Virus record (IMG/VR): IMGVR_UViG_3300047300_000852
Coordinates: 1-58,353 of that record
Strand: one strand, 5' to 3'
From: a virus
DNA length: 58,353 nucleotides
Of the stretch, positions 1 through 58,353 are shown one piece after another. A model generated the notes under the pieces. The model searched no databases and was not told the DNA's origin. It saw nothing but the letters and a program-made list of their open reading frames with translations. The position numbers were made by a program, and so were the translations under genes. The stretch's first letter is position 1, and each line of letters opens with the position of its first letter.

Positions 1-60
1 AACCTCAGATTAGGTGAGTGGCACGCAGGCATGTTGACCTACGCAGGCTTGATCTTAACA

Positions 61-430
61 CTAGCGGAGCGTGTCCAAGGACCAAGTTGTCATAGTGGGA
101 CAGAGCTTGGATTTTTTGTGAGTTACCGCTAGGACCGATCAATATAGGGAGTTGAACCCCGTTCCTTGTCGCTGGATCGTCACTCCAACTTGCACCGCCT
201 AACGGCGGGCTACCTGCCTGCGGAATGGTCCGCAGTTGCTTGCTCCGAAAGACTCAACACCACGCGCACCCGCTGACAGCACTACCAAGATTTTCATCCG
301 AGATTTGTCCCGTTCTAGCTTGTGGCTTGATTTTCAATCGAAGCATCGCTAAAATCTCGGCAACTGATTAACGGGGGAGTCCGCGAATCAAATAGCCTCG
401 CAGGGGTTAAACCTTGCGGGGTTTTTTTGT
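61..430 (+). ncRNA. putative structured noncoding RNA
   Basis: No convincing gene is present in bases 1-562. The plus strand of this stretch holds many paired segments: CTAGCGG (61-67) with CCGCTAG (126-132), CCGCC/GGCGG with a TAAC loop near 195-210, CTGCGGA/TCCGCAG with an ATGG loop near 218-236, and CCGAGATTT/AAATCTCGG closing a domain near 298-360 that contains an inner hairpin. The stretch ends in an intrinsic terminator on the same strand, which supports a plus-strand transcript opposite to nearly all genes. A poor TTGACC-type -35 box lies at 34-39. I cannot place it in a known class; tmRNA, RNase P RNA and 6S RNA hallmarks were not seen. Bases 431-562 add a 10-bp hairpin (about 492-528). 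Confidence 0.4.
396..428 (+). terminator. intrinsic terminator
   Basis: A 10-bp stem (CCTCGCAGGG with CCTTGCGGGG, including two G-T pairs) around a GTTAAA loop is followed at once by seven T. It works only for plus-strand transcription and would end the putative noncoding RNA upstream of it. Confidence 0.75.
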
Positions 431-562
431 TTCATGGCCCGTAAACCAATCACCTGAGGTCCGAGGAGTTCCAATCCTCGAAGTACGGTATCATAACGCC
501 ACCGGCCCGGAAGTTTCCACCCCCGAGCCGGTAATTTCTTAAAATCGCTTTGCAGCCCCAAT

Positions 563-1552
563 TCAGGCCATTAGCCGCGAGTATTCTGCATCAATGGGCT
601 CCAAGCCTTGCACGCCCACCAATGCGTAGGAATCGCGTTCCTTGAGCCATAATCGAAGCGAGCTTTCTGGGATGCGAACCACCGAACCAGAAAACATCTT
701 GTCGATTCGGTGGTCAGGCCGACAGAATCCACCGCGATAGTAGTACCACCACGAATTAACCATGTCGAACCACCAGTTCGAACCGTCGAAAAACTGCCCT
801 ATGATTGCCGTCGAATGCCCGCCTCCATTGCTGATCGACTTTGCCACGCCGCGTGAATCTAGGTCTTTTGACGGGTGGACCATGCCGCAGATATTTATCG
901 GGGTCAGGTTCGTCAGTGCTGCTTTCACTTCCTCTACCGTTTGAATCAACGGAGTACTCTGGATCGGTCGCAACCTTGCAACGTCCTCCATCTTCCCCGG
1001 CACTCCGTCGCGCGATGCAGTCCAGGCCATCGCATTCTTTTCGTCAGCTTTCATCGTCTTGAGCCACGTGTCCCCGTCTTTCGGATTGTCATCGTGTCCA
1101 AGTTCCCGGTACGTCACGCAGCCGTACTGGGTCATCCATTGAGCCGCCCAGCTTCCGACCGATCCTTCCCACGTTCCGGGCCGCTTGCCAATCTCAACGC
1201 GTGATCCAGCATAGATCGGAGCAACAGCCACCCGACCGGGAAACCGTAGGCCAGACAGCAACGAACTGATCCCGAGTACCACGGTCGCAATAAACGCGTG
1301 CGACTGACCTACGCAGGTGCCCCACTCTTGGTACTGCGGATAAAACTTGTAGTTCGCCCCATAGAGTGACTGCATCCCCATCACAGCGTACCGCCCAAGA
1401 AATACGTTCTTCGAGGGTTCGCGGTCCATCACGTTAGGCGCAGCCACAGCGTAAACCGGTGCACTGGATCCCGCCGCTAACTGCTTCGCATGTGCTCGAT
1501 CGTGAAACGCCCCGTTCAAATCTTCCTTAAGGTATTTATCCCAAATCGGCAT
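563..1552 (-). CDS. papain-like (C1-type) cysteine peptidase
   Basis: The 329-residue protein carries the ordered catalytic signature of papain-like peptidases: a Gln-containing motif with Cys (QEWGTCVGQS, about residues 75-84), a His motif (GGGHSTAIIG, about 243-252) and an Asn motif (VNSWW, about 264-268). No signal peptide is visible. The ATG chosen overlaps the stop of the upstream gene (GTGATG) and has an AGGTAGGTG ribosome site. As the last gene of the late transcript, beside small membrane proteins, it could be a virion-associated or lysis protease; the substrate cannot be told from sequence. Confidence 0.75.
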   Translation of the reverse strand: MPIWDKYLKEDLNGAFHDRAHAKQLAAGSSAPVYAVAAPNVMDREPSKNVFLGRYAVMGMQSLYGANYKFYPQYQEWGTCVGQSHAFIATVVLGISSLLSGLRFPGRVAVAPIYAGSRVEIGKRPGTWEGSVGSWAAQWMTQYGCVTYRELGHDDNPKDGDTWLKTMKADEKNAMAWTASRDGVPGKMEDVARLRPIQSTPLIQTVEEVKAALTNLTPINICGMVHPSKDLDSRGVAKSISNGGGHSTAIIGQFFDGSNWWFDMVNSWWYYYRGGFCRPDHRIDKMFSGSVVRIPESSLRLWLKERDSYALVGVQGLEPIDAEYSRLMA

Positions 1553-2145
1553 CACGCACCTACCTTTTCCAAAGAGTCAGCTATAGCATTGAGAAACGCT
1601 TGGTGAGACTTCACCGATCCATCAATCTTCCCGGCATCGCGTAGGCGTCGAATCTCACGCATCAGTTCGATGTTGAATAGCCCCCAGTTCGCCCAGCCAA
1701 GACGCCCTATACGCTGTTCAACCTCACCCCGCAGAACGTCGTCAATCTTCGCTACGTCGGTGATCTCAGCCTTGGCTGTTTCCCTCAGTGCCTCAACGTA
1801 TTTTGGCTTGTCTGCACCTACATCATCCGAGGCAACCAGGGTCAGCCAAGTGGAAACGTTTCCAGTTTGGTCGTCCACCAGCACCGCATCAGGCTTGGTG
1901 TTTTCGCGGTCTTTGAGCAACGGCGCCAAGTAGGGCAAGATCGTAAACAGCGCGAGAATTCCAATACCCACAGCGTACCAATCCACCGCCCAGCCGTTCA
2001 TTTCCGCAACGTTGCTTTTTTTGCGTCGTCGCTTCTTCGGTGGAGTCGGTTCGGGTTCAGGCTTCGGTCGAGGTCGCTTCGGTCGCTTCGGTTTTACTTC
2101 CGGCTTGGTATCCGGTGCCGGTGCCGGTTCAGTTTCATCAGCCAT
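1552..2145 (-). CDS. single-pass membrane protein with basic Pro-rich N-terminus
   Basis: The 197-residue protein begins with a Pro/Lys/Arg-rich tail (residues 5-43), then one membrane segment (about 55-77), then a charged helical domain. The topology resembles spanin-type or other phage membrane proteins, but no family is recognised. Two genome-wide repeat elements lie inside the gene and are read as protein: palindrome B encodes SNVA near residue 45, and palindrome A encodes GNVS at 95-98. The gene stops at the start of the peptidase gene. Confidence 0.7.
   Translation of the reverse strand: MADETEPAPAPDTKPEVKPKRPKRPRPKPEPEPTPPKKRRRKKSNVAEMNGWAVDWYAVGIGILALFTILPYLAPLLKDRENTKPDAVLVDDQTGNVSTWLTLVASDDVGADKPKYVEALRETAKAEITDVAKIDDVLRGEVEQRIGRLGWANWGLFNIELMREIRRLRDAGKIDGSVKSHQAFLNAIADSLEKVGA
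1851..1864. repeat. palindrome A, exact copy
   Basis: TGGAAACGTTTCCA, read as GNVS inside the single-pass membrane protein gene. Confidence 0.85.
2006..2023. repeat. palindrome B, variant core GCAACGTTGC
   Basis: GCAACGTTGC followed by a T-run on the plus strand, inside the coding region and read as KKSNVA. Confidence 0.65.
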
Positions 2146-2160
2146 AGTTCACCAATTTTC

Positions 2161-2176
2161 GTAACGTTACTTTTTT
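2161..2176. repeat. palindrome B, exact core
   Basis: GTAACGTTAC with a T-run fills most of the 31-nt gap between two genes. On the coding strand it follows the TAG stop of the 80-residue membrane protein directly. Confidence 0.75.
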
Positions 2177-2419
2177 CTACTCATCGCCGTAGGTCTGATC
2201 GACGAGCTTACCCTTGAGCCAAGCGATTAACTGCTTAATTGCCCAACTCAGCAAGATGGAAAACAAAATGCTCGCAGGGTCAAAACGCATGACCATACGA
2301 GCATTCAATTCTTTAATCGCTTCGTCCTCAGTCAAACCCATCTCAACGATGGATCGAACTTCTTGCATCACTCGCCGCCGTTGCCTTAGCGGAAAACCTA
2401 GCCGCTGACGCCTTGCCAT
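2177..2419 (-). CDS. small membrane protein, possible holin-cluster member
   Basis: The 80-residue protein has a strongly basic N-terminus (MARRQRLG... with RQRRR), a charged helix, and one hydrophobic segment (about residues 50-68). A GAGGTAGAG ribosome site precedes the ATG. It overlaps the preceding membrane gene by 77 nt in another frame. Three consecutive small membrane proteins near the end of the late region suggest lysis or holin functions, an inference from position and topology only. Confidence 0.6.
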   Translation of the reverse strand: MARRQRLGFPLRQRRRVMQEVRSIVEMGLTEDEAIKELNARMVMRFDPASILFSILLSWAIKQLIAWLKGKLVDQTYGDE

Positions 2420-2663
2420 ACTCTACCTCAGTTAGCCATAAGGCCACCACTAACACGAGCGCGAGCACCCCGCCAACGACAGGATAAAACAGGCCCGCAC
2501 ACGCTACCGCACCGGATATCCATCCTAGCACACTTTTAACCGATTGCTTCAAGTGCGAACACTGCTTGCCGCACTCGCACAACTTCGTCACCGCAACGTA
2601 GCAAAGTAAGATCACGGCCAACCGGCCAACCAACTGAACGATGAGCCAAGTGGATTCAGCCAT
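2343..2663 (-). CDS. small membrane protein (two or three TM segments)
   Basis: Starting at the ATG preceded by AGGAAA, the protein has about 106 residues: an N-terminal hydrophobic segment, a Cys-containing loop (CECGKQC), two closely spaced hydrophobic segments, then a basic tail. The start overlaps the upstream stop (ATGGCTGA). It is a candidate holin or antiholin by size and location; no family signature is recognised. Confidence 0.6.
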   Translation of the reverse strand: MAESTWLIVQLVGRLAVILLCYVAVTKLCECGKQCSHLKQSVKSVLGWISGAVACAGLFYPVVGGVLALVLVVALWLTEVEYGKASAARFSAKATAASDARSSIHR

Positions 2664-2979
2664 TTTCCTGTGCAAACCTTGCCGCACGCCGATTGATAAA
2701 CTTAATCAGCCGCCAGCCAACTAAGCCGGTCACGAAGGCCGATATCATTTCCGCATCCGCGCGATTGATGCGGTCTAATACTTTATCCGACAGCAGGAAA
2801 GCTTCGGCAAGTGAAATTGCCAACGGTGCACAAAACACCGCAGCCACCCAACCACAGAACAACCGCTTCGTCACGGAAGCAGTTGGGTCAGGTTCAGACG
2901 TTAAGACAGAGACCAACGATCCAGCGGCCCCAGCCTGTAAACGTGTGACAATTTCAGCCGACAAAAAAAGCAGGTCCAT
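2656..2979 (-). CDS. small membrane protein, holin-like
   Basis: This 107-residue protein has hydrophobic segments at about residues 41-60 and 80-97 and a basic C-terminus (RRAAR). An AGGAG site precedes the ATG. It is followed by two more overlapping small membrane genes. The pattern is compatible with a holin, but the assignment is positional. Confidence 0.6.
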   Translation of the reverse strand: MDLLFLSAEIVTRLQAGAAGSLVSVLTSEPDPTASVTKRLFCGWVAAVFCAPLAISLAEAFLLSDKVLDRINRADAEMISAFVTGLVGWRLIKFINRRAARFAQENG

Positions 2980-3018
2980 TCTTGCGCTCCTGCGAGAATG
3001 ATACTCAACCTTCGCCCA

Positions 3019-3987
3019 CTATATTCCCCACTTAGTGAGCACCTGCCTCGCATGGGACAGCTTGTCTTTCGAGGTCGCAAGGTGAGCTATCTTTGCCTCA
3101 CCGAGCTTTTGCCAGAATCCTGGGAAGTAGAATTGCCAGTTGTATCGAGAATCCAATAGTTCGTAGTCCATCTTCAAAACGGCTTGCTCTGCGTAGACCT
3201 GCTCTGCGGTTTGCGTGATCGGAAGCGTTCTCGGCGGATCATCCCATACCGCAGCCGCATCGCTTCGAGTGTACACCACGCCCGTATTAAAACAGGTCGG
3301 CGGGTCAATCATTTCGATACTCAAGGCTTTGCCGATTCTGTTGCGCTCCTGCGATATCCATTCGGTCCGATACAGGTAGCTAAAATCATCATGGATCGCA
3401 ACTGACTTAGACCTACCGAATAGGCTTTCGCAATCCGGATGAACCAAGCAATCAGCATCCAAGAAAAGCACCTCATCATATTGCCCGATGAAATGCCGCG
3501 TTCGAAACTTTTCGAATCCCCACCACGGTTCGGTAATGTTGTTCAAAACGATGAAGTCAGCTTCGCACTTGTCCGCGTACGATTGCAATAGAGGCCCGGT
3601 AATCGACAGCAAGTCAGCAAAGGTCTTACCAGTCGCAATCGTAACGACGCAACGTGTACGGCTTGTTTGCGGCCTCAGATGACGCCACAGTGTCAAGGCT
3701 TCTTCAATGGAAACGTTTCCACTTCCAATCTTGTCATTCACCCGGTTATGCAACTCAACACCTGATGCAAAAAACGCTTCTGGACTCGAGTAGTCCCAGT
3801 CGAAGGTTTTAAGGATTTCATCGTACCCAGCACGGCATTGGCACCCAGCCGACGGAATGTACTTTTCCCATGATGCAATGAACTCAGGCGTATTAATTTC
3901 GCTCAGGTGAAGTCTTGACCACACAGGCAACGGAATAAGTCCACGACCTTGAGTCTCTACCTTGCGTCCATTCACTTTAATAATCAA
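3019..3987 (-). CDS. GT-A fold glycosyltransferase (GT8-like)
   Basis: The C-terminal two thirds of this 322-residue protein look like a nucleotide-sugar glycosyltransferase: a Rossmann-like start (CVVTIATG), FIVLNN, and a DxD metal site in EVLFLDADCLVHPD (about residues 173-186), followed by PPTCFNTGVVYT, typical of GT8/glycogenin-type enzymes. It may modify a virion or host glycan. It starts with TTG overlapping the upstream stop (TTGA). Palindrome A is read as GNVS near residue 90 in a variable segment. Confidence 0.75.
   Translation of the reverse strand: MIIKVNGRKVETQGRGLIPLPVWSRLHLSEINTPEFIASWEKYIPSAGCQCRAGYDEILKTFDWDYSSPEAFFASGVELHNRVNDKIGSGNVSIEEALTLWRHLRPQTSRTRCVVTIATGKTFADLLSITGPLLQSYADKCEADFIVLNNITEPWWGFEKFRTRHFIGQYDEVLFLDADCLVHPDCESLFGRSKSVAIHDDFSYLYRTEWISQERNRIGKALSIEMIDPPTCFNTGVVYTRSDAAAVWDDPPRTLPITQTAEQVYAEQAVLKMDYELLDSRYNWQFYFPGFWQKLGEAKIAHLATSKDKLSHARQVLTKWGI
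3708..3721. repeat. palindrome A, exact copy
   Basis: TGGAAACGTTTCCA within the glycosyltransferase gene, read as GNVS. Confidence 0.85.
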
Positions 3988-5084
3988 GTTGGATAGTACT
4001 CCCAGACTTCACCAAGATCGATCGGAAACGTAGCCTTCGTAGAAACGCACGTTGCCGTAGTGTATGGGCTTCCAAGTCCAATGCAATCGAACGGGTCATT
4101 ATCATCAGGGCATAGCAACTCGACTTCGATATCATCAACATCAGGGTCAGCGGTACACTTGAAGTACGAATCCATCCACACCGGACCAGCGGCACCATCT
4201 ACAACCTTATTGCTGACTGGCACATCCCAATACGTACAGCACTCAGGCATATTTTTAGGTGCTGACAATCGAAAGAAAATATCCTCGCTGCCCGGTGTCG
4301 TTTTTAGCGTGTACTCGACTAGGCTTCTAGCAACTTGGTATTCTTGGACCGCCGAATAGCTTGTGGCCCACGGTGACGGACTTGCACCAGAATTGAACGT
4401 GTACACTTCATCCACGGTCGGAAGCGTAATCGAACTACAAGGGACTCCATCAGGGAACGTGAATGTCGGCGCACCGGTATACGTCGCAGTCTCAACCACG
4501 AACACGAACTTCATCCTGGCGGTGATCAAGTAAGCGCACGTATCGATCTGCCCGTATGGTGGATCATAGGTGCACGCCTCGTTGTCCTTGCGGCATCGCA
4601 TGACGTTGAGCACCATTTCACAGGGCACCGCACGAATACGCGCGAACTCTCGTATCTTCTTGCAAATCGGCAAGCCGCTGAACGTGCCTGAACAAACGCT
4701 ATCACGAATGATCTTCCAGGGGCTTACAACGGCAGCATCAGACATTGGACCACTCAAGCAGTTGTAGCCCTCGTACGGGTAGCCTTCGTAGTGATAGCCG
4801 TAGTCATAGCCGTAATCAAACCCGCGCTCGGATCGGTATTCCAGCAAGCAAATCCGGTCCGTATGAGCAGCGTCAACATCGGGCGGATTCTGAAACGGAA
4901 CTAGGTACGGGACACGCTCAAGATAAAACTTCAAACCAGCAAAAAAACCGGTCGGAAACTCCCAAGTTATACGAGCCTTCGGTGATCGGTCTGGATCGAT
5001 GATATCCTCAAAGTATCCAGGCATCTCGCGAAGTTCTTTTGAGCCACAGCAACAGCACCGAGCGCAGTTATCCTTGCATGTCAC
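3984..5084 (-). CDS. Cys-rich virion-region protein of unknown function
   Basis: About 366 residues. The N-terminus has a dense Cys cluster (CKDNCARCCCC), and there is a Tyr/Gly-rich stretch (DYGYDYGYHYEGYPYEGY split over residues 93-110) and many scattered Cys pairs, suggesting metal binding or disulfides in an extracellular virion part. I chose the GTG that overlaps the previous stop (GTGA) and lies 8 nt from GGAGA; an upstream TTG is the alternative. It sits between tail-tip genes and the glycosyltransferase. Confidence 0.7.
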   Translation of the reverse strand: MTCKDNCARCCCCGSKELREMPGYFEDIIDPDRSPKARITWEFPTGFFAGLKFYLERVPYLVPFQNPPDVDAAHTDRICLLEYRSERGFDYGYDYGYHYEGYPYEGYNCLSGPMSDAAVVSPWKIIRDSVCSGTFSGLPICKKIREFARIRAVPCEMVLNVMRCRKDNEACTYDPPYGQIDTCAYLITARMKFVFVVETATYTGAPTFTFPDGVPCSSITLPTVDEVYTFNSGASPSPWATSYSAVQEYQVARSLVEYTLKTTPGSEDIFFRLSAPKNMPECCTYWDVPVSNKVVDGAAGPVWMDSYFKCTADPDVDDIEVELLCPDDNDPFDCIGLGSPYTTATCVSTKATFPIDLGEVWEYYPT

Positions 5085-5740
5085 TGGCAAATCTCCTCAG
5101 CAAGCCACTTGTTGCCAATCCTAGTAAGCTCGACCCATGTATCAGTCTGGATCGGATCGATCGACATATTACCAGCCTGAACAGTACCCATCCCCTCCGA
5201 ATCGCTCCAGTCAACCAGTTGATCGTTCGTATTTACGTTGTATACCTCAACTTCACGGAACGATAGCTGCAACCCAACACGCCCTGGAATCGGTGCGAGT
5301 GTTTTACCGATTCGAACATCCGCTTTGCCGTGATACGGTTCGACGATGTAGATTCCATGATTCGCTTCAACGTGTGGGTTCGTAGGGTCTTTACATAGGA
5401 TGCGAAAACACGAACCTAACTCACCGAGCCTCAGATTTCCAAGCGGTCCAACAATCGTTCCCGACGGCAAGTCAGTAGAAGGTTGATATACGCGAGCCTG
5501 ACACGGCATGTCCCTCGTTCCGGTCCCGTACTCTTGATCGGCCACAGGCAAGATTGAATTGAACAACCACGCGCCAGGTTCTTGAATATCAACATCGATC
5601 TGACTTCCGATATCGATTGAGTAAATCATTTCATTGAGTTGGACCGTAGCACCAGTGATCTTCACTGGAGCAAACGGAGGTATTTCCACGCCCGTATCGT
5701 TAAAAAACGAAACGTATTTTATTTTGTCAATAAACACCAT
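5081..5740 (-). CDS. tail-region structural protein, unknown
   Basis: A 219-residue protein rich in beta-type sequence with no membrane segment or catalytic motif. It contains PFAPVKITGA near the start, as in small phage beta-barrel virion proteins. It lies directly after the 608-residue tail-tip candidate, one base after that gene's stop, and overlaps the next gene by 4 nt, so it is part of the tail operon. The function is not recognised. Confidence 0.65.
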   Translation of the reverse strand: MVFIDKIKYVSFFNDTGVEIPPFAPVKITGATVQLNEMIYSIDIGSQIDVDIQEPGAWLFNSILPVADQEYGTGTRDMPCQARVYQPSTDLPSGTIVGPLGNLRLGELGSCFRILCKDPTNPHVEANHGIYIVEPYHGKADVRIGKTLAPIPGRVGLQLSFREVEVYNVNTNDQLVDWSDSEGMGTVQAGNMSIDPIQTDTWVELTRIGNKWLAEEICQ

Positions 5741-5741
5741 A

Positions 5742-7568
5742 TCACGGCCCCCCGCTTACCTTACGTTGCTTGCTTGCTCGGATCGCAGCCGCGTTGCTTA
5801 TCAACTTCGTTCGATGAGCCATACCGGCCATAATCGCCTTACCAGTCTGCAAAACGTATGCGGGTGAGAACAATGGATTTTCCTTTTGCCACTGTACTGA
5901 AGTCGTGCACCGTCCATCCTCATCACGCCGGAATGTAACTGACGAAATGCGTCCATCCGTGTTGATATCGAAGCAGAAGCCCATCATCGGAATAGTTGCT
6001 GATTCAATCATTCGCTTGCCTGACAAATAACGCGCCGTGTATGCAGTCGTGTACTCAGCGTACTTTTGAAAATCAGGCTTGAACGCTTGATCTCTCCAAA
6101 CGCTGATATCCATATCCGTCACGCGTACCTTCTCACTTACCCCAGGCGCAGCGTATGGGCTATTGATCGCAACGGGCATCACGTACCGCAAGTACTCGCG
6201 ATTCGATTTCTTCCGAAGGTAGTTGAACGCTCGCATCACAAGCTTACCAGGGTAGTACGTGTTTTTCTGTACAGCGCCTGCTTGATTGCGATTGATAAAC
6301 ACCAAGGCATCACGCGTCTTGATGATTTCATTTCTTGGGTCAAAATCAACCTCTCCATCGTACGCAAAATTCACATTCAATGGATTCAGGCCGCGTGCCT
6401 GTTGATCAGTGAACGCGTGAAACTCCGTCCCGTCCATCTGATGCGTTATCGGTTGAACGTTGTAATTGTTAACCCTGCCAATCGTCAAATTTGCGAAGTA
6501 TCCATAGATGTTTGCACCGTAGGTAGAGTGAAACTCGACTTGCTCATCCAGTGGATCGATGAAGTCATCAGCAACGAATGGTACTCCTCCAATATCACGG
6601 AATGCAAGTTTCACCGGGTCTTTCAGTGGGTACTTAACCCTCCACGTTTTGAAGATAGTACGCCTTGCTAATTCCCGATGCTGCTTGTTAGGGATCCTGT
6701 TAAACATCGGAGGGTCAGCAAGAGTCCAGTCAATCGCTCCGTTTGCATCAAGTGGTCCGTAGCTTAGCTGTCGCAACGGTATAAGCTCTGAGCTTGGGCC
6801 ATTTGCGTACCACTGATACCCTACAGCCTCTAGCACGAAGTCATTGCAGAAATGTACCGGAAACTCGAAAAGCAACTGCGAAGGCACTACAGGCGGTGTT
6901 TTCGAAACCGTGTAATCCATCACCCTCGCATCGGTCGGACGTTCTCGCCCGTATCCAGGCCCCCACAAACGCACCTTGTCATCCCATCCGATGTGCAATT
7001 GCATCTGAGACGCAGCTAACGACTCCTCGATGCACTGCGCCGAGTCTCGACCGTCAAAATGAAACTCCATCGACTCCACTGGATAAACGTTGATCAAGTC
7101 TCCGTTCTGGTCGTACTGTGGAGTTACGAACGCATCCATCGGCATGGCACCAGCTAGACCATCACCCGCCGATGCAAGCAAGTCACGAATGACTTCGTAA
7201 TAACTGGTATTAAGCTTCAAGCGGTAAATATTGTTACTGTACTTTGCATGGCCGGGATTGCCCCAGGCGTACTTATACTTCCACAACCACCGCCGATCTT
7301 CAAACTGAACCGTTCGAAATCTTCCACCAGTTCCGCCCGTTATGTCCTCACGAACAACCCTACAGTTCGGCAACCGAATGAAGTTGTCACCGTACCAAAC
7401 CTCAATATCCCCGTACTGCGGAAACGTTGCGCCTAGAACGAAGTCAGCACGAATGATATCTGGCTGCGTCGATCCCGATCGCGTAACCTCGAATGCTCCA
7501 TCAGCCCATACACCGGCATAACGCAGCTTGCCCTGAGGGTACTTGCCGATCGGGTAGTAATTAACCAT
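5742..7568 (-). CDS. putative tail-tip / baseplate protein
   Basis: A 608-residue protein placed after the tape measure and distal tail-like genes, where siphophages encode tail-tip or hub proteins. The segment FEDRRWLWKYKYAWG (about residues 88-102) and the long aromatic-rich beta sequence fit a tip or adsorption protein; the family is not named with certainty. The ATG overlaps the upstream gene by 8 nt and has GGAG 10 nt upstream. Confidence 0.6.
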   Translation of the reverse strand: MVNYYPIGKYPQGKLRYAGVWADGAFEVTRSGSTQPDIIRADFVLGATFPQYGDIEVWYGDNFIRLPNCRVVREDITGGTGGRFRTVQFEDRRWLWKYKYAWGNPGHAKYSNNIYRLKLNTSYYEVIRDLLASAGDGLAGAMPMDAFVTPQYDQNGDLINVYPVESMEFHFDGRDSAQCIEESLAASQMQLHIGWDDKVRLWGPGYGRERPTDARVMDYTVSKTPPVVPSQLLFEFPVHFCNDFVLEAVGYQWYANGPSSELIPLRQLSYGPLDANGAIDWTLADPPMFNRIPNKQHRELARRTIFKTWRVKYPLKDPVKLAFRDIGGVPFVADDFIDPLDEQVEFHSTYGANIYGYFANLTIGRVNNYNVQPITHQMDGTEFHAFTDQQARGLNPLNVNFAYDGEVDFDPRNEIIKTRDALVFINRNQAGAVQKNTYYPGKLVMRAFNYLRKKSNREYLRYVMPVAINSPYAAPGVSEKVRVTDMDISVWRDQAFKPDFQKYAEYTTAYTARYLSGKRMIESATIPMMGFCFDINTDGRISSVTFRRDEDGRCTTSVQWQKENPLFSPAYVLQTGKAIMAGMAHRTKLISNAAAIRASKQRKVSGGP

Positions 7569-8799
7569 TGATCGTCACTCCAACGCCTAGATCAAGCTCA
7601 ACATCCGCAAGCCGACAAGCCTGCAACACAACGCCCGCTGTGAATGTTACCTTGTCCAATGGATCAAGCAACGTTCCGCCTGCGTAGAGGTCACAAGCTG
7701 CTACCGTTTTCGTGGTGCCAACTCGCCCGAAGTTGATCGAACCGCCTTGCTCAACGTGTAGCTTCGTCGTGATGCCTGCCGAGGAATCCCAGTCAACCCC
7801 CGACTGCGAAGATACTTTGACCGTAGCAATCTGCGATGCCTTCGCCACCGTGACGCGTGAAGCATTGCGAGCAATCAACGTTGTGGCGTTGCCCTCAAGT
7901 AGCAGCACTCCACCGTAGATCGTAGCAGTTGTCACCGTGATATTCGATTCACTTTTCACCGATGGACCACCGGCAAAATTATCCCGCTGAATTACATCGA
8001 GGGTGGAAACGTTTCCACTTGATGCCGCCGTAATCACCAGCCCACCAGCATACGAACGCACCGTCGAACCAGCACCAGGATTGCGAAGTTCGTAGGGGTA
8101 TTGCACCCCTGAGTTCTGCCCGGAATTGATCAGGGAGTACGTTACGTTCGATCCAACCACATCGAGCCGAATGCGCCCTGAGAATGTACCCGGACCATAC
8201 CCAAGCGTTACCGTGATCGCTGAGCCACTTCCCAGGGTTAAATGATTCGTGCGGTACTCTGAGTACCCGAGGCTGTTCGTATCCGCTAACCCGATCTCCC
8301 CGGTGAACGATGCGTCAACCGTCAAGCTAGCGTAGTTGTTCGTATCGGTCAGCCCATACAGGATCGAAACGCTGGTATCCGCCACGATCAAGTCATCTGC
8401 CGCGCTCGGCAATGTCGCTGCGTCCCAGTTTGCCGCGACGTTCCAAAAGTTCGGACCACTAGCTGAGGTAGGCTGACTCACTGTAGCAGTTCCGGTCGTA
8501 GCCGTTGCCGTTACGGTGATCGGCACACCTGCTACCGCTGCGGTAAGTTGCAAGCCCGATAGCGTCGGATCCTCTCGCCTGGCTGCAACCATTTCCCGGT
8601 GCTCTGGTTCTGCTGATGAGTTCCACGCGTTGACCAGCGAATCGATCAGGTCACCGAGCGAAGTCGTAGCCGCTGTAATGCTGACCGTCTTACCATTGAT
8701 CGCTACCGAGTATGTATTCGTGGCAACGATCGAAGAAAAAACAACCTTCGTAATTTGTGCGACCGATGCCGCTTTGCCAACCCATCGCTTAGTTGCCAT
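7561..8799 (-). CDS. beta-helix-like surface/adhesin protein
   Basis: The 412-residue protein has a Thr/Ala-rich N-terminal domain and, after about residue 115, the pattern NVAANWDAATLPSAADDLIV followed by repeated beta strands (GEIG, TLGSGSAITVTLG, NVTYSLINSG). This resembles parallel beta-helix surface proteins. The context of tail-tip genes suggests a fibre or adhesin. Palindrome A is read as GNVS in a loop between strands. Confidence 0.6.
   Translation of the reverse strand: MATKRWVGKAASVAQITKVVFSSIVATNTYSVAINGKTVSITAATTSLGDLIDSLVNAWNSSAEPEHREMVAARREDPTLSGLQLTAAVAGVPITVTATATTGTATVSQPTSASGPNFWNVAANWDAATLPSAADDLIVADTSVSILYGLTDTNNYASLTVDASFTGEIGLADTNSLGYSEYRTNHLTLGSGSAITVTLGYGPGTFSGRIRLDVVGSNVTYSLINSGQNSGVQYPYELRNPGAGSTVRSYAGGLVITAASSGNVSTLDVIQRDNFAGGPSVKSESNITVTTATIYGGVLLLEGNATTLIARNASRVTVAKASQIATVKVSSQSGVDWDSSAGITTKLHVEQGGSINFGRVGTTKTVAACDLYAGGTLLDPLDKVTFTAGVVLQACRLADVELDLGVGVTING
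8004..8017. repeat. palindrome A, exact copy
   Basis: TGGAAACGTTTCCA inside the beta-helix-like gene, read as GNVS. Confidence 0.85.
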
Positions 8800-9533
8800 T
8801 ATCGCCTCACGTTGCTTCTGTTAGGTAAACCGAATAGGGGTGCATGATACTCGAACCGATACTCCCACGAGATGCGGTAATGCGTATCCGCTCGCTCTGA
8901 CTTGTACTGAGGGCCGTTTAGCGTCACGTTCGGGGCACTCATCAGTGCGAAAGGCCAGATAGGTTCAGGGGCGTCTGGGTGGGCAAGCAAGCCGACCGCA
9001 AAGCCGGATTGAACATACTTCCACACCTTGTTCTGAAACGCTATCTGACGCTCTGGAAGATTCACCGCACCGCCAACGTAAACGTGATGCAATCCCCCTG
9101 GATCGCGGGTGATCTCCTCCTCGAACTCAAGTAGGTCGGACCCTTTGCCAACACGTTGAACCGCCTCGAACACAGCACGATAGGCAACGCCTGTTGCGTA
9201 CACTTCCTTCTCATTTGCCGGGAATGAATAGTCGATCAAAAATGGTCCCTGTAACAATGCTCCAGGGTTCAGTTCAAACGCTGTCGGCGTGTTGGTCGTA
9301 TCCTCGAGTAATGCCAAGTACGGCTCGTTCGAAGTGAAAGCTTGTTCGAGGGTTCGTATCTCGGCGGTAGTCAGTCCCTGCGTTGCGATAGGGTAGTTCA
9401 CCACTCGACCCGTAACGTCCCAACGTATTTTCATCGCCTCTACTCGTCGCGTATAGTTGTAGACCGGCGAATAACTAGGTACGACCACCGCTTCATTATT
9501 TGGCCTGATTACTGATCCTACTCGGAGTCTCAT
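8799..9533 (-). CDS. distal tail-like protein
   Basis: A 244-residue soluble protein directly downstream of the tape measure, the usual place of the distal tail protein. Sequence features are modest: EAMKIRWDVTGRV early on, an EEITRDPGGLHHVYVGGAV motif in the middle, and an aromatic C-terminus (YRISWEYRFEYHAPLF) typical of tail beta-sandwich proteins. The stop overlaps the next start (TAATG). The assignment is mainly positional. Confidence 0.55.
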   Translation of the reverse strand: MRLRVGSVIRPNNEAVVVPSYSPVYNYTRRVEAMKIRWDVTGRVVNYPIATQGLTTAEIRTLEQAFTSNEPYLALLEDTTNTPTAFELNPGALLQGPFLIDYSFPANEKEVYATGVAYRAVFEAVQRVGKGSDLLEFEEEITRDPGGLHHVYVGGAVNLPERQIAFQNKVWKYVQSGFAVGLLAHPDAPEPIWPFALMSAPNVTLNGPQYKSERADTHYRISWEYRFEYHAPLFGLPNRSNVRR

Positions 9534-9551
9534 TGCTACCTCACTGATCCC

Positions 9552-11831
9552 TTAGAGTTTCGCAAATCGCTGGAGCATAGCCGCTTCGAGCTTCTCAACG
9601 TCCAAAGCCGTCTTGCCGATCTTCTCAGCCATTGATTGCATGATGACTTTGAACTGTGCGTTGATCTGTTGGTTAATCTGGTCAGCAACCTGCCTTGAGT
9701 CCACTTCGAGCTTCGCAATTACCGTAGCATCTGCTTTGATGTTGGCTTCGATCGTAGCTCGTTCTCGCTCTAGCCCCTGCAATCGCTGAACGTCTTGAGC
9801 TTGCACTTGACCAAACCCTGCCGCCTGTGCTCTCCTTCGTGCTTCCGCTGCAATCTGCTCATCCATCGCGCCGGAGAACCCGCGAATCTTTCGGAGTTCT
9901 TCCGCGTCTACGTTTCCAGCACCTTGGCGGAATCGCTGCGTGATATCGAGTACTCCTTGCTGTTCTTCACCAGTCATCAACCCGAATCGCTCTTGAGCGC
10001 TGAGCATCGAGTTTCGTTCCGCTTCGATACGTTGGTTAACGTCAGCGAGCTTGCGTTGATCTTCGCGTTCCGCGTCCTGTGCGGCCTGTAGTTGGGTGCG
10101 GTGAATCTCTTGTTCAGCCTGCAATCGTTGCCGCGATAGGTCAATGATCTCCCGTCCGCGCTCCTCGGCCGACAATGCTGCATTGGTTTGCAGCACCACT
10201 ATTTGCTTGACCAGTTCCGCGCGTCGCTCCTCTGGAGTAAGTGCGGCCATGCGTGCGGATTCCATTTCCTTCTCAATCGCTGCTTGTTGGTTCGCTATCG
10301 AGGCTTGCTCCGCTTTCATGCGGGTAATCTCTGCCTCGTCTCGCTTCTGTAGTTCGAGGTTCAGCTTCCGTTGTTCTTGGGCCAGCTTGAGTTTTTTCTC
10401 TGCAGCTTCCGCGTCTGCGTACGCTTGCCCGGTATCGCTCTTTTTTCCGTTCTCTTCATCGAGCATCATCAACTGGAAAAACGGATTGAATCGGCTCGTT
10501 CCGATCGACTCAACAATTCCGCCCTTCGTTGCTCCTTCGCCCGCTCCAAACTTCAGCGCCTCCCTTGCCGTCAATGCAGCCGAAGTCAAGCCTGCAACGG
10601 CACCAACAGCCGCTCCGATAGCCGCTGCGAATACTCCTAGAGCACTAGCGCCAGCTTCTAAACCAATAGCAGACCCAGCACCAACAATCGACCCACCAGC
10701 CGCAGTTCCACCCATCGCTAATCGCGTCATCAATGACGCACTAGCACCACCAGCCACACCGCCGGCAATGTCACCAGCTACCCCGCTTCCGGTTCTCGCA
10801 ACTGATCCAGCCGCCGCACCTGCCGCGCCTTGAACCACTGCCCCGGCCGCCGTTGCCGCATTGAGTGCCGCCTGTGCTTCGGCCGTCAACAAGATCATCT
10901 TGCGGTATGCTTCATACCCCTCAGAAACTTGCTTGATTGACCGAACCAAGCCTGTGAAAATCTCAGTTGATCCCTGAATCCAAAGCAACGAATCTTGGAG
11001 TTTTTGAAGGTCAGTTTCCCCAACTAACCCAAGATGGGCAAAGCCACGAGCCAACCGCATAACCGCTTCGCTACCTTCAGAGATTGCGGAAACGATTCGC
11101 CCAGCCGAAGTCGAAATCTGTTCGTTCCGTCTCTGAATTTCCGCAGCGCTTCGCTCATGGGCATCATTCTCACGCTCGATACCGTCGATTGCTTCATTGA
11201 CCGATCGCGTACGCTCCCTCGCTGTCGCAGTGCGAAACTTTGCATCAGCTTTTTCGCGTGATTCGACAGAATCGATTGCGGCTTTCTCGAGTTCCGCTAC
11301 CGCTATGATCTCCTCATCAGTGATCGATTCAGCATCCGCTAAAGCTCGTTGCCTTAGCTCCTCGATAGCCGCGAAGTATGCTTCCATAGCAAGCCGCTCT
11401 TCTTCGAGGGCTTTGTTATGGGCTTCCTTCTCTCGCTCATATCCGGCGCGTGAAATAGCCTCACGTTCTGCCATCAACTCTTCAAGGCTCATAGCTTCGA
11501 GATTACGAGCTTCTTCCTGAGCTTGGGCCTGTTGTGCCCTACGTTGGGCCGACTGTTCGAAGTACGCTTGCTCGGCTTGCTGGGTAGTTGCAAGAAACTG
11601 TTGCACCGCGTCCTGACTCACGCCCGAATACGTCTGAACTTGCGTAGATGCCGCCGATGCATTCTGAGCCACAGCCGCCGCAGCAGCCGCTGCCGAAGCA
11701 GTGATCGAAGAATCTACTGCAGCTTGCTTGGCTTGAACCTCAGCCGCGAACTGATCTAGCATCGCACGAGCCGACGGGTCAATCTGCGTCCGCAGGACGA
11801 AAACTACTCCCCGTTCTGCATTTTCTGCCAT
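9552..11831 (-). CDS. tape measure protein
   Basis: The 759-residue protein is almost entirely helical: an Ala/Gln-rich start, long charged coiled coils (about residues 95-240 and 465-640), and an Ala/Gly-rich hydrophobic middle (about 310-430) like membrane-active tape measure segments. It follows the tail-assembly chaperone pair and overlaps the end of the frameshift product by 28 nt, the classic siphophage order. It should set tail length and occupy the tube lumen. Confidence 0.85.
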   Translation of the reverse strand: MAENAERGVVFVLRTQIDPSARAMLDQFAAEVQAKQAAVDSSITASAAAAAAAVAQNASAASTQVQTYSGVSQDAVQQFLATTQQAEQAYFEQSAQRRAQQAQAQEEARNLEAMSLEELMAEREAISRAGYEREKEAHNKALEEERLAMEAYFAAIEELRQRALADAESITDEEIIAVAELEKAAIDSVESREKADAKFRTATARERTRSVNEAIDGIERENDAHERSAAEIQRRNEQISTSAGRIVSAISEGSEAVMRLARGFAHLGLVGETDLQKLQDSLLWIQGSTEIFTGLVRSIKQVSEGYEAYRKMILLTAEAQAALNAATAAGAVVQGAAGAAAGSVARTGSGVAGDIAGGVAGGASASLMTRLAMGGTAAGGSIVGAGSAIGLEAGASALGVFAAAIGAAVGAVAGLTSAALTAREALKFGAGEGATKGGIVESIGTSRFNPFFQLMMLDEENGKKSDTGQAYADAEAAEKKLKLAQEQRKLNLELQKRDEAEITRMKAEQASIANQQAAIEKEMESARMAALTPEERRAELVKQIVVLQTNAALSAEERGREIIDLSRQRLQAEQEIHRTQLQAAQDAEREDQRKLADVNQRIEAERNSMLSAQERFGLMTGEEQQGVLDITQRFRQGAGNVDAEELRKIRGFSGAMDEQIAAEARRRAQAAGFGQVQAQDVQRLQGLERERATIEANIKADATVIAKLEVDSRQVADQINQQINAQFKVIMQSMAEKIGKTALDVEKLEAAMLQRFAKL

Positions 11832-12214
11832 GCCGCACCTAGCCCGATCATTTCCAATTGTTGATACCGAATACGCTCATCGACTTCTCGCAGCTTTCCA
11901 AAGGCTTGCATCAGCCACCAGTCGCTACGCTCTGCCTCGTTGAGCATTGAGCCACCGCAAGCAACTGAGGCCGCGTATAGCTCGATTACGGCTTCCTGAG
12001 CCTCGTTCAAGTCCGGTTTTTGATTGTAGTGCCCCTTTGCACACCCAACCGAAGATTCACAGGGCACCTTACCCGTTCGGGGTTCGTAGCCCTTCCCGTC
12101 GCGAGTCTGCTTCGGTTGACCAGTTTCTTCGTCGAAGTAGTACCGCCTGCATAGATCGCATGACCTACCCGCTAAGCCTGGATTCGTTTGCCTTAGCAGG
12201 TAGGCGCCTAGGAT
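11804..12214 (-). CDS. tail assembly chaperone, frameshift (T-like) extension
   Basis: This reading frame has no good start of its own. It continues from the preceding gene after a -1 slip at seven A, giving about 136 extra residues and a fusion of about 261. The extension begins ILGAYLLRQTNPG and has a four-Cys set (CDLC then PCESSVGCAKGH) suggesting a zinc site, followed by a helical region. Position directly before the tape measure and the slip site match the lambda G/GT arrangement; the Cys cluster is an unusual addition. Confidence 0.75.
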   Translation of the reverse strand: MLGAYLLRQTNPGLAGRSCDLCRRYYFDEETGQPKQTRDGKGYEPRTGKVPCESSVGCAKGHYNQKPDLNEAQEAVIELYAASVACGGSMLNEAERSDWWLMQAFGKLREVDERIRYQQLEMIGLGAAWQKMQNGE

Positions 12215-12588
12215 TTTTTTAGTTCACCCTCAGCCGATCCAGTCTCACCCGCTTCTAGGTACTCAGCCGGGATTTCATCCGTCGGGTTCGCTTGCATGAT
12301 GACGAAGTATAGCTTCGAAAGTACTGGGTGATTCAGCATCCGAATCGTTTCCGCGCTGAGTGGTTCCGAGAACGCCCACGAGGTCAAGTAACGCTCGATG
12401 AACCGTTGCATCAAGTCGATGAACTTTTCCGGGTCCGTTTCCTTTCGCATTTCCGCGTGCTGCTTCTCAACCGCCTTCGGATCGGGCTTGCGGTATCGAA
12501 AGAAAATATCAGGGTATACACCCTCCTTCGCCTTGCAGAATCCTGGCACATCAACACCAGCACGAACGAACGGATCTTTCCAACTCAT
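12208..12588 (-). CDS. tail assembly chaperone (G-like)
   Basis: A 126-residue protein between the tail-tube and tape measure genes. The segment RYLTSWAFSEPLSAETIRMLN is typical of siphophage tail chaperones, which bind the tape measure during tail assembly. The gene ends LKKS just after a slippery heptamer (A AAA AAA at 12220-12214), so a fraction of ribosomes should make the longer fusion. The ATG after GAGGTGGTGT was chosen over an upstream TTG. Confidence 0.8.
   Translation of the reverse strand: MSWKDPFVRAGVDVPGFCKAKEGVYPDIFFRYRKPDPKAVEKQHAEMRKETDPEKFIDLMQRFIERYLTSWAFSEPLSAETIRMLNHPVLSKLYFVIMQANPTDEIPAEYLEAGETGSAEGELKKS
12214..12220 (-). promoter_or_regulatory. -1 programmed frameshift site
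   Basis: On the coding strand the codons CTA AAA AAA TCC TAG contain A AAA AAA in the register needed for a -1 slip. After slipping, the frame stays open to 11804. Confidence 0.75.
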
Positions 12589-12601
12589 ACACCACCTCAA
12601 T

Positions 12602-12629
12602 AAAAAAAGGGAACCAAATTGGCTCCCTC
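12602..12629 (-). terminator. intrinsic terminator
   Basis: On the minus strand GGGAGCC and GGTTCCC pair around an AATTT loop, followed by seven T. It lies after the tail-tube gene and would limit expression of the chaperone and downstream genes relative to the tube protein. Confidence 0.75.
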
Positions 12630-12644
12630 ATTGTATCGAGTTGC

Positions 12645-12667
12645 AAAAAAACGCAACGTTCCGTTTT
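12645..12667. repeat. palindrome B variant
   Basis: A-run, CGCAACGTTCCG, T-run. On the coding strand it follows and includes the TAA stop of the tail-tube gene. Confidence 0.65.
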
Positions 12668-13554
12668 TAGACTACCGCCTTCGTAATTCGGAATTGATTA
12701 TCCGCTTCGTTCGTGGTCACGTTTGTTTTGCGGAACGCTTCAAAGCTTAGCGGCATGTTGATACGTCCCCGCGCTGGAATCGTTGGTGCCCCACTCATGT
12801 ACTTCAAGTTACCGAAGTGGAACGTGTAAGTCGTAGTTCCATCCGACACTGCAAGCGATGCTTCCGCCCCAGCCAATGCCGCGTCATAGAGGGCAATCGT
12901 ATCGGATCGCAGGGCACAAGTAGCCTGCAATTGAACGATTAAGTCCTGTGACTCAAACCGCGTAGGCGTCAGGCTGTTTTCGTACTGGTTCTCATCGATC
13001 GCGTTATCCACCGATAGCCGGAACGATTGCATCGGGTAGGCCACCGAGTTGTAAGTCAAAACACAATCGGAAAACAGGAATGCCGTACCGCAATCAGGAA
13101 CAGGACTCGTCGGCCATGTTGAACCGTAGGTGGTTTCAAGCTCTCCGACCGTCACAAAATTCCAATTCAAATACTGCGTTTCCTGTCCAGACACTTCGAA
13201 CGAACGAATTCGCAGCTTGTTGTACTGGTAGATCGCTGCAACCTTATCCACCCATGCGTACCACTCAGCGATAGTTTCCCCAGGTATCCAGGGTGCACTT
13301 CCTGTATCGCCGATCGCCCGAGGCAAGAACCAATCGATTTCAGCCACCGAGAGATTCCCGGAAATGTTTCCACCGCTCTTATCGGTCGTAGTGCGTGCTC
13401 GGCAAGATGCCCGCTGACGCGAACCACGATGCCCCATGTGCACGCCAACAGTACGCTGACCAGCAAGTGAGCATTCGTTGAACGCAATCGCTGTACCGCT
13501 GCCTATGGTGGTTGTATCGCCGACAATCAAACGCGCCGCAGTTGCTTGGCTCAT
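12667..13554 (-). CDS. major tail (tube) protein
   Basis: A 295-residue protein with the pattern of phage tail-tube proteins: Ala/Thr-rich N-terminus, beta-rich body, and the ending PARGRINMPLSFEAFRKT typical of tube subunits. It is followed by a terminator and then by the tail chaperone genes, and a GGAGA site precedes the ATG, as expected for an abundant protein. A diverged palindrome A (one base changed) is read as GNIS near residue 65. Confidence 0.75.
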   Translation of the reverse strand: MSQATAARLIVGDTTTIGSGTAIAFNECSLAGQRTVGVHMGHRGSRQRASCRARTTTDKSGGNISGNLSVAEIDWFLPRAIGDTGSAPWIPGETIAEWYAWVDKVAAIYQYNKLRIRSFEVSGQETQYLNWNFVTVGELETTYGSTWPTSPVPDCGTAFLFSDCVLTYNSVAYPMQSFRLSVDNAIDENQYENSLTPTRFESQDLIVQLQATCALRSDTIALYDAALAGAEASLAVSDGTTTYTFHFGNLKYMSGAPTIPARGRINMPLSFEAFRKTNVTTNEADNQFRITKAVV

Positions 13555-13596
13555 ATCTCAGTTCTCCTCATTGCGATTGTAAACACCTCTTGCCCA

Positions 13597-13914
13597 CTAG
13601 CTAGCCGACGGAACGCCGTACATCGGCCCCACTTCATCGCGGTATAGGTAGCTTTCACCCTTCACCGCTGGAGCATTCGCGGGGATGACTTCACGAGGTG
13701 CAAACCGAAAACAAGCCTCAAACAATGCTCGTGCTTCTTCTTCCGTTTCCGCCTTGGCTAGCCTTGCATCAGCTATCCACCAGCCATCTACGATTCCCTT
13801 CGTTTCTGCACGTTTTTCGCTCTCAGCGCTGGAAACGTTTCCACCTTCGCCAAAATTCGCAATGTTGCTTTTTTCCGAATTTACTGGAAACGTTTCCACT
13901 TTTTGCTTCGCCAT
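13597..13914 (-). CDS. small protein whose N-terminus is built of repeat elements
   Basis: A 105-residue protein between the tail terminator-like and tail-tube genes. Residues 5-30 are encoded by palindrome A (read VETFP), a palindrome B variant (EKSNIANF) and a second palindrome A (GGNVSS). The rest (IVDGWWIADARLAKAETEEEARALFEACF) is a normal-looking helical domain. It starts at TAATG overlapping the upstream stop with AAGGAG upstream. Function unknown. Confidence 0.65.
   Translation of the reverse strand: MAKQKVETFPVNSEKSNIANFGEGGNVSSAESEKRAETKGIVDGWWIADARLAKAETEEEARALFEACFRFAPREVIPANAPAVKGESYLYRDEVGPMYGVPSAS
13830..13843. repeat. palindrome A, exact copy
   Basis: TGGAAACGTTTCCA, read as GNVS in the 105-residue protein gene. 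Confidence 0.85.
13858..13875. repeat. palindrome B variant (GCAATGTTGC)
   Basis: GCAATGTTGC plus T-run between two copies of palindrome A, read as KSNIA. Confidence 0.6.
13885..13898. repeat. palindrome A, exact copy
   Basis: TGGAAACGTTTCCA in a different reading frame from its neighbour 55 bp away: here it is read as ETFP. Confidence 0.85.
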
Positions 13915-14435
13915 TAGAGGCTCCTTGAGTCATATCTAGCCACTGTACAACGTACCGAAATTACCACCGATGAAGCATCGTATCCGCCCTCAAACGCTCC
14001 CTCAATAAACGGGGTAGCAAACTCCACATCCGTGCCCTGAATCGTCGTCACGCTGAACTTGCCCGCACTGCTTGCAGTCGTCAACGCTGCCTGACCAGTA
14101 GTCCGCAAGCTCGCAGGCATGTAGCCGTGTGACTTATTCTCGAAGATGTTTTCAATCCTCTCAATCGCTCCGAGGTGCGATTCCATCCCCGTTACCAAGT
14201 CTCCGTCAGTCGGATCAGATACCACCACCAGGAATCGATACACCCTTTCATCGATCGCGTTTTCGTGAACGCTTCGCTGAGTCTGCAATGGTACAACGTG
14301 ACCACCTGCCTGCCATGATCGCCCCCGGTTGTACGGTTTTTTGCGAATCGCAAAGGCTCGGCCCGTCAGGTCAGCATCGGCATTGAGCGTTGCGACAATC
14401 GCATCACCGAGTATTTTTATTCTTGATCCGAGCAT
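13914..14435 (-). CDS. head-tail / tail terminator region protein
   Basis: A 173-residue soluble protein in the connector block upstream of the tail tube. The opening (SRIKILGDAIVATLNADADL) and the VYRFLVVVSDP segment resemble tail terminator or completion proteins, which cap the tube. It has an AAGGA site before the ATG and overlaps both neighbours, so it is translationally coupled. The assignment rests on position and general pattern. Confidence 0.55.
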   Translation of the reverse strand: MLGSRIKILGDAIVATLNADADLTGRAFAIRKKPYNRGRSWQAGGHVVPLQTQRSVHENAIDERVYRFLVVVSDPTDGDLVTGMESHLGAIERIENIFENKSHGYMPASLRTTGQAALTTASSAGKFSVTTIQGTDVEFATPFIEGAFEGGYDASSVVISVRCTVARYDSRSL

Positions 14436-14599
14436 TCTTCGATCCTTGTCAGGGGCCTATCTTCCTTGTGCCAAAGTTGCTGGTCCAACGCAACGCGCAT
14501 CCTCAGCACTTCGATCTTTTCTTTCGAGCCCGGAAGGTAATCCGTTGGGCTTGGTTCTCTCGTTGGCTCGGTAGTTCCATCCGAATCATCATCTTGCAT
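14417..14599 (-). CDS. small connector-region protein
   Basis: A 60-residue acidic protein with a conserved-looking helical core (IEVLRMRVALDQQLWHKED, about residues 29-47). It starts at ATG overlapping the upstream TAA region (TAAAATG) and overlaps the next gene by 19 nt, which supports translation. Function unknown. Confidence 0.55.
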   Translation of the reverse strand: MQDDDSDGTTEPTREPSPTDYLPGSKEKIEVLRMRVALDQQLWHKEDRPLTRIEECSDQE

Positions 14600-14600
14600 T

Positions 14601-15044
14601 TTACCCGCTCAATCGTTCGAGGACTCCATCCGCGAACAGTTCCGTGATTACCTCAACATCCGATCCGATCATCCACACGAACGGCCTTGCCGGTATTCTA
14701 CTCGTTCCGTACTGTTGCCAAGGCGCATAAAACAAATCGGTTCCTATCGTCAACGATGACGAAGTGAGCTGTTCTATCCTGTTCGCTCCGCTGCGACTTT
14801 CAAGGGATAAAATCATCGCCCCCGTCCACATCAACAGAGGATGCGGGCCCATCCGCCGAATCGTGTACGCTGCGTGCTCTCTCCAGGGTGTACCATCAGG
14901 GCCAGTCCTTCGATCAAAGTTGCTTCCGAAAGATTCGTTAACCGGTTCGATCAACGAATTAAACACAGGCGCAAAGTCCATGCCGAAAAGCTCATCAGCA
15001 AATTCGCGGAACCCCTGAGACGCCTCTGATGCAAGGAAATCCAT
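14601..15044 (-). CDS. phage virion morphogenesis protein (Mu gpG-like, PF05069 type)
   Basis: The 147-residue protein has the family pattern: DRRTGPDGTPWREHA, then LLMWTGAMILSLESR, then YAPWQQYGTSRIPARPFVWM near the C-terminus. Such proteins join head and tail. I chose the ATG at the TAATG overlap with the upstream gene, with AAGG 7 nt before it, over a GTG 39 nt upstream. Confidence 0.8.
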   Translation of the reverse strand: MDFLASEASQGFREFADELFGMDFAPVFNSLIEPVNESFGSNFDRRTGPDGTPWREHAAYTIRRMGPHPLLMWTGAMILSLESRSGANRIEQLTSSSLTIGTDLFYAPWQQYGTSRIPARPFVWMIGSDVEVITELFADGVLERLSG

Positions 15045-15490
15045 TACTGTACCTTGGTACTCTTTCGACACACGCAACGCCACTGAGACAAGTCCTCAGT
15101 GCGTCGGTATGACTTGATGATCCAGTCGAAGTCGAACGCGTCGAACTTATCACCAATCGCAGGTTCGATGATTACGTTCAGGGTATCTACTAGCGTTTCC
15201 GCCCACACAACGAACGTGATATCCGTAGGCTCATAACCAAACGTCGATGCAGCAATCGCAATCTCGCGGTCCGTCAATGCCGATCGCTTGGCCTTGCATA
15301 CGTTCGCCGATGCCGTTTGCGTTGTGACGCGCTGAGGCCCGAACGCGAAGTTCAGATTCTCGATGCCCTCAAGGTACTGCCAATCGTCCTGGTAATCGAC
15401 AGACAGCAAGTTCGGGACGGTCCCACTTCCCGGAGTAGAGGAACCACCCGAGCAACCGAAGAACGCACAAAACGTTGTCACTACTGCCAT
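15044..15490 (-). CDS. head-tail connector region protein
   Basis: About 148 residues starting MAVVTTFCAFFGCSGG. A short hydrophobic Cys-containing N-terminus is followed by a soluble domain with FAFGPQRVTTQTASANVC and a conserved-looking C-terminal part (FDAFDFDWIIKSYRRTEDLSQW). The ATG lies just after the stop of the upstream gene. Its place between a fibre-like gene and the morphogenesis gene suggests a structural role; family unknown. Confidence 0.55.
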   Translation of the reverse strand: MAVVTTFCAFFGCSGGSSTPGSGTVPNLLSVDYQDDWQYLEGIENLNFAFGPQRVTTQTASANVCKAKRSALTDREIAIAASTFGYEPTDITFVVWAETLVDTLNVIIEPAIGDKFDAFDFDWIIKSYRRTEDLSQWRCVCRKSTKVQ

Positions 15491-15492
15491 GA

Positions 15493-16872
15493 TTATACCT
15501 TCGTCACCGTCACGTTGATCTGGTTCGCCGGTGAAGTCCAAACCTGGGTGTCACCGTACTTGAACAGGTTCTGAGTCTGAGTACTGATCGCAAACAATGC
15601 ACCTGACGAAAGGCTGATAATGTTACCGGAAGCATCGAATCCGAGGATCGATCGGATCGCGGTCTTTTCGTTTGCAGTCCAGTCACTCGCACCACCTCCA
15701 CCGGAAGGGGCGTTGACTAGTGAAGCAGCGGTTAATTCCCATCCGCTCGCACCGTCGCTCTCAATCATCGAAAACAGTTGCCGAAGAACATACCCCACGT
15801 CGCCCGCGTCGTAGGTTGATGTAGACGTTGCTCTACCGAGCGTTGCATCAGCAATAGCTGCCAATGCCGTTGCGTCAAAGTCACCCGCGACGATAACACC
15901 AGGTTGTAGTTCGTGGATATCCGCCGCGATATGACCAGCACCAGCCCCGACCACCTTAACAGAGCGGTTGTTATCGTCGCTTATCAATACATGCTTACCA
16001 AAGCTGTTTGTGGGCCATGTAGTAGTCGTCAGTTGTGACCACACAAGTATTGCGATTGCCTCATCTAAAGCATTCGCAGTGAGTGCCTGACTACCAAGCT
16101 CATCGACCGTACCGACTCTTGTGATCTCGCCAGTTGGTTGTACTCCAAGATTCCCGAAGTTCGCTGGAAACGTTACGCCTGAAATTGATCCAACATTACC
16201 TACTACGTTTCCGCCGACATTACCAACCACGGAACCCACTGAGCCGGTTACGTTGCCGGCAACGCTGCCAGCAACTGAGCCAACCGAACCGTTTACGTTT
16301 CCTCCCATGTTTCCGATCACTGACCCGACCGAACCCACCACGTTGCCCGATACGCTTGCTACTTGCTGCCCGACGCTGATCGTCGTGTTAGTAAGGGCTA
16401 GCGTTGCCGTTGGATTGTCAACGTTTGCTAGGTCGATCCCCGCGTTGCCGTTTGCTGTCACATCTAGCGTGCGACCTGATGCCGTTGGCTTCAATGCACC
16501 GAACGCATCGACTTGGTAATCGACAGCGTCAAGCTCGATCTCAATATCGACCGGGTGCATATTCGCTGCACCTCGCAAGCATACTTCGACGAATCGCACA
16601 CCAGCCGCAACCGCAGCATCCGGAATATCGATCTCATATCGACCTGCCCTAGCACCATTGGCCACAATGCCGCCGCTAGTGTAAGTGCCAAGCGTCTTTG
16701 ATACCGGAGTAACCGAAGTCCACGTCGATTGACCCGCTCGGCGATACTCAAAAATCAGTCCGCTGCTAGTGTGCGTAATGCCGCTCAAGCCAGTTCCATT
16801 GGTCGAGGTATTGTCATACACGATTACAGACAGGGAAAACGATGTTGTGCCTGCTTTGATTTTGCGTTTCAC
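15493..16872 (-). CDS. fibre-like structural protein with Gly-Asn-Val/Gly-Ser-Val repeats
   Basis: The start is a GTG sharing a base with the upstream TAG (TAGTG), with GGGGGA upstream, giving 459 residues. A beta-sandwich N-terminus is followed at about residues 180-245 by a short-period repeat (GNV and GSV units), then a helical, Asn/Asp-rich C-terminus. Such repeats form stalk segments of phage fibres and are also known in planctomycete-associated phages. Likely exposed on the virion. Confidence 0.65.
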   Translation of the reverse strand: MKRKIKAGTTSFSLSVIVYDNTSTNGTGLSGITHTSSGLIFEYRRAGQSTWTSVTPVSKTLGTYTSGGIVANGARAGRYEIDIPDAAVAAGVRFVEVCLRGAANMHPVDIEIELDAVDYQVDAFGALKPTASGRTLDVTANGNAGIDLANVDNPTATLALTNTTISVGQQVASVSGNVVGSVGSVIGNMGGNVNGSVGSVAGSVAGNVTGSVGSVVGNVGGNVVGNVGSISGVTFPANFGNLGVQPTGEITRVGTVDELGSQALTANALDEAIAILVWSQLTTTTWPTNSFGKHVLISDDNNRSVKVVGAGAGHIAADIHELQPGVIVAGDFDATALAAIADATLGRATSTSTYDAGDVGYVLRQLFSMIESDGASGWELTAASLVNAPSGGGGASDWTANEKTAIRSILGFDASGNIISLSSGALFAISTQTQNLFKYGDTQVWTSPANQINVTVTKV

Positions 16873-17567
16873 TAATCCATTCCCCCATTCATGCCAGGCC
16901 GAAAAAACATCGCACCGCCACCGCTGAAGCCGTATCCCGTTTGCTCTGTTAGGCAAAGCATCACCGTACGAAACAAAACCGAAGTTGCCATCGTCAATGT
17001 AGTGTTAGCCCAAACTGTCGCTCGAGCTAGTTGATACTTTGCACATACTTGATAGTTCGTTCCGTCGCCCTGTTCAAATAAGTTCGTCAACGCTCCAAGC
17101 GTCTGCCCAAGGTTGTTTGTCGATGAGCGGTTGTGACCGTAGGCAAGCAAAACATTGTCTTCGCTGTCAGTTCTGAAGGTACCAGCCGTTTGTGCCGTCC
17201 AGTTCATGTTCGTCGAAGTACCCGTACTCGTGGAGAGAAACCAAGGCCAAACGATTGTATTCGCCGACCCGCTCCACACAGTGACGCTAACGTGATCCGC
17301 GTTAGTCCAAGTGCCAAAAGTTTCAGCGTTACTTTGAGCGTACTTGTAGTAGACCGCAATCGCCGAAGTGGTTGCACCCGCTGACCAAAGCGAAGTCCAT
17401 CCAGCAGGTTTCGTCGGGACGGTTGCCGCGTTATCATTCGTTGCAATGCCAACGAGCAGATTTCCCGTCGAATGAGTAGGCATCGTCAGGGTATCACTCA
17501 ACGCTTGAGCGTTCGAAACTAGGCTGATACTCACAGTTGAGGTTCCGGTGTAGGAGGTCCAGGCCAA
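16872..17567 (-). CDS. virion beta-sandwich protein
   Basis: A 231-residue Ser/Thr-rich protein with WTSYTGTSTVS at the start and HSTGNLLVGIATND, the pattern of small beta-sandwich domains in phage virion proteins. The C-terminus is Gly/Met-rich (GGGAMFFRPGMNGGMD). It overlaps the preceding gene by 37 nt; the TTG start gives the full domain, while a GTG 33 nt downstream overlaps the upstream stop (GTGA) and is possible. Confidence 0.55.
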   Translation of the reverse strand: MAWTSYTGTSTVSISLVSNAQALSDTLTMPTHSTGNLLVGIATNDNAATVPTKPAGWTSLWSAGATTSAIAVYYKYAQSNAETFGTWTNADHVSVTVWSGSANTIVWPWFLSTSTGTSTNMNWTAQTAGTFRTDSEDNVLLAYGHNRSSTNNLGQTLGALTNLFEQGDGTNYQVCAKYQLARATVWANTTLTMATSVLFRTVMLCLTEQTGYGFSGGGAMFFRPGMNGGMD

Positions 17568-18031
17568 TTGTCCCAGTCATTCATGTTATCGTTAAACCGC
17601 TTCCGGCTTACAGCTTTTCCAGCATCACGCAAGATTTCAACGCGCATGATTTCAGCCGTAGCAATGATCGCTGCTGAATCTTCTTGCACTCCAAAATTCT
17701 GGCACAAACTCTTATTGTACCTCGTCGCTTTGGCAAGCTTGATCATGTCTGGATCACCTGATGCGAGCATCATGCTGTTCACCGCCAAGTCACCAAAAGG
17801 TGCTTTACTGCCGGTGATCGCATCAGCAACCCATGCAAAGTTAGTCAGCCTGATTCGCTCTAGTAGTGGAGTAACGTTTTCCGCACCGATCACCGATGCA
17901 ACGCCAAACGATGACCACCACTCAGGGTCAGCGTACGGAATCGTTTTCGCCGTAGCTTCTGCGACGATCTCCGCGTCCGTCTTTCCCTGCCAATCTTCGA
18001 TCGAACTGATCACCGAACGATATCCGCTCAT
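17531..18031 (-). CDS. unknown protein, capsid/tail interval
   Basis: A 166-residue mostly helical protein with no recognised domain. It starts at ATG overlapping the stop of the desaturase gene (ATGA) with AAAGGT just upstream, and its Pro-rich C-terminus (PGPPTPEPQ) overlaps the next gene. Confidence 0.6.
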   Translation of the reverse strand: MSGYRSVISSIEDWQGKTDAEIVAEATAKTIPYADPEWWSSFGVASVIGAENVTPLLERIRLTNFAWVADAITGSKAPFGDLAVNSMMLASGDPDMIKLAKATRYNKSLCQNFGVQEDSAAIIATAEIMRVEILRDAGKAVSRKRFNDNMNDWDNWPGPPTPEPQL

Positions 18032-18546
18032 ACCTTTGGCCTCACACCTAAAAAGCTTGCAACGAGCCATTCCAGGGCGTACCAAAATCTTGCTCTATCC
18101 AACCACGGATTGAGTACGTCAGACATCACACAGTACCGACAATCGAAGGGCGCTTTATGGTGCTGAGCATGGCTCCGAGGGGATTGAAGCAAACCAGTTT
18201 CCTGCATCGCCTCGATGAACCAATTCAAACGGCCCTTCTGATGCCCCCAGCCGTGTACCTCGTTCGCTTGGCTCAGGAACGCGAACGTCAACCAAGCCGA
18301 CGAACCATACCACAAGCACAAGCAGCAGACAGCCATCGAAGGAATGATCGTCGTTGAGTTGCGTTGCCAGTAACTACCTTCGAGAAACGCAAGCGGTCGA
18401 GAGTGATGCAACTTGTTCGGACCACCGACCAAAGCGCCGATGAATGGCGTATGCTCATCCGTGTACCTATCTTCCCACCAGTGCACAAAACCGGCGATGA
18501 AGTCAGCAGCAAGCCAAGATAAAAGAACCCAGCCAATCCAATCCAT
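18028..18546 (-). CDS. TMEM189/CarF-like lipid desaturase (PF10520 type)
   Basis: The 172-residue membrane protein carries the histidine pattern of the plasmanylethanolamine desaturase (CarF/PEDS1) family: FVHWWEDRY near residue 20, KLHHSRP near 45, NEVHGWGHQ near 94 and SHAQHHKAPFDCRYCVMSD near 125, separated by hydrophobic segments. That family introduces the vinyl-ether bond of plasmalogens or acts on related lipids. It sits in the structural operon between a membrane-anchored redoxin and an unknown gene, so it may alter host membrane lipids late in infection. The domain call is firm; substrate and activity are inference. Confidence 0.8.
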   Translation of the reverse strand: MDWIGWVLLSWLAADFIAGFVHWWEDRYTDEHTPFIGALVGGPNKLHHSRPLAFLEGSYWQRNSTTIIPSMAVCCLCLWYGSSAWLTFAFLSQANEVHGWGHQKGRLNWFIEAMQETGLLQSPRSHAQHHKAPFDCRYCVMSDVLNPWLDRARFWYALEWLVASFLGVRPKV

Positions 18547-18558
18547 GATGCCCCCGTT

Positions 18559-19044
18559 TCACCGCAGAACCTCTGCAAGACGCTCCACGGACATATAACC
18601 CGATACCTCAACGCTCCGGGCGCAGTCGGTGACAAGGAAGTGAGGCACTCGACTGTACCGATACTCGGTATCCTCACTCAACGCGATTCTCCATCCCAAG
18701 CGACGAAACCTTTCAGCTTCTTGCCCGAGCCATCGCTTACATTGCACACAATCCGACCGCGTGAACATGATGATTTCAGGCACCACATCAGACGCAGCGG
18801 AACCGGGATTGTTGCCGTTCTTCTTTCGCTCCGCGAGCATCTCTTCGTAGGCTTGACGCATCGCATCAATCAAGCGTTCCATATCGTCAGGGCTGGACGC
18901 TTTCCCTGCGTTTTCATTGGTTGCGCCACTCATCCACCTGGAAACGTTTCCACCTTGCGTACCGAGTCCATAGCCCAAAGCTACGCAAAGTAGCAAGGCA
19001 ATCAGGCCACCGACAGCAAAAAAAGGAACGTTGTGTTTTTCCAT
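18559..19044 (-). CDS. membrane-anchored glutaredoxin/thioredoxin-like protein
   Basis: 161 residues: one N-terminal membrane segment (about 7-28), a linker, then a thioredoxin fold with active site CVQC (in FTRSDCVQCKRW, about 94-105) and a cis-Pro loop (SRVPHFLV). It could reduce or isomerise disulfides of Cys-rich virion proteins. The start codon and first residues (MEKHNVPF) lie in a palindrome B variant, and palindrome A is read as GNVS right after the membrane segment. Confidence 0.75.
   Translation of the reverse strand: MEKHNVPFFAVGGLIALLLCVALGYGLGTQGGNVSRWMSGATNENAGKASSPDDMERLIDAMRQAYEEMLAERKKNGNNPGSAASDVVPEIIMFTRSDCVQCKRWLGQEAERFRRLGWRIALSEDTEYRYSRVPHFLVTDCARSVEVSGYMSVERLAEVLR
18939..18952. 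repeat. palindrome A, exact copy
   Basis: TGGAAACGTTTCCA, read as GNVS in the linker of the membrane redoxin. Confidence 0.85.
19018..19041. repeat. palindrome B variant at a start codon
   Basis: A-run, GGAACGTTGTG, T-run; it contains codons 2-8 of the membrane redoxin gene. Confidence 0.5.
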
Positions 19045-19391
19045 TATCGTACTTCGCGGAAATGAAGGAATAGCGGCATCGCTTGGGATTGAGCGCTTGC
19101 GGTCTTAACGCGAATCAATGCCGTATATCCTCGATGCGATGCAAGGAAGATTGCACTGTTCACAGGAACGAATCGAGCCGTTGAACTCATGTTAGTTGCA
19201 TGGGCCGTTGTCGAATCAACTCCGAACACGGTTAGCCACGTCAGGCCGGCATCGTAGGACACTTCGTACCCTGCGCTAGCACCGGTGAATCCAGCGCCGC
19301 AGCTTATCGCACAAAGCACCTCACCCTCAGGGATCGGGATTGAATTACTGGTATCTACGCCGATCGGTACCGTTACTTGCACGCGGTTCAT
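19044..19391 (-). CDS. small virion-region protein
   Basis: A 115-residue soluble, beta-rich protein (EVSYDAGLTWLTVFGVD, HRGYTALIRVKT), compatible with a small capsid or tail accessory domain. It is coupled to both neighbours by 4-nt overlaps. No family recognised. Confidence 0.6.
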   Translation of the reverse strand: MNRVQVTVPIGVDTSNSIPIPEGEVLCAISCGAGFTGASAGYEVSYDAGLTWLTVFGVDSTTAHATNMSSTARFVPVNSAIFLASHRGYTALIRVKTASAQSQAMPLFLHFREVR

Positions 19392-19648
19392 GTGTACACC
19401 TGTGATTCAATCTCCCAGCTACCATCTTCGTCATTCAACGCTGCTTCGACTTCAGCTTCACGTATGATCGCCTCATCGAGCATCTTGAGTTCTTCCAAAA
19501 GTGACTTTCGGAACCCTACGTGATCAACAGACGTTCCACCGTCGGCCGTCATCGCGTTAGGCTTTCCCCCAACCGAAGTCAGCGTCATCGCGGCCAATTG
19601 TGCCGCAACTGTTGCTCGTCTTGTCCTCAAGTCACTCAATACGCTCAT
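19388..19648 (-). CDS. small helical connector-region protein
   Basis: An 86-residue protein with two helices around a Gly/Asn-rich turn (TSVGGKPNAMTADGG) and a charged second helix (FRKSLLEELKMLDEAIIREAE). Proteins of this size and layout lie between capsid and connector genes in many phages. The stop overlaps the next start (ATGA). Confidence 0.6.
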   Translation of the reverse strand: MSVLSDLRTRRATVAAQLAAMTLTSVGGKPNAMTADGGTSVDHVGFRKSLLEELKMLDEAIIREAEVEAALNDEDGSWEIESQVYT

Positions 19649-19679
19649 GATGCCCCATACTCTATCGGGTACTTGCCCA

Positions 19680-20168
19680 CTACAAACCGAGGCGTGCTAA
19701 ATCGGCCTGATGGAGCATCTCTTGCTCCTCGTTGGTCAAGTCGCCTCCACGTTCTGCCTTAGCACGCAGTGACGCGAGCAGCAAAGCGTTTCGCTGCCTG
19801 TCTAGTCGCTTCGGATCGGTGCACTTTGCCACCAGTTCATGCTTCACCGGATCGACCTGCTTTGCAGGGTTCTCAGGACTCGCAGTCGTGGCAACGTACC
19901 ACCGCAACGCCTCGGACTCATCACACGCTCGAACCTTCTTCGTGGGCAACGATGATCCATCCTTCTTCGGGCTGACGGTAAACTCAGAACCATCACCGAC
20001 ACAAACCGCCTCAGACGGTCGAACCGGTCGCGTAGCCCCGGAATCCTTCTGTGCTTCGAGGGACGCTTCACGCTCCGACAGCTTAGCCTCACGCTCCTTC
20101 AACTGAGCCTCAGCCTGCTCTAGTCGTGCCAACCGTTCGTCAATGCTTGCTTGCTGATCCTTCGCCAT
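19680..20168 (-). CDS. coiled-coil protein after major capsid
   Basis: 162 residues: an N-terminal coiled coil (residues 6-45, ERLARLEQAEAQLKEREAKL), a Lys/Ser linker, then an unknown domain ending EEQEMLHQADLARLGL. The ATG with GGAG 7 nt upstream was preferred to a TTG two codons earlier. A terminator separates it from the capsid gene; the leader contains a palindrome B. Confidence 0.65.
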   Translation of the reverse strand: MAKDQQASIDERLARLEQAEAQLKEREAKLSEREASLEAQKDSGATRPVRPSEAVCVGDGSEFTVSPKKDGSSLPTKKVRACDESEALRWYVATTASPENPAKQVDPVKHELVAKCTDPKRLDRQRNALLLASLRAKAERGGDLTNEEQEMLHQADLARLGL

Positions 20169-20192
20169 ATCCAACTCCGAAAAAGGGAAACG

Positions 20193-20215
20193 TAAAAAAG
20201 TAACGTTGCGAATTT
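20193..20215. repeat. palindrome B
   Basis: A-run, GTAACGTTGCG, then AATTT. It lies in the leader between the post-capsid terminator and the coiled-coil gene. Confidence 0.75.
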
Positions 20216-20244
20216 ATAGCCTATCGCGAAGGCCAAATATAGCA

Positions 20245-20280
20245 ACAAAAAACCACCGGAGTCACCCCCAGTGGTTTCTT
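20245..20280 (-). terminator. intrinsic terminator after major capsid gene
   Basis: On the minus strand AAACCAC pairs with GTGGTTT (TGGGGGTGACTCCG between), followed by a T-run. It isolates the highly expressed capsid gene from downstream genes. Confidence 0.8.
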
Positions 20281-20311
20281 GCTTCCCTTCCACTCCGACA
20301 AGTGGTTCAGA

Positions 20312-21469
20312 CTATGTGCACTTAGCCGCGTAAAGCCGCTCGCGAACACCAGCCGCACCACGCTCGGACGCCTTCAAGCGTAGGACGATATCACGAGTGA
20401 ATCCGACTTCGCTGTTCTCATCAGACTGGGTGACGGTCAAAGGCCAGTTCTGCATGTAAACGAACGCCTTTTTGAAGTCACCAGCAAACCAAGTCGAATC
20501 GCTCGAAGTACGTTGGCGAACATACTGCCCGGTGATGACTTGCTTGTTTCCGGACACGCTTGAACCGTTCACGTAGGTCTGGTTGTTGCCGGTGTTCGTG
20601 CCCTGACGTGTCATCGTAGCGCTGATGATTCGGTTCGCCAACGTTTCCAGCGCCTTGGGTACAAGGATCTGAGTAACGTCGATCGCAATCGGTTCGCCGG
20701 TGACTGGATCAGTCATCACGTTGAACTTTTGCTGTACCGAATCAATCGAGGTCCAGTCAGCAAGGGTATTGCTCAACTGGTTGACCGAATCGTAAGTGGC
20801 CACAGCCGCAGCACCGTTTCGGCGGAAGATCGTCGAAATACCGGTTACAACGTCGAGAATACGCTTTTCACGGTTCACTGCGACGCGTTCCCCAACCTTG
20901 TTGGCCTCGCTCAACAGTACTCCGGTGCGGTCGAAGTAGATCGCTTCCCGAGTAATGTTGAGGATCAATCCGCGCTTGATCGTCTCAGGGGTGTCAACGT
21001 ACTCCTCACCCATGACCGCGTTGGGGTATGGCTGACCTTCGTTTACAACGTCGAGGTCATCACCGACGCGACCAACCCCAGGAATCCGCTCACCGCTGAA
21101 CTGGGTCTGAATCGTTTCCACCAACTGATCACCGACAAGGCCCGGCATGTTAAAGCCGTTGAGCGTTGCCGTGTAGACCACTTGCCCGATGATGTTGGCG
21201 AACTGCGAAGTATCAACCAACTCAGCCGATTCCTGAATCTGGTAGCCACCACCGGACGAAGGCCGAAGCATGTTCACTGCTTCGCGTCCATCCGGTACGA
21301 ATTGCTCGAACAACTGGCGGACCGAATAACGGTCCCCAAGCTGTGCCGCGTCCTCTTGAAGCTGGGTCTGGAAGTCCGCACAAAATTGTGCGTAAGCGTT
21401 CCCGCGTACCGCTGCTTCGTACAACCGCCGCAGTTCTTGGTGACGACGGGTTTTTGCGTCTACTCGCAT
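20312..21469 (-). CDS. major capsid protein (HK97-fold)
   Basis: A 385-residue protein following protease/scaffold and a decoration-like gene and followed by a terminator. The sequence has features of HK97-type capsid proteins: helical N-arm, PDGREAVNMLRPSSGGGYQIQESAE, an E-loop-like segment with GVGRVGDDLDVVNEGQPYP, ITREAIYFDRTG, and a C-terminal DSTWFAGDFKKAFVYMQNWPLTV plus DIVLRLKASERGAAGVRE. It forms the head shell. Confidence 0.85.
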   Translation of the reverse strand: MRVDAKTRRHQELRRLYEAAVRGNAYAQFCADFQTQLQEDAAQLGDRYSVRQLFEQFVPDGREAVNMLRPSSGGGYQIQESAELVDTSQFANIIGQVVYTATLNGFNMPGLVGDQLVETIQTQFSGERIPGVGRVGDDLDVVNEGQPYPNAVMGEEYVDTPETIKRGLILNITREAIYFDRTGVLLSEANKVGERVAVNREKRILDVVTGISTIFRRNGAAAVATYDSVNQLSNTLADWTSIDSVQQKFNVMTDPVTGEPIAIDVTQILVPKALETLANRIISATMTRQGTNTGNNQTYVNGSSVSGNKQVITGQYVRQRTSSDSTWFAGDFKKAFVYMQNWPLTVTQSDENSEVGFTRDIVLRLKASERGAAGVRERLYAAKCT

Positions 21470-21542
21470 CGTAAAACCTATTTCCTTAACGTGACAAACA
21501 ACAAACCGTCATCACCGCACCAAGCGATGATCACACGAAAAC

Positions 21543-22259
21543 TTACTCGGACTGATGAGCCGCAACAGCATCGCACTTAATCGCTTGCTGTGCTGCGGTA
21601 CCGTTCTTCACCCCAACCATCGCGGATGTTTCCGTTGCGTTGGCGTAGGTGCGGTCAAGCATCTTGTACACGGTCGAACCGTTGATCTTGAACACTACGT
21701 CACACAGTGCCGAGGTCTTGGGCACAATGTCGATTTCAAGCAACTGAAACGCAGCACTCGCGGCAACGTTTGCTTGCTTGTTGAGGCTGTTCGTAGCGCT
21801 CAATTCTGCAATCGTCTGGGTCGCTCCGTCGGAGTAGATCACGCTCCACAACGTGCTTCCATCCTTCGCGAAGAACCCGGCACCGGAGAAGCTTGCCTTC
21901 GGCCCTGCCCCGTTATCCTGCAACGCATTTGCACCGACCGCATCCATCAAGCCGAAGTAAACGTTAGCCGCATTGGTAGCAGCTTGCGAGAACTGAACCA
22001 AGCCGCCAACATTCAACGCCTTGCCTGCGGCAATCTTGAAGATTTCCTTCGTCGAAATGTACGCCTCATCGTTGTCAGCAACGGTACCATCAGACGGCGA
22101 CAACGTGACCACACCGCCGACTTCATCACCGACAGCCGCAGTTCCGCTATCGGTTAGGGTCGAAGTCCATCGAGCCGAATTCAGGCCGTCGAAGTGTTCG
22201 ACAAATCCGAATGTTCGTGAATAGAGCGTTGCCGCCTCAGGTAGTACTAATCCCTTCAT
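21543..22259 (-). CDS. putative head decoration protein, lectin-like
   Basis: A 238-residue protein between prohead protease and major capsid gene, the usual position of decoration or stabilising proteins. The pattern EHFDGLNSARWTSTLTDSGTAAVGDEVGG followed by beta strands resembles a concanavalin-type jelly roll often fused to or placed beside capsid genes. It has an AGAGGA site. The role is inferred from position. Confidence 0.65.
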   Translation of the reverse strand: MKGLVLPEAATLYSRTFGFVEHFDGLNSARWTSTLTDSGTAAVGDEVGGVVTLSPSDGTVADNDEAYISTKEIFKIAAGKALNVGGLVQFSQAATNAANVYFGLMDAVGANALQDNGAGPKASFSGAGFFAKDGSTLWSVIYSDGATQTIAELSATNSLNKQANVAASAAFQLLEIDIVPKTSALCDVVFKINGSTVYKMLDRTYANATETSAMVGVKNGTAAQQAIKCDAVAAHQSE

Positions 22260-22311
22260 CGTATCCTCTTCTTAGGTTGAGTAACCGTAAAACAAACCCA
22301 CCGCCGAGCGA

Positions 22312-22920
22312 CTAGCCCAACAGCCTTTTGAACTCTTTGTGATCCTTCGGGTACTCGGTCAGTTGCTCAGATTCTTTGAGCACCGAACCGCTACGCTCTG
22401 GACGCTGACCGCGCTTGTCCGAGAAGGTTTTTGCCAACTCTGGACGCTCCGATTCGGTCAAGGCCAACAATGCCTTGAGGCGAACTTCGGTAATCTCTGC
22501 TTGCGATTCGACCAGCAAGGCCCGGCAACGTTCACGATCCAAATCGCCCTTCGCCTTGGTCAAGTCCTCACTGAGACGCTTGACCGATTCTTCCATCTTG
22601 GCGTTCTCAGCCTTCATCGAATCGTTCTCAGCCTTCATCGACTCAGTAGCCGATTTCATGGCTTCCATCGCCTTATCTTTCGCTTGCATGATCGCTTTGA
22701 GCTTGGCAAGCTTTCCAGCGGTATCCATCGATTCGTCATCGAGGACTTTCATCATTGCGACCTTGAACGCCGAGCCGATACCATCTTCTTCAGATGCGTC
22801 ATCGGATAGTTCAATTTCCGAGTCACCCATTTCAGGGTACTCGCTCATCGCTTCCTTCATGCACTCTTGCAGGTCGGTAGCCTTGATGCTTTCAACGATC
22901 GATCGGAACTTCTTTTTCAT
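22312..22920 (-). CDS. possible nested scaffold protein
   Basis: In-frame internal start of the protease gene at ATG 22920, with GGGGCAAGG directly upstream. The product would be 202 residues of acidic coiled coil (repeated MKAENDSMKAEN). It is supported by analogy to nested scaffold genes and by the ribosome site only. Confidence 0.45.
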   Translation of the reverse strand: MKKKFRSIVESIKATDLQECMKEAMSEYPEMGDSEIELSDDASEEDGIGSAFKVAMMKVLDDESMDTAGKLAKLKAIMQAKDKAMEAMKSATESMKAENDSMKAENAKMEESVKRLSEDLTKAKGDLDRERCRALLVESQAEITEVRLKALLALTESERPELAKTFSDKRGQRPERSGSVLKESEQLTEYPKDHKEFKRLLG

Positions 22921-23415
22921 TGCCTTGCCCCTTTGGTGACTTTCAAACAAACCGTCATTCGTGGCCGGGTCAGCAACAACATCAACCGACCGTACGTCGT
23001 ACACTTCGACTACTCGACGCTCACCGTTCACAACACGCTCATCACCCGCTGCATCGTGTGATAGGCCGAATGTATCTGGAAACCTTTCAGCCGCTTCGAT
23101 GAGTTGTTCCGTCATCGGATGCGACTTGATGTAGTGAAGGTCAGCATACACCGAGCCTTCGAAGTATCGGACGTTCTTCAAGACTCCCCACCGATCCTGA
23201 ATCGGTCGATCTTGCACCGGTTCACCCGGCTTGAATCGTTGGTGGTTGAGGTTGACTACCGCGCCTTCGTACATCGGTACAGCCTTGCGGATGGCTTCAT
23301 CGTCGTAGATGCGACCATTGCGAGACTTAGGACCGAGCACCTTAACCGCGTGAATCACACCGGACTCACGGTCAACTCGCTCAAAACCTTTTTGGGACTC
23401 TCGAAGATATTTCAT
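22312..23415 (-). CDS. prohead protease with C-terminal scaffold
   Basis: Residues 1-160 resemble prohead proteases (SRNGRIYDDEAI near 31-42, LHYIKSHPMTEQ near 93, TFGLSHDAAG near 115-124, SVDVVADPATNDGLFES near 143-159). Residues 165-367 form a long charged coiled coil like a scaffold. A well-placed internal ATG (22920; AAGG just upstream) starts MKKKFRSIVESIKA, suggesting a separate scaffold product as in lambda C/Nu3. It cleaves itself and the scaffold during head maturation. Confidence 0.8.
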   Translation of the reverse strand: MKYLRESQKGFERVDRESGVIHAVKVLGPKSRNGRIYDDEAIRKAVPMYEGAVVNLNHQRFKPGEPVQDRPIQDRWGVLKNVRYFEGSVYADLHYIKSHPMTEQLIEAAERFPDTFGLSHDAAGDERVVNGERRVVEVYDVRSVDVVADPATNDGLFESHQRGKAMKKKFRSIVESIKATDLQECMKEAMSEYPEMGDSEIELSDDASEEDGIGSAFKVAMMKVLDDESMDTAGKLAKLKAIMQAKDKAMEAMKSATESMKAENDSMKAENAKMEESVKRLSEDLTKAKGDLDRERCRALLVESQAEITEVRLKALLALTESERPELAKTFSDKRGQRPERSGSVLKESEQLTEYPKDHKEFKRLLG

Positions 23416-23442
23416 GCCGAAATCTTAAACGCCGTTTGCCCA

Positions 23443-24105
23443 CTACAGCGAATAGAGCAAAAAGCACCGGCAACGAGGGTGCGCAGGCGGTCCCTGCTTG
23501 AAGTCCTGAAACCACGCAGACGGGCCAGTACCATGCAGCGGACCGCATACTGGGCAAACCCGCTCATCTAGTTTGGTGTACCACTTCACTTTGACGCCGA
23601 CGCCTAGCTCCTTCATTTCATCGATCACCGTACGTTCGGCAATCGTTACCGCTGAGGTAGTCTCCGTGATGGAAACGTTTTCTGCCCTGGAGTCAGGGAA
23701 CAATCGATCGACCGCGAACGTTTCCGGGTCTTGATCCTTTTCGCGCTCTGCCCACCATGCCGAGTTCGTGTCCGTCATCTGATCGCCTAAGCGGTCAACC
23801 TGCCTACGTGATCGCCTGCGAGCTTGACGCTGCAACGTGTCCCATATCGGGCCTTCCTGCTTCGGAGCATCGCCGAGCACCTTCGCGCCTTTGTCATCAT
23901 CCCCGAATAGAATCAGCATCAGGATAATCACCCTGCGGTGAACCTCCTCAATGATCGGACCGACGTATTTTCGCAATGCTCTTTTTATTGCTCGGTTCAT
24001 CGAATCGATGCCCTCAGCAGCAACCTTCACCGCCTCGCGGAATACTTCCTTCATGGCTTCCGTAATGCGTTCTTCGTACCCTTGACGCTCTTTGAGTTCA
24101 GGCAT
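23443..24105 (-). CDS. Mu gpF-like minor head protein (PF04233)
   Basis: The 220-residue protein has a basic helical N-terminus and the C-terminal family signature TKLDERVCPVCGPLHG ... GPPAHPRCRC, a Cys/His metal-like cluster found in minor head proteins encoded next to the portal. A partly matching palindrome A (23670-23683) is read as ENVS. It starts at TAATG overlapping the portal stop. Confidence 0.85.
   Translation of the reverse strand: MPELKERQGYEERITEAMKEVFREAVKVAAEGIDSMNRAIKRALRKYVGPIIEEVHRRVIILMLILFGDDDKGAKVLGDAPKQEGPIWDTLQRQARRRSRRQVDRLGDQMTDTNSAWWAEREKDQDPETFAVDRLFPDSRAENVSITETTSAVTIAERTVIDEMKELGVGVKVKWYTKLDERVCPVCGPLHGTGPSAWFQDFKQGPPAHPRCRCFLLYSL
23670..23683. repeat. palindrome A, degenerate copy
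   Basis: TGGAAACGTTTTCT: the left half and core are intact, the right arm is changed. Confidence 0.5.
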
Positions 24106-26270
24106 TAGGGGTAATCCTTCCAGCGTTCGAGCATCGCACGTTGACGGCCTGTGAGTGATTCAGACTCCTTGATGCGGGTCACGTTCGCAAGGTCAGGATT
24201 TACCTTGAGCAACCAAGCCTCACGAACAAACGTCTTACCATCCCAAGGAAACAAATCACCGACCGATTCCTTCAGCAGTTTGGATACGCTCGGACGCGAC
24301 CAGAAACGGCATGACCAGTATCGGGCCTTCCACCTTGGGCCGGGATCGTCGCAGTTGTGGCGTGCCCTGAATCCTTTGCGGCGGCCCGGCTTGTCACGCT
24401 GAATCCGCATGTTCGGATCCCCGAAGTTTACCTTCACCGTATTGCCTTTGTCGTTCTTCACGTAAACTGCGAACTTCTTCGGTCCTCCAGGCGTGCGGAA
24501 TGGCCTTCCGAGGGTCTTGCGTTCTGCCTCAGTCAGTGGGCTTGGTTCAGCCTGAATTGGAGCTTCGTCATCTAGCAAACCGTCGATATCCTGCGATGCC
24601 AACCCGATTGACTTGAGCAGCACCGACGCTACTTGCCGGGTCACTTTCCCGCTGAGGTAATCAGTCAAAACATCGGTGACTGCCTTTCGATTCCTCTGCC
24701 ACTGCAAACGCGAAATTCCCTGCCATTTCGATGATTCCTCCTCGATCTGCCTGGAAACGTTTCCACTTTCAGCATCGTCGGCGCTAGAAACGTTTCCACT
24801 TTGATCAGGCGTCCCAGGCCGCTGTTCAGCCGCTTTCACCACTAGCCCGTTCGCAGTCTCAACGTCGATATCCCGACCGAGTTCGTTGATTGCGGTCTTA
24901 TCTGACACCCAGCCGTTCGCCTTTTGTAGCTGCAGCGCTTGAGTCATCTCAAGTACGTTACGCGGTAGGATTCTCGCCAGTATCACTTCGACCGTCATCT
25001 GATCCTTGAGCATATCGAAACTGTCGATGCCATGATGCCGGAATCGCCCCTTCTCAGCCCCTACGCGAATGATCTTGAGAAGCATTTCCCGCATTCGCTC
25101 AGCCCGTTGAACTTGCTCAGCTTGTCGGCCTTGCATGAACGGACCTTCAGCCACCAAAGCCGATGCAAGGTTTGCGTTCTCATAGCTTCCGGTAAGCATT
25201 CCTTCCGGGAATCCGTGTACCGTTCCGGCAAGTCTCAAGGCCGCTTCCATCACCTGAACGTAAATGTCTGAGTTGTTCGAGCCAAGTAAACCTGCCTTGT
25301 ACTGTTGGCCCACTGGTACGTCTAAACGCGTGCCTGGAAGCATTCTCCGCCGACGCTGTGCCAATCCCGTCAGGGGATCAATCTTGCCCGTCAGTGGAGC
25401 AAATCGCGTGACGATGTTGTTCGCCTGACGCTGCGTTCCCTCTTTGTGCTCAACGATGTACGCGATAGCCGCCTGAGTTGCTGCCCCTTCCGCCGTATTG
25501 GTGAGCACCCTATCGGCCCGGAGCAGATACAAGTGCGGCTTGTAAAAGTCACTGAAACCGCGCTTGGCTCGTCCGCGAACGTTGCGCTTCCAGAATATTA
25601 CGTTTCGTTCGGGCACGTAATCCCAGTCCGTACCGTCCAGTGATCGCACCATGTGGTAGCCGATATGCCGCTCCGGTAGGTTCTTTTTCGTCAGTACTCC
25701 GAAGCTCCAGGAAGGGACGTACGAATCAATTCCTAGCCAATCCTCTAGCGCTCGCTTGTCCGATGGTTCGGTCAATTCATCCGGCTCGCGGGCTACCATC
25801 AAGCACTGCCCGTCATCATAGACCAACTCACCGAGGAACTCACCGTCAGCGATTTCCCGAACGTACGTTTCACGCTCCAGTTCCGAGGACCACTTCGAGA
25901 GGTCAAGGGCTTCGCGTACGTAGTTCTGGATCGCTTTCGTCAGTCGGTCATTGTCGGTCTTGATCGTCCAATCGAACCCAGTGCCTATCGTGTAGTCAAG
26001 CAGGCGGTTCACCCATGCCTGAGCCATTGGCACCTTCTCAACCAGCAACCAACTCATCGCGCGAATCAACTTCAAATCAGACTCGTTTTGATACACTGGG
26101 CGGAAGCGTCCGTCGGCCCGGTCGTAAATCTGCGTGAATGCTCCGAGGCCGTTCGTATTGAAGAACCCCGCCGAGTCAGTCATAAATTCTGTGATATCGA
26201 CCGGCTCGCCCCATGATTCCTGGAGTCGGTCATCTTCTGCAATTGTTCGCAAAGTCTCTACAATGTTCAT
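24105..26270 (-). CDS. portal protein with C-terminal extension
   Basis: A 721-residue protein upstream of the gpF-like gene. Residues about 60-470 have portal character (MAQAWVNRLLDYTIGTGF, ERHIGYHMVRSLDGTDW, LLRADRVLTNTAEGA, SYENANLASALVAEGPF). A second part from about 560 contains KFAVYVKNDKGNTVKVNFG and RRKGFRARHNCDDPGPRWKARYW, a Cys-bearing module I associate with other head proteins (often the protease), here fused to the portal. Two palindrome A copies are read as GNVSS and GNVSR in the linker. Confidence 0.85.
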   Translation of the reverse strand: MNIVETLRTIAEDDRLQESWGEPVDITEFMTDSAGFFNTNGLGAFTQIYDRADGRFRPVYQNESDLKLIRAMSWLLVEKVPMAQAWVNRLLDYTIGTGFDWTIKTDNDRLTKAIQNYVREALDLSKWSSELERETYVREIADGEFLGELVYDDGQCLMVAREPDELTEPSDKRALEDWLGIDSYVPSWSFGVLTKKNLPERHIGYHMVRSLDGTDWDYVPERNVIFWKRNVRGRAKRGFSDFYKPHLYLLRADRVLTNTAEGAATQAAIAYIVEHKEGTQRQANNIVTRFAPLTGKIDPLTGLAQRRRRMLPGTRLDVPVGQQYKAGLLGSNNSDIYVQVMEAALRLAGTVHGFPEGMLTGSYENANLASALVAEGPFMQGRQAEQVQRAERMREMLLKIIRVGAEKGRFRHHGIDSFDMLKDQMTVEVILARILPRNVLEMTQALQLQKANGWVSDKTAINELGRDIDVETANGLVVKAAEQRPGTPDQSGNVSSADDAESGNVSRQIEEESSKWQGISRLQWQRNRKAVTDVLTDYLSGKVTRQVASVLLKSIGLASQDIDGLLDDEAPIQAEPSPLTEAERKTLGRPFRTPGGPKKFAVYVKNDKGNTVKVNFGDPNMRIQRDKPGRRKGFRARHNCDDPGPRWKARYWSCRFWSRPSVSKLLKESVGDLFPWDGKTFVREAWLLKVNPDLANVTRIKESESLTGRQRAMLERWKDYP
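24752..24765. repeat. palindrome A, exact copy
   Basis: TGGAAACGTTTCCA in the portal linker, read as GNVSR. Confidence 0.85.
24785..24798. repeat. palindrome A, one mismatch
   Basis: TAGAAACGTTTCCA, 33 bp from the previous copy, read as GNVSS in the portal linker. Confidence 0.7.
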
Positions 26271-26292
26271 AACGTTTCCCCTTCGCTTCTCA

Positions 26293-26302
26293 TCCTACGT
26301 AG
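26293..26302. promoter_or_regulatory. palindrome in divergent region
   Basis: CCTACGTAGG is a perfect 10-bp palindrome in the 35-bp gap between the minus-strand portal gene and the only plus-strand gene. It overlaps the AGGA ribosome site of the latter, so it is a candidate operator. Confidence 0.35.
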
Positions 26303-26305
26303 GAC

Positions 26306-26887
26306 TTGCACACCTTGCCACGCGTTGACCCTTCGACAATTTACCAGATTTTCTGGCTGTCCCACACCGGAATGCGGAAAAACGAAATAGCCCTACGGCT
26401 CAGCCTGACGCGTGATACCGTCACGAGCCACCTTTCGGGAAGACTATCCCACCGGTATAGCGCGTCGCTTAGACGACGAATCAGCACCCTCAGCAAGCCT
26501 GTTATCCGGGAACGCAAGGTACCCGAAGGCTATATCACAATCGCTGAGGCTTCCTACTTCTTCCAGGCCCGGCCAACCGTCAAAACAATCCTGCAAGTCT
26601 ACCCGATGCGGCGGGAAATCATCGACCGCGCCAACTACACCCGCCGCGAATGGGTCAGGGAATTTGTAGCCTCGAAGAACTCCCCAGGCGTCGAGGGAAT
26701 CCTGATGACTCCACAGGCTGCGAAGTACCTCTACGGGATCCGATGCAAGGGAAAGTTCGTACGCCTCGCAGACGTTGACGCATCAGACGAACCGGCAAGC
26801 CTCATTCACTTCGCACTATCAATGATGGACTGGACACAAATGCCGTTCGTGACCCTTGACCTACAAGACGTGATGCAATTCACGTAA
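26306..26887 (+). CDS. HTH DNA-binding protein, only plus-strand gene
   Basis: A 193-residue protein. An N-terminal helix-turn-helix of LuxR/sigma-region-4 style is clear (LSHTGMRKNEIALRLSLTRDTVTSHLSG, split here over residues 18-45), followed by a basic stretch and an unknown domain. The start is uncertain: no ATG precedes the HTH, TTG at 26306 or 26315 would use TAGGA, and ATG at 26372 would cut the HTH. It is convergent with the next gene and divergent from the portal gene; it may be a repressor or late-gene regulator. Confidence 0.65.
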   Translation: MHTLPRVDPSTIYQIFWLSHTGMRKNEIALRLSLTRDTVTSHLSGRLSHRYSASLRRRISTLSKPVIRERKVPEGYITIAEASYFFQARPTVKTILQVYPMRREIIDRANYTRREWVREFVASKNSPGVEGILMTPQAAKYLYGIRCKGKFVRLADVDASDEPASLIHFALSMMDWTQMPFVTLDLQDVMQFT

Positions 26888-26891
26888 CACC

Positions 26892-27281
26892 CTACCGGGG
26901 AAGCACGCGGCCTATCTGCCTGCGTGTCATCGGTACACCATCTACGAACTCAACTATCGACACCTCAGCCACGCGGCAAGCCTGAGCCAACTGTAGCCGC
27001 TTCGATAGTTCTTCACTCAGTCGCTCAACCGTACCAAGTGACAGCTTCTCCGCTAGCTTTACCGCGTCAGCCTCACGCGCGAACATCTTTACAGGGGTGA
27101 GGCTCAGGTAGTCATTGAGCGTCACCAAATAGCTCTTAGTTGGCGCTCTGCTTGCTAATCGCTTGCAAGTACTCCGGGGACGGGCTTCGCGGTCTTTCGG
27201 CTTGCTCGGCTTTGCAGCAGGCTTCCCTGATCCTTTGGCAATCTTCCTTGCAACGCCGCATTTCTTCTTGATCGACTTCAT
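26892..27281 (-). CDS. small basic protein
   Basis: 129 residues with a Lys/Pro-rich N-terminus and a soluble domain (YLVTLNDYLSLTPVKMFAREADAVKLAEKLS). Its first 146 nt overlap the upstream membrane-protein gene in another frame and the ribosome site is weak, so the start may lie further in. No other reading frame explains 26892-27135. Function unknown. Confidence 0.5.
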   Translation of the reverse strand: MKSIKKKCGVARKIAKGSGKPAAKPSKPKDREARPRSTCKRLASRAPTKSYLVTLNDYLSLTPVKMFAREADAVKLAEKLSLGTVERLSEELSKRLQLAQACRVAEVSIVEFVDGVPMTRRQIGRVLPR

Positions 27282-27387
27282 CCGGAATCACCCTAACAAT
27301 GCCTTTCCAAATCATCGCCGTAATCGCGACAAACGCCACGATTGCACAGATGCCAACATACCAGCCAACCGACAAAAAAGCGAACAT
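27136..27387 (-). CDS. single-pass membrane protein
   Basis: 83 residues with an N-terminal membrane segment (about 5-28) and a Cys-containing charged helix (RRCKEDCQRIREACCKAEQ). AAAGG lies 6 nt before the ATG, within the leader that also holds palindrome B. The overlapping pair with the following gene recalls spanin or toxin-type pairs, without other support. Confidence 0.6.
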   Translation of the reverse strand: MFAFLSVGWYVGICAIVAFVAITAMIWKGIVRVIPDEVDQEEMRRCKEDCQRIREACCKAEQAERPRSPSPEYLQAISKQSAN

Positions 27388-27401
27388 CGAAAAACCTTTC
27401 G

Positions 27402-27424
27402 AAAAAACGTAACGTTACTTTTTT
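27402..27424. repeat. palindrome B, exact core
   Basis: GTAACGTTAC between A- and T-runs, nearly perfectly symmetric. On the coding strand it supplies the AAG TAA end of the upstream zinc-ribbon gene and lies in the leader of the membrane protein. Confidence 0.8.
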
Positions 27425-27696
27425 ACGCAACCGTCCTCAGTCCATCGCAGCCCACTGGTTTTCAGCGAAGCACGAGCTTCACACAGCAGGCAAGTTTTCG
27501 TAGTGATCGCAGCGCCACAATCCGGGCACCTTCCTTGAATGGTCCGATAGTGCACCGCCGCCTCACCTCGATGCCTTATCTGATTGACTACCTTTTGAGA
27601 TAGTCCAGTTCGCAGCGCTATCGTCCTGGTATCCTCCTTCGTATCGAGGATAGTTCGAATCTGATCTTTCGTTGGGTGCTTTCCCTTGCTTTTCAT
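27415..27696 (-). CDS. HTH and zinc-ribbon protein
   Basis: 93 residues: an N-terminal helix-turn-helix (TRTIALRTGLSQKVVNQIRHR) and a C-terminal zinc ribbon (CPDCGAAITTKTCLLC). It is probably a small DNA-binding regulator. The last codons Lys-Lys-stop are part of palindrome B. Confidence 0.65.
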   Translation of the reverse strand: MKSKGKHPTKDQIRTILDTKEDTRTIALRTGLSQKVVNQIRHRGEAAVHYRTIQGRCPDCGAAITTKTCLLCEARASLKTSGLRWTEDGCVKK

Positions 27697-27717
27697 TGGT
27701 CCATGCTCCTTTGCAGG

Positions 27718-27731
27718 TGGAAACGTTTCCA
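27718..27731. repeat. palindrome A, exact copy, intergenic
   Basis: TGGAAACGTTTCCA lies in the 36-nt gap between the HNH gene stop and the start of the HTH/zinc-ribbon gene. Confidence 0.85.
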
Positions 27732-27732
27732 G

Positions 27733-28194
27733 TTAGTACCGCCGTCCTTCGCGGTATTGTTCGCAGTGACTTCTCACCAGCGGATTCGACTTTGACCAGT
27801 TTGGATTCCCTGGCTTCCATGGCCCATCAGGATCATGCCCGATCTCGAAATGATGCCGACGGCATAGCGTTATCAAGTTCCATTCGTCCAACTCCAATTC
27901 AGGCCGAAGGTGGAACGGCTCAATATGGTGCACGTTCAACGCCTTGATCGAACCACATGCAGCGCAGAACGGATGCCGCTTCACGAAGTCATTCCGCACA
28001 GCTTGCCACTCAGAGGAACGCTCACCCTCGTACACGTCAGCATCGACAGATTCGATCCACTGGTGATCTGGTTCGTTCGGTATCGGCTTCTGTCGCTCAA
28101 AGGTCAGCAACAGGATTCCCACCATGCAACCGACGATGCCGAGCACTCGAAGCAGAAATCCTAGCCGTTCTAGCCAAATCGTTACGCGGTCCAT
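27733..28194 (-). CDS. membrane-anchored HNH endonuclease
   Basis: 153 residues starting at ATG in a TGATG overlap. One membrane segment (about 12-33) precedes a full HNH domain: HPFCAACGSIKALNVHHIEPFHLRPELELDEWNL split over about 72-104, then ITLCRRHHFEIGH. HNH nucleases nick or cut DNA; a membrane anchor is unusual and could place it at the packaging or entry site. Function inferred from motif only. Confidence 0.75.
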   Translation of the reverse strand: MDRVTIWLERLGFLLRVLGIVGCMVGILLLTFERQKPIPNEPDHQWIESVDADVYEGERSSEWQAVRNDFVKRHPFCAACGSIKALNVHHIEPFHLRPELELDEWNLITLCRRHHFEIGHDPDGPWKPGNPNWSKSNPLVRSHCEQYREGRRY

Positions 28195-28421
28195 CAGTCC
28201 ACCCTCGCAATAAAACCAGCAAACGCCCAATCATTCCAGGGGGCATACGGCACAGCCTGGACGCGAAACCGACCACGAACACCGATCAACCTCAACGCGG
28301 TCTTGCCCAACTCAACAGCTTGCGATTCAGTCGCGGCTCGTACGTAGCTCCTACCAAGCATCACGTCACGGTTCTTGCCTGCGTAGGCGATTACCTGCCA
28401 CTGTTTCGAAGGCTCACTCAC
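28194..28421 (-). CDS. hypothetical protein
   Basis: 75 residues, soluble, basic (WQVIAYAGKNRDVMLGRSYVRAATESQAVELGKTALRL). It resembles short alpha/beta accessory phage proteins but no family is recognised. It is coupled on both sides by overlaps. Confidence 0.55.
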   Translation of the reverse strand: MSEPSKQWQVIAYAGKNRDVMLGRSYVRAATESQAVELGKTALRLIGVRGRFRVQAVPYAPWNDWAFAGFIARVD

Positions 28422-28665
28422 TTGCCTGCTCCTTCGCCTGTAGTTTTTTCACTCGATCGGAATGAATCACGAGTAGCTTTGTGGCTGACTTCTCAATCGC
28501 GTTGTACAACTCCGAGTCGTTCCCATGTAGGGCATTGCAGATTGCAGCCATGAAGTACGGGTCGAAGTCTCCAGCAGCTTTCAGCCGCAAGTCACCCACC
28601 CAGTACGATAGGCACCGCGTATCATTCTCAAGCGGCTTACCGCGAATCTCAGCGGTTATTTTCAT
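28414..28665 (-). CDS. hypothetical protein
   Basis: 83 residues with CLSYWVGDLRLKAAGDFDPYFMAAICNALHG and a basic helical C-terminus. It overlaps both neighbours by a few bases. Unknown function. Confidence 0.55.
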   Translation of the reverse strand: MKITAEIRGKPLENDTRCLSYWVGDLRLKAAGDFDPYFMAAICNALHGNDSELYNAIEKSATKLLVIHSDRVKKLQAKEQASE

Positions 28666-29129
28666 GCTACCACCTCATTCGAATAGTACGCCAACTGTTC
28701 ACCGATCCCCATCCCCTTGACCGGTAGAATCACCTCGACGCCCACCAGCTTGAGAATCGACGCCAACGGCTCACAGTACCCCTTGCCTGCATGGATCTCG
28801 ACCGAAACCGTTCGCAGGTCTCGAATATCCCAGTCATAGTACAGTTCATTGATCAACTGACTTGCAGCGCCAACGTGCCATGCGGACACGTCGATCTGTT
28901 CTTTGTCCAGCATCGTGTGATCGTAGACCCTCAGCGGAGTTCTCGGATTGATGCAGCCGCTTTTCGCTGAGATGATAAACCAGGGAAGTTTCCTCGACTC
29001 AACGTGATTCACTCGCTTATGGAACAGGTCAGAACAGTACAGTTCACGGGCCGCAATCATCGGCTCGAATTGGTTTGTCGTGTTCTTCTTCTTGGAGCAC
29101 CCGATGAGTGCGAATAGCTTACGGCTCAC
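28662..29129 (-). CDS. DUF6884-type protein
   Basis: 155 residues with the family pattern LIGCSKKK ... AARELYCSDLFHKRVNHVE ... PWFIISAKSG at the N-terminus. Members occur in many phages and bacteria; some are neighbours of nucleic-acid modification genes. No catalytic role is assigned here. Confidence 0.7.
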   Translation of the reverse strand: MSRKLFALIGCSKKKNTTNQFEPMIAARELYCSDLFHKRVNHVESRKLPWFIISAKSGCINPRTPLRVYDHTMLDKEQIDVSAWHVGAASQLINELYYDWDIRDLRTVSVEIHAGKGYCEPLASILKLVGVEVILPVKGMGIGEQLAYYSNEVVA

Positions 29130-29389
29130 GCGTCACCGCCTTTCTGCTTTCCCCTTGCGGCAATCATCGCATCAGCCCTTGCGTAGCAGTACTCCGCATC
29201 CTCTGCATCACACTTTGCACGCCATTCTTCGAGCGTCATGCCGCATCCCTCACGCCATCGACGATGATCGTCAGACGACGCCAATCCCTCTGCGATTTGC
29301 CCCGCGAACCAGTCGCGTAGGCTCATGCCGTCAACTGGTGCATCGCGTTGCACTGGAAACGCTGGCCCTCCGTCGTCAATTTTACTCAC
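29126..29389 (-). CDS. small conserved phage protein
   Basis: 87 residues with the widespread phage pattern DGGPAFPV ... DGMSLRDWFAGQIAEG, then a helical end (EYCYARADAMIAAR). Proteins of this kind are common in accessory regions and have no known function. Coupled to its neighbours by 4-nt overlaps. Confidence 0.65.
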   Translation of the reverse strand: MSKIDDGGPAFPVQRDAPVDGMSLRDWFAGQIAEGLASSDDHRRWREGCGMTLEEWRAKCDAEDAEYCYARADAMIAARGKQKGGDA

Positions 29390-29604
29390 GCTTCACCGCC
29401 TTTCTTTGCTTTGATATGCTCCAATATCACCACCACGCATTGAGCGGCTAAAACCGCATTGCTTAAGGTCAAAAGCGGTCTTGTCTCTCCACTTGCGACC
29501 ATGCGAAAATGCGTCTCGAATGATTCGCTATGGCTGACAAAATCGGGGTCGTTCAGAATCATTCGAAATCTTTCGAAAAGCTCCTCTAGTGTTGGGGTTG
29601 TCAC
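29386..29604 (-). CDS. hypothetical helical protein
   Basis: 72 residues, helical, with a hydrophobic stretch near residues 45-62 (LSNAVLAAQCVVVILEHI) that may be amphipathic. Ends KKGGEA, like the next upstream protein, suggesting duplication of the gene end. Unknown function. Confidence 0.55.
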   Translation of the reverse strand: MTTPTLEELFERFRMILNDPDFVSHSESFETHFRMVASGETRPLLTLSNAVLAAQCVVVILEHIKAKKGGEA

Positions 29605-29798
29605 GCTTCACCGCCTTTCTTCAATCGCTTGACTTCTGCCTTGAGCATGTCTCGTTCGTCTCGCAACTCGTCGATTATGTCGTCACGCTTGCGAATCTCT
29701 TCCGCATCCTTCGCAGCTTGACTCTGGAGCGTGTCCAGTTCGTCAGCCGACTTCCGAAGCAACTCAATCAACTCAATCAATGACCAGTTCGAACTCAT
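29601..29798 (-). CDS. small coiled-coil protein
   Basis: 65 residues, almost entirely coiled coil (DELDTLQSQAAKDAEEIRKR, DELRDERDMLKAEVKRLKK). A promoter-like box C element and palindrome B lie in its leader, so it may head a transcript of accessory genes. Confidence 0.6.
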   Translation of the reverse strand: MSSNWSLIELIELLRKSADELDTLQSQAAKDAEEIRKRDDIIDELRDERDMLKAEVKRLKKGGEA

Positions 29799-29809
29799 GT
29801 TTGAACCTC

Positions 29810-29830
29810 AAAAAAAGTAACGTTGCAAAT
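29810..29830. repeat. palindrome B
   Basis: A-run, GTAACGTTGC, AAATTT, in the leader of the coiled-coil gene between its start and the box C element. Confidence 0.75.
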
Positions 29831-29844
29831 TTACCGCCACCCTA

Positions 29845-29872
29845 TCAACGCCACCGGGCCAGTTAAGTACAC
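29845..29872 (-). promoter_or_regulatory. box C promoter-like element
   Basis: On the minus strand GTGTACT, 10 nt, GGTGGCGTTG, ending 47 nt before the coiled-coil gene start. Here the spacer also lies in a 10-bp hairpin with CCGGGC/GCCCGG. Confidence 0.6.
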
Positions 29873-29899
29873 CAGCCCGGAAACATTTTCGCCAGAAAC

Positions 29900-30982
29900 T
29901 TACTGGCGGCTCATTGGCATGATCACGTACCGGCATGATCCATCGACAAACAACGCCGGTTCTGTCGCACTCTTGGCGTGCAGTTCGAACATCGCTTCCG
30001 GGTCACAAGCTTTGAGGAAGTCTTGCAAGAATCGGTAGTCCATCACCAGATTCAGCTTGCCCTCAAACGCCACCGGCAAATCCACCTTCGCCGCCCCCAC
30101 CTCAGCCGTCCTGGAAGTGATCGACAAATTCCCATCGCTGAACACCAACTCGATGCCCGAACTATCCGCCGTAGCCGTGATCGCAGCTTGACGAACCGCC
30201 GAGTATACGTGACCGGCATTGAGTACAACCGGACTGCCCGACGCCTCTGGAAGCACCATCCGCCAATTCGGGTACCGTCCCTCAATCAATCGCGTCTGAA
30301 AGGTCATCTGATCATTCTCGACGATCAAATCATTCTTGACGATCTCGACGCTACACCGCTTCGACTCACCAAACGCTCGTATGATCGCTCCAACTGACTT
30401 GGCGGGAACAATGCAGCTTCCATGCTTCACCTCGTCAGGAACGGTGATAGAGCACGTTGACAGCCTCCTGCCGTCAGTAGCCACGAAGGAAACCTCACGC
30501 CCTCCGAACTCAACGAACACGCCACCGAGTTGATACCTGGTAGACTCCGTGTCACAGGCATGGGCACACCGTCGCAACGCATCGCAGAACTGCTTAGCTT
30601 CGAAGTCTACAGGATCCGTCACCTTGGCCTTGCATCGCGGAAACGCGTCAGGATTGGACGAAGGAATCGAAAACTTCGAATACTTGCTTTCCACCTTCAC
30701 CGCTGAACCGTCCGTGTAGATCGTCGCGGATTCTTCCTTCGACTCTCGAAGCATCGCAATCACCTTCTGCGGATTGATCAACACCGAGCCAGCATTGAGA
30801 ATGTCGTGATCCTTCGAGGCCACAACCACCGACTGCTCACCGTCAGTCGCTTGCAGCTTTACTTCATCGCCTACAGCATCTAAGCAAACATAGTGCAACT
30901 CACTCTTCGAGTGCCTTCCGCATAGGGGACTGACGATATCGATCGCCTTCAAGAACTTCACACGGTCAACGCTTATTTTCAC
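29900..30982 (-). CDS. dnaN: DNA polymerase III beta subunit, sliding clamp
   Basis: 360 residues matching bacterial beta clamps along the length: VKISVDRVKFLKAIDIVSPLCG at the start, PDAFPR near 110, GGVFVEF and FVATDGRRLS near 155-175, and the C-terminal VDGSCRYVIMPM (the usual ending is YVVMPMRL). GTG with GAAGG 9 nt upstream fits the clamp start better than a TTG five codons earlier. It would tether DNA polymerase; no polymerase gene is seen here, so it probably works with the host enzyme. Confidence 0.9.
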   Translation of the reverse strand: MKISVDRVKFLKAIDIVSPLCGRHSKSELHYVCLDAVGDEVKLQATDGEQSVVVASKDHDILNAGSVLINPQKVIAMLRESKEESATIYTDGSAVKVESKYSKFSIPSSNPDAFPRCKAKVTDPVDFEAKQFCDALRRCAHACDTESTRYQLGGVFVEFGGREVSFVATDGRRLSTCSITVPDEVKHGSCIVPAKSVGAIIRAFGESKRCSVEIVKNDLIVENDQMTFQTRLIEGRYPNWRMVLPEASGSPVVLNAGHVYSAVRQAAITATADSSGIELVFSDGNLSITSRTAEVGAAKVDLPVAFEGKLNLVMDYRFLQDFLKACDPEAMFELHAKSATEPALFVDGSCRYVIMPMSRQ

Positions 30983-31013
30983 TGGTAAAACCTTCAAAAA
31001 AGGGAATTCGAAC

Positions 31014-31027
31014 TGGAAACGTTTCCA
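31014..31027. repeat. palindrome A, exact copy, intergenic
   Basis: TGGAAACGTTTCCA lies 2 bp from the 3' end of the tRNA gene and 31 bp before the dnaN start. Confidence 0.85.
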
Positions 31028-31028
31028 G

Positions 31029-31102
31029 TGGGACGGGCAGGATTCGAACCTGCGTCTTTGGCACTCGAAGCGCCATAGCTTTCACCAATTAGCTACCGTC
31101 CC
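31029..31102 (-). tRNA. tRNA-Arg (anticodon TCG)
   Basis: A 74-nt cloverleaf: acceptor GGGACGG/CCGTCCC, anticodon arm TGGCG/TGCCA with loop CTTCGAG (anticodon TCG, reading CGA), T-arm GCAGG/CCTGC with loop TTCGAAT. The D-arm (AGCT/AGCT) is slightly unusual. No CCA is encoded. Confidence 0.85.
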
Positions 31103-31108
31103 AGCAAC

Positions 31109-31366
31109 CTACTGTTCAACCTTCACGAACGTTCCGTTCACCTCAAAACGCTTGCCGTCCTTAGTCTTGAAAACTGCCTGCGTTTTGTAGCTGTAAACGA
31201 ACGTCAGGTTTTCGTACTTAACGCCGTTGACATCCACCGTGTACAGCCGTTTATCTTGAGAATCTGGCAGCACAATCATCAGGGACACAATAGTCACGCA
31301 AGCCGCAAGTACCGCCATAGTCAGCCACGTAATGAAACGCATCAAATCATCGACGGGATCGCTCAC
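31109..31366 (-). CDS. single-pass membrane protein
   Basis: 85 residues with an N-terminal membrane helix (about 13-34) and a soluble C-terminal part of beta type (YTVDVNGVKYENLTFVYSYKTQAVFKTKDG). Coupled to the upstream gene by an ATGA overlap. Unknown function. Confidence 0.6.
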   Translation of the reverse strand: MSDPVDDLMRFITWLTMAVLAACVTIVSLMIVLPDSQDKRLYTVDVNGVKYENLTFVYSYKTQAVFKTKDGKRFEVNGTFVKVEQ

Positions 31367-31752
31367 TCAGCCACCTTAACGCCGAACGGGGTTCCGTCGC
31401 GAAACTTTAGTTCAACTAGAGCATCTTTGTAAAATTGAGACTCATGGTCGTCTAAAAACCACACTCCTTCGGAATCACAATGCTGCACCTTGCCAAATTC
31501 TCCTGCTCCGAAGTCGATGAAATCACCGCTTAGAGGATGAGCAAGGAACTCCGCCGCATTCGCAAACGCTCGATACCGCGCGGGCTTTTCGATCTTGCGA
31601 ATGATGACGTAGTTTTTGTTCATCCTGAAAGCTTTTTCTCTGTCGTGTTGCTCAATCGATCCGTCGCCTGTAATGAAAAACTCTCCGTTCTCAACCTTGC
31701 CAACTCTCACCAACTCCCAACCATCTGGGATTCCTTCGATTTTGACACTCAT
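31363..31752 (-). CDS. small phage protein with IPDGWELVRVG motif
   Basis: 129 residues. The opening KIEGIPDGWELVRVGKVENGEFFI is a motif seen repeatedly in phage accessory proteins of unknown function. ATG after GAGGTGAAA was chosen. A related GW motif occurs in the 472-residue protein at 42.4-43.8 kb. Confidence 0.6.
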   Translation of the reverse strand: MSVKIEGIPDGWELVRVGKVENGEFFITGDGSIEQHDREKAFRMNKNYVIIRKIEKPARYRAFANAAEFLAHPLSGDFIDFGAGEFGKVQHCDSEGVWFLDDHESQFYKDALVELKFRDGTPFGVKVAE

Positions 31753-31768
31753 TTTCACCTCATAAAAC

Positions 31769-31782
31769 TGGAAACGTTTCCA
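31769..31782. repeat. palindrome A, exact copy, intergenic
   Basis: TGGAAACGTTTCCA in the 42-nt gap between the GNAT gene and the next gene. Confidence 0.85.
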
Positions 31783-31794
31783 CCTAAACCACCA

Positions 31795-32250
31795 CTAAGA
31801 CAACGCCTCTAAAAGCGATTTGTCCACCACAAAACGGAACTCTACCCCGTCCTGCTTATCCTCGAACATGCCGCGCTTAAACTCGGTAGCCCTGAACCTG
31901 CACGCCCTCAGGAACTCACAAGCCGCGATATTTTCAGCCTCCACTACCACGCAAATCATCCACCGCTTCAAGGTCAGTTTACCCTTGAGGTAGTCCACCA
32001 ACTCCCGGCCGATCCCGCGCCACTGGTACACCGGATCAACCCGCAGTTGCCAAATCGCGTACCCGTCCGTGCACCGCTGGTAGATCAAGTACGCCACAAC
32101 CTTCCCGTCAACCACGGCAACCACCGAGGACGTAGATTGATTGCCTGCCCATTGCCGAATCAATTTCTTGTCCGACGCTGGGTACCCAATATCGCAAGAG
32201 ATTTCACAGCATCGCGGCAAGTCTCTTGCGGTCATCTTCCGAAGGTCCAT
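31795..32250 (-). CDS. GNAT-family acetyltransferase (RimI-like)
   Basis: 151 residues with GNAT motifs: VVAVVDGKVVAYLIY (beta 2-4), LRVDPVYQWRGIGRELVDYL (acetyl-CoA-binding motif A, Q/RxxGxG/A) and a C-terminal FRFVVDK strand. It may acetylate a protein or small molecule. The ATG is preceded by GGTG; palindrome B is just upstream. Confidence 0.8.
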   Translation of the reverse strand: MDLRKMTARDLPRCCEISCDIGYPASDKKLIRQWAGNQSTSSVVAVVDGKVVAYLIYQRCTDGYAIWQLRVDPVYQWRGIGRELVDYLKGKLTLKRWMICVVVEAENIAACEFLRACRFRATEFKRGMFEDKQDGVEFRFVVDKSLLEALS

Positions 32251-32258
32251 AGTGCACC

Positions 32259-32278
32259 AAAAAAAGTAACGTTGCAAT
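32259..32278. repeat. palindrome B
   Basis: A-run, GTAACGTTGCAATTA. On the coding strand it follows the TAA stop of the 327-residue coiled-coil gene and lies in the leader of the GNAT gene. Confidence 0.75.
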
Positions 32279-33261
32279 TATTCCGACAGCGCACCCATGT
32301 GCACAACGAACGCGGGCATCGACGCCTCAAACGCAGTCTTAAGCGCGTTGACCGATCGCAGCGCCTCATCGATCAACTCACCGTAGATCAGGGTCGTGCC
32401 CTCATCAGCGAATTGCGTCAAGGATTGTACAGCAGACTCCAGGTCATTCATGTACTTCGGCTTGCGTGCCCGAACTCCATCGAGGACTGCTTGGAACTCT
32501 GCTTCCATTTCCCGCAGTCGCTCGACTTCCTTGCGTTGCTCTTCCAGCTTCTCCAATCGTTCCTGCTCAGCTTCGATCTTCGCTTTCTCTTCCGCAGCCC
32601 TACGTTCTGCTTCCAGTTTCTCGGCTCGCAGTGCCTCCAGTTCTGCTCGTTCCTTCTCAGCCTGTGCACGTAACGCTTGAGCTTCCGCCCTCGCAGCTTG
32701 CAACTCTGCTTCGATCTTCTCACGGGACGCACGTTCTGCCTCAGCTTTAGCGGCTTCCTCTGCCTTGCGTGCTTCCAGCTTCTCACCACCGACGCGCAGT
32801 GCCTCAGCCCACTCAAACGCCGACGCATTCTCAGCCACTTCCACAGAGCAAGCCTCACCACAGATTGCAAGGTGCTCTGCCAATCGACCGTTCACAAACG
32901 CCAACTGCTTTTCTTCCAGTTCCTTCCGCTTGCGTTCTGCCTCAGCATCGACCTCAGCCTTCATCGCGACCAGTGGTGCTTCGATCTTCTCGACCTCACC
33001 AGTCAGCCGCTTAGCTTCCGCATTCACCGTACGTTGCCACTTCAACGCTTCCTCATTCAGAGACTTCCTAGCCGCATCAATTCCTGTTCGGGCCTTCACG
33101 CAAACCCGGATTGCCTTGCGGACTTCCTCGTACCCTTCACTGGTATCAGCGGTCAATTGGGCGAAGTCCTCCCGCATCTTCGCAAGCACCTCGTTCGATA
33201 CCACCCCCGACAATGCAGCCACTCCACCGACCTTCACTTCTGCCTTAACTTCTGTACTCAC
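32278..33261 (-). CDS. long coiled-coil protein, DUF1351-like pattern
   Basis: 327 residues. The region VRKAIRVCVKARTGIDAARKSLNEE and the following helices resemble phage coiled-coil proteins often encoded near recombination genes; residues 100-260 are a continuous charged coiled coil (EAERKRKELEEKQ, EKERAELEALRAEK). It probably acts as a structural or adaptor protein in DNA metabolism. Confidence 0.65.
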   Translation of the reverse strand: MSTEVKAEVKVGGVAALSGVVSNEVLAKMREDFAQLTADTSEGYEEVRKAIRVCVKARTGIDAARKSLNEEALKWQRTVNAEAKRLTGEVEKIEAPLVAMKAEVDAEAERKRKELEEKQLAFVNGRLAEHLAICGEACSVEVAENASAFEWAEALRVGGEKLEARKAEEAAKAEAERASREKIEAELQAARAEAQALRAQAEKERAELEALRAEKLEAERRAAEEKAKIEAEQERLEKLEEQRKEVERLREMEAEFQAVLDGVRARKPKYMNDLESAVQSLTQFADEGTTLIYGELIDEALRSVNALKTAFEASMPAFVVHMGALSE

Positions 33262-33284
33262 TTCAAACCTCTAAGGGAAACAAA

Positions 33285-33308
33285 CAAAAAACGGAACGTT
33301 ACTATTTT
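33285..33308. repeat. palindrome B
   Basis: A-run, CGGAACGTTACTATTTT. It supplies the TAG stop of the 87-residue gene and lies upstream of the coiled-coil gene. Confidence 0.7.
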
Positions 33309-33565
33309 CCGAAGCGTGCCTCGTAAGCACTTGCTTCGATGAACTCACGCTGTCTGACGATCTCATTCAAACGCTCTTGCTCAGCCTCAGCAGCATTGCA
33401 AGCCGCGATAGCCTCATCCTTCGTGGCACACTCTCGCACATACTCCACGCTCAGCCGAGGCCCATCGATCGACCAGTAGCGGCCCTGGTCAACAATCATC
33501 CAATCGCAACCGTACGAACTTGACGCTACAACGTTCTCATCTTCAAGCACTTCGAATTTAAGCAT
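33302..33565 (-). CDS. hypothetical protein
   Basis: 87 residues: a beta-rich start (EVLEDENVVASSSYGCDWMIVDQGRYWSIDG) and a helical charged end. It has a GGAGG site and a box C element 20 nt upstream. Function unknown; ends FGK at palindrome B, as does the sigma factor gene. Confidence 0.6.
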   Translation of the reverse strand: MLKFEVLEDENVVASSSYGCDWMIVDQGRYWSIDGPRLSVEYVRECATKDEAIAACNAAEAEQERLNEIVRQREFIEASAYEARFGK

Positions 33566-33584
33566 CTTTCAGCCCTCCAACAGA

Positions 33585-33612
33585 ACAATGCCACCGAGCG
33601 ACAGAAGTACAC
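33585..33612 (-). promoter_or_regulatory. box C promoter-like element
   Basis: GTGTACT, 10 nt, GGTGGCATTGTT on the minus strand, 20 nt before the start of the 87-residue gene. Confidence 0.6.
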
Positions 33613-33630
33613 CAACAACATGGAACAAAC

Positions 33631-33644
33631 TGGAAACGTTCCCA
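33631..33644. repeat. palindrome A, one mismatch
   Basis: TGGAAACGTTCCCA, intergenic. Confidence 0.65.
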
Positions 33645-33660
33645 CTTCCAGCCATATTTA

Positions 33661-33683
33661 ACACACCCCCACTACAGGGGGTA
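33661..33683 (-). terminator. possible terminator hairpin
   Basis: TACCCCC pairs with GGGGGTG around a TGTAGT loop on the minus strand, but only GTGTT follows, so it is a weak intrinsic terminator at best. It lies in a 237-nt gene-free gap with two copies of palindrome A and a box C element. Confidence 0.35.
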
Positions 33684-33688
33684 GGCGC

Positions 33689-33702
33689 TGGAAACGTTTC
33701 CA
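33689..33702. repeat. palindrome A, exact copy, intergenic
   Basis: TGGAAACGTTTCCA beside the possible terminator. Confidence 0.85.
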
Positions 33703-33795
33703 GCTACTTTCGGAGAAACAACGAAAAACCCTGCGAATCTCAGCGTTTTCATTTTGAGACTATTGCAAGTTATTGACGGCAAAACTTCGGATATA

Positions 33796-33812
33796 CGCAA
33801 CGTTACTTTTTT
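33796..33812. repeat. palindrome B
   Basis: CGCAACGTTAC and T-run; it provides the final AAA AAG TAA of the 85-residue gene. Confidence 0.7.
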
Positions 33813-34060
33813 CTGACGATCTTCGTGCGGCCCACCTTGAGAAGTTCCCGCAGATAGTACCTCCGCGTCATCTGTCCTAGCTTGTACACTCGCTCCTCCA
33901 ACGTATTCGCCTGCAGCATCTCGAAGGCCCAACCCGGCATCGGCATGTTGTATCCGTCGTCGAAGATCGCTTGCAATCTGTCCAACTGCGCCCGCGTCAG
34001 TTCGCACCCGTCAAGCAGTGCCAAGTCTGCAATCTTTTCCCGCACCGTTGCTGAGTCCAT
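33803..34060 (-). CDS. hypothetical helical protein
   Basis: 85 residues, helical: LDGCELTRAQLDRLQAIFDDGYNMPMPGWAFEMLQ and a basic end (VGRTKIVRKK). Small proteins of this kind lie after terminase genes in some phages. Unknown function. Confidence 0.6.
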   Translation of the reverse strand: MDSATVREKIADLALLDGCELTRAQLDRLQAIFDDGYNMPMPGWAFEMLQANTLEERVYKLGQMTRRYYLRELLKVGRTKIVRKK

Positions 34061-34138
34061 GCTATGCCCCTTGCCGTAAATGTTGAGTGATTCCGCCGCA
34101 CTCCATCATATCAAATCGACGCAACTAAACCGAAAACG

Positions 34139-36529
34139 TCAAGCATCCGATTCCGTCACCTCGTGCATACCATGCAAGGCATCCACTGATCGGCATAGCA
34201 GGCCCATACACGCTTCCAGGGAGTCCGGCCCGTCATCGTACTTGCCGTAGGGAAACTCTTTCATCTGGGCCAGTAGCAACTCATTCGAGGCTGACCTACG
34301 GAAACGAAGTAGCCTTCCGTCCAGCCACTTCCCGAGGCGCTCAATCCGCACGTTCTTGTTCACCGTCTGATTTACTAGGATAGGCGGGTCTGCGTTGTAT
34401 CCGATCTCATCGCATACCTGCCAGTAATCATCGGCCAACAAGTCCTGCCATGCGTTCGCCTCAAGTCCCACAAATGCCGTTTTCCGTTCGCGGTTCCACT
34501 GGACGTAATCCCGCACCATCTTCTGTACAGGCTTGCGGTCAATGTCCGAATCGACCCAGAACAACCCGTTCTTGTATCCGATCCAGGTCACTGCTTGATA
34601 GTCACCCTTCCGACTGTTCTTGCCCTTCGACGGGTCAAGCCATGCCGCAGAAATCAAGCAGTCTTTCGGATCAGGGAACTCATCGTCTTGCGCCCAAATG
34701 TTCGCGAAGTATTCTTCCGGCCATTCCGACATACTCGAACCCTTCGGACTACCCTGGTAGATCGAGTGCCACCAGTGTCCGGCCTGCCGCTTCCTTCTCT
34801 CCATCACTTCCGCAGGCCAGCGTTCCGGCCACAACGCTTCACCTTCTTGCCGCTGTAGCGGATCCTTCACCCCGTTCTCTTCTCGCAGGGCTTGAAGGGT
34901 GATCGACCGCACCCGGATATCCAGTTCCGCAGCTTTCGACTCTATCCGGCCTATGAGGTCATCCGAATGCCACTGGGTATTATGGGTCACCATGCCGTTT
35001 GCGATAAAGCTACCAGTATTCTCGACTTCGATATCGTAAACATCTTCATTACCAGCAGGCTCAATAAATACTATTCGTTCACTCGTGAACTCTGAGGTAT
35101 TCAACGAGTCGAGCGGCGGAGGCACTGGTTTCAATATATCCTGCCGCGATATTGCACTGTGTACATAATAATCCCCTGATCTTTCCGGTTTTATGACAGT
35201 GATCGACGCAGAAATTCTTTCGCTTGTGGCAATTCTCATCAGTCCGTTCTTCGAGGCAAACTGCGCATCTTCCTCCCTGAAATTCGAACATTCGCTTGTA
35301 GTCCTCTGCTCTAATTCGATACCTGTGCCACAAATGCGCGTTTCTGAATGTTTCTGGCGTGTGGCTAGGAGGTCTATGCCCGTCAATGGAACGCTTCTTT
35401 GTGTAGTGATTGTTGCAGTATCCCCTACATTTCGCTGGTTTATCGCATCCATCCCATTGGCAATTTTTTCCCTTCCACTTTCCGTGATACTCTGACTTGA
35501 CGTGCCTTCCTTCTCGGCGGTCTTTGTGATAGTGATACCGGCACTTTCCGAGGCAATACCCCTCTCGATCGCATCCCTCGACACCGCAAGATTTTGTTCT
35601 TTGCGGTATGTCACCATTTTCATTTCCGTACTTAAGTTTTTCAGCCTGACCCATTTCAATTCTCCGTTCGTCTCTACCAAAAACGGATGACGGGAATTAC
35701 CAACAATCGACTTGCCGGATTCAAGCATCACCCTAAAAACATCATCGCGCCCTACATTGGCATGATTAACGATACTAGAGTTTACGCACTTTCCGTTGTC
35801 AAACGATTTAACACCCTCACCCGGAGATAGGTCTTTTATTTGCTTAGTTGTTCCATCGGCCATAGAAACCATTGAGCTACCGGCTAGGCAACACAACAAA
35901 ACCAGCTTCCCGCCCGGCTCCAATCGCGTTGATGACGTGGAAACGAACCAATCCCACTGGTCATCGCGGACCTTTTGAGAGTACGCCGACTTCGCGTCCT
36001 TAAGGTAGTCGTCGATCACAAGAAGGTTTGCACCGAATCCCACGATCGACGTAGCCACACCAGCCGCGAGACACTCACCGCTTCGGTGCTCGAATCCCCA
36101 GTTCCTAACCGCTGACTTCTTCTGATCAACTCCATCGAGTCCCATCATCGGCGAAAGCTCGTGCACCTTATCCCGTACCCATCTTGAGTGACTGTTCGCT
36201 AGGGTCGATGTATTCGAGCAAATCATCACCCGTTTGTTCGGGTTTCTCAGCATGTACCAAGCCGGTGCCCATCGTGCCAAGTACTCCGATTTTCCATGGC
36301 GTACAGGGCACTTGATTATCAAGCAATCTAGGTTCGGATTCTCAAGTAGATTCCTGAACTCGAAATCGATTACCGCTAGGTGCTTCGCCCGTTTCCACTC
36401 GCCTTTGCTGAATCGCTCAGCCATCAGTAGCGGGGATCGCATCGCCATTGAATCGAAGTAGACTTGCTCGGCATCCTTGCGGCTCACCCAGTAGGGCCTG
36501 ATCTGATCCATCGCATCAAGCGTAGTCAT
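34139..36529 (-). CDS. terminase large subunit with in-frame intein
   Basis: 796-residue precursor. ATPase: Walker A CPVRHGKSEY (about 74-83), Walker B LLVIDDYLKD (about 169-178), coupling motif C-TQWHSDDL (interrupted). Nuclease: ISAAWLDPSKGK and FVGLEANAWQDLL, ending with DGPDSLEACMGLL. An intein occupies residues 214-517; the mature enzyme would have 492 residues with LVLLC joined to TQWHSDDL. It cuts concatemeric DNA and drives it into the head through the portal. Placed after a small-subunit candidate. Confidence 0.95.
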   Translation of the reverse strand: MTTLDAMDQIRPYWVSRKDAEQVYFDSMAMRSPLLMAERFSKGEWKRAKHLAVIDFEFRNLLENPNLDCLIIKCPVRHGKSEYLARWAPAWYMLRNPNKRVMICSNTSTLANSHSRWVRDKVHELSPMMGLDGVDQKKSAVRNWGFEHRSGECLAAGVATSIVGFGANLLVIDDYLKDAKSAYSQKVRDDQWDWFVSTSSTRLEPGGKLVLLCCLAGSSMVSMADGTTKQIKDLSPGEGVKSFDNGKCVNSSIVNHANVGRDDVFRVMLESGKSIVGNSRHPFLVETNGELKWVRLKNLSTEMKMVTYRKEQNLAVSRDAIERGIASESAGITITKTAEKEGTSSQSITESGREKIANGMDAINQRNVGDTATITTQRSVPLTGIDLLATRQKHSETRICGTGIELEQRTTSECSNFREEDAQFASKNGLMRIATSERISASITVIKPERSGDYYVHSAISRQDILKPVPPPLDSLNTSEFTSERIVFIEPAGNEDVYDIEVENTGSFIANGMVTHNTQWHSDDLIGRIESKAAELDIRVRSITLQALREENGVKDPLQRQEGEALWPERWPAEVMERRKRQAGHWWHSIYQGSPKGSSMSEWPEEYFANIWAQDDEFPDPKDCLISAAWLDPSKGKNSRKGDYQAVTWIGYKNGLFWVDSDIDRKPVQKMVRDYVQWNRERKTAFVGLEANAWQDLLADDYWQVCDEIGYNADPPILVNQTVNKNVRIERLGKWLDGRLLRFRRSASNELLLAQMKEFPYGKYDDGPDSLEACMGLLCRSVDALHGMHEVTESDA
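34979..35890 (-). other. intein coding segment in terminase
   Basis: The 304-residue insert starts CLAGSSMVSMADGTTKQI (Cys1, block A), has block B with GNSRHPFLV, and ends FIEPAGNEDVYDIEVENTG (block F) and NGMVTHN before Thr (block G, His-Asn). It interrupts the conserved coupling motif. About 78 N-terminal and 33 C-terminal residues form the splicing domain. The middle is a Ser/Thr-rich sequence that is the out-of-frame reading of the HNH gene, not an in-frame homing domain. Confidence 0.85.
35079..35654 (-). CDS. HNH endonuclease (endonuclease VII-type) nested in intein in another frame
   Basis: 191 residues on the same strand as terminase, in a different frame. The N-terminus has two zinc-finger-like repeats (CGVEGCDREGYCLGKCRYH, CQWDGCDKPAKCRGYCNNH). 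The C-terminus is a recombination endonuclease VII-type HNH (GGRCAVCLEERTDENC, FCVDHCHKTGKIRGLLCTQCN). GGAGA lies 6 nt before its ATG. It occupies exactly the slot of homing-endonuclease domains in ordinary inteins and probably mobilises the intein or itself. Confidence 0.85.
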   Translation of the reverse strand: MGQAEKLKYGNENGDIPQRTKSCGVEGCDREGYCLGKCRYHYHKDRREGRHVKSEYHGKWKGKNCQWDGCDKPAKCRGYCNNHYTKKRSIDGHRPPSHTPETFRNAHLWHRYRIRAEDYKRMFEFQGGRCAVCLEERTDENCHKRKNFCVDHCHKTGKIRGLLCTQCNIAAGYIETSASAARLVEYLRVHE

Positions 36530-37028
36530 TTTCGCCCCCTGGTATCACCTTAAACTCTCGCAAGTCCAAGTCATCACCGGAAACGTTTCCACCTGATTCG
36601 ATCAACTGGAGTACCTGAGTCACCGAGATGTGCTGATTCCCGACTATCTGGTTCGGTAGGTCTTTCTTCGTGTTCGCCTGATCCATCGCTAGCAGGATGC
36701 GGCTTGCAAGCAGCTTCTGCTTTGGTTCTGCCTTTGGGTCAATTACGATTCGGGCATTCTCGAACACCATTCGCTCACGTAGGGCTTGCGGTACAGGCCA
36801 GCGTTCATTGATTGCCCGTATCTCTAGCCTGGCATCTTGGAAACGTTTGTACGCTTCTCCTTGGCCTACGGCTATCGCTTCGGCTCTACGCTTATCAGTA
36901 AGCTCCGGCCAGAAAAACGAATCTGGTTCGGAAGCTTCTTTGCCTGTCGCTTTCGGTGCAAGTGATCGGGATGGTTTTCCCCTCGTTGGCTTGCCCGGTG
37001 ACTTCTTTTTTCCGGCACGCTTCGTCAT
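36516..37028 (-). CDS. putative terminase small subunit
   Basis: 170 residues just upstream of, and overlapping, the large subunit gene. A Lys/Pro-rich N-terminus is followed by a helical domain (ELTDKRRAEAIAVGQGEAYKRF, SRILLAMDQANTKKD) and a possible oligomerisation end. A near-exact palindrome A is read as GNVS. The role is inferred from position and helical DNA-binding character. Confidence 0.6.
   Translation of the reverse strand: MTKRAGKKKSPGKPTRGKPSRSLAPKATGKEASEPDSFFWPELTDKRRAEAIAVGQGEAYKRFQDARLEIRAINERWPVPQALRERMVFENARIVIDPKAEPKQKLLASRILLAMDQANTKKDLPNQIVGNQHISVTQVLQLIESGGNVSGDDLDLREFKVIPGGENDYA
36578..36591. repeat. palindrome A, one mismatch
   Basis: CGGAAACGTTTCCA in the small terminase candidate, read as GNVS. 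Confidence 0.7.
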
Positions 37029-37050
37029 GGTCTTTTGTGGTTCTCAAAAC

Positions 37051-37069
37051 AAAGAACGTTGTTTTTTTC
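37051..37069. repeat. palindrome B variant
   Basis: AAAGAACGTTGTTTTTTT in the leader of the terminase genes. Confidence 0.6.
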
Positions 37070-37094
37070 TGCGCTCAGTGCGTAGATTCGTTTT

Positions 37095-37123
37095 GATTGT
37101 AGCGTGACTTAGCTAGAGTGCTA
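37095..37123 (-). promoter_or_regulatory. possible sigma-70 type promoter before terminase
   Basis: On the minus strand TTAGCA and TACAAT are 17 nt apart, upstream of palindrome B and the terminase small subunit. The match to consensus is partial. Confidence 0.35.
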
Positions 37124-37140
37124 AAAGTCGTTCAGATTTT

Positions 37141-38304
37141 CTAAGCCTTGACTGCTTTTCGCCCAGTCAGTTTTTCCCATCGAGCGATGATTACGTCACA
37201 GTATTTCGCATCGATCTCCATGCCGTAGCAACGCCTGTTGAGTTGTTCCGCTGCAATCAATGTTGTTCCTGATCCTAAAAATGGATCGTAAACCATTTCG
37301 CTTTGCATTCGTTCGAGACACCATACGAAAAGCTCAACAGGCTTTTTTGTTGGATGCTCAACATCTCGTGTCTTGCCTCGCTCTGACTGTTGATTGATAG
37401 ACTTGATGTAGCATCCTCTTCCGCCTTTTTGCCAAGCTAATTCGGCATCGGCAAGGAAACTCGTTCCGTCAGCGCTTCTCTTGTCCCATATCAACCACGA
37501 TCCAACAGGCAATGAAGATCCGTAGAGGTTCGCCCCCCACAAAATGACATTCTCAGCGAATAAAAGAGTACTCGCATCAAACTGTTGATTATCGCCCCTG
37601 ATTTCCGCGTACTGGCTACTGCAAGTTTTCACAGCCTTTTTAGTAAACCGCGTGTAATCACCGTTCCATTTTATTCCGTATGGTGGATCGGTCAGAACGC
37701 AATCAATTGTTGCCCCTGCAAGTAGCCGATCAACCTGTGACTGATCGCTTGAGTCACCACATAGTAACCTATGCTCTCCAAGTATCCACAAGTCACCAAC
37801 CTTGCAAACAGGCTCTGCGTCCTCAGGTACGCTGTCCAAGTCTGAATCACCGTCCGACTCCGGTTCCGGGTCGAAAATCTTCGCCGCTTCGCCTAACTCG
37901 GTGAACCAGTCTGCTAGCTCTTGGCTCGAAGTGTTGACCGTTCGCAGCAACTCTTCCAAGTCGCAAGCATCCACCTCAGCAAGCTCACTCGACGCATCAA
38001 GGATCAACAGCAGCTTGCGTTCGTCCTCCTCTGATAGATCGACGTACTCAACATCAACCAGCGTTTCATCACCAGCGCCGAGGGCTTGCATCACGCGTTC
38101 GTGACCGTCAACGATGTAGCCGGTTCGCTGGTTGACTATCACCGACTTGCAGAACCCTAGCTCCTCAATCGAGGCCGCTACCACTTCCCGCTGCTTCTGC
38201 GGGTGCCTTCGGTGGTTTCTTGGGTTCGCCAACAGTTGATCGGCTCGAACCTTATCGTGCCCGACGATACGGCTCTGCCACTTGTTCGGCTTATTCTTCG
38301 CCAT
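37141..38304 (-). CDS. ParB-domain DNA methyltransferase
   Basis: 387 residues: an N-terminal ParB/Srx-like domain (ADQLLANPRNHRRHPQKQ, IVDGHERVMQA) and a C-terminal beta-class amino-methyltransferase with DPPYGIKW (motif IV, about 215-222), HPTKKPVELF and YDPFLGSGTTLIAAEQ (motif I). Such fusions methylate adenine or cytosine N4 and may protect phage DNA from host restriction. It is preceded by palindrome A. Confidence 0.9.
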   Translation of the reverse strand: MAKNKPNKWQSRIVGHDKVRADQLLANPRNHRRHPQKQREVVAASIEELGFCKSVIVNQRTGYIVDGHERVMQALGAGDETLVDVEYVDLSEEDERKLLLILDASSELAEVDACDLEELLRTVNTSSQELADWFTELGEAAKIFDPEPESDGDSDLDSVPEDAEPVCKVGDLWILGEHRLLCGDSSDQSQVDRLLAGATIDCVLTDPPYGIKWNGDYTRFTKKAVKTCSSQYAEIRGDNQQFDASTLLFAENVILWGANLYGSSLPVGSWLIWDKRSADGTSFLADAELAWQKGGRGCYIKSINQQSERGKTRDVEHPTKKPVELFVWCLERMQSEMVYDPFLGSGTTLIAAEQLNRRCYGMEIDAKYCDVIIARWEKLTGRKAVKA

Positions 38305-38330
38305 TGCTGCGCCTTTTGAGTGTTCGGAAG

Positions 38331-38344
38331 TGGAAACGTTTCCA
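38331..38344. repeat. palindrome A, exact copy, intergenic
   Basis: TGGAAACGTTTCCA, 27 bp before the start of the ParB-methyltransferase gene. Confidence 0.85.
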
Positions 38345-38381
38345 GTATACCCACCTGCGAACGCATTGCAAAACGTAGCTC

Positions 38382-38567
38382 CTAGGCTCTTGGATCAATG
38401 CCCACTGACTTCAAGTCCTTGACGATCAACCACGGCAACCCGTTCTTACCCTTCAGGCGTTCCCGAACTTGCGCCCATGCTACCGGTATCGACTCCTCTT
38501 CCGTCAGGCCACCGTCTACCGTACAGATCGCCTTGCGTTCTAGGTACTCTTCTAGCTCTTGGCTCAT
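38382..38567 (-). CDS. hypothetical protein
   Basis: 61 residues, acidic (LEEYLERKAICTVDGGLTEEESIPVAWAQV). The ATG overlaps the upstream stop (TGATGA). Unknown function. Confidence 0.5.
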   Translation of the reverse strand: MSQELEEYLERKAICTVDGGLTEEESIPVAWAQVRERLKGKNGLPWLIVKDLKSVGIDPRA

Positions 38568-38797
38568 CACTTTGGGCGCTCCATGTCTCCAGGCTCAAAA
38601 CAATCCCAGTCCTGCAAGTCCCACTTCGCTGAATGCTCCTCGCACTCTGGGTGCATCGCGTCCGATGTTGGGCCATCATCCACGTAGCCGAAACGCCTCA
38701 CGTACTGATCGCCCTTGCCGATCGACTCACCACACAGGAAGCACGTGTACTCTCGCCTCGCCGCCTGTGTGGTGTCTCTAACGTGACGCCATGCCAT
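38567..38797 (-). CDS. zinc-binding protein
   Basis: 76 residues with CFLCGESIGKGDQYVRRFGY ... MHPECEEH, a CxxC-HxxC zinc site of the kind found in small PARP-type or LIM-like fingers. It sits between the two methyltransferase genes and may bind DNA or a partner protein. Confidence 0.65.
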   Translation of the reverse strand: MAWRHVRDTTQAARREYTCFLCGESIGKGDQYVRRFGYVDDGPTSDAMHPECEEHSAKWDLQDWDCFEPGDMERPK

Positions 38798-39771
38798 TAC
38801 TCAGCATCCCATTGTAGCGGGAGTTCAGCCACCTTCGGGGCTTCGATCACCTCACCGATGCGAGCAAGGTTTCGTACTGCCTGCCTGAAGTAGCTCGGCT
38901 TCAACTCAACACCGATACCGCGACGCCCCAAGCTCACCGCGCCGAACACTTCCGAACCCACACCGAGGAACGGAGTCAGGACGATCTCGCCTGGATTGCT
39001 CCACATCTCAACTGCCCGTTCGATCACATCAAGCTGCAACGGGTGAACGTGTGCCTCATCTTCCAGATCGCGAGACTCGGCGAAGTCCAACACTCTATCG
39101 ATTCGAATATCCATCCACACCGAGGAAGCGTACTGACGCCAAATCCACTGGGAGTAACTGTTTTTCTTCTGGTCCCCAACCATGCCGCGAAGATGCATGA
39201 ACTCAGTAGGCATTTTGTTTTCGCCTGCGTACTCGAGTATTCCGTTCTCCTTCGCCACCGGCACCGCGTTATCCCCCTTCCGGCGAAACATCAACAGATA
39301 GTCAGCGTTCGCTATGCTGCATCGCGTTGTGTCCTCGCAGAACGTTTTGTGGTGGAGTGACTTCATCATAGTGCGGTTTCGAACCATCAAAGGCTCCTTC
39401 CAAATGACTCGCCGCCCACCATAGACGAACCCGCGTTTTTCATGCTCAATGATGATCCGTCCGGGCAGGTCGTACATCGCGTCGCACCCGCTATTGCTTA
39501 ACGGAATATCCATGCAATGCACCGCCGAGATTCTGCCCGGCTTGGTCAGGCGTTCGATCTCATCAATGCAAAATCCGTAGTGCTCAAAGAACTCATCCTT
39601 GTCGATCGCGTTTGACATATCCCGCGCGTCGCTTGAGTACTGGTACAGCCCTGCGAATGGAGGGGAATAGACCGTCAAATCAACTGAGGCGTCCGGTAAT
39701 GTTTTCATCACCTCAACGCAATCCCCGTTGTAAATCGCAAACTGATCCGTAATTACTTGATCGTTAACCAT
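38797..39771 (-). CDS. DNA methyltransferase (N4-C/N6-A type)
   Basis: 324 residues with motif IV VYSPPFAG (about 33-40) and motif I LTPFLGVGSEVFGAVSLGRRGIGVEL (split around 272-297). It belongs to the beta class with the order IV before I. It overlaps the helicase gene by 19 nt. Together with the ParB-methyltransferase it suggests the phage DNA is methylated at two types of sites. Confidence 0.85.
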   Translation of the reverse strand: MVNDQVITDQFAIYNGDCVEVMKTLPDASVDLTVYSPPFAGLYQYSSDARDMSNAIDKDEFFEHYGFCIDEIERLTKPGRISAVHCMDIPLSNSGCDAMYDLPGRIIIEHEKRGFVYGGRRVIWKEPLMVRNRTMMKSLHHKTFCEDTTRCSIANADYLLMFRRKGDNAVPVAKENGILEYAGENKMPTEFMHLRGMVGDQKKNSYSQWIWRQYASSVWMDIRIDRVLDFAESRDLEDEAHVHPLQLDVIERAVEMWSNPGEIVLTPFLGVGSEVFGAVSLGRRGIGVELKPSYFRQAVRNLARIGEVIEAPKVAELPLQWDAE

Positions 39772-41198
39772 GAGGGTACTTCTGCTTTCTTCGTGTAAAT
39801 GTTTTCCCGTTCGACTCGCACCGCGCGAGCCATTTCTTTCACCAACTTTTCGAACATCTTCTCAGCCTGGTCAGCCTTGCGCTTGACGTTGCCGATCACC
39901 GACTCCTCACCTTCCGTCGCTACCAAATCAAACGTAACCGGCCTCGTTTGACCGAACCGATAGCACCGGCGGACGCTTTGGTACATCTGCTCGTAGCTAT
40001 GACTAGCAAACGAAACAACGTGATTGCAATGCTGCCAATTCAAGCCCCATGCACCTATCTTGGGCTTAAGGACAAGTACACGCAGCGAACCGTTTGCAAA
40101 GTCCTCATAGGTTTGGATCTTTTGTTCTTCCGGAGTACGTCCAGCCACCTGACGCGCACCGGGAATGATCTTTTCGAGTAGGTCGGCTTCCGGGTTAGCG
40201 TGACACCACACCACCGCAGGCCGATCATGGTTGACCAAATCGGCAACGTATCCGCATCGCTTTTCGATGTTGCGGGAACGCTCTAGCCTTTCCGCTTGCA
40301 TGCCCTTTGCCGGCACGTTTAACAGGTATCCAGGCGGAGGGCTATCTGGCGTGATTACGTGGTCATTCTGGATCAACTCAGGAAGGATGAACTTCCCATC
40401 ATCGAACCCTAGATCACTTGGCATCCGGCACGCACGCGCCCAACTCGCCACCCATCGCCAAAAGTCATCGACCGCGTGATTCTTCAGTCTCCATTGTCCG
40501 ATTGTCTGAGTCACTCGGAACGCGAGCTTGCCGAAGTATTTCGGGTCTTGCTCGATCAATCGTTCCGCCTCTTGCTGCTGTTTGTGTGCTTTCTTCTGCC
40601 CCTTGTCATCAAGTTGACGGAAGAACCTTCGCAGCATGTCCGAGTGCGATAGTTCGCCCAATGCCTCTGAGGAAGTACCCAGCTCAACGTAATCGTTTGG
40701 GGCCGCTGTCGCTGTGCACAACAGCCGGAACGGAGTCTTGAGCGTGAACCGCGTGATTGCTTGCCTAGTCTCCCCGGAAACGTTTTTGAGAATCGAGGAC
40801 TCATCACACACGAACCCAGCGAAGTCAAGCGGATTGAAGTGGTGCAAGCGGTCGTAGTTTGTCACTATGATCTTTGCATTCAGTTCACCCGCTACGCTTC
40901 GGGCAGCTTCGATGCCGAACTTCTCAGCCTCTCGAACCGTCTGCTGTGCGACTGCTAACGGGGTCAGGATCAACACCCGACCATTAGTTCGCTCTACCAC
41001 ATTCTGCGCCCACACCAACTGCATCAGAGTCTTACCTAGTCCACAGTCGGCGAAGATCGCAGCACGCCCGCGACGCAAAGCCCACCGAACTAGATGCCGC
41101 TGAAAGTCGAACATGCACGAGGGCAAGTCCTCAACATCGAATCCGCAATCTGCCGTGAACTGCGACTTCGAGTCAATGAACGAATCGTATTTCATCAT
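39753..41198 (-). CDS. SNF2/SF2-type helicase
   Basis: 481 residues: FQRHLVRWALRRGRAAIFADCGLGKT (Q-like motif and Walker A), VCDESSILK (DExx box), LLCTATAAPNDYVELG (motif III), a C-terminal RecA domain with VVWCHANPEAD, and the last motif YQSVRRCYRFGQTRPV (motif VI). Such phage helicases act in replication start or recombination. The ATG overlaps the upstream stop. Confidence 0.9.
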   Translation of the reverse strand: MMKYDSFIDSKSQFTADCGFDVEDLPSCMFDFQRHLVRWALRRGRAAIFADCGLGKTLMQLVWAQNVVERTNGRVLILTPLAVAQQTVREAEKFGIEAARSVAGELNAKIIVTNYDRLHHFNPLDFAGFVCDESSILKNVSGETRQAITRFTLKTPFRLLCTATAAPNDYVELGTSSEALGELSHSDMLRRFFRQLDDKGQKKAHKQQQEAERLIEQDPKYFGKLAFRVTQTIGQWRLKNHAVDDFWRWVASWARACRMPSDLGFDDGKFILPELIQNDHVITPDSPPPGYLLNVPAKGMQAERLERSRNIEKRCGYVADLVNHDRPAVVWCHANPEADLLEKIIPGARQVAGRTPEEQKIQTYEDFANGSLRVLVLKPKIGAWGLNWQHCNHVVSFASHSYEQMYQSVRRCYRFGQTRPVTFDLVATEGEESVIGNVKRKADQAEKMFEKLVKEMARAVRVERENIYTKKAEVPSWLTIK

Positions 41199-41617
41199 TT
41201 CCCTAACTCACACATAACGCACTTACGATCGGTGCAACACGCGCCGCACCGCACACAACGCCAACCCCGGAAGGCTAGCTCACCATACTCGTTCCGCCTG
41301 ATCACCTTGTGCATTGAGGCACGCAGTGATGCAATTTCTTTCACCGGGTGCGGCTCAGCAGCCGTGACCAGTTCTCTGCCTTTACGCTTCTGCTTGCGGC
41401 ACCTGTTGCAAGTCCGTCGCGTCCGACTGTAGAACGTGTTTCCGCAGGCACACATTCGTTCTGCGTCAGTCCCTGCGTACCGCTGCTTCCACTTCTCCTG
41501 CTGGTAGGCCGCACAAGCTTCGATCATGCCCGGTACCGAACACGGTTGACACATCCGCGATGATGCCTGCTTAGGTGCACCGCACTTGCAAAAATCTCGC
41601 TTGTTCTTGTTGCCCAC
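41195..41617 (-). CDS. multi-zinc-ribbon protein
   Basis: 140 residues with at least three Cys pairs or clusters: CKCGAPK...CQPC, CACGNTF...CNRC, and CVRCGACCTDRKCVMC. GTG after AGGAGGTG is the start. A box C element lies 20 nt upstream. Probably a nucleic-acid-binding protein; several other small zinc ribbons occur in this phage. Confidence 0.7.
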   Translation of the reverse strand: MGNKNKRDFCKCGAPKQASSRMCQPCSVPGMIEACAAYQQEKWKQRYAGTDAERMCACGNTFYSRTRRTCNRCRKQKRKGRELVTAAEPHPVKEIASLRASMHKVIRRNEYGELAFRGWRCVRCGACCTDRKCVMCELGK

Positions 41618-41636
41618 TGAATCACCTCCTACCAAC

Positions 41637-41664
41637 ACAACGCCACCGACTCATCAAAGTACAC
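41637..41664 (-). promoter_or_regulatory. box C promoter-like element
   Basis: GTGTACT, 10 nt, GGTGGCGTTGTG, 20 nt before the GTG start of the zinc-ribbon gene. Confidence 0.65.
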
Positions 41665-41683
41665 TAGTCAGCAGCTCAAAAAG

Positions 41684-41697
41684 TGGAAACGTTTCCA
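41684..41697. repeat. palindrome A, exact copy, intergenic
   Basis: TGGAAACGTTTCCA between the stop of the 82-residue gene and the box C element of the zinc-ribbon gene. Confidence 0.85.
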
Positions 41698-41699
41698 GG

Positions 41700-41948
41700 T
41701 CAATTACCTAGTTCAAATGGCAACCAGTAATGAAAACTCAACATTTTCCCGTCCCTATCGCTGCGTTCGAACCATCGGCAACTCATGTCAACGCTGACCC
41801 GTTGCCTGACAATCCCGATAGTAAAATCCCTCCATCCAGGGCCACGATACAGGCATGGAGTCCACGCGAGATAGAACACCCAGTGACCTACCGTATCACG
41901 CGGATGACTCACCCGCTTCCAGTTCCTCAAGTATCTGCAAATCAACAT
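41700..41948 (-). CDS. hypothetical protein
   Basis: 82 residues, aromatic and basic (YLRNWKRVSHPRDTVGHWVFYLAWTPCLYRG). GGAGG is 7 nt before the ATG, which lies just after the upstream stop. Unknown function. Confidence 0.55.
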   Translation of the reverse strand: MLICRYLRNWKRVSHPRDTVGHWVFYLAWTPCLYRGPGWRDFTIGIVRQRVSVDMSCRWFERSDRDGKMLSFHYWLPFELGN

Positions 41949-41950
41949 GA

Positions 41951-42175
41951 TCAATCCTCCGGTTCGTAAGCCCACCCACAAGCACAAATGAATGCGTTGT
42001 TATTCACTTCAGGGTCAATCGTGAAGTACGTAGAATCGATTGGATTATTACGATTGATCGCTATAGCTACCATCGCATTACCGCTGATCTCGTAGTCACC
42101 GACGATGCGGAAATGCGTTTTCCGTTTACGCTCTGCACGATTCGAAACACCAAGCAAACGCAACAACCACATCAT
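41951..42175 (-). CDS. hypothetical protein
   Basis: 74 residues with a short hydrophobic N-terminus (MMWLLRLLG), a basic patch and a beta-type C-terminus ending with FICACGWAY. Unknown function; the leader holds palindrome B after a terminator. Confidence 0.5.
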   Translation of the reverse strand: MMWLLRLLGVSNRAERKRKTHFRIVGDYEISGNAMVAIAINRNNPIDSTYFTIDPEVNNNAFICACGWAYEPED

Positions 42176-42185
42176 CTAGCCTCAC

Positions 42186-42204
42186 CAAAAAAAAGTAACG
42201 TTGC
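42186..42204. repeat. palindrome B
   Basis: A-run, GTAACGTTGCG, between the terminator and the 74-residue gene. Confidence 0.75.
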
Positions 42205-42247
42205 GAAAATAAAACTCGACTGGGCCACCGAAGCAACCCAGCCGAGT
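42205..42247 (-). terminator. intrinsic terminator
   Basis: On the minus strand ACTCGGCTGGG pairs with CCCAGTCGAGT around a TTGCTTCGGTGG loop, followed by TTTTATTTT. It ends the transcript of the 472-residue gene; the loop contains the CGGTGG part of box C. Confidence 0.7.
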
Positions 42248-42372
42248 ACAGGTCGGCAAGTGTTCATCTCACTTGGTCCTGCTGCGACGATTGGGGCCAT
42301 GAAACCCCGGCTCAATCGCGTACCAGTCTTTCGCGGGTCAAGTCTCGGAAACCCCGCGCAGGGACCACCTGC

Positions 42373-43791
42373 TCAGCACGCCTTGATTCTTGCAAACCGC
42401 CAACCGCAACGATTTCCATGATCGTCCTCAGCACAAAAACGAAAATCACCAGGAGGCAAAATAACAACAAAAATAAGATCGTTCCATTCAGCTTTTTCGC
42501 TATCCCTGACCTCTACCCTCTTGCCAATATCATCGTTGGTCGGCTCGCGGTACTGCGGCTCCTTCACCGGTTCGACCTTGCGACCATCGAACGGTTCACG
42601 CTCGTCAACCCATACGCCTTCAACATCGTCAAAGTATCCAGGCTTAGCAGTCGAACTATTCGGAGTTTCCGAAGGGTTCGCAGGTTCGATCTTGCGAATG
42701 ATCCTCCGCGAGTAGTACCTAGATTCGACATTGCAATCGCTTAGTAGATCAATCCACTGCCCGTCAATGTCAACATCGTCGCCAGTCTTTGGCACCTCAT
42801 CCGGCTCCAACTCCCTCCATCCTTCCGGTATCGCAAGCGGTTCACTGCTTGAACTATTCGGAGTTACCGAAGGGTTGGCGGTTTTCGTGGCGTCGGCATT
42901 ATGGTCGGTGGGATCTTCTGCGGGTTCAATAAGTTCGAGTTGTTCGGCCCTTAGGTTGAACGAAGTAAGGTTTTCTCGATCAAGCCGAACCGCGTATTCC
43001 CCAGCGTCGCCTTTAACGCATTCGACAATAACACCAACCTTACCATCAGCTATCCTGCCCAGTTTGTTCACCACTACCTTATCTCCAACGCTCGGCGTCC
43101 ACGGCTTAAGAGCGCCAAGTGTGTACATTATGTTCGTGCCATGAAATCCGTATAAGACTGTACCATTGACGATCTTGACGCATTTTACTTTTGCAACTTT
43201 ACCTTCCGGAAGTCGCACCCATCCATCAATCTTTGGCTCCCATTCTGAATACTTTTCCGGCTCAACGCGTGAATCCTCGAAGCAACCTTCCTTAGCGTTC
43301 CATTCGCTGCGCAGCACTAGCCCGTCTCTATCCGGTGCACCGATCGCGGCTCCTGCATCAATCCCAGCTTGATAGCCGTCGATCATTTCTTTCAGTTCCG
43401 ACTCGTACTCAGGCCACTTACCAACAGCGAACGAATCATCGAGCACAGCCGAACTCATTCGCACCAATCGACCGTCAGCCACTTTCGCCAATTCCGTAGC
43501 GTAGATCCCTACTTCATGCAACTCCAGCTTACCGTTGACGTAGATAGCTTCATCGCCTTCGCCATCCGTATACACGCTCAAGTACGTCGTCACACCGGCA
43601 CCGAAATCACTGGAAACGTTTCCACCTGATAACGGCTTTAACACGCTCGATTCATCGATCACCCCAGCGCCGTAAACACTTGCAACGCTGTAAACACTGC
43701 CCGATACCGGCTTGACCGCTACCGGCTTCACTTCCACCGTGAACCCATCGCCGATGATCTCAGCGATGAGCTTTTGTATCTTATCTTTCAT
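42373..43791 (-). CDS. large accessory protein with repeated phage motifs
   Basis: 472 residues. It contains a KOW-like segment (VGDKVVVNKLGRIADGKVGVIVE), the phage motif LAIPEGWRELEPDEVPKTGDDV, and two Pro/Ser linkers of the same sequence (ANPSVTPNSS, ANPSETPNSS) encoded by a DNA repeat of about 26 bp. Palindrome A is read as GNVS near residue 57. It looks like a string of small modules; role unknown. Confidence 0.65.
   Translation of the reverse strand: MKDKIQKLIAEIIGDGFTVEVKPVAVKPVSGSVYSVASVYGAGVIDESSVLKPLSGGNVSSDFGAGVTTYLSVYTDGEGDEAIYVNGKLELHEVGIYATELAKVADGRLVRMSSAVLDDSFAVGKWPEYESELKEMIDGYQAGIDAGAAIGAPDRDGLVLRSEWNAKEGCFEDSRVEPEKYSEWEPKIDGWVRLPEGKVAKVKCVKIVNGTVLYGFHGTNIMYTLGALKPWTPSVGDKVVVNKLGRIADGKVGVIVECVKGDAGEYAVRLDRENLTSFNLRAEQLELIEPAEDPTDHNADATKTANPSVTPNSSSSEPLAIPEGWRELEPDEVPKTGDDVDIDGQWIDLLSDCNVESRYYSRRIIRKIEPANPSETPNSSTAKPGYFDDVEGVWVDEREPFDGRKVEPVKEPQYREPTNDDIGKRVEVRDSEKAEWNDLIFVVILPPGDFRFCAEDDHGNRCGWRFARIKAC
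42646..42672. repeat. intragenic direct repeat, copy 1
   Basis: GAACTATTCGGAGTT, one changed base, then CCGAAGGGTT; the second copy lies about 210 bp away near 42858-42885. Both encode the NPSxTPNSS linker. Confidence 0.6.
42858..42885. repeat. intragenic direct repeat, copy 2
   Basis: The partner of the repeat near 42646, in the same gene and frame. Confidence 0.6.
43611..43624. repeat. palindrome A, exact copy
   Basis: TGGAAACGTTTCCA read as GNVS in the 472-residue protein. Confidence 0.85.
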
Positions 43792-43801
43792 GACTCATCC
43801 T

Positions 43802-43826
43802 AAAAAAAAGGAACGTTACTATTTTC
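43802..43826. repeat. palindrome B
   Basis: A-run, GGAACGTTACTATTTT; it supplies the TAG stop of the sigma factor gene and the leader of the 472-residue gene. Confidence 0.75.
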
Positions 43827-44277
43827 CAAACACTTCCCGAAGTTGCTCCAACGCTCGACTAACCACGTTCGCCGCACCTTGCTTCGTCAATCCGATCGAC
43901 TCGCCGACTTCCTCCAAAGTCATCCCCTCAAAGTATCGCAATCGGATCACCTCACGCTGTCTTGCGTCCAGGCACGCTAACGCGTCGTGCAACTGGTCAA
44001 CTTCCTCACAGTGGATCAACGCCGCCAGCGGGTTCGAGTAAACCACGTTCGGAGTTTTTTCGAAGTATTTCTGGTCGCGTTTCTTGGATCGGAACGCAGC
44101 ACGCGCCGCACTCTTCGCAGTCCAGACAGCCTTCTTCCTTGGTGCCTTGGCGTAGCTTTGCAGGATAGCAATTGCCGCATCTTGGAGTACGTCGTCGATA
44201 TCCACCCGATCACGTACGGGGAGTAAAACGTTTCCGATGATTCCTTCGATGCCCTTGAGAGATTCCAAAGCGTTCAT
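43819..44277 (-). CDS. sigma-70 family (ECF-like) sigma factor
   Basis: 152 residues: a region 2-like part (RDRVDIDDVLQDAAIAILQSYAK) and a clear region 4 (LDARQREVIRLRYFEGMTLEEVGESIGLTKQGAANVVSRALEQLREVFG, split at 102-151) with HTH. It lacks the other sigma regions, as ECF factors do. It has its own sigma-70-like upstream region with TATAAT and is a good candidate to read the box C elements. Confidence 0.85.
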   Translation of the reverse strand: MNALESLKGIEGIIGNVLLPVRDRVDIDDVLQDAAIAILQSYAKAPRKKAVWTAKSAARAAFRSKKRDQKYFEKTPNVVYSNPLAALIHCEEVDQLHDALACLDARQREVIRLRYFEGMTLEEVGESIGLTKQGAANVVSRALEQLREVFGK

Positions 44278-44347
44278 GATTTCAAGCCTTTCCAGAGGCT
44301 AAGAGACAACACAAAACAACCGGGCCGCAGCCCGTCACAGTTCACCC

Positions 44348-44353
44348 ATTATA
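44348..44353 (-). promoter_or_regulatory. TATAAT -10 box before sigma factor
   Basis: A perfect TATAAT on the minus strand, about 70 nt before the sigma factor start. A clear -35 box is lacking (GTGGAAC is near the right place). GCGCCTAG occurs just upstream. A CGGGC/GCCCG hairpin (about 44317-44330) lies in the leader. Confidence 0.5.
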
Positions 44354-44389
44354 CTTCAAGGCGTGTTTTCGTTCCACCCTAGGCGCGAC

Positions 44390-44770
44390 TTAGGAAGATT
44401 TTCGGAAAAAAGTCAGACGCACCCCCGGATTTCCCTTCCGAATCGTGGTTTTTACCGTCCCCGTAGACAGCACCTGCCAGTGGTCCCCGGCAATGATTCC
44501 GGCGTCAACGCAACCGTCAATCAGCGGCTTGCACTGGTAGATCAGATTCCCCTCGTCACGCCGCCCACGGTCAGGCACGAAAAACTCATACTGGACGATT
44601 GCCCGTTCAAAGTTCGGTCGGCGGCTCTCGGTCGCTTCTAAGGCTATCATCTTGGCCTGGAATCGCAGATCCGCTATCGGCTTAGCCTTGTTCCTCCAGC
44701 TTCCCCGGTTCTGGGCACTCAGGGCACCTGGAAACGGTAGATCGATCACCACGGAATGCACTTGGTCCAT
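44390..44770 (-). CDS. RusA-type Holliday junction resolvase
   Basis: 126 residues with the RusA family acidic pattern: RDEGNLIYQCKPLIDGCVDAGIIAGDHWQVL (split at about 71-101) preceded by FPGALSAQNRGSWRNKAK. It would resolve branched DNA before packaging. The ATG overlaps the upstream stop (GTGATG). Confidence 0.8.
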   Translation of the reverse strand: MDQVHSVVIDLPFPGALSAQNRGSWRNKAKPIADLRFQAKMIALEATESRRPNFERAIVQYEFFVPDRGRRDEGNLIYQCKPLIDGCVDAGIIAGDHWQVLSTGTVKTTIRKGNPGVRLTFFRKSS

Positions 44771-45231
44771 CACTTGCCCCTTCGATAAAACGGATCAACT
44801 TCCACCGCCTCAATCACTCTGACCGAATGCCGGTTGATGAACTCCAAGTCAAACCACAACGGATCCCGCAGCCACTTGAGCGCGACCAACATTCCATCGG
44901 TTAACCGTGGACGAATGAACCCTGCTATGCGTTCGCCATGACTCGCCTTGTGGCATATCGTGCAAAGCATCACTACCAACCGACGATCCTCCCTGCGCGG
45001 CTTGTTTGCAATATGGGCACGCTCAATCAGCCACGGCCCGAAGTAGTCAAACGGTTTCGAGTTCGCCCCACAGGCCCAGCAATCGAAGAACAGCGAACGC
45101 ATGGTCGCATACTCCATCGCCGGGTTATAGTCCCCTGCGAGCCACGGCACCAAGCCTTCGCAGTATCGATTCCCATCGCGTACCAATCCATTCCGCAGCG
45201 AGTCTTTCGGTGAGTGCTTCTTGCCCTTCAT
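44770..45231 (-). CDS. HNH endonuclease-like protein
   Basis: 153 residues with FFDCWACGANSKPFDYFGPWLIERAHIANK and VVMLCTICHKASHG: a CxxC...H...CxxC...H arrangement of HNH type. Its start overlaps the upstream stop (ATGA), but a third reading frame also crosses this region. Probably a nicking or homing-type nuclease. Confidence 0.65.
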   Translation of the reverse strand: MKGKKHSPKDSLRNGLVRDGNRYCEGLVPWLAGDYNPAMEYATMRSLFFDCWACGANSKPFDYFGPWLIERAHIANKPRREDRRLVVMLCTICHKASHGERIAGFIRPRLTDGMLVALKWLRDPLWFDLEFINRHSVRVIEAVEVDPFYRRGK

Positions 45232-45355
45232 GCTCCACGATCTCCATTCCCGCTATTACCAGTTCTATGTTCGCCCCTGCTTCCAGCTTTCGCAGTAGCG
45301 ACTCTGTTGAATCTCTGACTGATGTCGATTCGTGCAATCCTACCTGCTTCGTCAT
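45125..45355 (-). CDS. small overlapping gene
   Basis: 76 residues (ESTSVRDSTESLLRKLEAGA, ELVIAGMEIVEHEGQEALTE, then an Arg-rich end). GGGAGG lies 8 nt before the ATG. It overlaps the 178-residue gene by 128 nt and the HNH gene by 107 nt, in a third frame. The sequence looks protein-like, but one of the three overlapping frames may be only partly used. Confidence 0.45.
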   Translation of the reverse strand: MTKQVGLHESTSVRDSTESLLRKLEAGANIELVIAGMEIVEHEGQEALTERLAAEWIGTRWESILRRLGAVARRGL

Positions 45356-45764
45356 TCGGCGTCCTCCCGTCGTAAAAATCAGTTGCGGCAACCTTGCCTT
45401 GATATGTTTCCAACGCCCTATGAGGGCAGTTCAATTCGGCCAACTCTTCATCGAGTATCTCCGCCTCTGGTCCGTCTACCTTGAGGCGGTGAATCACAAC
45501 TACATCGATCCCCTCACCGTAGACTTTCATATACCCATCAGCAAAGCGTTCGACCACTACTTTCTTCGTCTGCTTCAAGTCGGCCTCGACGATGCGGTAA
45601 ACGTAGTCATAAAACGCCCTGCCAGCTTCGGTGCCCATCAGTTTCTTCCAATGCTTGCGAATCAGCCAAGATACCCAGCGCAAACCCCCATCTGTATTGA
45701 GCGCCCACCATCCCATCTGCCGATACGAAGCAAACGTTTTCCAGTCCTTATCTTCGGTGCTCAT
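45228..45764 (-). CDS. hypothetical protein
   Basis: 178 residues with WWALNTDGGLRWVSWLIRKHWKKLM near the start and VVVIHRLKVDGPEAEILDEELAELNC in the middle. The last 50 residues (low-complexity, basic) overlap another gene and look less conserved. Unknown function; coupled to the DEAH helicase gene upstream by overlap. Confidence 0.55.
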   Translation of the reverse strand: MSTEDKDWKTFASYRQMGWWALNTDGGLRWVSWLIRKHWKKLMGTEAGRAFYDYVYRIVEADLKQTKKVVVERFADGYMKVYGEGIDVVVIHRLKVDGPEAEILDEELAELNCPHRALETYQGKVAATDFYDGRTPNDEAGRIARIDISQRFNRVATAKAGSRGEHRTGNSGNGDRGA

Positions 45765-47365
45765 GTCTTAATCCTCCCGGTCCATGGGTACACATCAGAA
45801 ACGAGCTTGTGCCATTCCATCGAGTGACGTTCCGGAGGCTTGAATCGCAGTTGCTTCTCGTCCGGATACAACCCCTCAGCCCTGCATCTTGCCGCCCACA
45901 TCGCAACCGCACTGCTAACCGGCTTGCCGCTTCGAGCACAAGCGTAAAGCACCGAAATCCAAATCTGCGGTACCGTCTTGCTCTTGCCCTTCTTCTTGAT
46001 CTTCGTGACCAACCCCCGCATCAACTTCAGGTCACCCGATACCATCATCACCTTACGCGCTGACTGCTGGTGCGAATGACCACAACCAGGGCACCGAGGC
46101 CCGTACTGCCTCCACACCGAGCACTTCGGGCAACATATGCCCTCAACGTCCTGCGGTTGCTCGGCTCGTGCAATCTTTCGTGCTCGCCCCTCTGCAATGC
46201 TCTTGTTCGTGCAACCTAGTTCCCATTCCCTATCCGCGTTCGGGCTTCCGTGTCGGTGAAAACTTCCGCCGTGATCTTGTAGCACCTTGAACTGATAGTC
46301 AGGGCAGAATCGCTGGATACGCCCTACCGATTGCAAAAACGTTGCGATACCACCAAACACCGTAGCCGCGATGCCATGATACAGCCACGGCATATCAATC
46401 GCTTCACGCAATACGAATCGATTCATCACAACCTTAATCTCACCAGTTCGGCTCATGTCCATGATCGCCGCTCGAGTCTCTTCGTTCGTCTCGTACGTCT
46501 CGAGCTTCACGGATCCAGCCGTACCGCGTGAAGGTAGCAAGCACGTTTCACCGTCGATATGCGCGACCGGGACGCCCATCTTCGCCCACTCCTCAGCAAA
46601 CCAACGTGAGGCCGGGACGGATGGAGCAAACAGAATAGCCGGCAAGCTATCTGGATTCAGCTTTCGCCAGTTAAGGTACGCATCGCCGAATATCTTGTAC
46701 GCTCTTGGCTCCAACGCCTTCGAACTGTACTCGTTATCTGAGTCTCGATTCAGCCCAGTACAATCAATCTCGCTCGGAGAGTACACACGAACCGGCAAGT
46801 GGGCTTTTACCTTCCGCATCTCTGAGTACGTTCCGAAGTCGATCAACTCTTTGTAGATCGATCCACAGTTTACCGGGGTCGCCGACATTCCGAGCACGAA
46901 TGCACCTCGCTCGATATGCCCAGCCATCCTCAGCCCGTTATCGTTCGTCGATCCATTTACGATCGAAATCGCCTTGTTCTTCGTCTGCAAGTGGGCTTCG
47001 TCGAACATCACCAGCGAAGGCTCCTGCAAGTCCCATTTACTTTTGAGCACTGCCCGGGAATAGACCGAATCCGTCATGCAAATCTGAATCGGCTTGCTCT
47101 CGTCGTACTCGCATCCTGCTGCCATCACTCCGTGATCCAATCCCGCCGCCGTAAAGGTCTTCGATAGCTGCTCACGCAACATCGTTCGGTGCAGGTAGAT
47201 TCTCACCGTACCGCCTGCCTGCACTTCCTCAGCGGCCAATTGCTGCATCACGCGGGACTTCCCGGCCCCGCATGGCGCAGCCGCTACAACGGCCTGCACC
47301 CCTCGCAACCTTGCGTTTCGGATCGCTTCTTTCGCTCGATCTTGGTGAGGCCAGTTTCCACTCAT
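45761..47365 (-). CDS. DEAH-type SF2 helicase with zinc ribbon
   Basis: 534 residues: Walker A APCGAGKSRVM (about 29-39), MFDEAH (about 110-115), LGMSATPV (motif III), and C-terminal helicase motifs with FLQSVGRIQRF (motif VI). A zinc ribbon CPKCSVWRQYGPRCPGCGHSH lies near 405-425. It is likely used in replication initiation or recombination; it lies beside ERF and ParB-like genes. Confidence 0.9.
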   Translation of the reverse strand: MSGNWPHQDRAKEAIRNARLRGVQAVVAAAPCGAGKSRVMQQLAAEEVQAGGTVRIYLHRTMLREQLSKTFTAAGLDHGVMAAGCEYDESKPIQICMTDSVYSRAVLKSKWDLQEPSLVMFDEAHLQTKNKAISIVNGSTNDNGLRMAGHIERGAFVLGMSATPVNCGSIYKELIDFGTYSEMRKVKAHLPVRVYSPSEIDCTGLNRDSDNEYSSKALEPRAYKIFGDAYLNWRKLNPDSLPAILFAPSVPASRWFAEEWAKMGVPVAHIDGETCLLPSRGTAGSVKLETYETNEETRAAIMDMSRTGEIKVVMNRFVLREAIDMPWLYHGIAATVFGGIATFLQSVGRIQRFCPDYQFKVLQDHGGSFHRHGSPNADREWELGCTNKSIAEGRARKIARAEQPQDVEGICCPKCSVWRQYGPRCPGCGHSHQQSARKVMMVSGDLKLMRGLVTKIKKKGKSKTVPQIWISVLYACARSGKPVSSAVAMWAARCRAEGLYPDEKQLRFKPPERHSMEWHKLVSDVYPWTGRIKT

Positions 47366-48210
47366 GTTAGTCCCTGCAACTTTCTCGTTATGGCTTCGAT
47401 CTCAGTACGCAACACATGGGAGCATTTCGCCGCATCGCAAGCCCGGATAAACTGCCCCCAAACCTGATGCACTTTCGGCATCTTGTTCGGGTCCGGGTCT
47501 GGAAACGTTTCCACCTGCACCGGCTCGGAAGTACGGGTATTCGCAGGGTTCTTGATCTGCGGAGGCTCGATCACATCATCGACCGGACACAAGCAAACCC
47601 TGCAAACATTACCCCCATCGCTTAGCCGTTGTTCGGTAGCTCCACACTCCACACAACGCCACCCAGGGGGAGAAGTAAACTCAGTTTCTTCCTCGCTCTG
47701 AATATTCGAAACGTTGCTTTTTTCTGCGCGTTGCACTGGTTCGACTTGCTCCTCAGCGATCGCATGGTCCTTCGGTTCGTCAGCCCTGCGCATCGATTGA
47801 ACGTACGCATGACTAACGCCGCAAATCTCTGCTATCTCCCTCGAACTCAGGTCAGGGAAGTTAGTAATCGCAATCGTCGCGGCTCGCTTTTTGTCCGCGT
47901 TCGAACGGCGCAAACCATGCTGAGCATTCGCACCGCAAGCCGCCTTGAGTGCATCATGGAATGAGCCAGCGTGCACCTCACACGGGATGCGAGACTTCCC
48001 GACGCTCGTTGCCGCCATCACGCGACAGAACCCATCCACTACCAGGAACTCATCATCGACTTGATAAACCTGCACAGGTGGAAACTTCGCTTGGTTTTTC
48101 CACCCTTCGCGGTACTCATCGATGATCGCTTGCGGTACCTCGGTTCGGCATTGCAGCCGAGAGTCCAGCACTAGTAGTTCCGTCGCTAAATTTCTTTTCT
48201 TTGCCGCCAC
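47362..48210 (-). CDS. ParB-like protein with HTH
   Basis: 282 residues: a ParB/Srx N-terminal domain (FPPVQVYQVDDEFLVVDGFCRVMAATSVG), an HTH (LSSREIAEICGVSHAYVQSMRR, about 118-139), then a linker with a zinc-ribbon-like CVECGATEQ...CRVCLCP. ParB-like proteins bind short palindromes; the genome-wide palindromes A or B are possible targets, a pure inference. It contains both an A (read ETFP) and a B copy (SNVSN). GTG start after GAGGCGAAAGA. Confidence 0.75.
   Translation of the reverse strand: MAAKKRNLATELLVLDSRLQCRTEVPQAIIDEYREGWKNQAKFPPVQVYQVDDEFLVVDGFCRVMAATSVGKSRIPCEVHAGSFHDALKAACGANAQHGLRRSNADKKRAATIAITNFPDLSSREIAEICGVSHAYVQSMRRADEPKDHAIAEEQVEPVQRAEKSNVSNIQSEEETEFTSPPGWRCVECGATEQRLSDGGNVCRVCLCPVDDVIEPPQIKNPANTRTSEPVQVETFPDPDPNKMPKVHQVWGQFIRACDAAKCSHVLRTEIEAITRKLQGLT
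47500..47513. repeat. palindrome A, exact copy
   Basis: TGGAAACGTTTCCA inside the ParB-like gene, read as ETFP. Confidence 0.85.
47708..47723. repeat. palindrome B variant
   Basis: AAACGTTGC and T-run inside the ParB-like gene, read as KSNVS. Confidence 0.6.
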
Positions 48211-48379
48211 TCTTTCGCCTCTTTAATTCAAGTTGTGATTCCAGCGCAATGTCTACGGCCTGCCTCGCAATGTCTTGCGAAGTCCACTCACCGTTCGGAT
48301 CGATCGAAATCAATCCGGTTATCGCCGCTGAAGTGAAACGTACCAACACCTCAAAATCCGACATTACCCGTTCGCTCAT
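48116..48379 (-). CDS. hypothetical protein
   Basis: 87 residues; LVRFTSAAITGLISIDPNGEWTSQDIARQAVDIA is of the kind found in small phage proteins listing cells or samples of viral accessory genes; no function known. Its last 95 nt overlap the ParB-like gene in another frame, and that C-terminal part looks random. Confidence 0.5.
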   Translation of the reverse strand: MSERVMSDFEVLVRFTSAAITGLISIDPNGEWTSQDIARQAVDIALESQLELKRRKSGGKEKKFSDGTTSAGLSAAMPNRGTASDHR

Positions 48380-49215
48380 GTTCCCTCTGGTTTCTGTGCG
48401 TTCAAACGATTCGTCATCAATCCCGTCAAGTAGTCTTGCTGTTCGGGCTCAAGCAATCCTTTAGACCGGTAGCCCACAATCTTATTCGAGATTACGCCGA
48501 AGTCTTTGACCGGCGAAACCTCGATCCATCGATTCAGTAAGAACCCTGCGAGATAGCCCCAGTCGGCCTTCTCAAGTGCGCCCGATACACCGTACTGACT
48601 CAGGGCTTGTTCCATCTTTGGAAGCTGTCCAATCTCAGCCGTGAGAATCTTCGACTGTATGTCGGAAATCCTATCCTCCGTCAGCTTCTCGACCTTCTTC
48701 GGTTCGCTCGATTCCTTCTTGTCGAAGGCATCCGGAGGAACTACCTCAGTCGGCCTGTACGTAGGGTTCGCCTTGTCCTGTGCGTCTCGCTGACTCCTAG
48801 CCCCGTCATCATCCTCGTCGATGCACAGGCTAAGCAATGCGGCCAGTGCGTACCGTCGCTGATACGTCAGCGCTGATCCGTACGCCTGCGGGGTGATCGC
48901 TCGCACATCCTCCGACGCTGTTGATCCCCGGCGAACTACTGCATCCTGAGGACGCAATACGCTCACCGACTTGAAGAACTGCCCCGACGAATGCAACAGC
49001 ATCGTGACCAGTTGCAACTCACCAGCCGGGAACTGCAACACCGACAGCCCATGCTTCGCCAATACCGGATTGATCTCTCGCAAGATCGTACCAAGGTCAG
49101 CGTACTTCGATCGCAACTGCGAGTTGATCGAATCTTTAAGCACCACCGGACAATCAGCGTGAAACTTTGCCAACGCTACAGCCAACTCACCAAACTGTTC
49201 TGAACTCTCAATCAT
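48376..49215 (-). CDS. ERF-family ssDNA annealing protein
   Basis: 279 residues with the ERF pattern: LRSKYADLGTILREINPVLAKHGLSVLQ and PQAYGSALTYQRRYALAALLSLCIDEDDDG (about 104-133). Such proteins anneal single strands for recombination. It has AGGAGG before the ATG and a box C element 32 nt upstream. The exonuclease gene at 51.5 kb is a likely partner. Confidence 0.9.
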   Translation of the reverse strand: MIESSEQFGELAVALAKFHADCPVVLKDSINSQLRSKYADLGTILREINPVLAKHGLSVLQFPAGELQLVTMLLHSSGQFFKSVSVLRPQDAVVRRGSTASEDVRAITPQAYGSALTYQRRYALAALLSLCIDEDDDGARSQRDAQDKANPTYRPTEVVPPDAFDKKESSEPKKVEKLTEDRISDIQSKILTAEIGQLPKMEQALSQYGVSGALEKADWGYLAGFLLNRWIEVSPVKDFGVISNKIVGYRSKGLLEPEQQDYLTGLMTNRLNAQKPEGT

Positions 49216-49246
49216 GGCAACCTCCTATCGTAAAACGTGCCACCAA

Positions 49247-49275
49247 AACAACGCCGCCGATGCGACTCAGTACAC
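49247..49275 (-). promoter_or_regulatory. box C promoter-like element
   Basis: GTGTACT, 10 nt, GGCGGCGTTGTT, 32 nt before the ERF gene. Confidence 0.6.
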
Positions 49276-49293
49276 AAACAAAAAACCAAAATT

Positions 49294-49311
49294 CGCAACG
49301 CTACTTTTTTT
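49294..49311. repeat. palindrome B variant
   Basis: CGCAACGCTAC and T-run; it supplies the last codons Lys-Lys-stop of the 66-residue zinc protein. Confidence 0.6.
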
Positions 49312-49501
49312 CAAGCTCGCACTGCAAACACTGCTTGAGCGTGATCATGTTCCCGCACGTCTTACACCTGTGCGGACTCGTGATCCCGAACTTATTCTTT
49401 GCTCGCTCCATCTTGCCACGGCACATGTCACAAATCGCACAGTTGATGTTCTTCTCTTTGTGACAGGACCGGCAAATCCTCAAAGTTCTCGCACCAGCCA
49501 T
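49301..49501 (-). CDS. small zinc-ribbon protein
   Basis: 66 residues with three CxxC pairs and an extra Cys (CRSCHKEK, CAICDMCRGK, CKTCGNMI, CLQC). Similar in style to the ribbons at 27.5 and 41.3 kb. Probably binds nucleic acid. Confidence 0.6.
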   Translation of the reverse strand: MAGARTLRICRSCHKEKNINCAICDMCRGKMERAKNKFGITSPHRCKTCGNMITLKQCLQCELEKK

Positions 49502-49517
49502 GACGCTACCTCCAAAG

Positions 49518-49585
49518 TGAACCGCTGGGAGTCGAACCCATTCCGTCCGTCAGGACGTGCCAATGCTCCACTAGGCGAACGGCTC
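49518..49585 (-). tRNA. tRNA-like structure with shortened anticodon arm
   Basis: Acceptor GAGCCGT/GCGGTTC, D-arm GCC/GGC and a good T-arm (GGGTTCGACTCCC) are present. The anticodon position holds CGTCC/GGACG closing a 4-nt loop (TGAC) instead of 7 nt, so no normal anticodon can be assigned. It is 68 nt long. Confidence 0.5.
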
Positions 49586-49593
49586 AACCAACC

Positions 49594-50274
49594 CTACTCA
49601 ATCGATCCATTAAGCAACGTGTACTGCTTGCGAATCTTCACCGGCTCGTTTGCGTTCGCAATCACCGTGTCAATTAAATCCACCTTATCGCCGTTGCTCT
49701 TGTAGTCACCGATGGCAACACCTACCGCGTTCTTGATAATCTCCGGGTTACATCCGTCGAGATAGCACCCCTGCAACACTCCAACAGAACCACTATTGAC
49801 CGCAAGACAAACGCGACTGGTAGCAGTTGTTGAGGCTCGATTCGTGATCGTACTATCGCTGATTACGAAGTCGGTAGCCTGCAAGAAAAAACAGTTGGCG
49901 TTCAGCGTTGAGGTCCAATCAAGATAGCTCACCAACAACTGAGGACGCGGACCGGACACCCACGGACAAAACAACGAACCGCAGTTCTTCCCTGGAGCAG
50001 ACACAACTCGAACCGGCTCCGCAGCCGTTCCGTTGATCTCCAACGTACCACGGTTGTAAAACACAATTCCAGGACCGTCTACAGTAATGTTCGATCCTCC
50101 CTCAATCACCAGCTTTCCGCCCGGTTGAATGGTGCACTGAACCGTCAACAAGTAGTCACCCTTCGGGACCGTCACCGTCTGACCAACAAGCACGTTCCTC
50201 ACGGGGAACGGTGTCTGAGCCATGACCGGGACACAAGCAAACAACGCCAACACTAACGCACAAAACGATCTCAT
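49594..50274 (-). CDS. secreted beta-helix protein
   Basis: 226 residues from the ATG after AAGGGA. A Sec signal peptide (MRSFCALVLALFACVPVMAQ) precedes a repeating beta-strand domain (GGKLVIEGGSNITVDG, GTLEINGTAAEPVRVVS, VISDSTITN) typical of right-handed parallel beta-helices such as pectate-lyase-like proteins. Likely exported from the infected cell or periplasmic; its role is unknown. Confidence 0.75.
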   Translation of the reverse strand: MRSFCALVLALFACVPVMAQTPFPVRNVLVGQTVTVPKGDYLLTVQCTIQPGGKLVIEGGSNITVDGPGIVFYNRGTLEINGTAAEPVRVVSAPGKNCGSLFCPWVSGPRPQLLVSYLDWTSTLNANCFFLQATDFVISDSTITNRASTTATSRVCLAVNSGSVGVLQGCYLDGCNPEIIKNAVGVAIGDYKSNGDKVDLIDTVIANANEPVKIRKQYTLLNGSIE

Positions 50275-50338
50275 TCGAAATCCCTTCAAACAAACAAACA
50301 AACGAAACGCAGTCATCAAGTACACCTTGATAACTCAA

Positions 50339-50422
50339 AAGGATCGGGCAGGAATCGAACCTGCTAGTGGCATTGCCGTTCGCTAACGCCGCTTTGCGTG
50401 TACTCACCACGCCGCCGATCCT
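50339..50422 (-). tRNA. tRNA-like structure, atypical
   Basis: Acceptor AGGATCG/CGATCCT, D-arm GCGTG/CACGC, T-arm GCAGG/CCTGC with TTCGATT, and a possible variable arm GGC/GCC are good. The anticodon arm is only CGTT/AACG with a 4-nt loop (AGCG). A 393-nt gene-free stretch (50275-50667) holds this and the next structure. Confidence 0.45.
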
Positions 50423-50505
50423 CGCAACTTTGCATCAGTTGCCGATGGAGCGTACTTTTTTTGAGTCCTTAAACGCCTTTGACTCTTGTAGCGGATCGCT
50501 CCGCA

Positions 50506-50603
50506 AAGGATCGGGCAGGATTTTCACCTGCTCGTGCATGAGCGCTCGGTCGCATAAAGAATACCAAGCACCCTGAATCGTTACCGCGATTCCCGCCGAT
50601 CCT
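50506..50603 (-). tRNA. tRNA-like structure, atypical, paralogous
   Basis: It shares the acceptor AGGATCG/CGATCCT and T-stem GCAGG/CCTGC with the previous structure (T-loop TGAAAAT), has a 6-bp D-type hairpin, a CTTGG/CCGAG stem with a 14-nt loop, and a variable-arm hairpin GCTC/GAGC. No standard anticodon can be placed. Confidence 0.4.
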
Positions 50604-50667
50604 CGCCGGTTACGTCTCCGGCGTCAAATGAATGACCGTGCACCTAGACTGCAATCAGTCAAGTGAA

Positions 50668-51120
50668 TCAGTTATAGATCACTGTTGCGTACCAACCGAA
50701 TCGACCACGCGCCACGCCGATCTCACGCACCGGCCTGCGTCCCCAGTAGCAACACGCTCTGATGGCGGCATCCGGTGAACTCGTGGAGTATCCAACGCCC
50801 TCGTACGATCCACCGCCGAACCCGCCGCCAACGTGACGCATTCGCCCTTCCGCAGCTTGTCGCTCTGCTTTCCACTGAGCCAACCCGTTCGCACAAACGA
50901 TCGACCGTATAGGCTGGGACTCACATACCACATGCTCAACCACGCGTACCGGTACTTCGACCGCCGCAACCACCACATCGGCAACGCGTGACACCACTCG
51001 GTCCGAGGGACTTTTCGCACACTGACCGGTCACGCATTCCTGACCGAAAGCTGGAAACGTTTCCAGCGCGAACAACGCAACCACCAACAAAACCATTGTT
51101 TTCATCTTCGAAAACTTCAT
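50668..51120 (-). CDS. secreted Gly/Cys protein of planctomycete type
   Basis: 150 residues: signal peptide (VLLVVALFALETFPAFGQ), then VRVVEHVVCESQP and the C-terminal block VGGGFGGGSYEGVGYSTS ... CCYWGRRPVREIGVARG. I associate this last block with secreted proteins of Planctomycetota. Palindrome A encodes the end of the signal peptide (ETFP). A box C element lies upstream. Confidence 0.75.
   Translation of the reverse strand: MKFSKMKTMVLLVVALFALETFPAFGQECVTGQCAKSPSDRVVSRVADVVVAAVEVPVRVVEHVVCESQPIRSIVCANGLAQWKAERQAAEGRMRHVGGGFGGGSYEGVGYSTSSPDAAIRACCYWGRRPVREIGVARGRFGWYATVIYN
51052..51065. repeat. palindrome A, exact copy
   Basis: TGGAAACGTTTCCA, read as ETFP at the signal peptide end. Confidence 0.85.
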
Positions 51121-51163
51121 TCAACCATCCTCCATAAATCGGGAAACAAACCTACCACAACCT

Positions 51164-51194
51164 AACAACGCCACCGAGCTGAGCCTGTCTACTC
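51164..51194 (-). promoter_or_regulatory. box C-like element, altered -35 part
   Basis: GAGTAGA, 12 nt, GGTGGCGTTGTT, 44 nt before the secreted protein gene. The right box is perfect; the left box and spacing deviate. Confidence 0.5.
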
Positions 51195-51509
51195 AGTTGC
51201 CAAAAATTTATCGTACGCGATTCCGATCGCCGCCAATGCTGCCTGCTTAATCAGGGCATGGAACACGGTGTCATACTCACCTGGAAGATCGATCTTCGAA
51301 ATGTACTCGTCGTACACCTTCGCCACGATCCCCAGCACCGTCACCTTGTCCAGGTCTTTCAGTTGCTCAGCGCCAATCTGCTTGACCACCCGCAGAACGA
51401 TATCGAAGAACTTTGAGCCCGCAGCCATCGGACGCTTCCGCGTTGATGCTGCAATATCCTCAACCGCTGCTTCGACTTCTTCGCGTAGCTTCTTTTCAAA
51501 ACTCAACAC
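51189..51509 (-). CDS. hypothetical helical protein
   Basis: 106 residues, helical (LREEVEAAVEDIAAS, FFDIVLRVVKQIGAEQLKDLDKVTVLGIVAKVYDEYISKID). GTG after AGGAGGTGTGCT is the start. It follows the exonuclease gene; function unknown. Confidence 0.6.
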   Translation of the reverse strand: MLSFEKKLREEVEAAVEDIAASTRKRPMAAGSKFFDIVLRVVKQIGAEQLKDLDKVTVLGIVAKVYDEYISKIDLPGEYDTVFHALIKQAALAAIGIAYDKFLATE

Positions 51510-51519
51510 AGCACACCTC

Positions 51520-52329
51520 CTAAAAATGGAATGGTTCCGGCCAATTCTCACGGTGCCAATTACCTGAACGCGTACGTTCTACAATCTCCTCGATTGCGTC
51601 TTGGAGCAACATCGCAGCGCCCGCAAGCGTATCCGGCATTGGTCTTAGTACCTCGACTCGATACGGAATCGAGGTTTCCACAGCGATGAAGTATACCGGC
51701 AATAAGTCTCCACCGCGAACGGCATTGACCAATAGCTGATACATCACCGCCTGAACGTGCCAGTTATGATCGAACGGCCTGTACTGCCTCGTTCGGTCAT
51801 CTAGGCTCGATATGGTTTTCAGGTCCACAATGCAATCTGGTAGCAACAGGTCCAGCCGCCCGCGTACCTTTTGCAGCGTTCCGTCCTCAAGGGGAGCGTC
51901 AGCCGTGATCGATATTTCCGACAGTCCCTCAGCCTTACGCCCTAGCAACTCAGCCGCGACGGGGTTCTGACGCATTCGCTCGGAGATAATTTTCATCTTC
52001 CCTAGCTGGTCAGGCTTCAAAAGTACCCTGCCTTCGTTTTCACGCTCGAACGCCTTCCACGCATTACCGCGCTTGCTTCCCCTAGAATCGAGGACGCTTT
52101 CCGGAATCTCAACCCAGGACTGTTCCCACAGCCCCATTAGTTGCTCCTCGTGGATCGCAGTACCGAAGTCCATCGCCGAGCTAGCTTCCTTGCGATTGCC
52201 GAGGACGTGCAACCACTCAAATTCCTCCGGGCTATTAAGCAGTGACTTAATCATTGACGCGGAAATCTCACGCCTACCATGATAGTACTCGTGACTTTCC
52301 AAATGCACCTGACCGTTCTGAAATCCCAT
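51520..52329 (-). CDS. PDDEXK (RecE/VRR-like) exonuclease
   Basis: 269 residues with the fold's acidic and basic motifs: SSAMDFGTAIHEEQL (about 51-65) and RGRLDLLLPDCIVDLKTISS (GxxD and DxK, about 155-174). It resembles phage exonucleases that create single-stranded DNA for annealing proteins such as the ERF protein. ATG overlaps the upstream stop (TAATG) with GAGGG. Confidence 0.85.
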   Translation of the reverse strand: MGFQNGQVHLESHEYYHGRREISASMIKSLLNSPEEFEWLHVLGNRKEASSAMDFGTAIHEEQLMGLWEQSWVEIPESVLDSRGSKRGNAWKAFERENEGRVLLKPDQLGKMKIISERMRQNPVAAELLGRKAEGLSEISITADAPLEDGTLQKVRGRLDLLLPDCIVDLKTISSLDDRTRQYRPFDHNWHVQAVMYQLLVNAVRGGDLLPVYFIAVETSIPYRVEVLRPMPDTLAGAAMLLQDAIEEIVERTRSGNWHRENWPEPFHF

Positions 52330-52571
52330 TACAGCCCTCGATTCGCTTTGAGCCAAGCAACTTCCGCAGCAATCGCCTCTGATCGCAGCTTGCACGTTGC
52401 CAACACTGGACCGCCTACCGGTCCCATATCCGCCGCCCAACCACCTTCGACCGGCTCAACGTGTGACGCCCGACGGATGGAAACGTTTCCAATCTCATCG
52501 AGCACATCAGCCGCATCATCATCATAGATCAACTCGACCGATCTACCGATTACCAGCGTTATTTCTTGCAT
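52329..52571 (-). CDS. small conserved phage protein
   Basis: 80 residues: ELIYDDDAADVLDEIGNVSIRRASHVEPVEGGWAADMGPVGGP (split in the family as RASHVEP ... PVGGPVL) and AIAAEVAWLKANRG. This pattern is common in phages without known role. Palindrome A encodes GNVS in it. Confidence 0.65.
   Translation of the reverse strand: MQEITLVIGRSVELIYDDDAADVLDEIGNVSIRRASHVEPVEGGWAADMGPVGGPVLATCKLRSEAIAAEVAWLKANRGL
52478..52491. repeat. palindrome A, exact copy
   Basis: TGGAAACGTTTCCA, read as GNVS in the small conserved phage protein. Confidence 0.85.
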
Positions 52572-52749
52572 TCTTTGCGTGCTCCACTCGTTGCAACTTG
52601 ATATCCTGCGGCGCATCAACAGCGATGCGAACCGTACAGTGTTCTCGGTCAATCCTTGCTACTGCGACCACAATCTCTACTGGATTCCCCTTCGAATCCC
52701 AAGCGCTGATTGCCACCTGCTCGCGTGCCCTACGTTCAGCCACCCACAT
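52543..52749 (-). CDS. CsrA-like RNA-binding protein 1
   Basis: 68 residues. The start MWVAERRAREQVAI aligns with CsrA MLVLSRKxGEQIxI, and VARIDREHCTVRIAVDAPQDIKLQRVEH aligns with the second half including APxD and the conserved Arg. It has an insertion after residue 14. GGAGG precedes the ATG. CsrA dimers bind GGA motifs in mRNA and block translation. Confidence 0.7.
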   Translation of the reverse strand: MWVAERRAREQVAISAWDSKGNPVEIVVAVARIDREHCTVRIAVDAPQDIKLQRVEHAKNARNNAGNR

Positions 52750-52751
52750 AA

Positions 52752-52991
52752 CTACGCCTCCGAAGCATCGAGGAACCACCCACCGTCAAGAAATTCCCCA
52801 AAGTTTTCTCGATCTCTCAGGAATTCTAACTCGGTCAAATCGTCGATCTGAATAACCTTGAACCCTACGTAGAACATCCGAACCGAACGATTGATCATTA
52901 CCCTAGACGGACCATCACAAGCGATGACTGACCGCATTACGCTTCCAGTCGAGCGCCTTTGGATTGTCACGCGGTAAAACTTAGGACTCAT
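52752..52991 (-). CDS. hypothetical protein
   Basis: 79 residues, basic N-terminus and acidic end (ELEFLRDRENFGEFLDGGWFLDASEA). ATG overlaps the DUF2997 gene stop. Unknown function. Confidence 0.55.
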   Translation of the reverse strand: MSPKFYRVTIQRRSTGSVMRSVIACDGPSRVMINRSVRMFYVGFKVIQIDDLTELEFLRDRENFGEFLDGGWFLDASEA

Positions 52992-53167
52992 CTCCGCGCC
53001 TGTGCTTGGGCCTGCTTGTGGTAATCCTGCTTGTGGTCATCCGCTGTAGTCGTACCGATCGCCTTTTCAATTGCCTCAGTCAACGCCTTGCACCCCTTGC
53101 CGGTCACTCCCTGAGCCTCGACCTGTACCTTACCAGCCTTGTCAATTACGATCTCGATCGATTCCAT
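52988..53167 (-). CDS. DUF2997-family protein
   Basis: 59 residues: MESIEIVIDKAGKVQVEAQGV, then GKGCKALTEAIEKAIG, the DUF2997 pattern, with a Gln-rich tail. In cyanobacteria and phages this family stands next to the Ycf35 (DUF1257) family, as here. Too short for routine prediction. Starts 3 nt after the Ycf35-like stop. Confidence 0.75.
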   Translation of the reverse strand: MESIEIVIDKAGKVQVEAQGVTGKGCKALTEAIEKAIGTTTADDHKQDYHKQAQAQARR

Positions 53168-53170
53168 TAT

Positions 53171-53575
53171 CTACCTCGCCAACGTTAACTTGATACGTCC
53201 ATCCGCTTGCAACTGCTCGCGAACACTGAATCCCTGTTTCTTCGCCTGCTTACGTGCCACCTCAACCGCGTACGCTTGCTGAAGCTTTCCGAGGCCCTTG
53301 ATATCATCCTCGAATGCAACTTGATTCTGCATTCCCATACCCCGGCACCACGGATCGTACGATAGGCGAATCTTACCGCCTTCGAGGTGAACACCGATCT
53401 CGTACGCCTTGCTGTTTCCTGGTACAGCAATCGCCGCGTCACAGTCGCTGACCCTGCGACCGTACCACGTGAACTGCTTCTGGTCCCTGCGTAGCTCTAC
53501 CCCGCACTTCGTGCACGCTTTCGCAAGGCAGTCCAGGTCCTTGAACTCAATCTCTACCGTAGCAATATGGCTCAC
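53171..53575 (-). CDS. Ycf35/DUF1257-family protein
   Basis: 134 residues beginning MSHIATVEIEFKDLDCLAKACTKCGVEL, with the family pattern SHxxxxxxxxKDxxxLxxA, and ending with FSVREQLQADGRIKLTL. Plastid ycf35 is of unknown function, but it accompanies AAA ATPases of Ycf46 type. Box C lies upstream. Confidence 0.8.
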   Translation of the reverse strand: MSHIATVEIEFKDLDCLAKACTKCGVELRRDQKQFTWYGRRVSDCDAAIAVPGNSKAYEIGVHLEGGKIRLSYDPWCRGMGMQNQVAFEDDIKGLGKLQQAYAVEVARKQAKKQGFSVREQLQADGRIKLTLAR

Positions 53576-53603
53576 TTTGCACCTCGTTTTAGACTCTCAA
53601 AAG

Positions 53604-53617
53604 TGGAAACGTTTCCA
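53604..53617. repeat. palindrome A, exact copy, intergenic
   Basis: TGGAAACGTTTCCA between the Ycf35-like gene start and its box C element. Confidence 0.85.
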
Positions 53618-53620
53618 CCT

Positions 53621-53649
53621 ACTTAACGCCGCCAACCAATAAAAGTAAC
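53621..53649 (-). promoter_or_regulatory. box C promoter-like element
   Basis: GTTACT, 10 nt, GGCGGCGTTAAG, 46 nt before the Ycf35-like gene. The left box merges with palindrome B. Confidence 0.5.
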
Positions 53650-53659
53650 GTTGTTTTTA
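53640..53659. repeat. palindrome B
   Basis: AAAAGTAACGTTGTTTTTAT; includes the TAA stop of the 302-residue gene. Confidence 0.7.
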
Positions 53660-54565
53660 TTCGAGTTCGAAGGTTCTTTCAGCCGCGAACGTGATCTGCT
53701 TTTCGATCGCACCCCGCAACGCTCCGAAGGACTCGCGAATTGTAGCACGCGACGCAGCATCCTTTTTGATCGCCTTCGTATCGAGCCCCAACGCTAGCTG
53801 CTCTGCTTGCTCTACTAGCGCCTCCATCCCACTACCACCGAGTGACAAGGCCCGGAAGCGGTTCGCAAACTCCACCACGTTATCAACGGCTCGCTGCTGG
53901 AGAACTCGCTTCTTGCCGTCCTCGCTTTCCCCTTCCTCAAGTCGCTCGGCAATCCCCTGGATCATTTCCGCGAACTCCTTTTGCAAGGCTTGCTCTGCGT
54001 CCTGTGCTGCCTCCTCGAAGCGTACGCGGAACTTTGCCAACTCCGATTCGAACAGTTCCTTCGATAGCTGTTGCAACTTAGGATCGGGACCTATCGCGGG
54101 ATAGCTGATCGTGATCCAAAGTACTTGCCGCACATCGAACGCATAATCACCGGGAACGTACAAATCAGCCAACCGTTTTTGTGCATCATTCTTGACCACT
54201 TCCCAGGCATCGAACAACGCCTGTTTCGCTTGCCTCAGTTCCTCTTGTAGCTCGCCGATCTTGCCGTTCATCCACTCGATGCGGTCCGACCGAATCAGCC
54301 TCACGCCGTCCTCGTACTTCACCGTGAAGTTCGACCACAGGCCACGAGCTTCCCTGATGATGCCGTAAACGTTTCGCACCTCAGGCAGTTTCTTGTTCAG
54401 GATTTCCCTACCACCGCTCACCGATCGAATGTCGGCGTTGAAGAACTCAGCCATCCGAGCACGTTGCCCATCGGTCATCTTCTTGCGGCTCGAAAATGCG
54501 GTCACTTCCAACTTGCACCCGGTCGTCATCTCTTGGAGTCTCTGCCCCATGTCCACTGCGTTCAT
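53657..54565 (-). CDS. DUF3150-like coiled-coil partner of the AAA ATPase
   Basis: 302 residues, helical: SGGREILNKKLPEVRNVYGIIREARGLW, LYVPGDYAFDVRQVLWI, then long charged helices and FANRFRALSLGGSGMEALVEQAEQLALGLD. The pattern suits DUF3150-type proteins, which pair with MoxR/AAA ATPases. It directly follows the ATPase gene. Family call is moderate. Confidence 0.6.
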   Translation of the reverse strand: MNAVDMGQRLQEMTTGCKLEVTAFSSRKKMTDGQRARMAEFFNADIRSVSGGREILNKKLPEVRNVYGIIREARGLWSNFTVKYEDGVRLIRSDRIEWMNGKIGELQEELRQAKQALFDAWEVVKNDAQKRLADLYVPGDYAFDVRQVLWITISYPAIGPDPKLQQLSKELFESELAKFRVRFEEAAQDAEQALQKEFAEMIQGIAERLEEGESEDGKKRVLQQRAVDNVVEFANRFRALSLGGSGMEALVEQAEQLALGLDTKAIKKDAASRATIRESFGALRGAIEKQITFAAERTFELE

Positions 54566-54579
54566 CGTTCAACCTTTCG

Positions 54580-54602
54580 AAAAAAAGTAATGTTCCTTTT
54601 TT
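54580..54602. repeat. palindrome B variant
   Basis: A-run, GTAATGTTCC, T-run, in the leader of the 302-residue gene. Confidence 0.6.
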
Positions 54603-54630
54603 TAACGCCACCCAGTCGGAAAAGTAAACC
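54603..54630 (-). promoter_or_regulatory. box C promoter-like element
   Basis: GTTTACT, 10 nt, GGTGGCGTTAAA, 38 nt before the DUF3150-like gene and directly at the stop of the ATPase gene. Confidence 0.6.
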
Positions 54631-56090
54631 TATTCGAACGAACGATTTCCGGTTTGCTTGGTCCGCGTGTACGGTCCGGGAACGCTTGCCGATAGGAACC
54701 TGCCCTCAGCCCCTTGGCGTAGCTTCGTGATTGCTTCCGGTGCTTGCTTGGCTACTGGGACGATATAGGCCGAAGCCTCATCCAAGGTGATCCCGAGTGA
54801 ATCCGCGGTCTCGCAGCATGATTCGATTTCCGCACCGGTCCATTCCAGTTGAGCCAATCGATCGATCGCGGCTTGGTCCGTGTGTCCGAACCTCCTCGAG
54901 TAGATAGCCCAGATAGCTTGACGCTCTGCTAGGTCCGGCAAGTCGAAGAACCACGTGCCGAGCTTAAAACGTCGCTTCAGTTCCGGTGGTAATTCCGTCA
55001 GACTGTTGCACGTTGCAATCCAAAGGGTTTCACCTTCACTGATCGCGTCGATCACCTTGAGCGCCTCGCGAATCTGTTGTTCGCTCTGACCGACCAGCGA
55101 ACCCTTCATCCCGCCGAGGTCGAACTGAATCGTCGGTATTCCACCTTCGCTACCAGCCGCCTTTGCTACGGCTGACTTCGCAGCCCCCGGAGGCCCCACC
55201 AAGATAGTACCGGTCGCGCGTCGATCCTGCATCCACGATAGCAACTGACCCAACTGGTCCTGACTCACCCCGCTGGTATCCGATCCCGCAGCACCTAGGC
55301 ACTTCTCAATCTCGTCCACGAACACGATTGCACGCGGTTTGTGCTTGCCGTTCAGAACGCGACGCATGAATCCCTTGTACTGATCGCACCCACCGATCGC
55401 ATCGAACCCGCCCTGCTGCGTCACCACTCGCAGGCCCGGAGTCTGATCGATCTTGCGGCGCTTCGATTCCCACAGCCGATCAACCTCAAGCCCATTCGTT
55501 TTGTCGATCGCCATGCACGCTAGATTCTCCGCGCAAAAAGCAGTCACACCGATCGCCGCATTAGCCCCTTGTTGCACCTTTGCCGGATCTCTTTCGAATC
55601 CTGCCCACTCGCACACGTTGCCCATGATCGTTTGCAGGGTTTCCACTTGTGGCAATGGGTCATCGAATTGCACTACGTCGTGGATCAACTCAGGCGGAAG
55701 AACAGCCACGCCCAAGAGTACCAATACCTTCTTGTTCGCCTTAAAGTCGTCACGCAGATTCCAAATCGCCTGCACTGCGCGAGGATCGTCCATGAACAGG
55801 TGAGCGTTCAGGATCACTACTACGTTCCGCTTCGACAGCTTGTCCAGGTCAGCTAAGAAAGCGACCATCGAACCGGAATAGTCTTGCTCTGGTAGTCCAC
55901 TGAGGGCACTCGTTGCGACCGCATCATTCGGTTTGCACTTCGCACCTCTCATGCAGTCCCAAGCGATGATGCCAACCGCATCGGAGAAGCCCTCGAATTG
56001 ATCTTCGATCTCTCGCAACGTCGCAGCCGGATCACCAGTTGTAACGGCAATCAAAGGCACACCGGTTCTAAATGCTCTAGCAATGTCCAT
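54630..56090 (-). CDS. Ycf46-type AAA ATPase with rearranged motif order
   Basis: 486 residues from the ATG after GGAGG. An N-terminal inactive-looking domain resembles Ycf46. In the catalytic domain the Walker B segment (AIVFVDEIEKCLGAAGSDTSGVSQ, about 270-293) comes before Walker A (ILVGPPGAAKSAVAK, about 315-329); GMKGSLVGQSEQQIREAL then leads straight to sensor 1 (WIATCNSL) and FDLPDLAERQAIW. Ordinary AAA domains have Walker A first. It presumably remodels proteins with the Ycf35/DUF2997 partners. Confidence 0.85.
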   Translation of the reverse strand: MDIARAFRTGVPLIAVTTGDPAATLREIEDQFEGFSDAVGIIAWDCMRGAKCKPNDAVATSALSGLPEQDYSGSMVAFLADLDKLSKRNVVVILNAHLFMDDPRAVQAIWNLRDDFKANKKVLVLLGVAVLPPELIHDVVQFDDPLPQVETLQTIMGNVCEWAGFERDPAKVQQGANAAIGVTAFCAENLACMAIDKTNGLEVDRLWESKRRKIDQTPGLRVVTQQGGFDAIGGCDQYKGFMRRVLNGKHKPRAIVFVDEIEKCLGAAGSDTSGVSQDQLGQLLSWMQDRRATGTILVGPPGAAKSAVAKAAGSEGGIPTIQFDLGGMKGSLVGQSEQQIREALKVIDAISEGETLWIATCNSLTELPPELKRRFKLGTWFFDLPDLAERQAIWAIYSRRFGHTDQAAIDRLAQLEWTGAEIESCCETADSLGITLDEASAYIVPVAKQAPEAITKLRQGAEGRFLSASVPGPYTRTKQTGNRSFE

Positions 56091-56132
56091 CGTCAAAACC
56101 TCCATCATGGAAAAAAGAATCTTACCCACCAG

Positions 56133-56161
56133 AACAACGCCACCGAGCAAAAAAAGTAAAC
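56133..56161 (-). promoter_or_regulatory. box C promoter-like element
   Basis: GTTTACT, 10 nt, GGTGGCGTTGTT, 43 nt before the ATPase gene. Confidence 0.65.
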
Positions 56162-56172
56162 TTGCTTTTTTC
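56149..56172. repeat. palindrome B, degenerate
   Basis: A-run, GTAAACTTGC, T-run, overlapping the left box of the box C element. Confidence 0.5.
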
Positions 56173-56235
56173 TGAAACGCAAACAGGCCGAACACGGCCC
56201 GCCTGCAAAATCACTGGTGACTCACTAATTCAGCC

Positions 56236-56249
56236 TGGAAACGTTTCCA
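56236..56249. repeat. palindrome A, exact copy, intergenic
   Basis: TGGAAACGTTTCCA, 5 bp after the stop of the csrA-like gene. Confidence 0.85.
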
Positions 56250-56253
56250 GCGT

Positions 56254-56427
56254 CTACCGCTTTTTTGCCTCCTTGATCTTCGCCGTTTCTCGCACCACCG
56301 GTATCGATTTATCCGCCTCGATGTACACCCGGATTCGTGCTCCGTCAATCTTGCACTGTACCGCTACCTCCCCGATGAAAATACGTTCTCCATCCTTGAT
56401 CTTCAACGCCAACCGTCCCTTGTTCAC
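56254..56427 (-). CDS. CsrA-like RNA-binding protein 2
   Basis: 57 residues, GTG start with GGAGGG 11 nt upstream. LALKIKDGERIFIGEVAVQC aligns with CsrA LVLSRKVGERIxIGDDIxI, and IDGARIRVYIEADKSIPVVRE with RGNRVRLGIEAPxDVxVxRxE, including the key final Arg. The Lys-rich C-terminus is short. It lies after a hammerhead ribozyme, in the RNA-rich early block, and would be a post-transcriptional regulator of host or phage mRNAs. Confidence 0.8.
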   Translation of the reverse strand: MNKGRLALKIKDGERIFIGEVAVQCKIDGARIRVYIEADKSIPVVRETAKIKEAKKR

Positions 56428-56464
56428 TGCCTAATAGACCCTCCACGAAAAACCTTGAAACTCA

Positions 56465-56514
56465 AACCCAGACCGCCGAAGCGGTTTCGATCTTCCGATC
56501 ATCGTCAGTGGGTT
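56465..56514 (-). ncRNA. hammerhead ribozyme (type I)
   Basis: All core parts are present: stem I AACCCA/TGGGTT, CTGACGA, stem II GATC/GATC with a GGAA loop (one extra U before it), GAAA, stem III CCGC/GCGG with a TTCG loop, and GTC before the cut. Cleavage is expected between 56471 and 56470. The stop codon of the upstream gene forms part of stem I. Confidence 0.85.
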
Positions 56515-56938
56515 AATTCATCGGGGTGAAGCAACAGTTCTCCACCACGGCCAACACGCAATCGGAATCCCATCCACCGTCATCGATCATGTCATCATTC
56601 AGCAATCCAGCCGCCTTGCGTGCGACTAGTTCCGTTACAGTGCCTTCCTTGCTTCCGGATAGCTGCAGCGCGTTGCAAACTGCCTGAGCCACTTCCGATC
56701 CATACTTCGGAATCCGGCCCATGAACTCATACGTGAACACGGTCAGCCCCTCCGACGCCTTGTCCAGCGATTCCCACTCATCCGCAGTTACCCAGCGAAA
56801 ACCCTCTGGCAAGTCATCTGGATCGATCGGGCCAGTATGCCCATCTGGACCAGCTACCGCACACAAATCAGCAAGTTCGGGTGCAAGGTCATAAACAGTG
56901 AGTCCGTCAGCAGTCGTGTACTTTGTCTTGGTAATCAT
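56513..56938 (-). CDS. unknown protein of the ribozyme block
   Basis: 141 residues, acidic: LTVYDLAPELADLCAVAGPDG, DDLPEGFRWVTADEWESLD, VAQAVCNALQLSGSKEG, VENCCFTPMN. No domain recognised. The gene has a two-hairpin leader and a hammerhead ribozyme starting at its stop codon, so its mRNA may be trimmed at both sides. Confidence 0.65.
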   Translation of the reverse strand: MITKTKYTTADGLTVYDLAPELADLCAVAGPDGHTGPIDPDDLPEGFRWVTADEWESLDKASEGLTVFTYEFMGRIPKYGSEVAQAVCNALQLSGSKEGTVTELVARKAAGLLNDDMIDDGGWDSDCVLAVVENCCFTPMN

Positions 56939-56967
56939 GTTTCCGATTTCCTTGGTTCAAAAAATTC

Positions 56968-57022
56968 GGGGAACCCTCCCCTGGTACATACCTAGGCCAG
57001 ATACAGTTCTGACCTAGGCGCG
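56968..57022 (-). promoter_or_regulatory. two-hairpin leader element, copy 1
   Basis: On the minus strand GCCTAGGTCAGA pairs over 12 bp with TCTGGCCTAGGT, then TATGTACC and a second hairpin GGGGA/TCCCC. It lies about 30 nt before the gene at 56938. Confidence 0.6.
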
Positions 57023-57041
57023 ATAAAACATATTTTTCTGA

Positions 57042-57251
57042 CTACGCCATCGCCTCAATGGTTTTCACCGCTTGATCGATCTGCTCTTGGCTAGCCCAAC
57101 TTCCCGAACTAACCAACCACAACGTGCAATCGACAAAATCGATTGATACGGGCTGATTGTAGATTTCTGCGAACCAGTTCGTGACTTCCTCAGTGCTCGC
57201 ATTGCAAAGGCAGTTGTTCAACCAATCTTGACAAATTACGCCAGTTTCCAT
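57042..57251 (-). CDS. unknown small protein of the ribozyme block
   Basis: 69 residues: METGVICQDWLNNCLCNAST, EIYNQPVSIDFVDCTLWLV, and a helical end (ASQEQIDQAVKTIEAM). AAAGGA precedes the ATG in a leader similar to its neighbours. Unknown function. Confidence 0.6.
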   Translation of the reverse strand: METGVICQDWLNNCLCNASTEEVTNWFAEIYNQPVSIDFVDCTLWLVSSGSWASQEQIDQAVKTIEAMA

Positions 57252-57285
57252 GATTCCAATCCTTTTCTGAGACTTCCAACACAAC

Positions 57286-57340
57286 GGGGATCATTTCCCC
57301 TCACATATACCTAGGCTTACTTTCGAATCCCACTAGGCGC
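57286..57340 (-). promoter_or_regulatory. two-hairpin leader element, copy 2
   Basis: GCGCCTAG and CCTAGGTATATG flank a 17-nt loop, followed by the hairpin GGGGA/TCCCC, about 35 nt before the start at 57251. Confidence 0.6.
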
Positions 57341-57363
57341 AGAATCCAAAAACTTTTCTTGGT

Positions 57364-57415
57364 ACCCATACGCCCGAAGGCGTTTCGCTGGAATTTCACC
57401 AGCTCATCAGTGGGC
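57364..57415 (-). ncRNA. hammerhead ribozyme (type I)
   Basis: Stem I GCCCA/TGGGT, consensus CTGATGA, stem II GCTGG/CCAGC, GAAA, stem III CGCC/GGCG with a TTCG loop, and GTA before the cut, expected between 57369 and 57368. It begins at the TAG stop of the upstream gene. Confidence 0.9.
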
Positions 57416-57690
57416 TAGCAGTACCAAACTTGCACTTCGGTGTAGTTGGCTTTGGCGTAGGCCAGGGTGCTTTCGAACGTCGCGTTGGTGTCCTTGTTGA
57501 CAGCCTTGACCACGCTACCCGATCCGTCAACGACCTGAATCAACTCACCGCCGTTTCCGGTCATTTGCCAAATCTCCACAGTTTTTCCGGCTTTGTTACG
57601 GCAGGTGAAGTGCCGCCAGCCGTTTTTGCGAGTGTGATCGTTAGCCTTACTTGCTGGGGAGATACCGCGATTTGTTGCTACGTTATCCAT
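57415..57690 (-). CDS. unknown small protein of the ribozyme block
   Basis: 91 residues from ATG after AAAAGGTAGAAATC: NGWRHFTCRNKAGKTVEIWQMTGNGGELIQVVDGSGSVVKAVNKDTNATFESTLAYAKAN in segments, a beta-rich domain with Gly turns. Preceded by a two-hairpin leader and followed by a hammerhead. Unknown function. Confidence 0.65.
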   Translation of the reverse strand: MDNVATNRGISPASKANDHTRKNGWRHFTCRNKAGKTVEIWQMTGNGGELIQVVDGSGSVVKAVNKDTNATFESTLAYAKANYTEVQVWYC

Positions 57691-57720
57691 GATTTCTACC
57701 TTTTCAGAGTTACAACACAC

Positions 57721-57777
57721 GGGCAACGTTTTGCCCTCATACATACCTAGGCAGATTACGCCGACGAACTAGGCGCG
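57721..57777 (-). promoter_or_regulatory. two-hairpin leader element, copy 3
   Basis: GCGCCTAG and CCTAGGTATGTATG flank a 17-nt loop, then the hairpin GGGCAA/TTGCCC, about 30 nt before the start at 57690. Confidence 0.6.
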
Positions 57778-57802
57778 GACAGGTAATTTTATTTCCAAAA
57801 AG

Positions 57803-57816
57803 TGGAAACGTTTCCA
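57803..57816. repeat. palindrome A, exact copy, intergenic
   Basis: TGGAAACGTTTCCA directly beside CTAGGCGC/GCGCCTAG arms that could pair around it. Confidence 0.85.
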
Positions 57817-57871
57817 GCGCCTAGATCATTTTCCCAATGTTTTCATTGGTCGGACGTTTTCAGACTCGCAG

Positions 57872-57893
57872 AAAAAAAGAACGTTACTTTTTT
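57872..57893. repeat. palindrome B
   Basis: A-run, GAACGTTAC, T-run, about 14 nt after the stop of the terminal gene. Confidence 0.7.
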
Positions 57894-57906
57894 CTTGATT
57901 GACCGC

Positions 57907-58275
57907 CTAGCTACCCGTTTGGGGGGGGGTGATGAACGCCTTAACGACTTGCTCAACATCTTTTGCGAGCGGCATCCAAAATTCGCCTTTTCGGTCGAAT
58001 CCAGAAAACCTCATCCCTTCCAAAGTCGCAGCGTTCTGAAACCAAAACCGAAAGCTTTGTTCGGACCACCTACCCCTCAAGTCTTGCATCACCAGGGAGC
58101 AAACGAGTTTTTTGCCGAGATCCCATCGTGGCCGAACCCCTTCGCAATCTCGCTTGATCCTATCGAGAACAGCTATTTGCAAATGACTCAAACCGTAACC
58201 ACGCCATTCGCACTCACGTTCTGCCTGCCTGATTCTAGCCTCGATTGTTTTTTTGCTAGTGCCTTTTTTCGCCAT
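57907..58275 (-). CDS. unknown basic protein at the right edge
   Basis: 122 residues from the ATG at 58275 (AAGGCGAAGTG upstream): Lys-rich N-terminus, RIRQAERECEWRGYGLSHLQIAVLDRIKRD, then GVRPRWDLGKKLVCSLVMQDLRGRW. It may bind nucleic acid. A run of nine C codes Pro-Pro near the end and is prone to slippage or sequencing error. Bases 58276-58353 hold no further feature that I can see. Confidence 0.55.
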   Translation of the reverse strand: MAKKGTSKKTIEARIRQAERECEWRGYGLSHLQIAVLDRIKRDCEGVRPRWDLGKKLVCSLVMQDLRGRWSEQSFRFWFQNAATLEGMRFSGFDRKGEFWMPLAKDVEQVVKAFITPPQTGS

Positions 58276-58353
58276 CACTTCGCCTTGATTTTTCTTGAGT
58301 TCTGCGCGCACCCGTTTCTAATTGTTCCTTGGACACAAGTCTAAGGATTTCGG

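Follow-up and report, generated by a model that had tools for sequence, protein, structure and literature searches.

An HNH endonuclease gene nested out of frame in the terminase intein of a phage and its relatives

The usual picture of a homing intein is of a single polypeptide that combines two activities. In the virus record IMGVR_UViG_3300047300_000852 of IMG/VR (positions 1 to 58,353; this whole stretch of 58,353 nucleotides is referred to here as the window), the intein of a terminase gene and a complete endonuclease gene occupy the same DNA in different reading frames. The locus raises the question of whether such an overlap is an error, a passing stage or a stable way of encoding a homing intein and, if stable, how the two products would be made, maintained and spread.

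Intein and endonuclease gene in the terminase locus

The large terminase gene of the window is a single 796-aa ORF, which distinguishes it from a fractured gene with a split intein, and it contains an intein (Table 1) whose boundaries, VLLC/CLAGSS...GMVTHN/TQW at 35890 and 34979, are fixed by intein-free relatives reading VLLC/TQW. The residues that define a class-1 intein are in place (Cys1, block B His68, His303-Asn304 and a +1 Thr), and C1, H68 and N304 are invariant, and H303 nearly so, in a 47-row intein alignment. The predicted structure has a HINT fold that resembles the Ssp DnaB mini-intein (1mi8) with a TM score of 0.88 at 1.2 A in Foldseek, where Ssp DnaB and other mini-inteins were matched with TM scores of up to 0.89. 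An earlier note, made from the letters alone, had described a terminase split by a 304-residue intein with normal splicing motifs, and the boundaries, the Pfam and NCBIfam matches and the HINT model all agree with that description. Splicing of the window precursor may be expected by analogy with a homologue, the TerL6-f intein of phage Chandler, which was shown by Kelley et al. 2016 (PMC5050341) to splice in an MBP-intein-GFP reporter assay.

Nested within the intein is an HNH gene that begins 236 nt into it and is thus read in the +2 frame. Its product matches Endonuclease_7 (PF02945, 2e-18) and phrog_2914 (1.8e-26), and T4 endonuclease VII is matched both by the sequence (1.3e-5) and as the best solved structural match to the AlphaFold model (mean pLDDT 86; fold match 1e7l, probability 1.00). 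The core residues, comprising a Cys4 zinc site and the DH...N motif, identify the protein as a member of the PF02945 family and are invariant in the 47-row alignment; IDH variants of the catalytic motif exist. In members of full length, 13-33 codons separate the stop of HNH from the end of the intein. The proposal of a complete, out-of-frame endonuclease VII-type gene with its own ribosome site was accurate to the nucleotide and is borne out by the PF02945 match and the GGAG and ATG signals, and with the HNH gene complete within the open terminase ORF, the same DNA does code for two proteins, as had been claimed.

Table 1. Positions of the terminase, intein and nested HNH features in the window.
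Feature	Position	Strand	Evidence
Terminase large subunit precursor ORF, 796 aa	34139..36529	minus	open ORF; phrog_38 3.5e-65, phrog_4758 1.1e-33
N-extein	35891..36529	minus	part of terminase precursor ORF
C-extein	34139..34978	minus	part of terminase precursor ORF
Class-1 intein, 304 aa	34979..35890	minus	Pfam Intein_splicing PF14890 6.7e-14; NCBIfam intein_Cterm TIGR01443 2.3e-7
N-terminal splicing (HINT) part, about residues 1-97	35600..35890	minus	AlphaFold pLDDT 83-98 per 10-residue block, residues 1-100
Intein-frame filler, predicted to be disordered (about residues 98-267), in the usual homing-endonuclease slot	35090..35599	minus	pLDDT mostly <50, residues 100-253
C-terminal splicing part, about residues 268-304 (blocks F, G)	34979..35089	minus	TIGR01443 2.3e-7; pLDDT 96-98
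HNH/endonuclease VII gene, 191 aa, +2 frame relative to intein	35079..35654	minus	ATG to TGA ORF; PF02945, phrog_2914, T4 endonuclease VII
GGAG Shine-Dalgarno-like site, 7 nt before HNH start	35662..35665	minus	family conservation
HNH start codon ATG, overlapping intein Trp80 codon (TGG 35651-35653)	35652..35654	minus	RTG conserved in family
Endonuclease VII core (Cys130/133/164/167, Asp151-His152, Asn168)	35091..35330	minus	Pfam match residues 109-188
TGA ending the HNH gene, shortly before intein block F	35079..35081	minus	

Elsewhere in the window, an ORF adjoining the terminase genes (37141-38304) encodes, judged by translation only, a putative ParB-like domain followed by a DNA methylase. 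The 12-bp palindrome GGAAACGTTTCC recurs across the whole 58 kb, from 1852 to 57815, at 25 sites with at most one mismatch (21 exact) against 0.2 expected, and it looks like a putative operator- or stoperator-like element or another genome-wide binding site.

Conservation of the nested arrangement and of its putative internal start

Profile-guided searches, covering viral contigs and a single genome for each bacterial species, recovered 172 loci with the nested arrangement, 110 of them non-redundant at 95% nucleotide identity. The HNH gene is in the +2 frame inside one open terminase ORF at 172 of the 173 loci having N-splicing, C-splicing and HNH parts; the loci that break the pattern (L129/L267 and L272) are three loci on two contigs, one with an indel and one with an ambiguous base N. 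With HNH in +2 in all 172, these are not canonical inteins in which the endonuclease is an in-frame domain. All family inteins are inserted before the same T-x-W motif at the terminase C-motif site. The relative L001, from another metagenome, shares the intein site, intein length, HNH length and frame of the window, and tblastn found the nested HNH again in +2 in cluster B mycobacteriophages and Gordonia phages. Phages of Mycobacterium and of Gordonia carry it, as do environmental viruses and the genomes of bacteria from several phyla; the labels of the bacterial contigs are Anaerolineae, Bradyrhizobium, Mycolicibacterium, Sulfuritalea, Nonomuraea, Endozoicomonas, Eremiobacterota and Geobacteraceae. 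For the more distantly related HNH sequences of bacterial genomes (L206-L218), no intein context of this kind was seen. Conservation in over a hundred diverse phages and prophages indicates, at the level of sequence comparison, that the two-layer arrangement is a stable design and not an accident.

The start of the HNH frame is tied to the splicing domain itself. In all 109 usable members, an RTG codon (90 ATG, 19 GTG) overlaps the conserved Trp codon of the intein, whose TG it uses; its first base, A or G in every case, is the final base of the preceding codon. Where the preceding amino acid allowed a pyrimidine, its codon nevertheless ended in a purine (24/24 members; log10 P = -7.6). GGAG is found upstream of the start in 65 of 109 members, compared with 4% at control positions, and its spacing is exactly 7 nt in 57 of those 65. 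In about 80% of members, the HNH frame stays open for at least 4 codons ahead of the start, while in 20 of 109 a stop lies within 3 codons upstream, directly abutting in 12, which excludes a long frameshift fusion in those members. The conserved start codon, the Shine-Dalgarno site and the upstream stops together favour internal initiation as the best-supported mechanism by which the nuclease would be made, and conservation of the start signals also upholds the earlier view that its synthesis would not require splicing.

The intein frame across the nuclease gene has a different character. In 81 pairs of members at 70-93% identity, 75% of amino acids agree when the DNA is read in the HNH frame and 52% when it is read in that of the filler, and substitution rates at HNH codon positions 1, 2 and 3 in the same pairs are 0.21, 0.13 and 0.41, respectively, as in ordinary coding sequence; by these comparisons, the HNH frame is under purifying selection. 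The open filler of about 190 codons in the earlier note does extend over the full length of HNH, but the truly unstructured part is predicted to cover only about residues 98-267. Confident HINT parts with near-total disorder between them suggest that the nuclease-coding DNA encodes an unstructured linker in the terminase frame, predicted to be disordered and functionless in the excised intein. The Ser/Thr-rich composition of the filler was also correctly noted, at 21.3%, but is nothing special, as permuted HNH codons give 20.6%; the filler is rich in these residues because HNH codons read that way in the intein frame. A functional Ser/Thr-rich linker was rejected on this codon-permutation expectation and on low amino acid conservation.

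Selection on the filler appears to act only to keep it open. In the window taken by itself, an open intein frame is no more than a mild surprise (synonymous-codon resampling, P about 0.02-0.10) and weakly opposes a chance origin, which is rejected by the family-wide count of 0 intein-frame stops inside HNH against 161.5 expected (109 members, synonymous permutation). Over 69 clusters at 70% amino acid identity, the product of the stop-avoidance P values reaches log10 P = -69, the combined values being nominal only because the members are phylogenetically dependent. Membership required both splicing parts in one ORF; only error-like contigs failed that requirement, and ascertainment therefore does not explain the zero stops.

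Mobility, decay and competing explanations

Intein-free terminases are common, and occupied and empty alleles exist at one site, as expected of a homing intein. The intein-free terminase L012 is 97% identical to that of the intein-bearing L001, and the relative nearest to the window among those without the intein, L002, reaches 84% identity, above the 80% of L001, the nearest carrier. Horizontal movement is evident from L148 and L177, which share 40% extein identity yet 90% identity in the splicing domains and 90% in HNH, a contrast indicating that intein and HNH travel together. That the window intein is itself mobile we infer from the family, L001 being the only close carrier in the collections.

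Nine distinct mini-inteins were found at the C-motif site. Most still have the RTG start, and in these an in-frame deletion has fused the initial zinc-finger residues of HNH to its last helix. Several mini-inteins, as the retained sequences show, derive from a nested-HNH intein that lost its nuclease through internal deletion. The remnants set the polarity from nested-HNH intein to mini-intein, opposite to that of an intermediate on the way to an in-frame intein, and the empty alleles, joint transfer and remnant-bearing mini-inteins indicate homing followed by decay. A natural deletion series is available at the site in L221, L222, L225, L226 and L229-L235, in which the start codon is kept and HNH stubs mostly so.

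We consider it highly probable that the terminase message is read twice, yielding a splicing intein and a separately started homing HNH nuclease, and that, as part of this explanation, the intein of the window belongs to class 1, is mobile and occupies the C-motif site in the large subunit of a phage terminase. Ribosomes in the terminase frame would produce the precursor, from which the HINT halves would splice an active terminase, the intein with its disordered linker being discarded, while other ribosomes would start internally at the conserved GGAG/RTG and release a free HNH nuclease. Terminase alleles that lack the intein would be cut by the nuclease where the intein inserts, and their repair would copy intein and nuclease together, consistent with the allele pattern and the transfer observed. 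As the nuclease decays, in-frame deletions leave the mini-inteins with start codon and HNH stubs that are seen at the site. The nested HNH is, on present sequence comparisons, probably the enzyme that spreads the intein.

The HNH family also takes in non-homing nucleases, such as T4 endonuclease VII, and the nested protein might instead serve the phage as a packaging-associated HNH nuclease or a junction resolvase, with the intein context incidental. T4 endonuclease VII, its best structural match, is a resolvase, and HNH proteins beside terminases help packaging in many tailed phages (PMC12613952, citing Kala 2014). We regard such a role as unlikely, given that no HNH of this family was found near the terminases of intein-free relatives, in flanks of up to 12 kb, that HNH and splicing domains move jointly between terminases of only about 40% identity, and that the terminase persists where HNH has been deleted from a mini-intein. 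Programmed ribosomal frameshifting from the N-part of the intein, giving an intein-HNH fusion in place of a free protein, could exploit the open HNH frame upstream of the start in most members, but is very improbable in view of the close upstream stops in others and the conserved start and Shine-Dalgarno site.

The earlier note had suggested an intermediate or alternative route for assembling a homing intein, of which the second term fits. A gene within a gene, without fusion, could be read as a passing stage on the way to an in-frame homing intein, a reading to which we assign hardly any probability: the arrangement is identical in the 110 non-redundant members from distant hosts and unchanged across the 69 clusters, family searches found no in-frame homing endonuclease, HNH included, at the same terminase site, and the derived forms are deletions and not fusions. 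A sequencing or assembly frameshift that hid an HNH truly in frame with the intein, the outcome that the note had named as its own refutation, is excluded for practical purposes because independent metagenomic contigs and named phage genomes share the identical +2 phasing. The comparison with same-site inteins of related phages proposed there returned the same nested +2 arrangement, together with empty alleles and mini-inteins. Double reading of one message, with an internal start for the nuclease, is the explanation we retain.

Relation to described elements and meaning

The window intein groups with TerL6-f of cluster B3/B4 mycobacteriophages (Chandler gp6, Phlyer gp6), with which it shares the terminase C-motif site, homologous splicing domains and a nested +2 HNH, at 26% intein identity. 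The Chandler terminase intein contains a nested HNH match; the passages of PMC5050341 searched make no mention of a nested HNH for TerL6-f, and the GenBank features of TerL6-f phages list only terminase or intein.

Of the arrangements already described, the nearest is the ShiLan domain (PMC11855218), where a methylase insertion with neither splicing domains nor a ribosome site holds an HNH out of frame. Like the window, the ShiLan insertion (JN020143) carries HNH in another frame (+2 by our own translation) within an open host frame and shows a patchy, homing-like spread. Unlike the window, it is neither intein nor intron, and its HNH is unmatched by the family HMM. The window thus resembles ShiLan in its out-of-frame gene and open host frame but falls outside that class, having splicing domains and an HNH unrelated by HMM. 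For overlapping reading frames in actinobacteriophages, PMC11855218 cites Gorbalenya 1998 ('Non-canonical inteins') and a preprint by Gosselin et al. 2025 (10.1101/2025.01.02.630785) on actinobacteriophage inteins with 'non-canonical architecture', and these works may describe the present arrangement. New here are the breadth of the family, its constant +2 phase, a start codon built on the Trp codon, the avoidance of stops, the transfer as a unit and the decay series, although actinophage cases may have been described earlier.

In canonical HEN-bearing inteins, the nuclease likewise lies between blocks B and F of the HINT domain, but there it is an in-frame domain released by splicing, whereas in the window it is a separate gene in another frame. 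Dassa et al. are said to have described, in 2009, fractured genes with split inteins and a free-standing endonuclease. As in the window, the endonuclease of such genes is its own ORF alongside the intein halves; in contrast, the host gene and intein of the window stay one ORF, fully overlapped by the endonuclease.

Other inteins were encountered among the collected loci. In Vibrio phage vB_VmeM-32 (L037, 67530-72847), a uvsX/RecA-like gene is in separate ORFs with a SegG-like endonuclease ORF between the intein halves, which looks like a fractured-gene arrangement. In the terminase relatives L009 and L011 (4990-7480 in each), the P-loop site, following PVRHGK, is occupied by another intein, which has in-frame LAGLIDADG-like motifs, and L019 (4990-6900) carries a mini-intein at this P-loop site. 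An unannotated 137-aa mini-intein is present in the large terminase of Acinetobacter phage vB_AbaM_ME3 (L036, locus 2501-2911), where the C-flank TGKTMA places it at the P-loop.

These inteins may form a distinct and ancient homing class, undescribed as such, that encodes splicing element and nuclease as two overlapping genes, each with its own start, where the start codon of one is drawn from an invariant splicing-domain codon of the other, and the hosts are terminases of phages of many bacterial phyla; we propose this tentatively, at slightly less than even chances. In-frame annotation misses such homing nucleases, as the records examined list only the terminase or the intein and not the nested HNH. 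The carrier phages of Mycobacterium and Gordonia are grown in laboratory strains, which makes the mechanism directly testable. The family provides about 70 lineages in which two genes overlap over a full length, with one informative frame and one merely kept open, decay dead ends included. With the nuclease outside the frame of the host protein, its dose could be set independently of that of the terminase, and a nuclease in its own frame need not fold inside the intein and could be lost without breaking an essential gene.
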